Of a stretch of DNA of 41,300 bases, positions 1 through 41,300 are shown in pieces. Within the stretch, counting starts at the first letter, position 1. Each line of letters begins with the position of its first letter. This stretch comes from Actinomycetes bacterium. GTDB lineage: Bacteria; Actinomycetota; Actinomycetes; S36-B12; GCA-2699445. The position numbers and the translations under genes were made by a program. The notes beneath the pieces are model-generated. The model was not told the origin of the DNA and made no database searches. It saw nothing but the letters and a program-made list of their open reading frames with translations. The stretch is from positions 1 to 41,300 of the forward strand of contig JAHZLH010000006.1 in the NCBI GenBank assembly GCA_022599915.1, given 5' to 3'.

Positions 1-1
1 A

Positions 2-1030
2 GCCGATAGTTGGGATGACACTCGTCCGCTTCTCAACGACATGATCGCGCGATTGGGCCAAGAACTTCGCCAGGCGGGAAAGTTGTTGTCCGTAACCGTT
101 CCGGCCGGAGTCAGTCCCTTCCTTGCTGACGGCAGCCCGAGGCCTGGAGGCGGCTACACGGTATTCGATTGGGCAACGCTGTCAACTAGCGTGGATCGAC
201 TTCGCATCATGACCTACGACTATTCCTTTAGTTCGCCAGGCCCGATCGGTCCGTACAACTGGGCGCGCGAGGTCACTCGAAGCGCAGTTGCTCAGGTCGG
301 CAGCCAACAAAAAAGCAAGCTCTACGTTGGTTTGCCGCAATACGGAAAGTCCTGGTTCCAGAAAAAGGGCAATCGTTACGTAACCTTCGGCAAGTGCAAC
401 TCCAAGTGGCAACCAACGGATCCTGGCTCCATCTCATTAAGTCCCACCGCGGCCAACCGTCTGGCCAAAGACCGCGGCATCACACCCAAGTTGGACAAAC
501 AATCCAAGGAGTACACCTACACCTACAAGACAAAAGTGAGTGGATCCTGGAAAACATCGGTAGGAGACAGCCGCAGCTCCAGTTGCACGGTTCGCAAAGA
601 AGTCTGGTTTAGCGCAAAGCAGGCTGCGGCGGGGCGGGCAACAATCGTTGAGGATTTCGGTATCGGTGGAACAGCCGTCTGGACTTACGCAACCATGGCG
701 AACGGCAGCTTCAAAAAACTAGCCCCGCTCACCAAGGGCAAGTTCCGACTCAAGGCCAAGGCGGATTCAAACAAAGTCGAACCGAAAAGTACGTTGACCA
801 TGACCGGCACGATGAAACCCAAAGAATCGGGAACGAAGGTAAAGCGTCAACTGAAGAAGAACGGTAGTTGGCGAACGAAGCAGAAATCAAAAACGGCAGC
901 GAACGGGAAAGTGGCTTTTACCTTCAAGGCACCCAAGCGGGGTCAAGAGTTCAAGTTACGACTGGTGGCTAGCGAGACTTCGAGGCACGGCCGAATACGC
1001 AGCAATGTCGTGAAAATCAAGCTCCGCTAG
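2..1030 (+). CDS. GH18-family glycoside hydrolase-like protein, 5' end outside window
   Basis: The reading frame is open from base 2, so the gene begins upstream; the ATG at 41 is internal. The visible part resembles the second half of a GH18 (chitinase/YaaH-type) TIM barrel: a strand ending MTYDY, then a segment ending GLPQYGKSWF, and a late strand with GGTAVWTYA. The catalytic DxxDxDxE motif would lie upstream and cannot be checked. After about residue 240 (counted from base 41) comes a Lys/Thr-rich, beta-type C-terminal domain of about 90 residues, possibly Ig-like and wall- or surface-associated. GH18 proteins hydrolyse or bind beta-1,4-linked GlcNAc polymers, often outside the cell. The substrate is unknown and a non-catalytic binding role is possible. 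A hairpin overlaps the stop codon. Confidence 0.75.
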   Translation, partial: ADSWDDTRPLLNDMIARLGQELRQAGKLLSVTVPAGVSPFLADGSPRPGGGYTVFDWATLSTSVDRLRIMTYDYSFSSPGPIGPYNWAREVTRSAVAQVGSQQKSKLYVGLPQYGKSWFQKKGNRYVTFGKCNSKWQPTDPGSISLSPTAANRLAKDRGITPKLDKQSKEYTYTYKTKVSGSWKTSVGDSRSSSCTVRKEVWFSAKQAAAGRATIVEDFGIGGTAVWTYATMANGSFKKLAPLTKGKFRLKAKADSNKVEPKSTLTMTGTMKPKESGTKVKRQLKKNGSWRTKQKSKTAANGKVAFTFKAPKRGQEFKLRLVASETSRHGRIRSNVVKIKLR

Positions 1031-1050
1031 GTGAAGTAAATCTTCACTTA
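1028..1050 (+). terminator. Hairpin at the end of the GH18 gene
   Basis: Nine-base stem (TAGGTGAAG pairing with CTTCACTTA, one G-U pair) around a 5-nt loop. It starts on the stop codon of the GH18-like gene. No U-tract follows, so intrinsic termination is likely but unproven; such tract-less hairpins are common in actinobacteria. Confidence 0.45.
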
Positions 1051-1116
1051 CGCCGTTGGTGTGTGGGCCGAAGCGAGGGAGGACCCAGCCAGCCGGACCC
1101 TTTTGGTTGGTGCGGG

Positions 1117-1510
1117 TGATTTGAGAGTCGGATACCCCTTGCCGGGAAGGAAGGCTCGATCATGAGTACAAGACGGCGTAGGAAGCACACGCCTGAGCAG
1201 ATTGTCCGCAAGCTTCAGGACGCTGTTCGGATGCTAGCCGAGGGTGAGGATGTAGCGGCGGTTTGCCGTCACCTGGAGGTCTCGGAGCAGACGTACTACC
1301 GGAGGCGGAACCCCTTCATCGAATCGTTCAATGGCCGCCTGCGCGATGAGTGCCTGAACATCAACGAGTTGTGGTCACTGACCCAAGCCAGAATGATCAT
1401 CACCGATTGGAAACACCAATACAATCATCACAGGGCACATAGTGCGCTGGGCTACCAAGCCCCGGCGATCTACGCGGCTCAATGCACGCACAGGAAGTGA
1501 CTCTCAAACA
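1117..1510 (+). mobile_element. Internally deleted IS3-family element (about 394 bp)
   Basis: The segment is bounded by imperfect inverted ends: TGATTTGAGAGTC at 1117-1129 and, on the other strand, TGTTTGAGAGTC ending at 1510. The two differ by one inserted base, and both begin with TG as IS3 ends do. The short ORF inside joins the start of OrfA to the end of OrfB. A full IS3 copy is about 1.2-1.5 kb, so most of orfA and orfB is gone. The flanking 3-mers (GGG left, CCC right) are not a direct target duplication, so the exact ends are uncertain or the duplication has decayed. It cannot encode a working transposase but could be moved by a full-length relative. Confidence 0.7.
1162..1500 (+). 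pseudogene. IS3 transposase remnant, in-frame OrfA-OrfB fusion
   Basis: A 112-residue reading frame. Residues 1-50 are the N-terminus of an IS3 OrfA, a helix-turn-helix of the Tnp_1 type containing HTPEQIVRKL and SEQTYYRRR. From residue 51 (about base 1312) it is the C-terminus of OrfB, the rve_3 part of the DDE integrase, with FIESFNGRLRDECLN and HSALGYQAP. The OrfA leucine zipper, the frameshift region and the first two catalytic Asp residues are missing; the Glu of the ESFNGRLRDE block may be the last DDE residue. An internal deletion of roughly 0.8 kb that kept the frame explains it. The stop codon lies inside the right inverted end, as in intact copies. It may be translated, giving a DNA-binding fragment, but no transposition activity is expected. 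Confidence 0.8.
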
Positions 1511-1749
1511 CCCCGGACCGATCCAAGGGGTCCCCTCACAAGCTTTGGCCAAGGATGATGGGTTTGCCGCAGGACTGGCAGGAATTTTCGTAGTTATCGA
1601 TAAGACATTGCCATCACAACATCATCAGCCACTCAACAATGACTTGTACTCATTGCCGAGAGGCGCTGCGCTCGGACTCAATTTCGACGAACTAGAACTC
1701 ATCAACGCGCGTGACCGTTAGTGTCGCCAGCAGATTCGTTGTCTGTGGC

Positions 1750-1755
1750 TATAGT
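1750..1755 (+). promoter_or_regulatory. Possible -10 box (TATAGT) before the Cys-rich mini-ORF
   Basis: TATAGT is one base from the sigma-A consensus and lies 33 bp before the mini-ORF start, leaving room for a leader of about 27 nt with a strong ribosome site. No clear -35 box at normal spacing is seen. Confidence 0.35.
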
Positions 1756-1788
1756 AAAGGGTGTCCGATTGGGTTGGGAGGTGACGAC

Positions 1789-1830
1789 ATGGGCGGCTGT
1801 GGCTGTGACTGTGGTTCCAAAGATAAGTAG
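1789..1830 (+). CDS. Possible 13-residue Cys-rich peptide (MGGCGCDCGSKDK)
   Basis: The ORF starts at ATG 1789 and reads MGGCGCDCGSKDK, with three Cys in a C-G-C-D-C pattern that could bind a metal or thiol. The support is the ribosome site: GGAGGTGA at 1777-1784, eight bases complementary to the 16S tail, with GGAGG 7 nt before the ATG, one of the best in the window. A TATAGT box lies 33 bp before the start and a small hairpin about 67 nt after the stop. I do not recognise the peptide. It could be a small metal-binding protein, or a Cys-containing leader that senses translation, though the next gene is 157 bp away. It could also be chance, since 13 codons cannot be judged by composition. Confidence 0.4.
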   Translation: MGGCGCDCGSKDK

Positions 1831-1897
1831 GGCAGTAGGTAGGGCATGCGGCGTTGCATATCGGGTCACTGCGGCTCTTTGACTTGAGGACGACCTG

Positions 1898-1912
1898 TCG
1901 GCGTGACGCCGA
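1898..1912. repeat. Short perfect hairpin TCGGCG-TGA-CGCCGA
   Basis: Perfect 6-bp stem with a 3-nt loop, midway between the mini-ORF and the DUF1772 gene. No U-tract follows on the plus strand. It could be a weak terminator or an operator; function unknown. Confidence 0.35.
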
Positions 1913-1987
1913 GGCAACTTGGTCATTCTCATCGGCGACGAATGTCGGCATTGATGCCTAGGTCGCATCTACGGTAAACCTGTCGCA

Positions 1988-2476
1988 ATGTCTCTTCTGT
2001 TCGTTCTCCTCGCAACATTTTCGGCACTCGCCTATGGAGTACTGGCTGGCGTCTTTCTGGCCTTCTCGGATTTCATCATGCGATCGCTCGCTCAAATTTC
2101 CGATGGCGGTGGCCTTGAGGCCATGCAGGCGGTTAATCGGGAGGTATTCCGTACCGTCTTCATGGTCCTCTTTATTGGTATGGCGCCCCTGTCGGTTGTC
2201 CTCACGGTGCACGAACTTGTCTGGGATGACGGCACGGCCGCCCTGATGATCGCGGCCGCAGGACTCATCTATGTATTGGGGTGCGTTGGGGTAACCGTCG
2301 GGGGCAACGTACCGCTGAATCAAGAACTTGACCGGATGGAATTGGGTCGCGAAGCCGCTGAGACTTTTTGGCGAGATACGTATGTACCTCGATGGACTTT
2401 CTGGAATACGATCCGTGCTTGTGCGTGCGCAATATCCGCGACCTTGGTGATCCTAGGATTGGCTTGGCCGCTGTAG
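1988..2476 (+). CDS. DUF1772 family integral membrane protein
   Basis: A 162-residue protein with four predicted membrane segments at about residues 3-30, 55-78, 85-105 and 138-160. The third helix and following loop contain the family signature GGNVPLNQEL, followed by a W-x-x-Y-x-x-x-W-x-x-WN-x-x-R pattern around residues 130-145, which matches DUF1772 (anthrone oxygenase-like) proteins. Most bacterial members have no known reaction. No good ribosome site precedes the ATG, so a very short or leaderless mRNA is possible; TACGGT at 1970-1975 could be its -10 box. A small membrane peptide gene faces it on the minus strand. Confidence 0.82.
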   Translation: MSLLFVLLATFSALAYGVLAGVFLAFSDFIMRSLAQISDGGGLEAMQAVNREVFRTVFMVLFIGMAPLSVVLTVHELVWDDGTAALMIAAAGLIYVLGCVGVTVGGNVPLNQELDRMELGREAAETFWRDTYVPRWTFWNTIRACACAISATLVILGLAWPL

Positions 2477-2503
2477 ACACGCTGTTGCTAGGCGAGTCTG
2501 CAA

Positions 2504-2659
2504 CTAGGCGATGCCACTGAACTCCCGCGGCGCTCGGTAGCCGGCAGCTTCGACGGGCTCTGCTGACGAAGATGCCGCAGACGGATCGTCCGACTGGGTG
2601 GAACGAGCCGACAGCAGGAGAATTGCAGCAGCAGCGGCAACGGTGAGAAGGAAGTACAT
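2504..2659 (-). CDS. Small single-pass membrane protein, 51 residues
   Basis: The ORF runs from ATG at 2659 down to a stop at 2504. It has a hydrophobic N-terminal helix (about residues 2-17, starting MYFLLTVAAAA and ending ILLLS), then a Ser/Ala/Glu-rich tail ending in APREFSGIA. A good ribosome site, GAGGTGA, lies just upstream of the ATG on the minus strand. The helix could be a signal anchor or an uncleaved signal peptide; no lipobox Cys is present. It is convergent with the DUF1772 gene and divergent from the DUF2306-like gene. I do not recognise the family. The clean start signal and membrane-plus-tail layout make it more likely real than chance. Confidence 0.55.
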   Translation of the reverse strand: MYFLLTVAAAAAILLLSARSTQSDDPSAASSSAEPVEAAGYRAPREFSGIA

Positions 2660-2748
2660 GGCTCACCTCGCGGCGGACACTACTGGGTATCTTGCAATGA
2701 AGCAGGCCAAGATATGGGGCATGCAGTCGCAGCCGATGGAGTGGACAG

Positions 2749-3534
2749 GTGAGGTACGTGGAGGTTCTCTTCACCATCGCGATGGCTGTTCACATTTCGG
2801 CTGGGGTTTTGGCTTGCCTGGTTATTTTCCCGCTGCAGATATTCGGTCCCAAGCGGCAGTTGCACCGTCGTGTGGGTCGTCTGGGCGTTGTCGTGGCTTG
2901 GATCATCGCAATTTCAGGATTCGCGATGTTAGCCAACCCGCTGTTCTCGTCGTTTTGGAGTGAGGAATCGGAAAGCCTCGGGATTGAGGGTCGCAGTTTC
3001 CAAGCCTTCTTCGCGGAAATGACCTACGAACCGCTGTTCTTTCTGTACCTGGACGTCATCTTGCTCTATCTGGTGGTGACGGGCGTGGGCACGTGGGCCA
3101 GAGTCGCCGCAGGCACACCCGACGGAGCGGTTCCGCCTCGCACTGCTGACAAGGTATGGAATGCGGTGATGCTGATTGTGCTGCTCAGTCAAGTAGCACT
3201 GGGCCTGGTAGACCTAGGTAGCGATTCGCTATACACGTTTGCCTCGCTGGCAGTTGCAGTGGTGATGTTGGCGGTAGTGCTGTGTGACGTACTGACCTGG
3301 CGGGACCAGGGTCGACGAGTGAAGAGATGGTGGCTCCTGCACGGCGGCAAACTTTTCACGGCGTGGGGTGGCTTGGTGTATGCGGTTTCACTTCGCTGGC
3401 GCATGAGTCAGGGACTGGAAGGTCGGACTGACACTCTCTTACCGTTGCTGTTAGTGCTCGGCCTCGGCGCAGTAGTCGCCTTCGGTGTCCACCAGGCCTA
3501 CCGGAATCGGTTAGAGCAACCAGCCGTCTCCTAG
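2749..3534 (+). CDS. DUF2306-like integral membrane protein
   Basis: A 261-residue protein with about seven hydrophobic segments. The first two carry conserved-looking polar residues: a His in AVHISAG and the motif LHRRVGRLG at about residues 38-46, which resembles the HR-x-x-G block of DUF2306/predicted membrane proteins, whose His residues may bind haem. Another His lies in a WWLLHGGK segment near residue 200. The start is GTG 2749 with GGAG 7 nt upstream; GTG 2758 behind GAGG is nearly as good and would remove three residues. Function unknown; a membrane redox or cofactor-binding role is only a guess. Confidence 0.62.
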   Translation: MRYVEVLFTIAMAVHISAGVLACLVIFPLQIFGPKRQLHRRVGRLGVVVAWIIAISGFAMLANPLFSSFWSEESESLGIEGRSFQAFFAEMTYEPLFFLYLDVILLYLVVTGVGTWARVAAGTPDGAVPPRTADKVWNAVMLIVLLSQVALGLVDLGSDSLYTFASLAVAVVMLAVVLCDVLTWRDQGRRVKRWWLLHGGKLFTAWGGLVYAVSLRWRMSQGLEGRTDTLLPLLLVLGLGAVVAFGVHQAYRNRLEQPAVS

Positions 3535-3560
3535 TAGCCAGCAGCCCAGTTATCGGGCGA

Positions 3561-3587
3561 TTGACTCCAACAGCACGTCCCGATACT
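3561..3587 (+). promoter_or_regulatory. Possible promoter for thrS with a long leader
   Basis: TTGACT at 3561-3566 and GATACT at 3582-3587, separated by 15 bp, which is short. If used, transcription would start near 3594 and leave about 195 nt of leader before the chosen thrS start. That leader contains the perfect inverted repeat GCCGAG-A-CTCGGC at 3635-3647. No T-box consensus was seen. Confidence 0.3.
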
Positions 3588-3789
3588 GACGCTCAATGTG
3601 CCGATCGACCCTGCAGGGATTGGCGACTGCTGTTGCCGAGACTCGGCCCGTTCACTGAGTCAGACACCTGGCGAGAGTGCCGACTGCCGGTGCCAGCGGA
3701 CGAACTCGCCACACATACCTGGGGTGACAGTGCTGGGGCCGATACCATCAATCTGCAACACAGACGGTTGCGATCGGACTGGAGAACTC

Positions 3790-5775
3790 GTGGCACGAAT
3801 CAACCTGGCCCTCCCGGAAGGCAAACAGGAGCGCGACCTTGAGCCGGGGATGACCGCCCTCGATTTGTTCCGCGACGATCGGCGGGTGGTAGTTGCGCGG
3901 ATCAACGGGGAACTGCGGGATCTGGATACGGAGTTGCACGACGGTGATGAAGTAGAACCAGTCGACATCGAATCTGACGAAGGTCTGTTCGTGATGCGGC
4001 ACTCGGCTGCACACGTGATGGCGCAGGCAGTGCAAGAGCTCTACCCCGGAACCATGCTGGGGGTCGGGCCGCCAATCACCGACGGGTTTTACTACGACTT
4101 TGATGCACCAGAACCATTTCACCCCGAGGACCTCAAGAAGGTCGAAAAGCAGATGCAACGGATCATCAAGACCGGGCAACGGTTTCGGCGCCGCGCGATC
4201 TCGGAGGACGAGGCACGAGCAGAACTTGCAGACGAAAAGTTCAAGCTGCGCCTCATCGGCAGCGAAGGCGGCGCCGAAGTGATGGAAGTTGGCGGGTCAG
4301 AGCTGACCATCTATGACAACGTAAATCGCACCGGCGACATCGTTTGGAACGACCTGTGCCGCGGACCCCATGTGCCGGACACCCGCTACATTCCGGCAAA
4401 CGCGGTGAAAGTCATGCGCAGTTCCGCCGCCTACTGGCTCGGTGACCAGAGCCAAGAAGATCTGCAGCGGATGTATGGCACCGCCTGGCCGAGCAAAGAG
4501 CAACTGAAGCAGTATCTGGACTTTTTGGCTGAGGCCGAACGACGGGATCACCGCCGGATTGGGGCGGAACTGGATCTGTTCTCGTTCCCAGAAGAGATCG
4601 GATCTGGGCTACCGGTCTTCCATCCCAAGGGTGGAACGTTGCGCCGCGTCATGGAGGACTACTCGCGGCGGCGTCATGAAGAAGCCGGGTATGAGTTCGT
4701 TAACACCCCACATGTGACTAAGGGTGGCCTGTTCGAAACCAGCGGTCATCTGGAGTGGTACGCCGACGGCATGTTTCCCAAGATGCATCTCGATGAGGAG
4801 CGAGCCGAGGAAGGCCACATTAAGAGGCAGGGTCAGGACTACTACCTGAAACCCATGAACTGTCCGTTCCACAATCTGATTTATCGCAGCCGTGGTCGGT
4901 CCTATCGGGAACTGCCGATGCGGCTGTTCGAGTTCGGATCGGTCTACCGATATGAACGCTCCGGAGTGGTCCACGGCCTGACGCGGGTCCGTGGCATGAC
5001 TCAAGACGACGCCCACATTTACTGCACTCGCGAACAGATGCAAGATGAACTGAAGTCATTGCTGCGCTTCGTGCTGGATCTGCTGAAGGACTTCGGACTC
5101 GATGATTTCTACCTGGAGCTGTCCACTCGTAACCCGGACAAGTATGTCGGTGATATTGCCGAATGGGATGAGGCGACTGAGGCGCTACGACAGGCCGCAG
5201 AAGATTCCGGGTTGGAGTTAGTCCCAGACCCGGGCGGCGCCGCCTTCTACGGACCCAAAATCTCGGTGCAAGCCAAGGACGCGATTGGCCGCACCTGGCA
5301 GATGTCCACCATCCAGTTGGACTTCCAGTTGCCGCGACGTTTCGAACTGGAGTACGCGGCACCCGATGGCACCCGACAGCGGCCCATCATGATTCACCGC
5401 GCGCTGTTCGGATCCATCGAGCGCTTCATCGGTGTGCTGACCGAGCACTACGCAGGGGCTTTTCCGGCCTGGCTGTCACCAGTTCAAGTTGTCGGGATTC
5501 CGGTGGGGGACGGTCACGTGGATTACCTGGCTGAGGTGGTGGCGAAACTGCGGGAGCAAGGTATCCGCGCCGAAGTCGACGCTGCCCCAGATCGGATGCA
5601 AAAGAAGATCCGCAACGCTCAGAAGCAGAAGATCCCGTACATGCTGATCGCGGGGGATGACGACATGGCCGCCAGCGCCGTTTCGTTCCGCTATCGGGAT
5701 GGTGAGCAAAACAACGGCGTTCCGATTGATGAGGCCATTGCGGAGATTGTGGCAGCGGTGGAGTCACGCGTATGA
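3790..5775 (+). CDS. thrS: Threonine--tRNA ligase
   Basis: Charges tRNA-Thr with threonine in the cytoplasm. The 661-residue length is normal. Order of domains: TGS (1 to about 62), the editing/SAD domain with HSAAH at 71-75, the class II catalytic core, and the anticodon-binding domain (about 550 onward). The three zinc ligands that select threonine are present: C358 in KPMNCPFH, H409 in QDDAHIYC and H536 in [10 protein letters not shown], which contains motif 3. The frame is open further upstream to 3598, but that part has odd Cys-rich composition; GTG 3790 has GGAG 5 nt upstream and begins exactly at the TGS domain. Its stop overlaps the start of the HIT gene (ATGA), as in the mycobacterial cluster thrS-HIT-pgsA-acyltransferase-pimA. 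Confidence 0.97.
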
Positions 5776-6347
5776 ACACCGGACCAGTCGGGGATCGCGA
5801 TCCAGAGCAGGAAGCTCCGCTCGCTGACGGGCTGGAACGATTGTGGACGCCGCATCGGCTGGGCTACATCCGGGGTGAAAACAAACCCACTGACAGCGGC
5901 CCTGGTGACCAGTGCCCGTTTTGCCGGGTGCCGGGTCTATCGGATGTCGAGGGGTTGATCGTCGCGCGCGGCGAATTGGTGTTCGCCGTTTTGAATCTGT
6001 ATCCGTACAACACCGGGCACGTACTCATATGTCCCTATCGGCATTACGCGGACATCACCGAAGCGACGGCCACCGAACTGGCCGAAATGAATCAGTTTTC
6101 GCAGCGGCTAATGGTGGCGATCCGACATGCAATGCAGCCACACGGCTTCAATCTTGGTGTGAATCAGGGTGAAATCGCGGGGGCCGGGATATCGGCTCAC
6201 CTACATCAGCACATCGTGCCCAGATGGGGTGGTGATGCGAACTTTATGCCGATCGTGGGTCGGACAAAGATTCTGCCGCAGGAACTAGCTGACACTCGGC
6301 GAGTCATCGCGGAAGCCTGGGAGCACAGCGATGTGGGTATGGGTTGA
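5772..6347 (+). CDS. HIT-family hydrolase/phosphorylase (Rv2613c-like, AP4A phosphorylase type)
   Basis: A 191-residue histidine-triad protein. The active-site motif HLHQH has His at 143, 145 and 147, preceded by a GVNQG segment and followed by IVPRW. Cys48 and Cys51 (QCPFC) precede the fold, as in other actinobacterial members. The best-studied relative in the same gene position, M. tuberculosis Rv2613c, is a diadenosine tetraphosphate phosphorylase; the same activity here is inferred from motif and position. It overlaps thrS by 4 nt, so the two are probably co-translated; ApnA is a by-product of aminoacyl-tRNA synthetases, which fits the pairing. A hairpin 14 nt after the stop may end the transcript. 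Confidence 0.9.
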
Positions 6348-6360
6348 CGAGTTCGCCATC

Positions 6361-6401
6361 GCGGTCGGCGGGGTTCCTGGGGTAGGGGTCGCTCCGACCG
6401 C
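6361..6401 (+). terminator. Inverted repeat after the HIT gene, possible terminator
   Basis: GCGGTCGG at 6361-6368 and its exact complement CCGACCGC at 6394-6401 enclose a G-rich 25-nt loop. It begins 14 nt after the HIT stop codon and has no U-tract. It may end the thrS-HIT transcript, or serve as an operator or leader structure for the response regulator gene that follows. Confidence 0.4.
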
Positions 6402-6472
6402 CGAACTTCGCAATAATGCGACAGCGAGGCGATTTGTGTGGTGACTCGAACGGCAAGGCGATTTGGGGAGAG

Positions 6473-7168
6473 ATGACCGGCGCGACGGCACTAGTGGTGG
6501 AAGATGCGAGGGAGATTGCCCGCATCCTCGAAATTTTGCTGGCCGGTGAAGGCTACGAGGTCACGGTTCGTGACACAGGTGAAGCTGCCTTGGATTGGGT
6601 CAAACAGAATCGACCCGAACTCATTATTTTGGATCTCACACTGCCGGATGGCGATGGCGTAGAGGTCTGCCGCCAAATGCGCAGCCACACAGATGCCTAC
6701 GTCATTATGGTGACGGGACGTGCTGGCGAGATGGACAAGGTCGTCGGGCTATCGGTGGGTGCCGACGACTATCTCACCAAGCCCTTCTCCCCCCGGGAAC
6801 TGACAGCCCGGATGCGCGCGATGCGTCGCCGTCCCCGCCGTGAGATCGACAACGAAGGCCTCCGCCAGTTTGAGGGCATCAGCGTGGACCTTGGCGCTCG
6901 TGAGGTAGATATCAGCGGTGAACAGGTCACGCTAACCAAGATTGAGTTTGACATTCTGGAGGCGCTCACCTCGTCGCCTCGACGAACCTGGAGTCGGGAA
7001 CGGCTGATGGACATCGTGTGGGGGGAGCCGCAAGACAACCCACATATTTTGGATGTCCACGTGGGCAACCTGCGCCGTAAACTCAAGCAAACGGGCTCGG
7101 ACACGAAGTTCATTTCTACGATTCGAGGTGTCGGGTACCGCTTCGAACCTCGGCCCAAGGTCGATTAG
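6473..7168 (+). CDS. OmpR/PhoB-type response regulator, orphan
   Basis: A 231-residue two-domain transcription regulator. Receiver domain (about 5-117): acidic pair E10 D11, phosphoacceptor D54 in ILDLTLPDGDG, T81 and K103 in the expected places, so phosphorylation is predicted. The C-terminal winged helix (about 133-228) has the usual ending IRGVGYRFEP. The start at ATG 6473 is chosen because it begins at the receiver domain and follows GGGGAG, though the spacing is tight; the longer frame from 6416 has no ribosome site. No histidine kinase gene lies in the window, so its partner must be elsewhere. It is convergent with the EF-G-like gene, 9 bp between stops, and sits inside a cluster where thrS-HIT is normally next to pgsA. 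Target genes are unknown. Confidence 0.93.
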   Translation: MTGATALVVEDAREIARILEILLAGEGYEVTVRDTGEAALDWVKQNRPELIILDLTLPDGDGVEVCRQMRSHTDAYVIMVTGRAGEMDKVVGLSVGADDYLTKPFSPRELTARMRAMRRRPRREIDNEGLRQFEGISVDLGAREVDISGEQVTLTKIEFDILEALTSSPRRTWSRERLMDIVWGEPQDNPHILDVHVGNLRRKLKQTGSDTKFISTIRGVGYRFEPRPKVD

Positions 7169-7177
7169 TCCGGACGG

Positions 7178-9274
7178 TCAGTCGTCGCTGGCTTGCGTCA
7201 GCAAGGTAGACACCAACCGGTCGGGCACGCGTTCATGACCGCTCGGCTGTCGGCTGAAGGTAGCGGATCCGTGACTCACCGCCCGAAGGTCAATCGTGTA
7301 GCGAGTCAACTCTGCTGCTGGGACTGTGGCCTGGATCCGAGTGAGCCCGCCAGCTAGCGATTCAGTACCGCTCATCCGACCTCGTCGCGCGGACAGATCA
7401 CTCATGACTGCGCCGACATATTCGTCCGCGACCTCGATGATGACCTTGTCCACCGGTTCCAGCAGCACTTCACCGGCGCTGGCGGCCGCTTCGCGTAGTG
7501 CCAAGCCAGCCGCGGTAGCGAACGCCATGTCGGAGGAATCCACCGAATGGGACTTACCATCGACAATGGCGATTTCGAGGTCCACGAGTGGGAATCTCAG
7601 CGCGGCGCCGTCGGCCATCGCCTGTTGCAGTCCCTTGTCCACTGCAGCGATGTAGTGGCGCGGGATGGCGCCGCCGACCACCTGGTCCACAAACCGGTAG
7701 CCCTCACCGGGGGCGAGTGGGGTGACCTCAATGTCTACGATCGCGTACTGGCCATGTCCACCTGATTGCTTGACGAGTCGACCTTGCCCGCTGGCCTTGG
7801 TCTTGAGGGTCGCGCGCAGCGGAATCCGTTGGGGTGTTGCCGTGACTGACACGGCATAGCGGTTTTGCAGGCGGTCCAAAATCACATCGGCATGAGTTTG
7901 TCCCATGCACCACAGCACCACTTGACGAGTTTCTCGGTTACGTTCCACCCGAACTGTCGGGTCTTCGGCCGCTAGCCGATGCAATGCGGTGGACAGTTTG
8001 TCTTCGTCTTGGCGAGTGTTGGCTGCTAGCGCTACGGGTAGCAGCGGGTCGGGCATGGTCCAGGGCTCCACCAGCAGTGGCTGATCAGGTGAAGATAACG
8101 TGTCACCGGTTTCTGCCGCCGCTAGTCGCGTGACGCACACCAGATCTCCCGCTCGACCGGCCGCAACTGGCACCAAATCCGGGCCCAGCGCGGAGGAGAT
8201 CGCACCAATGCGTTCGTCCTCGTCGTGATCCTCATGCCCGCGATCACTCAGGAAATGTCCCGACACATGCAGCACAGCATCGGCGGTGAGGGTGCCGCTG
8301 AACACGCGAACCAAACTCAGCCGACCGGCGAACTGATCCGATGTGGTCTGGATAACCTCCGCACACAAATCTCCGGTTGGGTCGCAGGCAAGCGGAGCAC
8401 TGGCCCGACCCTCAGGCGTAGTGGCGGCAGGTAGAGCATGCTCGGCCGGAGTGGGAAATCCGTTGACGATCACGCTCAAGATTTCCGTGACCCCGATGAG
8501 TTTTTCGCCGAGTACTACCGGAAGTACCGGATGAAAATGCCCTCTGGCCACTGCCTTCTCGAGGTCTTCGTTGAGCATGGTCATATCGAGTTCTTCACCG
8601 GTCAGGAAGCGATCCAGCAAGGTCTCGTCCTCTGATTCGGTGATGATTCCCTCAATGAGTGCGCTGCGGGTGTCCTCCGTGATTTCCAGATGTTGTGCTT
8701 CGGCGGGTCGCTGGGTGACAGAGTCGTCGGAGTAGTCCATGATCGTTCCGCTCAGTAAGGCAATCAGCCCCGCGACCGTTTCGTCATCGGCTAACAGTGG
8801 AAGGTACATCGGCTGCAGTTCCTCACCCAACGCTCGTTGACAGCGAGCCACCGACTCGGTGAAATCGGCACTCTCCTTATCCACTCGGGTGACTGCCACC
8901 GCCCGCGGCATTCCCAGGGCTTCGCACTCCTGCCACAGGAGTTGGGTGGCGGCATCGATGCCGTCGATAGCTGAAACCACAAACAGTGCTGCGTCCGCCG
9001 CTCGGAGCCCTGCGCGCAACTCACCAACAAAGTCCGGATAGCCGGGCGTATCGAGCAGATTGATCCGGGTGTCCGCAAACTCAAATGACAGCGGCGTCAG
9101 GGTCACCGACCTACCCATAGTCTGTTCGATGGGGGTGTGGTCCGACAGGGTGCCGCCGTCGCGTCCTCGTTCGCGAATGGCGCCGGCAGCAAACAGTAGG
9201 GCTTCCGCGAGTGCGGATTTGCCACTGCCGGATGGTCCGACCAGCACAACATTGCGGATGGCGGGCTCCCTCAT
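7178..9274 (-). CDS. Elongation factor G-like GTPase (EF-G2/FusA2 type)
   Basis: A 698-residue translational GTPase with the EF-G/TetM domain order: G domain (1 to about 260), domain II (about 310-400), then domains III to V with the typical GGHGQY (about 500) and GAVMSDLSARRGR (about 610-622) segments. The P-loop is GPSGSGKS, with K19 and S20, not the GHIDAGKTT of true EF-G; the switch II segment DTPGYPDF is present; the base-recognition motif reads TRVD instead of NKxD. These features match the actinobacterial EF-G-like paralogue (M. tuberculosis FusA2 group), whose role is not settled: a ribosome-bound factor, but probably not the main translocase. ATG 9274 is chosen because GGAGGAG lies 5 nt upstream; the frame extends to 9322. 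It diverges from pgsA. Confidence 0.9.
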   Translation of the reverse strand: MREPAIRNVVLVGPSGSGKSALAEALLFAAGAIRERGRDGGTLSDHTPIEQTMGRSVTLTPLSFEFADTRINLLDTPGYPDFVGELRAGLRAADAALFVVSAIDGIDAATQLLWQECEALGMPRAVAVTRVDKESADFTESVARCQRALGEELQPMYLPLLADDETVAGLIALLSGTIMDYSDDSVTQRPAEAQHLEITEDTRSALIEGIITESEDETLLDRFLTGEELDMTMLNEDLEKAVARGHFHPVLPVVLGEKLIGVTEILSVIVNGFPTPAEHALPAATTPEGRASAPLACDPTGDLCAEVIQTTSDQFAGRLSLVRVFSGTLTADAVLHVSGHFLSDRGHEDHDEDERIGAISSALGPDLVPVAAGRAGDLVCVTRLAAAETGDTLSSPDQPLLVEPWTMPDPLLPVALAANTRQDEDKLSTALHRLAAEDPTVRVERNRETRQVVLWCMGQTHADVILDRLQNRYAVSVTATPQRIPLRATLKTKASGQGRLVKQSGGHGQYAIVDIEVTPLAPGEGYRFVDQVVGGAIPRHYIAAVDKGLQQAMADGAALRFPLVDLEIAIVDGKSHSVDSSDMAFATAAGLALREAAASAGEVLLEPVDKVIIEVADEYVGAVMSDLSARRGRMSGTESLAGGLTRIQATVPAAELTRYTIDLRAVSHGSATFSRQPSGHERVPDRLVSTLLTQASDD

Positions 9275-9406
9275 GCTGACTCCTCCCATCAACGGTTGAA
9301 CCTGTTGTGCAGAGTCTGTCACTCCCGCTGGTCGTGCGTGGTGCGACCATCAAGATGCGTTTGTCAGTACGATCGTGCTGTCCGAGTTTCCGGCGAAAGG
9401 CCCCTG

Positions 9407-10045
9407 GTGCTCAATAATCAAGAGACCCGCAGCGTGGTGGCGAAGTTCATCGACCCACCGGCACGAGGACTACTCAAACTCGGGGTAACGCCAGACATGG
9501 TTACCTTTGTCGGTGCGGCTGGTTCCAGCGCTGCCGCGTTGTGGTTCTTCCCCCGCGGTGACTTCGTCTGGGGCGTCGTGGTCATTTTGTTGTTTGTATT
9601 CAGCGATCTGCTGGACGGAACCATGGCGCGCATGCGCGGTACGGCAGGACCGTGGGGCAACTACCTCGACTCCACACTGGATCGAGTGACAGATGGTGCC
9701 ATCTTCGGCGGACTGCTGATCTATTTCGCCTCCCGCGGAGACTCCGTGACTACCGCTGCTGCCTGGGTCTGTCTGGTGGGCGCGTTTACCATTTCCTACG
9801 CAAAAGCCCGGGCGGAAAGTGTGGGGGCAGAGGCCAACGTCGGGATTGCCGAGCGAGCCGAGCGACTCATCGTGGCGTTGCTAGCCGCTTTACTGACCGG
9901 GCTGGGGCTGGATTGGGCGCTGCCGGTAGCACTGCCGGTTTTGGCAGTGCTAGTGGTCATCACCGTGGGGCAGCGATTCGCCCATGTTCGCAAGCAGTTG
10001 GCAAAGCCAGTCCCGGAGAGCGACGATGCGGAGGCGGCGGAGTGA
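9407..10045 (+). CDS. pgsA: CDP-alcohol phosphatidyltransferase, probably phosphatidylinositol phosphate synthase
   Basis: Membrane enzyme of 212 residues that joins CDP-diacylglycerol to an alcohol. The full family motif is present: D67, D70, G71, A74, R75, G84, D88, D92. About six membrane helices follow from residue 30 onward. By position, just before the PIM acyltransferase and pimA, it should be the actinobacterial PgsA1, which makes phosphatidylinositol phosphate from inositol-1-phosphate. The start at GTG 9407 follows AAAGG by 6 nt and gives the usual family length of about 215; the longer frame from 9296 has a Cys/Arg-rich start unlike the family. It overlaps the next gene by GTGA, so all four genes from here to the LemA-like protein look co-translated. 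Confidence 0.93.
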   Translation: MLNNQETRSVVAKFIDPPARGLLKLGVTPDMVTFVGAAGSSAAALWFFPRGDFVWGVVVILLFVFSDLLDGTMARMRGTAGPWGNYLDSTLDRVTDGAIFGGLLIYFASRGDSVTTAAAWVCLVGAFTISYAKARAESVGAEANVGIAERAERLIVALLAALLTGLGLDWALPVALPVLAVLVVITVGQRFAHVRKQLAKPVPESDDAEAAE

Positions 10046-10950
10046 TCTCAGACAACTTCGCCTACCTGGGATATTCGGTTGGCTGGTCCGCCGTGCGACG
10101 GATGTCGGAAAAACGCGCGTACTCGGTCTTTGCTCGTGGCGCCGACCAGGTCTGGCGACGGCACGGCCCATCGGTCAAGCAATACGAAAAGAACCTGGCT
10201 CGAGTCTTGCCCGACGCCGACGCGCAGCAGATTCGACTCGCTTCCCGGGACGGTTTACACAGTTACGCCCGCTATTGGTGCGACGCCTTTCGGATGCCGG
10301 ACTGGCCGATGGAGAGAATCATCAACCTTCCGGTCGAAGGTGTGGAGCATATCGACCAGGCGGTGGCGGCGGGGGAAAAGCTTTTTTTCGTGGTGCCTCA
10401 TGCCGGAAATTATGACTGGGGTGCGGCTTTTCTTGCTCAGCGTTACGGCAGTTGCACTACAGTCGCCGAAACGCTGAAACCTGAGAAGCTGTTCAAGAAA
10501 TTTGAGGCCTTCCGAACCGAACTCGGTATGGAAATCATCGGTACCAAGACACCGAACATCATTGAGACTTTGGTGCAACGGGTGGATAGCGGAGTGCTGT
10601 GCGGTGTGGTCGCGGATCGAGATCTGTCTCGACATGGGGTGCCGGTGCAGTTCTTCGGCGAACCGACCACGTTCCCGCGTGGTCCAGCCGTGGTGGCGCG
10701 CCGCACCGGCGCAAAGATTCTGCCGGTGAGTTTCTACTACACGCGGCAATCTGCAGCAGCCACCATCCTGCCGCCGATCGAGCCGGTCATCACCGACGAC
10801 GAGGATCACGACGTCAAAGCCAATACCCAGCTCGTTGCGGATCAGCTGCAGGTAGGGATTGCTCGACACCCCACCGACTGGCATATGCTGCAGCCGCTGT
10901 GGCGAGCTGATCTAGATCCGAATCGTGGTCCGCGCACTCGGGAGACGTAA
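10042..10950 (+). CDS. Phosphatidylinositol mannoside acyltransferase (LpxL/HtrB family)
   Basis: A 302-residue acyltransferase of the lysophospholipid/lipid A type. The catalytic HxxxxD motif is H120-A-G-N-Y-D125; further conserved parts are VADRDLSRHG and FPRGPAVVARRTGA. In mycobacteria the gene in this position (Rv2611c, PatA) transfers palmitate to the mannose on position 2 of inositol in PIM1 and PIM2, on the cytoplasmic face of the membrane; the same role is inferred from sequence and position. The start GTG 10042 overlaps the pgsA stop. The frame is open upstream into pgsA, but that extra part is out-of-frame pgsA sequence. The next gene, pimA, overlaps its stop (TAATG). Confidence 0.92.
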   Translation: MISDNFAYLGYSVGWSAVRRMSEKRAYSVFARGADQVWRRHGPSVKQYEKNLARVLPDADAQQIRLASRDGLHSYARYWCDAFRMPDWPMERIINLPVEGVEHIDQAVAAGEKLFFVVPHAGNYDWGAAFLAQRYGSCTTVAETLKPEKLFKKFEAFRTELGMEIIGTKTPNIIETLVQRVDSGVLCGVVADRDLSRHGVPVQFFGEPTTFPRGPAVVARRTGAKILPVSFYYTRQSAAATILPPIEPVITDDEDHDVKANTQLVADQLQVGIARHPTDWHMLQPLWRADLDPNRGPRTRET

Positions 10951-12146
10951 TGGCCGAAGAGTCGCTCAAGGTCGGCATCGTCTGCCCCTACGCGTGGGAT
11001 AGCCCTGGTGGGGTGCAGTTTCATATCCGCGACTTGCGGGACGCCTTGGAACGGGAGGGCCACTCGGTATCGGTTCTCGCCCCAGCTGAGGACGAAGAGA
11101 ATCTGCCGGATTATGTCGTGTCCACCGGCAAGCCGGTGGCGGTGCGGTACAACGGGTCGGTTGCGCGGCTCAACCTGGGTATTCGATCCACACGCAGGCT
11201 GCGCGAATGGATTCGCAACGGTGAGTTCGATGTCATGCATGTCCACGAGCCGATCTCGCCGGGAATCTCCGCCGTGGCGATTTGGGCGGCACAAGGCCCA
11301 ATCGTGGCAACGTGGCATTCATCCATGGAGAAGTCCCGAGCACTATCGGCGGGATTTTCCCTCGCCCAAACCATTATGGAGAAGACTCGGGGCAGGATCG
11401 CGGTGTCCGAGCTGGCTCGACGCACCCTGGTGGAGCATCTCGGTGGCGACGCGGTTCTGATTCCCAACGGTGTCGAATGCGCCCACTTCGAAACCGGAAC
11501 GGCCTTTGACGGCTGGCCGGGAGAGGGCGGGGCACTGTTTTTCCTTGGCCGGCTCGATGAACCCCGAAAAGGTCTTGCGGTGCTGTTGGGTGCGCTACCG
11601 GAGATCGCCGAGCGACACCCCCGGGTTCGATTGTTGCTGGCCGGGCCAGGGGATCAAAAAGAGATCTTGGCCAGTTTGGCGCCTGACATTGCAGAAAAAC
11701 TGACTTTTCTCGGGCTGGTGTCAGAGGAAGACAAGGTCAACGCTTTTCATTCCGCCGATCTGTACATTGCACCGAACACCGGTGGCGAGTCATTCGGGAT
11801 CGTATTGCTGGAATCCATGGCCAGTGACACCGCGGTTGTGGCCAGCGATCTGGAGGCCTTTCGGCGAGTGCTGGCAGAAGGTCAGGCGGGTGCGCACTTC
11901 CGCAACGGCGATTCGGCCGATCTCGCCCGGGTGGTCAACGAGCTGCTTGCTGATCCGACGGAGCGGCGACGGTTGGTAGCAGCGGGCCGGGAACGAGCAG
12001 CCCTATACGACTGGTCACGGGTGTCGCGCGAGATCGTGGACGTCTACCGCAGTGTTCGGATGCCAGGGGAGAAAGTCACCGAAGATCTCCGGGGACAGTT
12101 CGTCGGCCGCATCGCTCGGGCAACCAAAGGCAAGGCTGACTCATGA
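10950..12146 (+). CDS. pimA: GDP-mannose-dependent phosphatidylinositol mannosyltransferase
   Basis: GT4-family, GT-B-fold glycosyltransferase of 398 residues that puts the first mannose on phosphatidylinositol, the committed step of PIM synthesis, at the inner membrane face. The N-terminal half has a glycine-rich loop (SPGGVQ, near residue 20) and H123 in TWHSSM. The C-terminal half has the GRLDEPRKG motif and the EX7E motif E280 to E288 (ESFGIVLLE) that holds the sugar nucleotide. It sits directly after PI-phosphate synthase and the PIM acyltransferase, so substrate and product genes are adjacent. The last 30 residues are Lys/Arg-rich, suited to membrane contact. It overlaps the following gene by ATGA. 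Confidence 0.95.
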   Translation: MAEESLKVGIVCPYAWDSPGGVQFHIRDLRDALEREGHSVSVLAPAEDEENLPDYVVSTGKPVAVRYNGSVARLNLGIRSTRRLREWIRNGEFDVMHVHEPISPGISAVAIWAAQGPIVATWHSSMEKSRALSAGFSLAQTIMEKTRGRIAVSELARRTLVEHLGGDAVLIPNGVECAHFETGTAFDGWPGEGGALFFLGRLDEPRKGLAVLLGALPEIAERHPRVRLLLAGPGDQKEILASLAPDIAEKLTFLGLVSEEDKVNAFHSADLYIAPNTGGESFGIVLLESMASDTAVVASDLEAFRRVLAEGQAGAHFRNGDSADLARVVNELLADPTERRRLVAAGRERAALYDWSRVSREIVDVYRSVRMPGEKVTEDLRGQFVGRIARATKGKADS

Positions 12147-12691
12147 GTTGGTGGGTATGGCTGATCATTCTGTTGGTGGTCTTGGTGCTGTTTGGGTTGT
12201 ACTTGTCGCAGACCGCAGGCCGACTAGATCGGCTGCATCGCCGAGTCGATGCGGGCCGAGTGTCACTGGATCGTGCCCTGTTGGAACGGCAGACGGCGGC
12301 GAGCCAAGTGGCTGGGGCGCTGCTACCTGATCCCTTTACGGCGGAAGTCATTACCGATGCCGTTCGGGAGGCGCGCCGCGCCGATGCCGCGGAGGACCTC
12401 ACCAGGGGTCTAGCGGAATCCAATCTGTCACGAGTCTTGGCTGCCACCTTTGACGATTCGGAGGCAGTCGCGGAGGTTGCGGCCGGTGCTGATGGAGAGT
12501 TGATGAATGACCTGGAGAGTTGCACCCGTCGAGTGCAGCTATCACGCAGGTTCTACAACGACGCGGTGCGGGCCTGCAGAGATGTGCGCGACAACTGGTG
12601 GGTGGGCAAGTTTCGGCTCGCTGGGCACACTCCACTGCCGGAATCATTTGAGATGGATGACGTCCCGCCACCTGGCTTCGGAGTTCGTTGA
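12143..12691 (+). CDS. LemA-like single-pass membrane protein
   Basis: A 182-residue protein with one N-terminal membrane helix (about 3-24), then a helical domain rich in Arg, Ala and Glu. The segment near residues 128-150, [17 protein letters not shown], resembles the conserved core of LemA-type proteins (ARRxYNxAVRxYN). The C-terminus ends in a Pro-rich [11 protein letters not shown]. Genes of this type often follow pimA in actinobacteria. The function is unknown; a coiled-coil scaffold on the membrane is possible. It starts inside the pimA stop (ATGA), so it belongs to the same operon, and its end is 89 bp from the pdxS start. Confidence 0.6.
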
Positions 12692-12714
12692 ACGGGTGGC
12701 ATTCCGCCCTTGGA

Positions 12715-12744
12715 TTGGGCCCTTACGCGTTGCGGCCCTACCAT
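12715..12744 (+). promoter_or_regulatory. Possible promoter for pdxS-pdxT
   Basis: TTGGGC at 12715-12720 and TACCAT at 12739-12744, 18 bp apart. Transcription would begin near 12751, giving a leader of about 30 nt that carries the pdxS ribosome site. Assigned by eye. Confidence 0.4.
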
Positions 12745-12780
12745 AGAGGCAGTCGCCGCAATCCTTGTTGGAGGGATCCC

Positions 12781-13683
12781 ATGAGCCAAGCAGGCATCGA
12801 CTCCGTAGTCGGCACCGATCGGGTAAAGCGCGGTATGGCCGAAATGCTGAAGGGTGGCGTCATCATGGACGTCGTCACCGCAGAGCAGGCCAAGATCGCA
12901 GAAGATGCTGGCGCGTGTGCGGTCATGGCGCTGGAGCGCGTTCCTGCCGATATTCGGGCAGAAGGCGGCGTTTCGCGGATGAGTGACCCCGACATGATCG
13001 AGGGCATCGTCGCCGCAGTCTCCATTCCGGTGATGGCGAAGGTGCGAATCGGCCACTTCGTGGAGGCGCAAATCCTGCAGTCACTGGGCGTGGATTACAT
13101 CGACGAATCAGAGGTGCTGACACCGGCTGACTACGACAATCACATTGACAAGTGGCAGTTCACGGTTCCCTTCGTCTGCGGAGCCACCAACCTGGGGGAA
13201 GCGCTGCGGCGCATCAACGAAGGTGCGGCCATGATTCGCAGCAAGGGCGAGGCCGGGACCGGAGACGTCTCGAACGCCACTACTCACATGCGCAAGATCA
13301 GAGGCGAGATTGCCAAGCTGTCCTCGATGGCGCCAGACGAGTTGTACGTCGCGGCCAAAGAGATGCAGGCTCCTTATGACCTGGTGGCCGAAATAGCGCG
13401 GACTGGTCAACTTCCGGTAGTGCTGTTCACCGCTGGCGGCATAGCGACCCCTGCAGATGCAGCGATGATGATGCAGTTGGGCGCGGACGGTGTCTTCGTA
13501 GGCTCCGGAATCTTCAAATCCGGCGACCCAGCCCAACGAGCACACGCGATCGTGCAGGCCACCACCAACTTTGACAATCCTGACGTACTGGCCAAAGTTT
13601 CGCGGGGTCTTGGTGAGGCCATGGTCGGCATCAACGTAGAGGATCTCCCGGTGGACCACCGGCTGGCGGAACGCGGCTGGTGA
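12781..13683 (+). CDS. pdxS: Pyridoxal 5'-phosphate synthase subunit PdxS
   Basis: The synthase subunit of the DXP-independent PLP pathway; it condenses ribose 5-phosphate, glyceraldehyde 3-phosphate and ammonia. A 300-residue (beta/alpha)8 barrel that normally forms a 12-mer. The two catalytic lysines are seen: K87 in VMAKVRIGH and K155 in RSKGEAGTG. Near-universal PdxS blocks [18 protein letters not shown] and GLGEAMVGI are intact. ATG 12781 is chosen because GGAGGGA lies just upstream and the protein then begins at the usual point; the frame is open to 12688, but the extra residues are not PdxS-like. It overlaps pdxT by GTGA, fitting a fixed synthase-to-glutaminase ratio. Confidence 0.98.
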
Positions 13684-14270
13684 CCCGACCGCGGATCGGC
13701 GTTTTGGCGCTGCAAGGCGCTTTTCGGGAGCACATCTCCATTTTTTGTTCGTTGGGGGCTGACGCGGTCGCGGTCCGGGAAGCCAGCGAACTAGCCGGTA
13801 TCGACGCGATTGCCATCCCCGGTGGCGAGTCCACCACCATGTCCCGGTTGGCCACCGACCTCGATCTTATTGAGCCGTTGGCCGACAAAATCGCTTCCGG
13901 CACCCCGGCACTAGGTACTTGTGCGGGAATGATCATGCTCGCCGACACGGTGTTGGACGGTCGGGACGATCAGCGAACGTTTGGCGGCCTCGATATCGAG
14001 GTCCGCAGAAATGCATTTGGCAGACAGACCGAGTCATTTGAGGCGCCAGTCCCGATGCCGGAATTAGATGGGGCTGACTTCCCGGGAGTCTTCATCCGGG
14101 CCCCCTGGGTGGAGCACGTGGGCGCAGACGTTGAGGTGTGGGGCCAAGTTGAGCATGCTGCAGGGTCTAGGATCGTGGCGGTGCGGCAGGGTGCGGTCCT
14201 GGCAACAGCCTTCCATCCTGAACTCACCGCGGACGACCGGGTGCATCGCCGGTTTTTGTCCTTGATCTAG
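13680..14270 (+). CDS. pdxT: Pyridoxal 5'-phosphate synthase glutaminase subunit PdxT
   Basis: Class I glutamine amidotransferase of 196 residues that frees ammonia from glutamine and channels it to PdxS. The triad is present: C81 in GTCAGM, H179 and E181 in FHPELT. The PGGESTTM loop near residues 44-51 forms the oxyanion hole region. GTG 13680 overlaps the pdxS stop codon by 4 nt. Twelve bases after its stop comes yebC with its own strong ribosome site. The arrangement pdxS-pdxT-yebC is common in actinobacteria. Confidence 0.97.
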
Positions 14271-14282
14271 CGAGGAGGCGAC

Positions 14283-15032
14283 ATGTCGGGCCATTCCAAG
14301 TGGGCGACTACCAAGCACAAGAAAGCTGTAGTCGACGCGAAACGGGGCAAACTATTCGCGAAACTTGTCAAGAATGTTGAAGTTGCAGCGCGGCAAGGTG
14401 GCGGCGACCCGGCCGGTAATCCAACCCTTTACGACGCCATCCAAAAGGCGAAGAAGAACTCGGTACCCAACGACAATATTGACCGAGCGGTCAAGCGGGG
14501 TTCTGGTCAAGAAGAGGGTGGTGCTGAGTACGAAACCATTATGTACGAGGGCTACGGGCCCAGCGGGGTTGCGCTACTAGTGGAGTGCCTGACCGACAAC
14601 CGCAACCGGGCTGCCAGCGAGGTTCGCACCGCGATGACCCGTAGCGGCGGTTCCATGGCCGATCCCGGTTCGGTCGCCTATCTCTTCGCTCGCAAGGGCG
14701 TGGTGATCGTGCCAGCAGCTAGCGCGGATGAGGACGAGATCTATGAGGCGGTGTTGGAGGCCGGAGCGGAAGAGGTCAATGATCTCGATGGCTCGTTTGA
14801 GGTGGTGAGTGAGGCCACGGACGTGGTGCAGGTGCGACAGGCGCTGCAAGCAGCCGGCATTGACTACAACTCCGCGGAGGCGACCTTTCTGCCCAGCGTC
14901 ACCGTTCAGCTGGAGGAAGATGATGCTCGCAAAGTCTTTCAGATGATCGAAGCCTTAGAAGACTCCGACGATGTGCAAAATGTCTATGCAAACTTTGACG
15001 TTTCTGACGAAGTGATGGCTGCGGTTGGCTGA
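14283..15032 (+). CDS. yebC: YebC/PmpR family protein
   Basis: A 249-residue cytoplasmic protein of the universal YebC family, starting with the diagnostic [14 protein letters not shown]. The family is described as transcriptional regulators in some bacteria and as ribosome-associated factors easing translation of proline stretches in others; which applies here cannot be told from sequence. Conserved parts include VPNDNIDRA and [14 protein letters not shown]. The ribosome site GAGGAGG lies 5 nt before the ATG. It stands between pdxT and the acyltransferase gene; in most relatives ruvC follows yebC directly or nearly so. Confidence 0.96.
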
Positions 15033-15107
15033 TATCTAGTTCCTCGCGCGAAAGCAGCGGTTCAATGGGTAGCCTCGCGGTCAGACGAGGTGACGAGAGG
15101 AGTCGAT

Positions 15108-16769
15108 GTGGGCGAACTCGATGAAGCGGTGCGTGGGGTCAATGATCTGCGTGCGGTGGGACAGCAATTAACCGGCTTTGATGCCGCCACCTGGCGAACC
15201 GCCTCCGTGGATCGCAGCATGCGCTCGACCGTAGTTGCGGTGCTGCTTTTCGAGCACGCTCCGGACTGGAAACGGCTTCGAGCAAGATTTGATCGACTGA
15301 CCCGGATGGTGCCGGTGCTACGCGAGCGGCCGTTGTTCGGCGCAGTAGGTGTCTCCGCGCCGCGAATGGCTGTCGACCCGGAGTTCGACCTAGACATTCA
15401 TTTGCGCCGCTTTCAGTTGATTCCTGGTAGTGGCTGGGGTGAAGTGCTGGCGGAGGCGCGTCGGATGAGCCTGACTGACTTCGACCATGCCCGGCCGTTA
15501 TGGGAAGCCGTCTTGGTGGAAGGGCTGCCAGATGGCCGCGCCGCGATCATCATGAAACTGCACCACGCCATCGCAGACGGCCAAGGTGCGGTACTCATTG
15601 GGTTGAACTTGTTTGAGTTCACGCCAGATGGAAACCCCGACGAGCCGGAAGCCCCACCAGCCCCGATCGGTGAAGATGTTTCGATCACGTCAGTGTCGAA
15701 GGCCAACATTCAAGACAACCTGTCTCGGGCCTTTGACGCGGCGGTGAAGGGAGCCAAAATAGTGGCTGATTTTGCGGTTGGCTCGGTCAAGGCCCCGCAG
15801 GAAACCATTGGCGAGGCCGTGGATATGGCCAGTTCACTGGGTAAGTTCGCCGCCGTTCCGGAGTCATCGTTATCCCCGTTAATGAATCGCCGCTCTGACA
15901 TGTACCGGTTCGCCACGTTCGAGTTGCCGTTCGATGAGATCAAGCGGATCAGCAAAGAGCGGGGCGACACCGTCAACGACACCTTCTTGGGGGCGGTAAC
16001 CACCGGGCTGGCCGCCTATCACGAGCGGCACGGCAAATCTGCCGAGCAGTTGCGGTTCAACATCCCGATCAGTCTGCGCAAGACGGTCAAGGACGGCAGT
16101 TCTGCTAACGCCGTGACCATCGCGCGGCTGGAACTGCCGGTCAGCGATATCACCATCCGGGAACGAATCGACTCAGCCCACGACGAAGTTCGTCGCTGGC
16201 GGGATGAACCCGCGCTCACCTTGGTTAATCCGCTTGCGGAGGCTAGCTGGGTGCTCCCGGTGCCGATGTTGGCCTCGGTGGCGCGCACCAGCGACATCAC
16301 CGTAAGTAATGTGCCTGGCCCCCCGGTACCGATTTACGTAGGTGGGGCGCAGCTCATTGGCACCTGGCCGTTGGTGCCAACTGTGGGAGCGGCAGCCAAC
16401 ATCACCTTGGTGACCTATGACGGCACCGCCTACATCGGTGTTTCGGCTGACCAAGCCGCTGTTCCCGATATTGAGGACTTTATTGGCGATTTGCGGGCTG
16501 GATTTGACCGGGTGCTGGCTGGTAAGCCCGCAGGTGTCACCAATGATCCGGGTGAGACCGCGGTGAAGCAGAAGGCTAGGCGAGCCAAACATGCGGCAGG
16601 TACGACAGCGAGGGTCGCCAAAGCCTCAGCCAAGCGAGTGACGCGCAGCTCCAATAAGTCGACTGCAAAGAAATCGACGGCAAAGAAGTCGACGGCGAAG
16701 AAGTCGACGGCAAAGAAATCGACGGCAAAGAAATCGACGGCGAAGAAATCGACTGCCAAAAAGAAGTAA
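15108..16769 (+). CDS. WS/DGAT O-acyltransferase with a Lys-rich repeat tail
   Basis: A 553-residue protein of the wax ester synthase/diacylglycerol acyltransferase family, which joins acyl-CoA to a fatty alcohol or diacylglycerol at the membrane. The active-site motif is H152-H153-A-I-A-D157-G158; PLWE near residue 127 and NVPGPP near 403 are further family blocks. Residues 1 to about 470 are the enzyme. After it comes a basic tail of about 80 residues ending in seven exact KSTAK units, similar to histone H1 or mycobacterial HupB tails and unusual for this family. GTG 15108 is chosen because AGAGGAG lies 5 nt upstream; GTG 15090 would add six residues. Located between yebC and ruvC, where no lipid gene is expected. 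Substrate unknown. Confidence 0.88.
   Translation: MGELDEAVRGVNDLRAVGQQLTGFDAATWRTASVDRSMRSTVVAVLLFEHAPDWKRLRARFDRLTRMVPVLRERPLFGAVGVSAPRMAVDPEFDLDIHLRRFQLIPGSGWGEVLAEARRMSLTDFDHARPLWEAVLVEGLPDGRAAIIMKLHHAIADGQGAVLIGLNLFEFTPDGNPDEPEAPPAPIGEDVSITSVSKANIQDNLSRAFDAAVKGAKIVADFAVGSVKAPQETIGEAVDMASSLGKFAAVPESSLSPLMNRRSDMYRFATFELPFDEIKRISKERGDTVNDTFLGAVTTGLAAYHERHGKSAEQLRFNIPISLRKTVKDGSSANAVTIARLELPVSDITIRERIDSAHDEVRRWRDEPALTLVNPLAEASWVLPVPMLASVARTSDITVSNVPGPPVPIYVGGAQLIGTWPLVPTVGAAANITLVTYDGTAYIGVSADQAAVPDIEDFIGDLRAGFDRVLAGKPAGVTNDPGETAVKQKARRAKHAAGTTARVAKASAKRVTRSSNKSTAKKSTAKKSTAKKSTAKKSTAKKSTAKKSTAKKK
16656..16760 (+). repeat. Seven tandem 15-bp units in the tail of the acyltransferase gene
   Basis: Seven in-phase copies of about AARTCGACKGCVAAR, each encoding KSTAK and followed by two more Lys codons and the stop. 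Copies differ only at synonymous positions, mostly AAA/AAG and third bases. The number of copies is likely to vary between strains through slippage. Confidence 0.95.
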
Positions 16770-16828
16770 CAGGCTGCTAGACACGCGGGCAGATTTGCTC
16801 GGGAGGACCACCGGCTCCGGCTAGGCTA

Positions 16829-16844
16829 CCGAACACACGTTCGA
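16829..16844. promoter_or_regulatory. LexA (SOS) box before ruvCAB
   Basis: CCGAACACACGTTCGA matches the actinobacterial LexA operator CGAAC-N4-GTTCG in every arm base, with only the outermost left base off the TCGAAC-N4-GTTCGA form. It lies 17 bp before the ruvC start, just after a possible -10 box TAGGCT at 16822-16827, where bound LexA would block transcription. Repression and release on DNA damage are inferred; ruvCAB genes are SOS-controlled in several bacteria. Confidence 0.75.
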
Positions 16845-16860
16845 TCAGGCTGGAGGTCTG

Positions 16861-17364
16861 ATGCGGGTTCTCGGCGTCGATCCTGGCTTGACTCGCTGCG
16901 GCATGGCGGTGGTCTCGGCAGCTTCGGGACGGCGAGTGGAACTGGTCAGCGTGGCTGTGGTGCGTACACCCGCCGAAGACGACCTCCCCGTGCGACTACA
17001 CCAAATCCACAAGTACGCGACGGAACTCATTGAGACGGCCCAGCCTGATGTGGTTGCGGTAGAGCGGGTCTTTTCGCAGCACAACACCCGAACCGCCATG
17101 GGAACGGCACAAGCGGCAGCAATGGTGATGCTGGCGGCGCAAACGGTCGGTATCCCCGTGCACAGCCATACGCCGAGTGAGGTTAAGGCGGCGGTTACTG
17201 GCTACGGCAATGCGGACAAGGATCAAGTGGCGGCCATGGTGGTCCGGTTGTTGCGGCTGAAGGAGACGCCACGACCGGCTGACGCCACTGATGCGCTCGC
17301 GCTTGCCATCTGTCACGCTTGGCGATCGCCACTTCTTCAACGACTGCGAGAGGTTCGAGCATGA
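16861..17364 (+). CDS. ruvC: Crossover junction endodeoxyribonuclease RuvC
   Basis: Holliday junction resolvase of 167 residues, acting as a dimer on the RuvAB-junction complex. The four metal-binding acidic residues are present: D7 (GVDPG), E68 (AVERVF), D141 and D144 ([10 protein letters not shown]). GGAGGT lies 4 nt before the ATG. First gene of ruvC-ruvA-ruvB, all joined by 4-nt ATGA overlaps, so one transcript and coupled translation are expected. An SOS box precedes it. Confidence 0.97.
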
Positions 17365-17963
17365 TCGAGTTTGTTAGGGGCGAAGTGCACCAAGTCGCGG
17401 CCACCCATGTCGTAGTGGATCTAGGGGGTATGGGAGTTCGGGTGCAGGCCACACCAGGGACGATCGCGGACTTGCGCGCTGGTGACACCCGCACCATCCC
17501 GGCATCGCTGGTAGTTCGGGAAGACTCCTGGACGCTGTTCGGCTTTGCGGACGCTGAGGAACGGGAAATCTTCGAGACAGTGCAGTCGGTCTCCGGCGTT
17601 GGCCCCAGAACTGCCCTTGCCTTGGTCGGCACCCTGACCGCTGAGGGACTGCGGCAGGCCGTGGCGAACGAGGACGAACGCGCGCTGATGAAGGTACCGG
17701 GTATCGGGAAGAAGGGTGCGCAGCGGATCTTGTTGGAGTTGGCTGACCGAGTAGGTGCCCCTAGCTCTGCGGAACTAGCGCAGGTGGCATCGGCGGACGA
17801 GTCCGTGCGACAGGTAGTCGAATCGGGGTTGGTCTCCCTAGGGTGGTCTAATCGAGAGGCTGAAACCGCGTTGAAGAGTGTCGCGCAGGATCAACCGGAA
17901 CTATTGGCCTCCGGTCCGGTAGCAGTAGCACTGCGGGCCGCGCTGCGGGAGTTGCAGCGATGA
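17361..17963 (+). CDS. ruvA: Holliday junction DNA helicase subunit RuvA
   Basis: Junction-binding subunit of the branch migration machine, 200 residues. Domain I is an OB fold (1 to about 63, starting MIEFVRGEV). Domain II has the two helix-hairpin-helix motifs, [11 protein letters not shown] and [12 protein letters not shown], that grip DNA. Domain III (about 150-200) is the part that contacts RuvB. ATG 17361 overlaps the ruvC stop; the frame is open to 17319, but that extra segment lies within ruvC and is not RuvA-like. ruvB begins inside its stop codon. Confidence 0.97.
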
Positions 17964-19009
17964 ACGTTGAACGACTAGTGAGCCCGGAAGTTGCCTCCGG
18001 CGAATCCGCCTTTGATTCCGCCTTGCGTCCTACTCAACTCAAGGATTTCGCTGGACAGCCACGGGTTGGCGACCAACTCGACCTAGTGCTCACCGCCGCT
18101 CGGCGCCGGGACCGCGCACCAGACCATGTCCTGCTGAGTGGTCCACCCGGGCTCGGCAAGACCACGTTGGCGGGCATCATCGCCGCCGAGATGGGTGCAC
18201 CGCTACGAATCACAAGCGGACCAGCACTGCAGCATGCTGGCGATCTAGCAGCAATCTTGACCAGTTTGCAGCCAGGTGAGGTGCTGTTCCTCGATGAAAT
18301 CCATCGCACCTCGCGGGCAGCGCAAGAGTTGTTGTACATCGCGATGGAAGACTTTCGAGTAGACGTGGTGGTCGGTAAGGGTCCAGGTGCCACGGCAGTT
18401 CCACTGGATTTGGAGCCATTCACTTTGGTGGGTGCCACCACGCGGGCCGGCTTGTTGCCAGGACCACTGCGCGATCGGTTCGGTTTCACCGGGCACCTGG
18501 ATTTCTATGGCGATGATGACCTCGCCGGAATCTTGTCGCGATCAGCCGACCTGATGGAGGTGACGGCGCAAACCGACGGCCTGCGGGAGATCGCCGGTCG
18601 CAGTCGAGGTACCCCCCGGGTAGCCAACCGCCTGCTACGCCGGGTTCGTGACTACGCAGAGGTGCACGGAGACGGGATTGTTGACCACAACGTGTCGCTG
18701 GCGGCGCTCGAACTGTACGAGGTCGATCAACTGGGGCTGGACCGGCTCGATCGGGCGGTACTCGAGGCAGTCGTCCGCAAGTTCGCTGGGGGTCCGGTGG
18801 GGCTGAACACTCTTGCGCTGGCGGTGGGGGAGGAAAGCGAGACGGTAGAAACGGTGGCGGAGCCGTTTCTCGTCAGATTGGGCTTTTTGAGCCGTGGCTC
18901 GCGTGGTCGCGAGGCCACACCGGCCGGTTGGGCACACCTTGGGCTCACGCCACCAACGAAAGATTCGCCACAACTTTCACTTCAGAATGGGGACCTACCC
19001 GCTGAATAG
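17960..19009 (+). CDS. ruvB: Holliday junction branch migration ATPase RuvB
   Basis: AAA+ motor of 349 residues that forms hexamers and drives branch migration with RuvA. The early block [12 protein letters not shown], Walker [10 protein letters not shown], Walker B FLDEIHR, sensor 1 region LVGATTRAG and the arginine-bearing LRDRFG are present. The C-terminal winged helix ends with [22 protein letters not shown], a slightly changed form of the usual GF-x-x-RTPRGR. It overlaps ruvA by ATGA. In most actinobacteria yajC lies between ruvB and secD; here only 47 bp separate them and yajC is absent. Confidence 0.97.
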
Positions 19010-19056
19010 CCAAGCACTAGGTAGGGTAGGGGGGCTCAACCTACGTTGGAGGTGTG

Positions 19057-20811
19057 GTGGCTGCACCGCAGTACCGGCCGGGCAAGTATCTATTGCTGCT
19101 CCTGCTACTTATCGTGGGGCTCACAGCGTGGGCCTTCGCACCAATCGATGGCTATTCGGTGACGCCGCGGCTAGGTCTTGACCTACGCGGCGGCACACAG
19201 GTGATTTTGGATCCCCAACCAATCACCGAAGGCGCTGAAATCACTGAGGAACAACTGCAACAGTCGGTGGAGATCATTCGGCAGCGCGTCAACGGCGTGG
19301 GTGTTGCCGAGGCGGATATCAGCATTCAAGGCACCGGTTCTGATGCCGTGATCGTGGTGTCTGTGCCGGGTGTGACCCAGGACCGAATCGTTGAGTTGGT
19401 GGGTCGTACCGCCCTGTTGGACTTCCGACCAGTGGAAAACATTCTGGATCCCGCGCCCGTCGGTGCAAACGAAACCGAGTCTGCGGACAACGCCAACAAC
19501 AAGAACAACAAGAAGAACAACAAGAATCAGAACGAATCAGCAAGTCAGTCGGACGCCGGCGATACCGGTCCCACTGTGTCCGAACCCACCGATGAGGCAG
19601 CAGAAGACGAGTTGCTCCAGGGTGGCGACATCGTCCAGGCCAAAGTGAACGACGCTAAATTTCAGCAGGAAGTTCTCGCGCTGGACTGCAACGACACTCG
19701 TAATCAGTTGGGTGGCACCCCGGATGACCCCGAGTTGTGGCTAGGTACCTGTCAACGCGTCATCCCGGACAAAGAAACGCAAGCACCCGCGGCCAAGTAC
19801 GTGTTGAAGCCGGCCTTTATCCGGGGGACTGAGATCACCTCAGCGGCAGCTCAGCTCCCGCAACAGGGTGCCGGGGGTTGGGTAGTGACGCTGTCCTTCG
19901 ACTCAGAAGGTGCGTCGAAGTTGGCCGAAATTTCTGGTCAGTTGGTGAACTTGCCGCCCCCGACCAATCAGTTCGCCATTGTGTTGGATGGCGTAGTGGT
20001 GTCTGCTCCGTCCTTCGAGGAACAGATTCTTGGTGGTGAAGCCCAGATCTCGGGTAACTTCACCGCCCAAGAAGCAGAGGATTTGGCCAACGTCTTGAAG
20101 TTCGGTGCGCTGCCGGTCAAGTTGCAGGTGCAGCAGGTGGAAAGCATCTCCGCCACCGTGGGCGACAGCTATCTGCGTGCGGGTCTACTGGCTGGCATCA
20201 TCGGCCTGATTTTGGTCGCGGGGTGGTTGATCTTCTACTACCGCATCTTGGGTGTGGTGGCAGCACTGAGTCTCGTGCTCGCCGGATGGATGACCTATTG
20301 CTTGTTCGTGATCTTGGGTAACACCATTGGCTTCACGCTGACTTTGGCCGGTGTGGCCGGTGCGATCGTGGCGATCGGTATCACCGCGGACTCGTTCATC
20401 GTGTACTTCGAACGTATCCGTGACGAGATTCGCGACGGCAAGTCACTGCGACGCTCCGTGGACGAAGGCTGGGTACGTGCCCGCCGGACCCTGTTGGCGG
20501 CGGACTTCGTCTCCATCCTGGCGGCGGTGGTGTTGTACTTCCTGAGTGTCGGGAACGTGCGCGGCTTCGCCTTCGCGCTCGGACTCACTACCGTCATGGA
20601 CGTCCTCGTGGCCTTCTGGTTCACCCGGCCGAGTGTCACCGTGTTGGCTCGATCGGCGTGGATGCAAAAGGGCAGCTCCTTCACTGGGCTGTCTCCCAAG
20701 CGGCTGGGTGTGGAATCACTTGGGGGTACTCGGCGAGAACGAACCAGTCGAAGGTCGAAATCTAAGGCAGCAGCTAGTACCAGCAGTTCAGACAGTGGAA
20801 GCGAGGGCTGA
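19057..20811 (+). CDS. secD: Protein translocase subunit SecD
   Basis: Inner-membrane Sec accessory protein of 584 residues that uses the proton gradient to pull secreted proteins outward with SecF. One membrane helix at about 11-30, then LGLDLRGGTQV, a large extracytoplasmic P1 region, and five more helices in the last 230 residues with GAIVAIGITADSFIVYFERIRDE. The P1 region holds an unusual Asn/Lys-rich insert (about residues 146-160) followed by an acidic stretch. The tail is Ser/Arg/Lys-rich. Two GTG codons in a row could start it; 19057 is chosen because it is better spaced from TTGGAGG, and 19054 would add one residue. secF follows 5 bp after its stop. Confidence 0.96.
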   Translation: MAAPQYRPGKYLLLLLLLIVGLTAWAFAPIDGYSVTPRLGLDLRGGTQVILDPQPITEGAEITEEQLQQSVEIIRQRVNGVGVAEADISIQGTGSDAVIVVSVPGVTQDRIVELVGRTALLDFRPVENILDPAPVGANETESADNANNKNNKKNNKNQNESASQSDAGDTGPTVSEPTDEAAEDELLQGGDIVQAKVNDAKFQQEVLALDCNDTRNQLGGTPDDPELWLGTCQRVIPDKETQAPAAKYVLKPAFIRGTEITSAAAQLPQQGAGGWVVTLSFDSEGASKLAEISGQLVNLPPPTNQFAIVLDGVVVSAPSFEEQILGGEAQISGNFTAQEAEDLANVLKFGALPVKLQVQQVESISATVGDSYLRAGLLAGIIGLILVAGWLIFYYRILGVVAALSLVLAGWMTYCLFVILGNTIGFTLTLAGVAGAIVAIGITADSFIVYFERIRDEIRDGKSLRRSVDEGWVRARRTLLAADFVSILAAVVLYFLSVGNVRGFAFALGLTTVMDVLVAFWFTRPSVTVLARSAWMQKGSSFTGLSPKRLGVESLGGTRRERTSRRSKSKAAASTSSSDSGSEG

Positions 20812-20816
20812 CTCCG

Positions 20817-21920
20817 ATGTCAGGCATTGGTAACTTCGCACAGGGCCTCTACTCGGGGCGAGTTAGCTACAACTTCGTCGAGAGACGGAAGCTCTGGTAC
20901 ACCGTCTCTGGGATCATCCTGGCAATAACGCTGGGCTCACTTATTTTCCGAGGCTTGAACCTCGGAATTGAGTTCAAGGGCGGATCAGAATTTCAGGTGC
21001 CGCAGGCATCTTGTTCAGTGGATCAAGCCCAACAAGCGACAAACTCGGTCGCGGAGGGCCAGGCCGTAGTTACGGTCCTCGGCGACGGTACCTTGCGGAT
21101 TCAGACCCAGAATGTCACTCCGGCCGAGAGCGACCAAGTCACCAGGGCGCTCGGTGAGGCCTGCGACGTCAAACCCGCGGATATCAAGATCCAGCTGGTG
21201 GGACCGACGTGGGGATCAGACGTCAGCAAGAAGGCATTACAAGGTTTGATTGTCTTCTTGATCTTGGTAACGATCTTCTTATCCATCTACTTCGAGTGGA
21301 AGATGGCGATCGCGGCGCTCGTGGCACTGGCGCACGACCTCATCATCACCCTCGGTCTCTACTCGCTACTGGGCTTTGAGGTCACACCTGCGACAGCTAT
21401 CGGTGTGCTGACCATCTTGGGCTATTCGCTCTATGACACGGTGGTCGTATTCGACAAAGTCAAAGAGAACACCAGGGGTGTATTGGGTCAAAGTCGGCTT
21501 ACCTACGCCGAGGCTGCCAACCTAGCGGTCAACCAGACCTTGATCCGCTCGATCAACACATCGATAGTCGCGCTGCTGCCAGTGGGGGCGATCCTATTCG
21601 TGGGTGCAGGTCTTTTGGGTGCGGGAACGCTCAAGGACCTGGCATTGGCGCTATTCGTGGGTATGGCCGCCGGCACCTACTCCTCGATCTGTGTGGCGAC
21701 CCCGCTGTTGGCACAGTTGAAGGATCGTGAACCCGAGGTACAGGCGCTGAAGCGACGCGTGGAAGCCCGCCGTAAGAATACTGAAGATTCCGAGGGTGGC
21801 GATGGTGCCCCAGCGGCCACGGCAGCGGCGGTGAGTGGCTTGGGTGATTCCCGCTCAGTCACTGAATCCAGCGTCAGGCAACAGCCCCGACGTTCCAGCA
21901 GATCGAAGCGAAAGCGATAG
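20817..21920 (+). CDS. secF: Protein translocase subunit SecF
   Basis: Partner of SecD, 367 residues, in the inner membrane. One helix at about 28-48, then GLNLGIEFKGGSEFQV (the SecF counterpart of the SecD LDLRGG motif), an extracytoplasmic domain, and five helices from about residue 140 with GYSLYDTVVVFDKVKEN. The C-terminal tail of about 70 residues is cytoplasmic, charged and ends in Arg/Lys. Only 5 bp after secD, so co-transcribed. A 75-bp gap with a promoter-like box separates it from rel; many relatives have apt there. Confidence 0.96.
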   Translation: MSGIGNFAQGLYSGRVSYNFVERRKLWYTVSGIILAITLGSLIFRGLNLGIEFKGGSEFQVPQASCSVDQAQQATNSVAEGQAVVTVLGDGTLRIQTQNVTPAESDQVTRALGEACDVKPADIKIQLVGPTWGSDVSKKALQGLIVFLILVTIFLSIYFEWKMAIAALVALAHDLIITLGLYSLLGFEVTPATAIGVLTILGYSLYDTVVVFDKVKENTRGVLGQSRLTYAEAANLAVNQTLIRSINTSIVALLPVGAILFVGAGLLGAGTLKDLALALFVGMAAGTYSSICVATPLLAQLKDREPEVQALKRRVEARRKNTEDSEGGDGAPAATAAAVSGLGDSRSVTESSVRQQPRRSSRSKRKR

Positions 21921-21973
21921 CGAATCTTTGTGAGTTTGGCCGCAGAGTCGAGACGTTGGTGCCGGTAACTGCC

Positions 21974-21979
21974 TACACT
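21974..21979 (+). promoter_or_regulatory. Possible -10 box (TACACT) for rel
   Basis: TACACT lies 16 bp before the rel start, so transcription would begin a few bases before the ribosome site AAGGAGGAG. No convincing -35 box is visible. Confidence 0.35.
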
Positions 21980-21995
21980 GCCGTAAGGAGGAGCC

Positions 21996-24266
21996 GTGAC
22001 GGAGCAGCCGACCACCTCAACCAGCGGATTCGATCCGGTGGCGTCGGTGCAAGCCGCCACCGAGCAGGTGTCCCGATTGCGGGACCGGATTGCTCGGCTC
22101 ACACCGGGTGGTCGCAGCGGCTATCCCGAACTAGATCCGCTACTCCGAACCCTTAGGCAATATCACCCGCGCAACGACACCCGCATCATCGAACAGGCCT
22201 ACGAGACCGCAGCACTGCTGCATCGGAACCAGAAGCGTCGATCCGGGGAACCGTACATCACCCACCCGCTAGCGGTGGCGACGATTCTGGCCGAGCTGGG
22301 GATGACGTCCTCGACGCTAGTGGCCGCGTTGCTGCACGACACCGTGGAAGACACCGGGTATTCGTTGGAAGCGTTAACCGAGGACTTCGGTGACGAGATC
22401 GCGGCACTAGTTGATGGCGTGACCAAACTAGATAAGGTGCAATACGGCTCCTCGTCTGGTGCCGAGACGGTGCGCAAGATGGTTGTCGCCATGGCCCAAG
22501 ACATCCGCGTGATCGTGATCAAGCTCGCGGACCGGTTGCACAATATGCGAACCATCAACTGGTTGTCGCCGGCAAAGCAGAAGCAGAAATCCACCGAGAC
22601 GCTGGAAATCTTCGCTCCGCTCGCGCATCGACTCGGGATGAACACCATCAAATGGGAGTTGGAGGATCTGGCATTCGCGACGCTGCAACCCAAGGTTTAC
22701 GAGGAAATCGTGAACCTAGTGGCGAAGCATGCGCCGGAGCGAGATCAGCAGTTGAACAACGTCATTACCGCGTTGGACGACGACATGCGTACATCCCGGA
22801 TCAAGACCGAAGTGACCGGGCGACCGAAGAACTACTACTCGATCTACCAAAAGATGGTGGTCCGGGGCCGTGACTTCAAGGAAATCTATGACCTGGTCGG
22901 CGTGCGGATTCTGGTGGAGACCGTACGGGATTGCTACGCGGTGTTAGGTGTTATTCACTCCCGCTGGAGTCCGGTGCCAGGCCGCTTCAAAGACTTCATT
23001 GCGATGCCGAAGTACAACATGTACCAGTCGCTGCACACCACAGTCATTGGACCGGCTGGCAAGCCAGTGGAGCTGCAGATTCGCACTTATCAGATGCATC
23101 GTGCGGCAGAGTTCGGTGTTGCTGCGCATTGGCGCTACAAGAACGGCGCCGTACCCAACAAAAGCGGACCCGACGATCTGGCGTGGATGCGACAGTTGTT
23201 GGACTGGCAGCGGGAGACCGAAGACCCGGAAGAGTTCCTCGATTCGTTGCGCTACGACCTCAGCAGCAACGAGGTCTTTGTCTTTACCCCCAATGGCGAC
23301 ATCATGTCGTTGCCGACGGGTGCGACCCCGATTGACTTTGCCTATGCCGTGCACACCGAGGTCGGTCATCGGTGTGTCGGGGCCCGGGTCAACGGCAGAC
23401 TTGTTGCACTGGAATCGGAACTGGGTAACGGCGACAACGTAGAAATCTTCACCAACAAGGATGAATCGTCCGGGCCGAGCCGTGACTGGTTGCAGTTCGT
23501 CAAAAGCCCCCGTGCCCGCAGCAAGATCAAGGCGTGGTTCTCGCGGGAACGTCGAGAGGAAGCAGAGGAACGGGGGAAGGGGGCACTGACGCGGATCCTG
23601 CGGAAACGCAATCTGCCGATCGCTGATCTGCTCAATCAAGAAGTCTTGACTGAACTGGCCCATGACTTGCGACTCAACGACGTCTCGGCCCTCTATGCCG
23701 AGATCGGCGAAAACCGAATGTCCGCGGAGTCGGTGGTGAAGCGGCTGCTTGAGCAAGCAGGTGGCGTCGACGAAGTTGAAACCGTTCCCGGTCCGGATCG
23801 GGTCGCTCGGAAACAAACCGCCGGATCACCGGGAGTGGTGGTGGCAGGTGACCCAGATGTGTGGATCAAACTAGCTCGCTGCTGCACCCCCGTTCCTGGC
23901 GACGCGATTCTGGGATTCGTTACCCGCGGTCATGGCGTATCGGTGCATCGGGAGAGTTGTACCAACGTCAGCAGTCTGAAGGAGCAAGAAAACCGCATGG
24001 TTGAGGTTGACTGGGAGCCAACCGAGACTTCAGTGTTCCTCGTCAATATTCAAGTAGAGGCACTCGACCGGGCCGGGCTGCTTTCAGATGTCACTAGCGC
24101 GTTGAGCGAACAGCACGTCAATATTTTGAGTGCCTCAGTATCCACGAATAAGGAACGTCTGGCGCTATCGAATTTCTCTTTCGAGATGGCTGAACCACAT
24201 CATTTGGGTGCAGTACTTCGATCCGTGCGACGGGTTGAAGGTGTCTACGACGCATATCGGGTGTAG
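21996..24266 (+). CDS. relA: Bifunctional (p)ppGpp synthetase/hydrolase Rel
   Basis: Stringent-response enzyme of 756 residues that makes and breaks (p)ppGpp on and off the ribosome. Hydrolase HD domain (about 65-215) with [13 protein letters not shown] and LLHDTVEDT intact. Synthetase domain (about 265-380) with [13 protein letters not shown] and [20 protein letters not shown]. Then TGS (about 425-485, [14 protein letters not shown]), a helical and zinc-finger-like part with CCTPVPGD, and the ACT domain at the end. Both active sites look complete, as in the single long Rel of actinobacteria. GTG 21996 follows AAGGAGGAG. It is convergent with the DUF349 gene, 24 bp between stops. Confidence 0.97.
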
Positions 24267-24290
24267 CCGCAGCGGCTCCGGCCCGCAAGA

Positions 24291-25613
24291 CTAATCGTCG
24301 GAGTATTCTGCCAATGCTGCCTCAGCCGCGTCCAGTAGGGCTTGCGTGGATTCCAACGATGCCTGGGCCTTGGCGATGGCCGACTGGTCCCCAGCTTCGG
24401 TGGCTTTGGCTAGATCAGCTTCGATTTTTTCCACCGAAGACCGGAAAGTCTTCGTTGTCGACTCCGCTAGCGCCCGTGCCGCGGGATCAGTTCGTTTCCA
24501 CTCCGCTTGCTCCGAGTCGCGTAGTTTGCGCTCAGCGGCCCGCAGTTTTCGCTCCAACCCGGCTTTGGCGTCACGGGGAACGAAGCCAATACTGTCCCAC
24601 TTTTCCATGAGCGCGCTGAGGCTGCGGCGGGTTGCCTGGGGGTCTTTGACCGGGAACAGCTTGTCGATCTGATCCAAGATGTCTTGCTTGGCTTTCAGAT
24701 TTTCGCGTTCCTCATCGTCTTTGGCCGAGAACACTTTGCTGCGGGCGTCGAAGAAGACATCTTGTGCAGCGCGGAATGCCTGCCACAGTCGTTCTTCCTG
24801 GTCCCGTGCGGCTCGGGGAGCGGCCTTCCATTCAGCCATCAGATCTCGATAGGCGCGACTCGTCGGTCCCCAGTCAGTGGAGTTAGACAGGGCCTGAGCC
24901 CGTTGAATCAGCTGATCCTTCACCACTACGGCATCCGCGCGCTGTTCATCAAGCTTGGCAAAGAACTGTTTGCGAGCGCGATCGAAGGTGGAACGAGCAG
25001 CCTTGAAGCGATCCCACTGTTTCTGCTCTTCACTCTTGTCGAAGCGAGGCAGTGCCTTCCACTCGTCCAGGAGCTCGCGAAACCGTTGACCGGTGACCTT
25101 CCACTGTTCCGAGTTGGCGAGTTTTTCAGCCTCATCTGCAATTGCGGCCCGTCGGGCCAAAGCCTCACTACGTGCCTGCTCCTTGGCCTCGGTCAACTCC
25201 ACCCGGCGAACGCCCACCAGTTCCGCAAGCGCATCGACCTGGGCGGTCAGCGCGGCGATGTCTCCGACAAATGCCGGTTCAGTGAGTGCTGCCTTCATCC
25301 GCTCCACCACCGCGACCGCCTGATCAGGGGTGGCTTGGCCGTTGCGCAACCGAGTGGTGGTCAGGTCCAGTTCAACCAACAAGTCTTGGTACCGGCGGCG
25401 GAAGTGGGCCAGACCTGCGGCAGGGTCACCGGCTGCCCATTGGCCCACGGACCGTTCAGTGCCATCCGGCAACTGCACGTAGATCGTGCCGTCGTCTGCG
25501 ATTCGACCGTGGTCATTACCACCGTCAGGCGGTGATGCGGGTTTGCCAGTGCTGCGTGCGGGAACCGGGCCCGTAGGAGTGGGCCGAGGCGGTCCAGTAG
25601 GAGTTGGTGTCAT
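24291..25613 (-). CDS. DUF349 repeat coiled-coil protein
   Basis: A 440-residue protein of unknown function conserved next to rel in actinobacteria. A Pro/Thr-rich N-terminus (1 to about 35) is followed by a short beta-type segment (GTIYVQLPDGTERSVGQW), then three or more DUF349 helical repeats with W-x-x-LP/AAPR-x-x-x-x-x-LW/WDRFKAA patterns (for example EWKALPRFDKSEEQKQWDRF), and a charged coiled coil at the end. No membrane segment is seen, so it is probably cytoplasmic. Its start overlaps the stop of the small membrane protein gene upstream (TGATG), so the two form one minus-strand operon. Confidence 0.9.
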   Translation of the reverse strand: MTPTPTGPPRPTPTGPVPARSTGKPASPPDGGNDHGRIADDGTIYVQLPDGTERSVGQWAAGDPAAGLAHFRRRYQDLLVELDLTTTRLRNGQATPDQAVAVVERMKAALTEPAFVGDIAALTAQVDALAELVGVRRVELTEAKEQARSEALARRAAIADEAEKLANSEQWKVTGQRFRELLDEWKALPRFDKSEEQKQWDRFKAARSTFDRARKQFFAKLDEQRADAVVVKDQLIQRAQALSNSTDWGPTSRAYRDLMAEWKAAPRAARDQEERLWQAFRAAQDVFFDARSKVFSAKDDEERENLKAKQDILDQIDKLFPVKDPQATRRSLSALMEKWDSIGFVPRDAKAGLERKLRAAERKLRDSEQAEWKRTDPAARALAESTTKTFRSSVEKIEADLAKATEAGDQSAIAKAQASLESTQALLDAAEAALAEYSDD

Positions 25614-25795
25614 CAGTTGAAGAATAGCCAGTTCAGCAGCACGCCACCGGTGGTGAGTAGGACCAGCGAGATAATCAGCACCCAGGCGACGATCTTGGTG
25701 CGGTCCGCTTTCTTGGCTTCCTGTCGACGTCGCTGTTCTTGACGTTCGTGCTTCTCGCGGGCCAACTTGCGCTCCCTCTTGTTACTGCTTGCCAT
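25613..25795 (-). CDS. Small basic membrane protein resembling a cyclophilin anchor without the enzyme domain
   Basis: A 60-residue protein. Residues 1-33 are highly charged (SSNKRERKLAREKHERQEQR), then a membrane helix at about 36-57, and it ends at FFN. In other actinobacteria the gene before DUF349 encodes a membrane-anchored peptidyl-prolyl isomerase whose first 60 residues look just like this; here the stop follows the helix directly and no isomerase domain is encoded. The start ATG 25795 has AGGAGGTG 4 nt upstream, so it appears expressed. A TAGACT box lies 23 nt upstream of the start on the minus strand. Orientation is probably N-terminus inside. It may be a reduced relic with its own job, or a different small protein of similar form. 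Confidence 0.65.
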   Translation of the reverse strand: MASSNKRERKLAREKHERQEQRRRQEAKKADRTKIVAWVLIISLVLLTTGGVLLNWLFFN

Positions 25796-25872
25796 GGCAC
25801 CTCCTGTGCTGCGGAATAGTCTAGACCGGACGTCCATTTGGTGTGGGGAACCGCCCGGTCTAGTGGAGTGGC

Positions 25873-25878
25873 TACCCT
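25873..25878 (+). promoter_or_regulatory. -10 box (TACCCT) placing the start of transcription at the MBL gene start
   Basis: TACCCT ends 6 bp before the GTG at 25885, the distance expected between a -10 box and the first transcribed base. No ribosome site precedes the gene. Together these suggest a leaderless mRNA, which is common in actinobacteria. Confidence 0.5.
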
Positions 25879-25884
25879 TGCAGT

Positions 25885-26592
25885 GTGTTCGTGACCGGAT
25901 TTCCCGCTGGCCCGTTTGGGACTAACTGCTACCTCATCGCTCCCGCGAAGGGGAGTGAGTGCATCGTGGTCGATCCCGGGATGGAGGCCGTCGATGGCGT
26001 GCGACAGGTGGTGGCAGACAATCGGCTGCGGCCGGTTGCCGTGTTGCTAACCCACGGGCATCTGGACCACACCTGGTCCGTGGTGCCGGTGGCGTCGGGC
26101 TATGACATCCCTGCCTACATCCACGCTGACGACAACTCGATGTTGTCGGATCCGACGACGGCACTATCGCCCGATATGCGTCATATGCTGACCCGCATGG
26201 CCGGCGACGAGATCAACCTTGAGCCCGACGACCTGCGCCAACTGCGAGATGGTGAGCAACTGGAGTTGGCTGGCGTGACGCTAGGCACCACCCACGCACC
26301 CGGTCATACGCCCGGTTCGGTGGTGTTCACCCGGGCAGGCGATGGGGGGGTCCCCCCGCTGATGTTCTCCGGGGATGTCTTGTTCGCAGGCTCTATCGGT
26401 CGCACTGATCTGCCGGGCGGAAACCACAAGGACATGCTGCGCTCGCTGCGAGATGTGATCTTGCCGCAACCAGACGAGATGGTGGTACTGCCGGGCCATG
26501 GCCCGCAGACATCGATCGGAGATGAACGGGGAATAAATCCGTTTCTTTTGGACGTGATGTCCGGGCCACAGGCGCCAAGGAAGGGCATGTGA
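25885..26592 (+). CDS. MBL-fold metal hydrolase (glyoxalase II-like)
   Basis: A 235-residue metallo-beta-lactamase-fold protein. The metal motif is T-H57-G-H59-L-D61-H62, with further ligands expected at the His of APGHTPGS, the Asp of FSGDVLF and the His of LPGHGP, all present. Its sequence is closest to hydroxyacylglutathione hydrolase-like proteins; the gene in the same place in mycobacteria (Rv2581c) is called a possible glyoxalase II. Actinobacteria lack glutathione, so the true substrate may be a mycothiol thioester or something else. It overlaps hisS by GTGA. Probably translated from a leaderless transcript. Confidence 0.88.
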
Positions 26593-27845
26593 GCGGTCAG
26601 TTTGCCGCCCCGAAGGGCGTTCCGGAGTATGTGCCGCCAGGTTCGGCGGAGTTCCTTGCTGTTCGCGAAGGGCTGGCCGAACAGGCACGGCTGGCTGGCT
26701 ACCGCTACATCGAGTTGCCAGTGTTTGAGGATTACGGGCTCTTTGCTCGGGGCGTCGGGGAGTCCACCGACGTGGTGAGCAAGGAGATGTATACCTTCAC
26801 CGATCGCGGTGATCGGACCCTCGCGCTACGTCCCGAGGGGACTGCTGGTGTTATTCGATCAGTGATTCAACACGGACTGCACCGGGGGCAACTACCGGTG
26901 AAGTTGTACTACGCAGGCCCATTTTTTCGGGCAGAACGGCCGCAAAAGGGGCGATATCGGCAACTGCAACAGGTAGGGATTGAGGCGGTCGGCTCCGACG
27001 ACCCGGCCTTGGATGCGGAAGTGATTGCCGTTGCCGACCACGGTTTTAGGTCGTTGGGGCTGAGCAAGTATCGATTGCTGCTGAACTCGTTAGGTTGCGC
27101 GAACTGCCGGCCTCGCTATCGGCAGGCACTCACTGATTTTCTGGCGGGGCTGGATCTTGATGAGGCCACCCGAGAGCGAGCGGCGTTGAACCCGCTGCGG
27201 GTGTTGGACGACAAGCGGGAAGCCGTGCAGGAGCAATTAACTGGCGCGCCGCTGATGATTGAGCATCTGTGCGATGAGTGCCAAGAGCACTACGACGATG
27301 TGCGGGAACACCTGCGTGGTTACGGCATCAGCTGGCAGGAGGAGCCGCGGCTGGTGCGTGGACTGGACTACTACACCCGCACCACCTTTGAGTTCAGCCA
27401 TGACTTGTTGGGTGCTCAGTCTGGCATCGGTGGTGGTGGTCGATACGACGGCTTGATGGCTCAGTTGGGCGGATCGGATCTACCGGGAATCGGTTTCGGT
27501 ATCGGCACGGATCGCACGCTGCTGGCGAGGGAGGCAGAAGGACTGGCACCGCTTGCATTACCTGCTATCGCAGTCTTCGCAGTTGGGCTGGGGGAGTCCG
27601 CTCGGCGCAGTTTGACCCCAATAATCGATCAGTTGCGGCGCGACGGAATCGCAACGGATCAGTCCTACGGTGGTAGGGGCCTCAAGGGTGCAATGAAGGC
27701 GGCGGATCGTTCGGGAGCGTCATGGGCCATGATTATGGGAGACGATGAAGCGGCCGCGGGTACGGTGCAACTGAAAAACCTCAGCACCGGGGAGCAGACG
27801 GAAGTTCCTGCAACCGAAGTCGTCACCTTTTTGTCTACTAACTGA
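26589..27845 (+). CDS. hisS: Histidine--tRNA ligase
   Basis: Charges tRNA-His. A 418-residue class II synthetase, normal length, active as a dimer. Motif 1 region starts near PVFEDYGLF; motif 2 is [17 protein letters not shown]; the HisRS-specific box is [15 protein letters not shown] (about 257-271); motif 3 contains [10 protein letters not shown]. The anticodon-binding domain covers about 325-418. The start GTG 26589 overlaps the stop of the MBL gene. A Cys pair in NCRPRY and CDEC in the insertion domain could hold a zinc, as in some relatives. aspS follows after 16 bp, the usual hisS-aspS order. Confidence 0.97.
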
Positions 27846-27861
27846 TCGGAGATACACGAGC

Positions 27862-29664
27862 ATGCTGCGCAGTACTGACGCGGGAAGCCTCAGCGAGGCG
27901 GATGTCGATCGTGAGATCACCCTGGCCGGGTGGATTGCGCGTCGCCGCGACCATGGCGGTATTGCTTTTCTCGATTTTCGGGACGCCAGCGGTGTCGCCC
28001 AGGTCGTCGTGCACGATCCAGAGGTTGCTCACCCGTTGCGCAACGAATATTGCATTCGAGTCGTCGGAAGAGTCCATCGTCGCCCGGAGGGCAACGAGAA
28101 TTCGGACCTAGCGACCGGTGCGGTGGAAGTGTTCGCTGACACCGTGGAGGTGCTGTCAGAGGCCGACGCACTGCCATTCCCCATTGATGATCACTTGCAG
28201 GTCGGGGAGGAGGCTCGGCTGCGCTGGCGCTATCTCGATCTGCGTCGCGCTCAGCCAGCAGCTGCGTTGCGGATGCGTAGTCGGGTGAATCAGTTGGCGC
28301 GAGAGGTGCTTTCGGCGCAGGACTTCGTTGAGGTGGAGACTCCGACATTAACTCGGTCCACACCAGAGGGTGCACGAGACTTCCTGGTCCCGGCGAGGTT
28401 GTCGCCGGGACATTGGTACGCACTGCCGCAATCGCCGCAGTTGTTTAAGCAGCTGCTGATGGTGGCGGGTATGGAGCGCTACTACCAGCTCGCTCGTTGC
28501 TATCGCGATGAGGATTTCCGGGCCGATCGCCAGCCAGAATTTACACAGTTGGACATCGAGATGTCCTTCGTGGACCAAGAAGATGTCATCGAGGTCGGTG
28601 AGGCAGTAGTAAGGGCGCTGTGGTCGGGCGTGGCGAACCATGAGATCGGCGACATCCCGCGGATGACGTATACCGAGGCGATGGCTCGGTTCGGTTCCGA
28701 CAAGCCAGATCTGCGGTTTGGTGTGGAACTGGTGGAACTGACCGACTATTTCGCCGACACACCGTTCCGAGTGTTCCAGGCTGATTACGTCGGTGCGATT
28801 GTGATGCCCGGTGGTGCGTCCCAGCCGCGGCGCACCCTGGATGGTTGGCAGGAATGGGCGCGGCAACGCGGTGCCAAGGGGCTTGCTTACGTCCTCGTGG
28901 GTGAAGACGGGGAACTCGGTGGCCCGGTGGCCAAGAATCTCAGTGAGTCAGAACGAGCTGGACTCGCCGCTGCAGCCGGGGCTGAGCCCGGTGACTGTAT
29001 TTTCTTCGCGGCTGGCCCCACCGCTACGGCGCGGGCTTTGCTCGGTGCCGCACGGGTTGAGGTAGCGGAGCGATTGGAGTTGTTCGACCCGGCGCAATGG
29101 TCGTTCGTCTGGGTTGTCGATGCGCCAATGTTCGAGCAGGTTGAGGACGACGCCGGCAACAAGGCGTGGACGTCGGTGCATCATCCCTTCACGTCGCCGA
29201 ATGAGGAGTGGCTGGGTCGGTTCGAAGAGTCACCGGGGGAAGCACTGGCATGGGCCTACGACTTGGTCTGCAACGGCAATGAAATCGGCGGCGGCTCTAT
29301 CCGTATTCATCGCAGTGACGTGCAGCAGCGGGTTTTTTCGGTGCTGGGGATTGAGCCGCATGATGCGCAAGAGAAGTTCGGCTTCCTCCTCGAAGCGTTC
29401 CGCTATGGACCACCACCTCACGGCGGTATCGCCTTTGGTTGGGATCGCATCTGTATGTTGCTGGCGGGAACGACCAGTCTGCGCGACGTGATCGCTTTTC
29501 CGAAGACCGGTGGCGGTGGTGATCCGCTGACAGGCGCCCCCGCGCCGATCACTCCGGAGCAGCGTGCTGATGCCTTCATTGATGTGATTCCAGGCGATGA
29601 AGACGAAGCTGCCATCGGCAATCGCCCGGGGCGGGAAGTGCTGCCGGACCGAAAGCGTAACTAG
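27862..29664 (+). CDS. aspS: Aspartate--tRNA(Asp/Asn) ligase, predicted non-discriminating
   Basis: Class IIb synthetase of 600 residues of the bacterial type: N-terminal OB-fold anticodon domain (1 to about 105), catalytic core with motif 2 region [23 protein letters not shown] in two parts (about 208-230), a GAD insertion (about 290-410), and motif 3 with [10 protein letters not shown]. The anticodon domain has His31 (RRRDHGG) and a Gly in RPEGN. These mark enzymes that also charge tRNA-Asn with Asp, the product then being amidated by GatCAB; discriminating enzymes carry Leu and Lys there. It lies 16 bp after hisS; CGGAG is a weak, distant ribosome site. rarA starts 3 bp after its stop. Confidence 0.96.
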
Positions 29665-29667
29665 CTC

Positions 29668-30984
29668 GTGTCGCTGTTCGAGTCAGAGGCCACCGGACAG
29701 CAGCCGCTGGCTGCTCGAATGCGACCGCGGCGACTCGGCGAAGTCATCGGCCAAAACCACATCATCGGACCAGGGTCGCCGCTCGTCGATCTGATTGCTG
29801 GTTCGGGTGGATCGTCGGTGCTGCTGTGGGGGCCACCGGGAACCGGGAAAACCACGCTGGCTCGACTAGTAGCGACCGAACGGGGCGCAACCTTTAACGA
29901 GTTATCTGCTGTTTCAGCGACCATCAAGGATGTTCGGGCTGTCGTGGAACAGGGACGGCGAGAACGGGAGTTGTATGCCCGGGACTCGGTGCTATTCATC
30001 GATGAGATTCATCGGTTCAGTAAGACCCAACAGGACGCTTTGCTGCCAGCAGTCGAGAACGGCTGGGTGGTGCTTGTCGGGGCGACCACCGAGAACCCCT
30101 CATTTGCGGTGATTCCCGCGCTATTGAGTCGTAGTCTGCTGGTGCCGCTGCATCCGTTGGAGCAATCGGATGTGCAGCAAGTGTTGCAGCGCGCACTGGC
30201 CGACGAACGAGGCTTAGGCGGGGCGGTCACGCTGACCGATGAGGCTGCGGAACTCATTGCCCGAATGGCTGGCGGTGACGCTCGCAAAGCGTTGACCACG
30301 CTGGAAGCGGCGGCAGCAGGAGACATCGCGCAGGTAGACGTGGCCCTCGTCGAACAGGTGCTGCAACAAAGCGCCCCGCGATACGACCGTGCCGGAGATC
30401 GGCACTACGACGTGACTAGTGCGCTGATCAAGAGCATCCGAGGCAGTGATGTCGATGCGGCGTTGCATTACTTGGCCATTATGTTGTCGGCCGGAGAAGA
30501 TCCACGTTTCATTTCGCGTCGGCTAGTGATCTTGGCCAGCGAAGATATCGGAGTAGCCGACCATACGTCGCTACTTCTAGCCACCGCTGCACATGAAGCG
30601 GTGTCCTTCGTGGGTTTACCTGAGGCGGGCCACACCTTGGCCCACGCGACGATTCACCTTGCATTAGCTCCGAAGTCGAACGCGGTCAAGGAGGCACTGC
30701 TGGCTGCCCAGGCGGACGTTGCTGCCGGACGTACCGGACCGGTTCCTGCGGCATTACGAGATGGCTCCACTGCGAGCGCTCGTGCTGATGGTGCCGGGCG
30801 GGGTTATCGCTATCCGCATGACTATCCGCAAGGAATTGTCGCGCAACAGTATGCGCCAGACGTCGCGGTCGGGCGACGCTACTACTTGCCTAGCAGTCAC
30901 GGGAACGAAGCGCGTGCGGCGGCGGCGCTGGATCGAGTTCGGCAGGAACTAGCGGGCGAAGGTCAGGTTCCACCAGAGGCGTAG
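29668..30984 (+). CDS. rarA: Replication-associated recombination AAA+ ATPase RarA (MgsA)
   Basis: Clamp-loader-like ATPase of 438 residues that acts at stalled replication forks. Walker A is GPPGTGKTT, Walker B FIDEIHRFSKTQQDALLP, sensor 1 VGATTENPSF, and a family-typical helical C-terminal domain includes YDVTSALIKSIRGSDVDAALHYLA and ends near YLPSSHGNEARAAAAL. It starts at GTG only 3 bp after the aspS stop, without a ribosome site, so translation is probably coupled to aspS. The neighbours downstream differ from most relatives: a GGDEF-EAL gene follows, not rpsD or a DUF948 gene. Confidence 0.95.
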   Translation: MSLFESEATGQQPLAARMRPRRLGEVIGQNHIIGPGSPLVDLIAGSGGSSVLLWGPPGTGKTTLARLVATERGATFNELSAVSATIKDVRAVVEQGRRERELYARDSVLFIDEIHRFSKTQQDALLPAVENGWVVLVGATTENPSFAVIPALLSRSLLVPLHPLEQSDVQQVLQRALADERGLGGAVTLTDEAAELIARMAGGDARKALTTLEAAAAGDIAQVDVALVEQVLQQSAPRYDRAGDRHYDVTSALIKSIRGSDVDAALHYLAIMLSAGEDPRFISRRLVILASEDIGVADHTSLLLATAAHEAVSFVGLPEAGHTLAHATIHLALAPKSNAVKEALLAAQADVAAGRTGPVPAALRDGSTASARADGAGRGYRYPHDYPQGIVAQQYAPDVAVGRRYYLPSSHGNEARAAAALDRVRQELAGEGQVPPEA

Positions 30985-31070
30985 CGACAGCACTCAGCCC
31001 AGTTGACTACTTTGGGCAGTCTTAGCGGCACGCTTAGTAGCCTTTGTGGCTAATTACCGCTGCTGGTTAC

Positions 31071-31080
31071 CCCCTAGGGG
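31071..31080. promoter_or_regulatory. Perfect palindrome CCCCTAGGGG upstream of the GGDEF-EAL gene
   Basis: A 10-bp perfect palindrome placed 10 bp before TACAGT (31091-31096), a possible -10 box. It would fall between the -35 and -10 positions, where a repressor could act. The regulator is unknown and the promoter is weakly supported. Confidence 0.35.
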
Positions 31081-31173
31081 ATGTCTGTCTTACAGTGAGC
31101 GAAGCGCACATCTTGGGAGGGATCTCTGCGGCCTCCGCGAATATGCGGTGACAGGCGGCGGGGTTGGCGGCAA

Positions 31174-33276
31174 ATGAAGAGCTTAATTGGAGTGGAGTCT
31201 TCGCAGTTAGAAACAACTGCGTCGGAACGGCGAGCAACTTTGCTCATCGCACTGGGGGTTCTCCTGGTGTCGGTGCCCATCTTTGTCTGGGGCAGTACGG
31301 AAATGACGCCGAACCCCTTCCTGATAGCCAGCGGAGCCGGCGGTGTGTTTGTAGTTGAGGTCTTCTTGGCCTTTGCCTTTCTGACCCATACGCAACTTTC
31401 CGGATCGCGATTCTCGCTGATTTTCGGTATTGCCTGCGCGGCTCCGGCCATCACGGTGCTGCCCTGGTTCTTGCTAGATGCGGCGGTCATGTCAGAGGTC
31501 GACACGGGCCTCGGCAACACCCTACGGCTGCTGGGTAAAGCGGAGTTCTTGGCGCTTGTGGTGATTGGGTTTGAGGTTCGCCGACGTGATTCGCAGGCCG
31601 CTGTCGATCGCAAGCGAGTCTTTACCGTGGTTGGCTGGGCCTCGGCCGCAGTGCTTGCGGTATCCCTGCTGCTAGGCCTGCCCATCGCCGCCGGGTGGGA
31701 ATCAGCGGCAGCAATCCAGTTCGGTATCGCAGCATTGGCAAGCCTCATCGCCGTGGTGGGGCCGCTCATGATGCTCAAAGGCTGGGGTCAAGCCGATCGA
31801 CTGCAGACAACGATGTTTCTAGTAGTGGTCGCGGTCGGGCTGGGTGCATTGAGCGCGTCGATTTACTCCGATCCATGGACGCTCGGCTGGTACGCCAATC
31901 GAATCATCAACGCTGTGGCAGCCTTTGTCGCGTTGTTGCTAGTGATGGTGGTTTCGCGACGATTGGAGGTTGACCGGTACAACCGGATTGAGGAGTTAGA
32001 CAAACTCAGGCAGGAACAACAGCGCCACTACGACCGGCTTTGGGAGATCAGTCGCACCGACGATCTCACCCAGCTTGCTACTCGACCAGTACTCATTGAG
32101 GAAATCCGACGTTGTCTTGCTGAGTCAAGAAACTCAGTCCTAGTTCTGGTCGATTTGGATGGTTTCAAGGGGATCAATGATCGATACGGTCATGCAGCGG
32201 GCGATGCACTGCTACAGAACCTTGCCGAGCGACTCCGCGCCAACGGGCGACCGGAAGACATCTGCGCACGCATGGGCGGCGATGAGTTCGCCATCTTCTT
32301 GCACGATGCGGAGGATCTCGCCAGTGTGCACCGCCGTCTGGAACAGATCGTTCGGGGACTGTCAGCGCCAGTCGACTGGGAGCACACCCAGTTGACCGTG
32401 ACGGCCAGCGCCGGATACACCGTTCTGTCAGCTGACGATCAAGACGAGCAGCTGGCAATGTACCGAGCTGATGTCGCGCTTTATGGGGCAAAAGCGCAGG
32501 GGGGCAACCGGGTAGTTCGCTTCCGGCATGCCGGACCCACGATGTTTGATGTACTGGACGCCGCAGTGTGCCCGCACCAGCAACAGCGACTGGTGCTCTA
32601 CTACCAGCCGGTGCGCTCTTTGTCCGGAGGTCAGGTCCACCACTATGAGGCGTTGCTGCGCTTGCGAGATATTGACGGTTCAGTGCGCTCAGCAAGTGAT
32701 CTCCTCCAAATGTTCGGCGAGCACGGCCGCATGGGCGAGATTGGTCACCGAGTCCTAGATCAGGTCATGCTGGATCTGAGCAGCAGCCTGTTGCAGGTTG
32801 GTCGGATTTCCATCAATCTCAGCAGCCAAGAATTGGTCGATCCGCTCCTGCTAGACCGGCTGCTTAACGGCGATATCGCTGCCCACCGTAATCAGATCAT
32901 CTTGGAAGTGGATGAGGCCAATGTCCGCGGTGACGAAGTTGCCGAGATCGTGCGAAGCCTGAAGTCGGGCGGATACGCAGTGGCCGTGGATAACTTCGGC
33001 AGCGGTGGCGGGAACTTGATCATGCTTGATCACATCAGTCCGGTTCTAGTGAAGTTGTCGTCGGACTTCTCGGTCCATGCCGGAGGTCTACAGGCGGGTG
33101 CCCGTCGGCTGCGAATCGCTGCAGACGTGATTCGGGAACTCGGTGCCTTGTCGGTGATCAAGGGCCTAGAAACGGAGCAAGAGAGTTGGATGGCGAACGC
33201 AACCGGCGTTGACCTGGCGCAAGGGCTACTTCTGGGAGCCCCCCTTGCGCCCGCTAACTTGAGCCTGGCTGACTAA
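31174..33276 (+). CDS. Membrane GGDEF-EAL protein, predicted diguanylate cyclase with degraded EAL
   Basis: A 700-residue inner-membrane protein. About eight membrane segments (residues 22-270) form an unassigned MASE-like sensor; a coiled-coil linker (about 270-300) leads to GGDEF (about 300-455) and EAL (about 470-690). The cyclase motif GGDEF is intact at 368-372, and the inhibitory I-site RxxD is at R359-D362, five residues before it, as in product-inhibited cyclases. The EAL domain keeps E492, the Asn of INLSS and K627, but the DDFGTG motif is D606-N607-F-G-S-G, the later Asp after Lys is Ser, and the conserved Glu of the AEGVE box is K663. Phosphodiesterase activity is therefore unlikely. 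It probably makes c-di-GMP; the signal is unknown. Confidence 0.9.
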   Translation: MKSLIGVESSQLETTASERRATLLIALGVLLVSVPIFVWGSTEMTPNPFLIASGAGGVFVVEVFLAFAFLTHTQLSGSRFSLIFGIACAAPAITVLPWFLLDAAVMSEVDTGLGNTLRLLGKAEFLALVVIGFEVRRRDSQAAVDRKRVFTVVGWASAAVLAVSLLLGLPIAAGWESAAAIQFGIAALASLIAVVGPLMMLKGWGQADRLQTTMFLVVVAVGLGALSASIYSDPWTLGWYANRIINAVAAFVALLLVMVVSRRLEVDRYNRIEELDKLRQEQQRHYDRLWEISRTDDLTQLATRPVLIEEIRRCLAESRNSVLVLVDLDGFKGINDRYGHAAGDALLQNLAERLRANGRPEDICARMGGDEFAIFLHDAEDLASVHRRLEQIVRGLSAPVDWEHTQLTVTASAGYTVLSADDQDEQLAMYRADVALYGAKAQGGNRVVRFRHAGPTMFDVLDAAVCPHQQQRLVLYYQPVRSLSGGQVHHYEALLRLRDIDGSVRSASDLLQMFGEHGRMGEIGHRVLDQVMLDLSSSLLQVGRISINLSSQELVDPLLLDRLLNGDIAAHRNQIILEVDEANVRGDEVAEIVRSLKSGGYAVAVDNFGSGGGNLIMLDHISPVLVKLSSDFSVHAGGLQAGARRLRIAADVIRELGALSVIKGLETEQESWMANATGVDLAQGLLLGAPLAPANLSLAD

Positions 33277-33481
33277 CTGTCGATGCTGTCACGCGCAGTG
33301 CAACCGGCCCGCCTGATCCGCTCTCGGTAAGGGCGGCGGCGTCAAACGGGTGCTGCCTCGGCGGCGCTACCCGGAGTTCCGCGAGTTTCCTAGACTCACC
33401 CTGGCCCGCCGAAGCCCAGCAGTTCACTGGACCGGAAGTCGCTGGGGTAGCCTCGGACCGTTGGGTTCGGAAGGGGACAGC
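33277..33481. other. 205-bp spacer before the DUF6167-like gene
   Basis: No gene, tRNA or strong terminator is visible. TAGACT at about 33389-33394 could be a -10 box for the following operon, but no -35 partner is clear. Upstream of the small gene, AAGGGGA serves as the ribosome site. Confidence 0.3.
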
Positions 33482-33799
33482 ATGAGCAGGCTTCTATGGA
33501 TGGGAATCGGCGCGGCCGGGGGCATCTACACCTACCGACGTGGGCAGCGCGTGTGGGATCGCGCGAAGGAGCGAGGTTGGGGCGGAAGCGCCACGCTGGT
33601 CGCTTCGGCGACGATGTCCGCGATCCAGACGGTCCGGGTTGGCATGCTCGAGCAGCAGCTAGCCGCGGTGCAGTCGGCCAATACGGCAACTGGGTCTCGG
33701 GAGAGCAGTCGCCGCGGGGTGGAGCGTGAGGCTTCGCCGGCGGACCTGGTTCCGCCTTCCCGGTCGTACCAGAGCCGCCGCGCTGTCACACTGGGCTAA
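33482..33799 (+). CDS. DUF6167-like small membrane-associated protein
   Basis: A 105-residue protein. A short hydrophobic N-terminus (MSRLLWMGIGAAGGIYTY) leads into a basic helix RRGQRVWDRAKERG, then an Ala/Ser-rich part and a Ser/Arg-rich tail. This pattern and its position directly before alaS match the DUF6167 proteins of other actinobacteria; function unknown. ATG 33482 is preferred over the longer frame from 33350 because AAGGGGA lies 5 nt upstream and the helix starts at once. Its stop overlaps the alaS start (TAATG), so it leads the alaS-ruvX-mltG-aroE operon. Confidence 0.65.
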   Translation: MSRLLWMGIGAAGGIYTYRRGQRVWDRAKERGWGGSATLVASATMSAIQTVRVGMLEQQLAAVQSANTATGSRESSRRGVEREASPADLVPPSRSYQSRRAVTLG

Positions 33800-36471
33800 T
33801 GGATTCCGCTGAGATCAGGTCGCGGTTCCTGGCATTCTTCGCTGACCGCGACCACACGGTCGTGCAGTCAGCATCGCTATTGCTGGATGATCCGACCCTG
33901 CTGTTTGTCAACGCCGGCATGGTGCCATTCAAACCGTATTTCCTCGGAGAGGCCCCGCCGCCCTATCCGCGGGCAACCTCAGTTCAAAAGTGCGTTCGAA
34001 CTCTCGATATCGAGGAAGTGGGCAAAACTACTCGGCACGCGTCGTTTTTCCAGATGGCGGGAAACTTTTCCTTCGGGGACTACTTCAAGGCGAAGGCCAT
34101 CCCGTTCGCTTGGGAGTTGCTGACTAACTCGCAGTCCGATGGTGGCTACGGATTCGATCCAGACCGGATTTGGGTAACCGTTTACCACGACGACGACGAA
34201 GCAGCAGAGATTTGGCGTCGTGACGTTGGGGTGCCAACTGAGCGAATTCAGCGGCGTGGTCAGGCGGACAACTACTGGTCGATGGGTGTGCCGGGCCCGT
34301 GCGGTCCGTGCTCAGAGATCTATTACGACCGTGGTCCCGACTTCGGTCGCGAGGGTGGTCCGGTCGTGGATGAGGACCGCTACCTCGAAGTGTGGAACTT
34401 AGTCTTCATGCAAAACGAGCGAGGAGAGGGACCCGCCAAAGAGAATTACCCGATCCTCGGCGATCTGCCCGCCAAGAACATCGATACCGGAATGGGTCTG
34501 GAACGGATGGCTGCCCTCCTACAGGGCGTCGACAATATTTATGAGATTGACACCAGCCGGGTCCTCCTCGACCGCGCCACCGAGATCAGTGGCGCCCGCT
34601 ACGGTGCAGATGCGCAGCAAGACGTGTACCTGCGCGTGGTTGCCGATCATGCCCGGACCTGCACTTTTCTGATTAACGATGGGGTAGTGCCTGGCAACGA
34701 GGGTCGCGGTCATGTGTTGCGACGACTCATGCGTCGGGTCATCCGAAATATGCGGCTACTCGGTGCCAGCGAACCGGTGATGTCGCAGCTGGTAGGTGCG
34801 ACGGTATCCGCCATGGCGCCGCAATACCCCGAGTTGGAACGTGAACAGCGTCGAATCGACACGGTAGCCGCCACCGAGGAGGAGGCCTTCCTACGTACCC
34901 TCAAGGCGGGCAATCAGGTCTTTGACCTCGCGGTGGCCGACTCCCGCAGCTCCGGCAGCACGCAACTGGACGGCGATCGCGCTTTCCAGCTGCACGACAC
35001 TCATGGCTTTCCGATCGAACTCACGCTGGAGATGGCTGCCGAGCAGGGACTGAGTGTGGACGCGGATGGCTTTCGCCGCCTCATGGCCGAACAAAAAGAA
35101 CGAGCCAAGGCCGATGCCCGCGCTCGCAAAGCCGGGCTCACCCCGGCCACTATTTATCGGTCAGTACTGGAACGGTCCGGTGCGACAGATTTCACTGGCT
35201 ACACCGAGACCGAAACGCAAGGTGCGATCGTGGGGCTGTTGCGGGACGGCGATGACGTCGCAGAGGTGACTCAGGGCGACGAGGTCGAAGTTGTACTGGA
35301 TCGCACGCCGTTTTACGCCGAGGGTGGCGGCCAGTTGGGTGACCACGGTCGGATCGTGACCGAGGACGGTTCGGTAGTGGATGTTTACGACGTCCAAAGC
35401 CCGGTTCCCGGTCTGTTTGTGCATCGCGGCACCGTCGCAGCAGGCGAGTTGCGCAGAGGAGAAACCGCGCTCGGCGAAATCGATGCCAGCCGACGAGCCG
35501 GCATCAGTCGTGCTCACACAGCCACCCACATGATTCACAAGGCGTTCCGAGAAATGCTCGGTGAGACCGCAACACAGATGGGCTCCGAGAACGCTCCGGG
35601 ACGCTTGCGGTTCGATTTTCCCAGCCCAGGCCCCATTCCCGAGACGGTGCTGACGGACGCTGAAGCGCTAGTAAACGACGTGCTGCAGGACGACCTGAAA
35701 GTGTCGGCAGCTCAGATGAGCCAGGACGAGGCGGTAGCACTGGGTGCCATGGCGCTGTTCGGCGAAAAGTATGGTGATGTCGTTCGAGTGGTGTCGGTGG
35801 GGGACTGGGCCCACGAACTATGTGGCGGCACTCATGCCCGCACCAGCGGTCAGTTGGGCGTAGTCAAGTTTCTGTCGGAGTCCTCGATCGGGGCCGGGGT
35901 TCGGCGAGTAGAGGCACTTGTCGGCGCTGATGCGTACCGGTTCCTCGCCAAGGAGCACCACCTGATGTCGCAGATCTCGCAACTCGTCAAAGCGCCGAGT
36001 GAAGAGGTGCCAGATCGGGTTGCGGGCATGATTCAGCGACTCAAGGAAGCGGAAAAGGAACTCGAACAGATCCGTAAGACGCAAATGTTGTCCCAAGTCG
36101 AGTCGATGATGGGTAGCGGGAATGACATTGGCCCCTACCGAATCTGGACCGTGCGGGCCCCGGATGGCCTGTCCGGTGGCGACCTACGACAACTCGTGAC
36201 TCGTGCTCGTGACTTAGCCAATCCCGAACGATCGGTCGGATTGCTGGTCGCCACTGCAGACGACGGCAAGATCTCGCTGGCGGCGGCAGTGAATCAACGG
36301 GGCCAAGACGCTGGACTGTCAGCTAGGGAATTGCTGGCTGCTGCGCTACCCGCGGTCGACGGTCGCGGCGGTGGAAAAGTCGATATGGCGCAGGGCGGTG
36401 GCAGCAAACCGGAGGGGCTAGAGGACGCCTTTACTGCGGTTCGCGACTTCGTAGCGGGCCGCGTCAAGTGA
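33799..36471 (+). CDS. alaS: Alanine--tRNA ligase
   Basis: Charges tRNA-Ala; full length at 890 residues. Catalytic domain (1 to about 250) with FVNAGMVPFKPYF and the TRHASFFQMAGNFSFGDYFK block; tRNA-binding domain to about 460; editing domain (about 480-710) with the zinc ligands H573, H577 (HTATH) and C675, H679 (CGGTH), so mischarged Ser/Gly can be removed; C-Ala domain with DHHA1-type GGGGK-like ending (GRGGGKVDMAQGGG). It overlaps the DUF6167-like gene upstream and ruvX downstream (GTGA). Confidence 0.98.
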   Translation: MDSAEIRSRFLAFFADRDHTVVQSASLLLDDPTLLFVNAGMVPFKPYFLGEAPPPYPRATSVQKCVRTLDIEEVGKTTRHASFFQMAGNFSFGDYFKAKAIPFAWELLTNSQSDGGYGFDPDRIWVTVYHDDDEAAEIWRRDVGVPTERIQRRGQADNYWSMGVPGPCGPCSEIYYDRGPDFGREGGPVVDEDRYLEVWNLVFMQNERGEGPAKENYPILGDLPAKNIDTGMGLERMAALLQGVDNIYEIDTSRVLLDRATEISGARYGADAQQDVYLRVVADHARTCTFLINDGVVPGNEGRGHVLRRLMRRVIRNMRLLGASEPVMSQLVGATVSAMAPQYPELEREQRRIDTVAATEEEAFLRTLKAGNQVFDLAVADSRSSGSTQLDGDRAFQLHDTHGFPIELTLEMAAEQGLSVDADGFRRLMAEQKERAKADARARKAGLTPATIYRSVLERSGATDFTGYTETETQGAIVGLLRDGDDVAEVTQGDEVEVVLDRTPFYAEGGGQLGDHGRIVTEDGSVVDVYDVQSPVPGLFVHRGTVAAGELRRGETALGEIDASRRAGISRAHTATHMIHKAFREMLGETATQMGSENAPGRLRFDFPSPGPIPETVLTDAEALVNDVLQDDLKVSAAQMSQDEAVALGAMALFGEKYGDVVRVVSVGDWAHELCGGTHARTSGQLGVVKFLSESSIGAGVRRVEALVGADAYRFLAKEHHLMSQISQLVKAPSEEVPDRVAGMIQRLKEAEKELEQIRKTQMLSQVESMMGSGNDIGPYRIWTVRAPDGLSGGDLRQLVTRARDLANPERSVGLLVATADDGKISLAAAVNQRGQDAGLSARELLAAALPAVDGRGGGKVDMAQGGGSKPEGLEDAFTAVRDFVAGRVK

Positions 36472-36938
36472 CTCTTGCAGTTGCCATGCTGGGTGTGGAC
36501 GTAGGGACAGTGCGTATCGGGATCGCAGCCTGTGGGGCAGGGGTGTCGCTGGCGGTACCGGTGGAAACCGTGCCACGCGGCGAAGGTGACCTCGCGCGAA
36601 TTGCCACGATTGCTCAGGAACGCCAGGCCCGAGTTATCTTTGTCGGAGACCCGATTACCTTGTCTGGCGATGTCGGTCCAGCAGCTGTTGCGGCACGCCA
36701 GTTCGCGGCTGACCTGGCGATTGTTGTCCCTGACGCGGAGGTGCGCATGGTGGATGAACGGCTTTCGACGGCCCAATCTGCTCGTTCGCTGGCGGCGGCA
36801 GGGCGCGACACGCGACAGGCCCGAAATGTCGTTGATCAGGCAGCAGCGACGGCAATCTTGCAGAATGCAGTAGATGCGGAATCCGAAACCGGCCGCCTAG
36901 CCGGTTATCCGCTGTCGAAGTCGGAGAAAAAGACATGA
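36468..36938 (+). CDS. ruvX: RuvX/YqgF family nuclease
   Basis: A 156-residue RNase H-fold protein. The family is tied to 16S rRNA 5' end maturation and, in mycobacteria, to Holliday junction resolution. Acidic active-site residues are D11 (GVDVGTVRIG), the Glu of VDERLST (about 99-101) and the Asp of VVDQAAA (about 122). The GDPITLSGDVG loop replaces the more common GLPxxxxG. It overlaps alaS at the start and mltG at the end, the order common to many actinobacteria. Confidence 0.93.
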   Translation: MTLAVAMLGVDVGTVRIGIAACGAGVSLAVPVETVPRGEGDLARIATIAQERQARVIFVGDPITLSGDVGPAAVAARQFAADLAIVVPDAEVRMVDERLSTAQSARSLAAAGRDTRQARNVVDQAAATAILQNAVDAESETGRLAGYPLSKSEKKT

Positions 36939-38110
36939 GCAACGTTGGCCTCTCGATGCAGGAAACCCCATCGGGGGGTGACCCGCGGCCACCGAAGTCT
37001 AAGAAGAAGCGCCGCCGACAAAAAGGCCGTTCCGGAGCGGTGATAGTGGTGTCATTGGTCGTACTGCTCGGTGCTGGTGCAGTGGTCGGCTACTTCGGAT
37101 ACCAATTGCTCGGCAGGGTGCAGGCGTCGGCGCCAGTAGCCGATTACCCCGGACCTGGCGAGGGCGAAGTCGTCATCGAGATTCTCAAGGGCGAGACGCT
37201 GACTGATGTTGGCGTAACCCTGGCTGATGCTGATGTGGTCGCTTCGGTGCCGGCATTCACCAACGCTGCGTTAGCGGAACCCGACGCCACCGGAATCATG
37301 CCCGGTCGGTACGCCATGCTGCAGAAGATGTCGGGTGAAGGAGCCGTGCAACGGCTGCTCGATCCGGCCGCCAGCAACATCAACACTGTTGTTATCCCCG
37401 AAGGGCTGCGGACAGATCAAGTGGTGGCGATCTTGGCGAAAGAGACCTCAGGTAGCAAGAAACAGTTCGACAAGGTCATCCAGGACCCCACAGCCTTGCC
37501 ACTACCGGACTGGGCCCGTGGCACCGGTGAAGCCCGTGCTGAGGGTTTCTTATTCCCCGCCACGTACGAGTTCGACAAGCAGGAGAAGCCCAAGCAGATC
37601 CTGAACGTCATGGTGGACAAGTTCAATACAGTTGCCGAAGAGATTGATTTCGTCAACCGGGCCAAGTCGCTGGGCTACAGTCCCTACGAAGTATTGACGG
37701 TTGCCTCGCTAGTGCAGGCGGAAGCGCCGCCGGAGGACTTCGGCAAGGTGTCTCGAGTGGTCTACAACAGGCTGGAACCAGATACCTGGGGCGGCACCTA
37801 CGGCTACCTGGGCTTCGATTCGACGGTGAACTACATACTGAAACAGTCAGAAATCAACCTGACCGAGTCTGACCGGGCGATCAACTCCCCGTACAACACC
37901 TTCACTGAGCAGCATCAAGGGTTGACGCCGACTCCGATCAATAACCCAGGTGAGGCTGCGATGGAGGCCGCGTTAGATCCGCCAGACGGCAACTGGCTGT
38001 ACTTCGTGACCACCAATCCGGACACTGGCAAGACGAAGTTCACCGACGACTACAACGTATTCCTTGGTTACCAGGACGAGTTCGAGGCCTGGCTGCGCGA
38101 GAACCAGTGA
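36935..38110 (+). CDS. mltG: Endolytic murein transglycosylase MltG
   Basis: Cleaves nascent peptidoglycan glycan strands at the outer face of the membrane and may set strand length. A 391-residue protein with a Lys/Arg-rich cytoplasmic start (about 20-32), one membrane helix (about 33-57), a LysM-like part (about 70-130) and the YceG domain. The catalytic Glu is E263 in SLVQAE, where most relatives have IxExE; the downstream segment SRVVYNRL and TPINNPGEAAMEAALDP are typical. It overlaps ruvX (ATGA) and aroE (TGATG). Confidence 0.94.
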   Translation: MSNVGLSMQETPSGGDPRPPKSKKKRRRQKGRSGAVIVVSLVVLLGAGAVVGYFGYQLLGRVQASAPVADYPGPGEGEVVIEILKGETLTDVGVTLADADVVASVPAFTNAALAEPDATGIMPGRYAMLQKMSGEGAVQRLLDPAASNINTVVIPEGLRTDQVVAILAKETSGSKKQFDKVIQDPTALPLPDWARGTGEARAEGFLFPATYEFDKQEKPKQILNVMVDKFNTVAEEIDFVNRAKSLGYSPYEVLTVASLVQAEAPPEDFGKVSRVVYNRLEPDTWGGTYGYLGFDSTVNYILKQSEINLTESDRAINSPYNTFTEQHQGLTPTPINNPGEAAMEAALDPPDGNWLYFVTTNPDTGKTKFTDDYNVFLGYQDEFEAWLRENQ

Positions 38111-38949
38111 TGCGTCGGGCTGCCGTTCTCGGTCACCCGATCTCGCATAGCCTCAGCCCAGTACTACACCGGGCTGCCTACGCCGAGTTGGGTTTGGACT
38201 GGAGTTACGAAGCGATAGACGTCACGAGTGAGCAGTTGGCTGATTTCTTGGCCAAATTGGACATTTCGTGGGCGGGCTTGTCGCTCACTATGCCGCTAAA
38301 ACAATCTGTGCTGCCATTCTTGGTGGAAAGTTCCGCAACTGTGGCCGCAGCCGGGGGCGCCAACACCGTGTTGATCACGGATGCTGGACTTGTCGGTGAC
38401 AACACTGATGTATTCGGAATCGTTGCCGCGCTGAGAGAACACCGCGACTATCGGCCGCCACGAACTTTCGGCATCATCGGCGCTGGAGCAACCGCTGCCG
38501 CCGCCATGGTGGCTGCCGCTGAACTGGGTGTCGACCGGGTCAGGGTGAGTGCTCGCCGGATAGCACCTGCGGAGGATCTCGCGAACAGGGGACGCCAACT
38601 GGGGCTGACAGTGGAAACGGTGGAGTGGGATCGGGTCCAGCAGGCTCTTGCTAGTGACACGATCGTGGTCACCTTACCGGGCGATGCGGCCGCGAGCCTC
38701 ATATCGGCGATACCTACTGGACCGGGTGTCTTGCTGGACGTCACCTACCACCCCTGGCCGACCTCGTTGGCAACGGCATGGGAGCAGCGGGGCGGCAGCG
38801 TCGTCCCAGGGCATCAAATGCTGCTGTGGCAGGCCGCACGTCAGGTTGAGCTGATGACAGGACATCCGGCGCCGGTTGCCAGCATGGCTGCGGCGATGCG
38901 AGAGGCATTCCGCGTGCAAGATCCGGCACAAAGTAACGGAAACGGATAG
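38110..38949 (+). CDS. aroE: Shikimate dehydrogenase
   Basis: Reduces 3-dehydroshikimate to shikimate in aromatic amino acid synthesis, normally with NADPH. A 279-residue protein. Substrate-binding half: GHPISHSLSPVLH, with catalytic K64 (TMPLK) and D100 (NTDVFG). The cofactor half has a glycine-rich loop GAGATAAAAM (about 122-131), and the GHQMLLWQAARQ helix closes the site. ATG 38110 overlaps the mltG stop; a GTG three bases earlier is possible. It is the last gene of the alaS-ruvX-mltG-aroE run; a short gap precedes pilB. Confidence 0.94.
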   Translation: MRRAAVLGHPISHSLSPVLHRAAYAELGLDWSYEAIDVTSEQLADFLAKLDISWAGLSLTMPLKQSVLPFLVESSATVAAAGGANTVLITDAGLVGDNTDVFGIVAALREHRDYRPPRTFGIIGAGATAAAAMVAAAELGVDRVRVSARRIAPAEDLANRGRQLGLTVETVEWDRVQQALASDTIVVTLPGDAAASLISAIPTGPGVLLDVTYHPWPTSLATAWEQRGGSVVPGHQMLLWQAARQVELMTGHPAPVASMAAAMREAFRVQDPAQSNGNG

Positions 38950-39005
38950 TCTCAAGTAATCACCGGCGTCTGCCGATGTACCTGTGGGATAGACCGGAGG
39001 TTGAC

Positions 39006-40670
39006 ATGGCTCAGTTAGGCGAAATTCTTGTCGCTGACGGTGTCATCAGCGACCAGCAACTACAGGGTGCCATGCAGGTGCAGCAGGAGACCGGAAAAAT
39101 GTTGGGCCGGGTCCTCGTCGACGAGGGGCTACTGAGCGAACCGCAGCTGGTCAAGGCATTGGCGGAGCAAATTGGCCTGCCGTTCATTGATCTCAGTGAA
39201 ACCATGGTGGACGCTGCCGTCATCGCTCGGATTCCCGGTCAAGTGTGCCGCAGTCATCGCGTTTTGCCGATCTCGATCGAGGGCAACCGATTGATTTTGG
39301 CGATGAGTGATCCAGGCAACGTAGTGGCTCGGGATGACATTCGCACTCGCACCGGTCTGGATGTTCGGATCGTGGTGGCGACAGCGAGTGATATTGACGC
39401 TGCGATTGATCGGTTCTACCGGGCCGATTCCGATCTCGATGACCTCACCACGGCGATTGACGTAGAACAAGAGCAGCAGGCGCTGGACTCGGTCCGCGAA
39501 GTCGTTGAGGACGCCCCCATCGTCAAGTTCGTCAACCTGCTGATCACCCAGGGGATCATGGACGGTGCCAGCGACATCCACTTAGAGCCCAACGAGCATG
39601 ACCTACTCGTCCGATTCCGGATCGACGGGGTGCTACACGAGATGATGCACTCACCCAAGGCCATCCACACCGGCGTCGTCAGCCGGCTAAAGATCATGGC
39701 GGAAATGAATATCGCGGAGCGACGAATCCCACAAGATGGTCGGCTGTCGGTCAATACGCAGGGCAAAAAGGTGGATCTGCGGATCGCGACACTACCGACC
39801 GTGTGGGGCGAGAAAGTCGTCATGCGAATCCTCGATAACAGCACGGCGCAACTAGACCTGGCCAAACTTGGCTTCAGCCAGAGCAACTACGATCGCTTCT
39901 CCGAGTCGTTTCACAAGCCCTACGGCATGATCTTGGTGACGGGACCGACGGGTTCGGGCAAGTCCACGACTTTGTATTCGGCGCTTAACGTCATCTCACG
40001 ACCCGAGGTCAACATCATCACGGTGGAAGATCCAGTGGAGTACCGACTCAACGGGATCAACCAGGTGCAGGTGAACCATAAAGCCGGGCTGACATTCGCG
40101 TCATCGTTGAAGTCGATCCTTCGTTCAGACCCAGACGTGGTCCTGATCGGTGAGATTCGGGACTACGAAACCGCACAGATCGCCATTGAAGCCGCGTTGA
40201 CAGGTCACTTAGTGCTGACGACGCTGCACACCAATGATGCGCCCAGTTCGGTGACTCGACTGACCGAAATGGGGGTCGAGCCCTTCTTGGTGGGATCTGC
40301 ACTGGATTGCGTGCTCGCCCAGCGATTAGCGCGGCGGCTGTGCACCTCTTGCCGGGAGGAGTACAAACCCACCCCGGAGACGCTGGACACTGCGCGGTTC
40401 CCGTGGGATCCAGCTGGTCCGGTGCCGATGTTGTTCCGCGCGGTGGGATGCGTGAAGTGCGCCAACACTGGCTATAAGGGCCGAATTGCGCTGCATGAGG
40501 TGATGCAGGTCGGCGAAACTATCGAACGGCTCTCAGTAGAACGTGCTAGCAATGCTGATATCACCGCGGCAGCGAAGGCAGAAGGTATGCGTCCGCTGCG
40601 ACTCGATGGCATGGACAAAGTGCTAGCCGGGATGACTTCCTTGGACGAAGTGCTCCGGGTAGCGATATAA
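39006..40670 (+). CDS. pilB: Type IV pilus assembly ATPase PilB with MshEN domain
   Basis: Hexameric motor for pilus extension, 554 residues, cytoplasmic. N-terminal MshEN/T2SSE_N domain: two 24-residue units at 3-26 and 32-55 separated by 5 residues, matching the c-di-GMP-binding repeat layout, but the leading Arg is Gln and Met. Core: Walker A GPTGSGKST (K319), Walker B region DPDVVLIGEIRD, and a zinc-binding set C446-x2-C449 and C482-x2-C485 typical of PilB/GspE. ATG 39006 with GGAGGT 6 nt upstream is chosen over the longer frame from 38976. It could be named GspE, but the pilT gene that follows favours a type IV pilus. Confidence 0.93.
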   Translation: MAQLGEILVADGVISDQQLQGAMQVQQETGKMLGRVLVDEGLLSEPQLVKALAEQIGLPFIDLSETMVDAAVIARIPGQVCRSHRVLPISIEGNRLILAMSDPGNVVARDDIRTRTGLDVRIVVATASDIDAAIDRFYRADSDLDDLTTAIDVEQEQQALDSVREVVEDAPIVKFVNLLITQGIMDGASDIHLEPNEHDLLVRFRIDGVLHEMMHSPKAIHTGVVSRLKIMAEMNIAERRIPQDGRLSVNTQGKKVDLRIATLPTVWGEKVVMRILDNSTAQLDLAKLGFSQSNYDRFSESFHKPYGMILVTGPTGSGKSTTLYSALNVISRPEVNIITVEDPVEYRLNGINQVQVNHKAGLTFASSLKSILRSDPDVVLIGEIRDYETAQIAIEAALTGHLVLTTLHTNDAPSSVTRLTEMGVEPFLVGSALDCVLAQRLARRLCTSCREEYKPTPETLDTARFPWDPAGPVPMLFRAVGCVKCANTGYKGRIALHEVMQVGETIERLSVERASNADITAAAKAEGMRPLRLDGMDKVLAGMTSLDEVLRVAI

Positions 40671-40728
40671 GCCGATTCAAGGTTTGGTCGAAAATAGCCG
40701 ATCTGACCTAGAGGGCTGGAGGTAAGGA

Positions 40729-41300
40729 ATGACTGCGCAACCGCAATCGGGAAATGCGCCCGCTGCAGAGGATCAGCAGGGCGTTGTGCCGCGACTCGCG
40801 CCGCCGGTAGCGACCCAACCGGCCCCGCCGGCTCCCGGTGCCACGCCAACAGCGCCTGGCGCTGTGCCTGCAGCCGCGCCGCCTGCCCCGGGTACAGCTC
40901 CCGCAGGACAGCAGCCGCCGGCACCACAACCTGGGGCCGCTCAGGCGCAACAGGCCGCACCAGCTGCACCCACTGCGTTGGGTAGGAGTGCGCCCCTCAC
41001 GGCCCCGGTGGCAACGCCGGTATCAGCACCCTCACAGCAAAACGACGCTGCGACTGCCATGGGCAGGGCTATGCCGCAGTCGACCAACGTAGGCGACGTT
41101 TCGATCAGTGAGCCTTCTGTTGATGACGCTGCCTATGCGCGGGCCTCAACGGAAGCCAAGACTGAAGAGCACGACATCTCGCTGCCAGAGGTGTTGGACG
41201 CCATGATGGATGCGGGTGCTTCGGATCTGCATCTCACCATCGGTACGCGGCCGATGATCCGAGTTCGCGGTGGCTTGCGGGAACTTGAAGAGTTTCCGGA
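40729..41300 (+). CDS. pilT: Type IV pilus retraction ATPase PilT, 3' end outside window
   Basis: The first 190 codons of a gene running off the window. GGAGG lies 6 nt before the ATG. Residues 1 to about 125 are extremely Ala/Pro/Gln-rich; a short acidic part follows, and from about residue 152 the sequence (LPEVLDAMMDAG, then ASDLHLTIG and RPMIRVRGGL) is the start of a PilT-type ATPase. The motor core with Walker motifs would lie beyond the edge. Normal PilT begins almost at once with this core, so the extension of about 150 residues is unusual. It lies 58 bp after pilB. Confidence 0.87.
   Translation, partial: MTAQPQSGNAPAAEDQQGVVPRLAPPVATQPAPPAPGATPTAPGAVPAAAPPAPGTAPAGQQPPAPQPGAAQAQQAAPAAPTALGRSAPLTAPVATPVSAPSQQNDAATAMGRAMPQSTNVGDVSISEPSVDDAAYARASTEAKTEEHDISLPEVLDAMMDAGASDLHLTIGTRPMIRVRGGLRELEEFP

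Follow-up and report, generated by a model that had tools for sequence, protein, structure and literature searches.

The pilB gene at the end of this actinomycete contig raises the question of whether a type IV pilus extension ATPase can serve as a c-di-GMP receptor when its two MshEN units begin with Gln and Met in place of the Arg found in Vibrio MshE. The window, which is the whole stretch of DNA analysed, comprises 41,300 nucleotides and makes up the entire contig, so that the pil cluster is interrupted inside pilT. Judged from its pocket residues, the N-domain of this PilB probably functions as an MshEN-type receptor for c-di-GMP, and Gln3 and Met32 would cap the two guanines.

The features of the locus are listed in Table 1. 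The start at ATG 39006 was preferred over the in-frame ATG 38976, because of the GGAGG that precedes it. Translation from ATG 39006 gives two 24-residue MshEN units separated by a spacer of 5 residues, which is the exact 24-5-24 layout reported in the preliminary description, and it likewise confirms that the residues corresponding to Arg9 and Arg38 of Vibrio MshE are replaced by Gln3 and Met32. Both replacements lie outside the printed c-di-GMP consensus at position 1 (R in 2016; R/K/L in 2024), and unit I also carries Met23 where the published motif has Leu (position 21 of the unit). The contact positions 2, 3, 17, 21 and 24 of both units, from which the pocket score was calculated with hydrophobic residues taken as equivalent at the Leu sites, agree with the motif in 10 of 10 cases. 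When the pattern LG-x2-[LIVM]-x3-G-x6-[LIVM]-x3-[LIVM]-x2-Q was scanned against all open segments of 100 aa or longer in the six frames of the window (27,723 residues), the two PilB units were the only matches. The doubled pattern occurred once in these segments and in 0 of 200,000 shuffled versions of the PilB N-domain (160 aa), while the single pattern appeared in 55 of 200,000 such shuffles. The 24-5-24 double motif in PilB is not a product of chance.

Table 1. Positions of the pilB features and of neighbouring genes in the window.
Feature	Position	Strand	Details and basis
GGDEF-EAL protein	31174..33276	+	Ends 5.7 kb before pilB; outside the conserved cluster
GGAGG, ribosome-binding-like	38996..39000	+	5 bases before ATG 39006; read directly
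pilB, type IV pilus extension ATPase, 554 aa	39006..40670	+	Translation; Pfam T2SSE (PF00437) 1.7e-139, MshEN 2.3e-25
MshEN unit I, aa 3-26, QLGEILVADGVISDQQLQGAMQVQ, position 1 = Gln3 (codon 39012-39014)	39012..39083	+	
Spacer QETGK, 5 residues, aa 27-31	39084..39098	+	Translation
MshEN unit II, aa 32-55, MLGRVLVDEGLLSEPQLVKALAEQ, position 1 = Met32 (codon 39099-39101)	39099..39170	+	
MshEN_C subdomain, the stretch matched by Pfam PF05157	39174..39428	+	aa 57-141, 2.3e-25
Asp102 codon	39309..39311	+	Alignment: equivalent of MshE Asp108 / PilF Asp266 (guanine contacts)
5' part of pilT, truncated at the contig end; N-terminus rich in Pro/Ala	40729..41298	+	63% identity over 68 aa to a PilT-like ORF in L049

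The gene of the window is a genuine MshEN-type PilB. It was matched to MshE (5htl_A) by phmmer at 4.8e-22, and its ATPase half has the features of a PilB-type motor, with GPTGSGKS and CTSC...CVKC (two CxxC pairs) present and a pilT fragment adjoining; we take the former to be the Walker A motif and the latter the tetracysteine motif. The match to the Pfam MshEN model lies on the C-subdomain alone, outside the c-di-GMP units, and therefore cannot tell intact units from eroded ones.

The AlphaFold2 model of the N-domain, folded with a 75-row alignment that contained 74 relatives and excluded the f5 rows described below, has a pLDDT of 90.3 and a pTM of 0.78, and displays a four-helix N-subdomain together with an alpha/beta C-subdomain. 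Its best structural match was the c-di-GMP-bound MshE (5htl_B; VIA Z 18.0, rmsd 3.5 over 138; Foldseek 8.6e-14), followed by the c-di-GMP-bound PilF GSPII-B. The model was also matched by Xanthomonas PilB and by XpsE and PilF GSPII-A, the last two being reported as non-binders (PMC5013675 and PMC12002112, respectively). Because non-binders match the model as well, the structure supports the fold only and not the binding. Matches of its helices to fumarase/aspartase, with Z up to 7.8, were set aside as unrelated.

The relatives were collected from 99 relatives, 75 named loci and 20 further stretches, which gave 150 PilB-like ORFs, 149 of which were aligned (one that starts after query residue 60 was dropped), and 143 distinct rows were left after merging duplicate N-domains. 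The closest set consists of 30 distinct sequences of at least 764 bits, window included, with the cut chosen after the scores were known. Aligning the relatives at positions 3 and 32, as the preliminary description had proposed, revealed Q in 28 of the 30 at unit I position 1 (E and L in one each), and S in 22, M in 5, T in 2 and A in 1 at unit II position 1. Six genomes of the window's family have a PilB match, and five of them carry the Gln/Met cap pair; two further genomes of the family had no PilB match at E 1e-100. The nearest named record was a MAG labelled Micrococcales bacterium NAT138 (L048), whose PilB is 85% identical. The remaining contacts were well kept in the closest set, with Gly5 in 29, Gly34 in 30, Gln26 in 25, Gln55 in 29 and Asp102 in 30 sequences, and the pocket score was 10 in 21 of them, 9 in four, 8 in four and 7 in one. 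The pocket entropy was 0.58 bits against 1.41 at the other positions of aa 3-55. Conservation of the pocket exceeded that of the other unit positions (Mann-Whitney p 0.006, one-sided), a value that is descriptive only, since the sequences are related.

In a wider census of 125 distinct rows of at least 500 bits, 74 pockets were intact (score of at least 8), 21 had a score of 7 and 30 were eroded (score of 6 or less). Only five of the 74 intact actinobacterial pockets are Arg/Arg, so that most would escape a search with the 2016 consensus, and 40 contain no Arg at either cap. As judged from these alignments, Gln at unit I position 1 is a lineage trait and the absence of Arg at the caps is the lineage norm; this absence alone is no sign of a dead site. 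Five loci (L070, L088, L068, L079 and L083) each contain two nearby PilB-like genes with differing pocket letters, such as Arg/Ser and Arg/Pro in L079.

The chemistry at position 1 of the published MshEN domains bears directly on the missing Arg. The Arg that starts each MshE unit (Arg9, Arg38) stacks on guanine and makes no base-edge hydrogen bonds, and guanine is recognised through the Leu triads, Gln24 and the backbone amides of Gly3 and of the residue after it (Wang 2016, PMC5013675). The MshE R9A variant lost 83% of binding and gave no complementation in vivo (Roelofs 2015, PMC4624772), while affinity shifts of at most fivefold were given for such MshE variants by Wang 2016 (PMC5013675). 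The GSPII-B domain of Thermus PilF, which is capped by Lys167 and Leu196, binds c-di-GMP at 6 nM, an affinity some 83-fold higher than that of MshE; its variants bind at 2 nM (K167L), 150 nM (K167R, 25-fold weaker) and 23 nM (L196R, 4-fold weaker); the same study broadened position 1 of the motif to R/K/L and described GSPII-C as a binder although one of its units has Pro at position 1 (2024, PMC11731258). On these results, Arg as such is not required at the cap, where a bulky aliphatic residue can be better and a small residue may be worse. A cut-down, reconstructed PilF GSPII-A with Ser at unit II position 1, in which A41 was also present, did not bind, and in the whole GSPII-A domain a perfect consensus was insufficient while the subdomain contacts and the helix cap remained, which means that an intact motif is not sufficient (2025, PMC12002112). 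In the portions of the MshEN and PilF literature consulted here, Gln or Met was not met as a tested natural cap.

The R9A and Ser results, together with the position of Gln and Met outside both published forms of the consensus, favour a reading in which the domain without Arg at position 1 would bind c-di-GMP weakly (tens of µM or worse) or not at all, and the pilus would not be controlled by the messenger. We consider this unlikely: the data concern Ala or Ser caps and not Gln or Met, the Arg-free GSPII-B is a nanomolar binder that is weakened by Arg, and the other pocket contacts are maintained across the lineage and disappear together elsewhere, which would be odd for a dead site. Most of the close relatives carry Ser at unit II, the cap with contrary data, so binding is more to be expected in the window's family than in its neighbours. 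The altered caps might also shift specificity to another cyclic dinucleotide, such as 3',3'-cGAMP, which MshEN does bind, though weakly (Kd 3.3e-4 M; PMC5013675). Such a shift has very little likelihood, given that the caps only stack and that guanine is read by amides at a Gly that is kept here.

The preferred reading, a c-di-GMP receptor with Gln and Met as caps, can be laid out by homology. A hydrophobic triad would lie beneath each base (L19/M23/L33 and L4/L48/L52), and the backbone amides of Gly5, of Gly34 and of the residues that follow them would read the bases. Gln26 and Gln55 would hold the ribose-phosphates, and Asp102 of the C-subdomain would touch one of the bases. The Gln side chain has two methylenes, and that of Met is long and hydrophobic; Gln3 and Met32 could shield the outer guanine faces by aliphatic stacking, like Lys167 and Leu196 in Thermus PilF GSPII-B. 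Bound c-di-GMP would then couple its cellular level to pilus extension. We infer that binding is retained, because the pocket is intact in the lineage, the Arg-free GSPII-B binds, and the pocket was lost as a block in the f5 set. The earlier suggestion that loss of Arg weakens or abolishes binding appears doubtful in view of the tight binding by GSPII-B and of Gln being a lineage trait, though some weakening could occur, since R9A removed most of the binding in MshE and Ser at unit II cost the GSPII-A construct its binding. The broader proposal of the preliminary description, that an MshEN-type PilB offers a plausible and testable c-di-GMP link in an actinobacterium, is upheld.

The f5 set comprises ten sequences (L046, L047, L104 and L123-L129), nine from f5 genomes, which belong to the same order, and one named Candidatus Nanopelagicales. 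In all ten, both Gly3, both Gln24 and Asp102 are replaced, with Thr standing in place of Asp102 in each of them, and the core and turn positions are still conserved, with an entropy of 0.55 bits. The pocket is no more conserved there than the other unit positions (p 0.15, descriptive only for these related sequences). A loss of the pocket as a block with the core kept is as expected when a ligand site dies, and therefore the Gly, Gln and Asp sites fit serving a ligand rather than the fold. Other actinomycetes besides f5 also keep the core letters with an eroded pocket, so that the fold seems to have a ligand-free use, and the non-binding domains of XpsE and GSPII-A show that such domains persist. 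It could be proposed on these grounds that the N-domain of the window PilB has taken on a structural or docking role, towards other pilus proteins or at hexamer contacts, with pocket residues that serve protein contacts and not the nucleotide. This role is highly unlikely, since the f5 proteins are without the Gly, Gln and Asp contacts and the ligand-free use thus does not need them. No MshEN units could be recognised in six Bifidobacterium PilB homologues (L089, L092, L096, L097, L116 and L121), which come from genomes with 0-1 GGDEF matches at E 1e-10.

We also considered whether pocket erosion follows the loss of cyclases. GGDEF counts across loci were taken at E 1e-10, where 33 means at least 33 in some genomes. 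Across 80 loci, the 48 genomes with intact pockets (score of at least 8) had a median of 11 GGDEF matches, none having 0-1, against a median of 2.5 in the 28 genomes with eroded pockets (6 or less), 11 of which were at 0-1 (Mann-Whitney p 7e-5, one-sided; the four score-7 loci, with 33, 5, 7 and 9 GGDEF matches, stood outside the test). However, the tree of the ATPase half, with 79 rows (45 intact, 29 eroded and five between), contains only 4-5 state changes, independent pairs were not significant, and 5 of 9 f5 genomes combine an eroded pocket with 13-30 GGDEF matches. A crude association is thus seen but is unsupported once relatedness is allowed for, and it was rejected as evidence. In the same tree, Sanguibacter suaedae (L054) has an intact Gln/Ser pocket amid eroded lineages (supports 86 and 90, not starred).

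The cyclase gene that the preliminary description placed about 6 kb upstream of pilB does exist and encodes a GGDEF-EAL protein. Its GGDEF and RxxD letters are intact, and its EAL domain differs from one EAL domain of the same genome at two positions (DD to DN and E to K), which we take to be catalytic. Of five EAL loci tried, one yielded an ORF that could be aligned, and the reading of this EAL domain as degenerate has that single comparison behind it; on these letters, the protein may make rather than break c-di-GMP. The supposed link to pilB found no support. Within the 11 of 75 named loci in which the rarA-alaS interval could be judged (64 could not), each holding both genes and the closest relative being among them, a GGDEF motif between rarA and alaS was absent in 11 of 11. 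The idea of the gene as a genetic partner of pilB was therefore rejected, and its proximity is incidental.

The order alaS-mltG-aroE-pilB was found in 31 of the 75 named loci, many of which are short, and 25 of these contain ruvX too; none of these pilB neighbours was found in 29 loci, several being too short to hold them. Downstream of pilB, the relative L049 contains a PilT-like ATPase gene and then a gene with two T2SSF stretches (PilC-like). Four T2SSF matches (one below the cut-off) were detected in the window's genome, in pairs on contigs C41 and C7, each of which carries another T2SSE ATPase. These two sets are probably Tad-type, and pilC would have been lost at the contig end. A second PilT-like gene of the genome is located on contig C44. 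A Pro/Ala-rich extension precedes the PilT domain in three PilT-like proteins of this group (window 40729-41298, L146 5527-6780 and L049 8700-10085). The promoter and terminator scan returned 0 promoter-like and 3 terminator-like sites, with no excess over shuffles.

The profile search of the window's genome gave 12 GGDEF and 6 EAL matches at E 0.001, so that the cell should be able to produce c-di-GMP, as well as one MshEN match above the cut-off and no match to PilZ. PilZ matches were obtained from 5 of the 99 genomes in the relatives search and, among 14 control genomes, from 5. With 12 GGDEF matches and no PilZ match, PilB is the clearest classical candidate effector of this genome. Other receptors, such as transcription factors, inactive GGDEF/EAL proteins and riboswitches, could also be present, and the scan for c-di-GMP-I and -II riboswitches was uninformative, as it gave no match in this genome and none in the control genomes either. 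A bolder and rather doubtful extension is that the Gln/Met pocket of PilB might be the main, perhaps the only, classical receptor for a dozen cyclases in a PilZ-poor lineage, that the Met lid tunes it to nanomolar affinity, and that another family of the order lost the pocket and kept the fold.

No report of an actinobacterial PilB that binds c-di-GMP was found in open-licence PMC, although the supplementary lists of Wang 2016 may name such proteins, and nothing useful was found in the literature on Nanopelagicales pili. Should the Gln/Met site prove to bind, the receptor-prediction motif ought to be broadened again. The families with intact and with eroded pockets on one fold provide a natural experiment on c-di-GMP and the monoderm pilus motor. 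The domain represents a known kind of receptor with a modestly new lid chemistry, being a Gln/Met-capped member in a phylum for which no report was found.

Among the known systems, the N-domain of Vibrio cholerae MshE (PDB 5htl; PMC5013675) has the same 24-5-24 layout, the best structural match and the equivalent Asp108. It differs in its Arg9/Arg38 caps and in the Lys5, Arg7 and Lys8 that precede its motif, whereas only Met-Ala precedes that of the window PilB. PilF GSPII-C of Thermus thermophilus is reported with three motif copies, unlike the window PilB (PMC11731258). This domain (6f8l, 6ejf) supplied the best phmmer match in the PDB, with chain 6f8l_G at aa 335-484. In the PilB chain of 3jc8, which is presumably from M. 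xanthus, the motif begins at residue 4 and, unlike in the window, Arg occupies unit I position 1. Myxococcus xanthus PilB is reported to bind c-di-GMP through its N-terminal MshEN domain, according to a review (PMC11656802). PilF GSPII-B of Thermus thermophilus (PDB 8pdk, 8pfa, 8pe0; PMC11731258) has an Arg-free two-unit pocket, with KLGE / LLGR against QLGE / MLGR here. The caps are Lys/Leu in GSPII-B and Gln/Met in the window, unit II is one residue shorter in GSPII-B, PilF has three such domains where the window PilB has one, and PilF Arg268, which orients Asp266, aligns with Gly104 of the window PilB. The two proteins nevertheless share the Leu triads, the Gly, Gln and Asp contacts and a PilB-type motor (PMC11731258).
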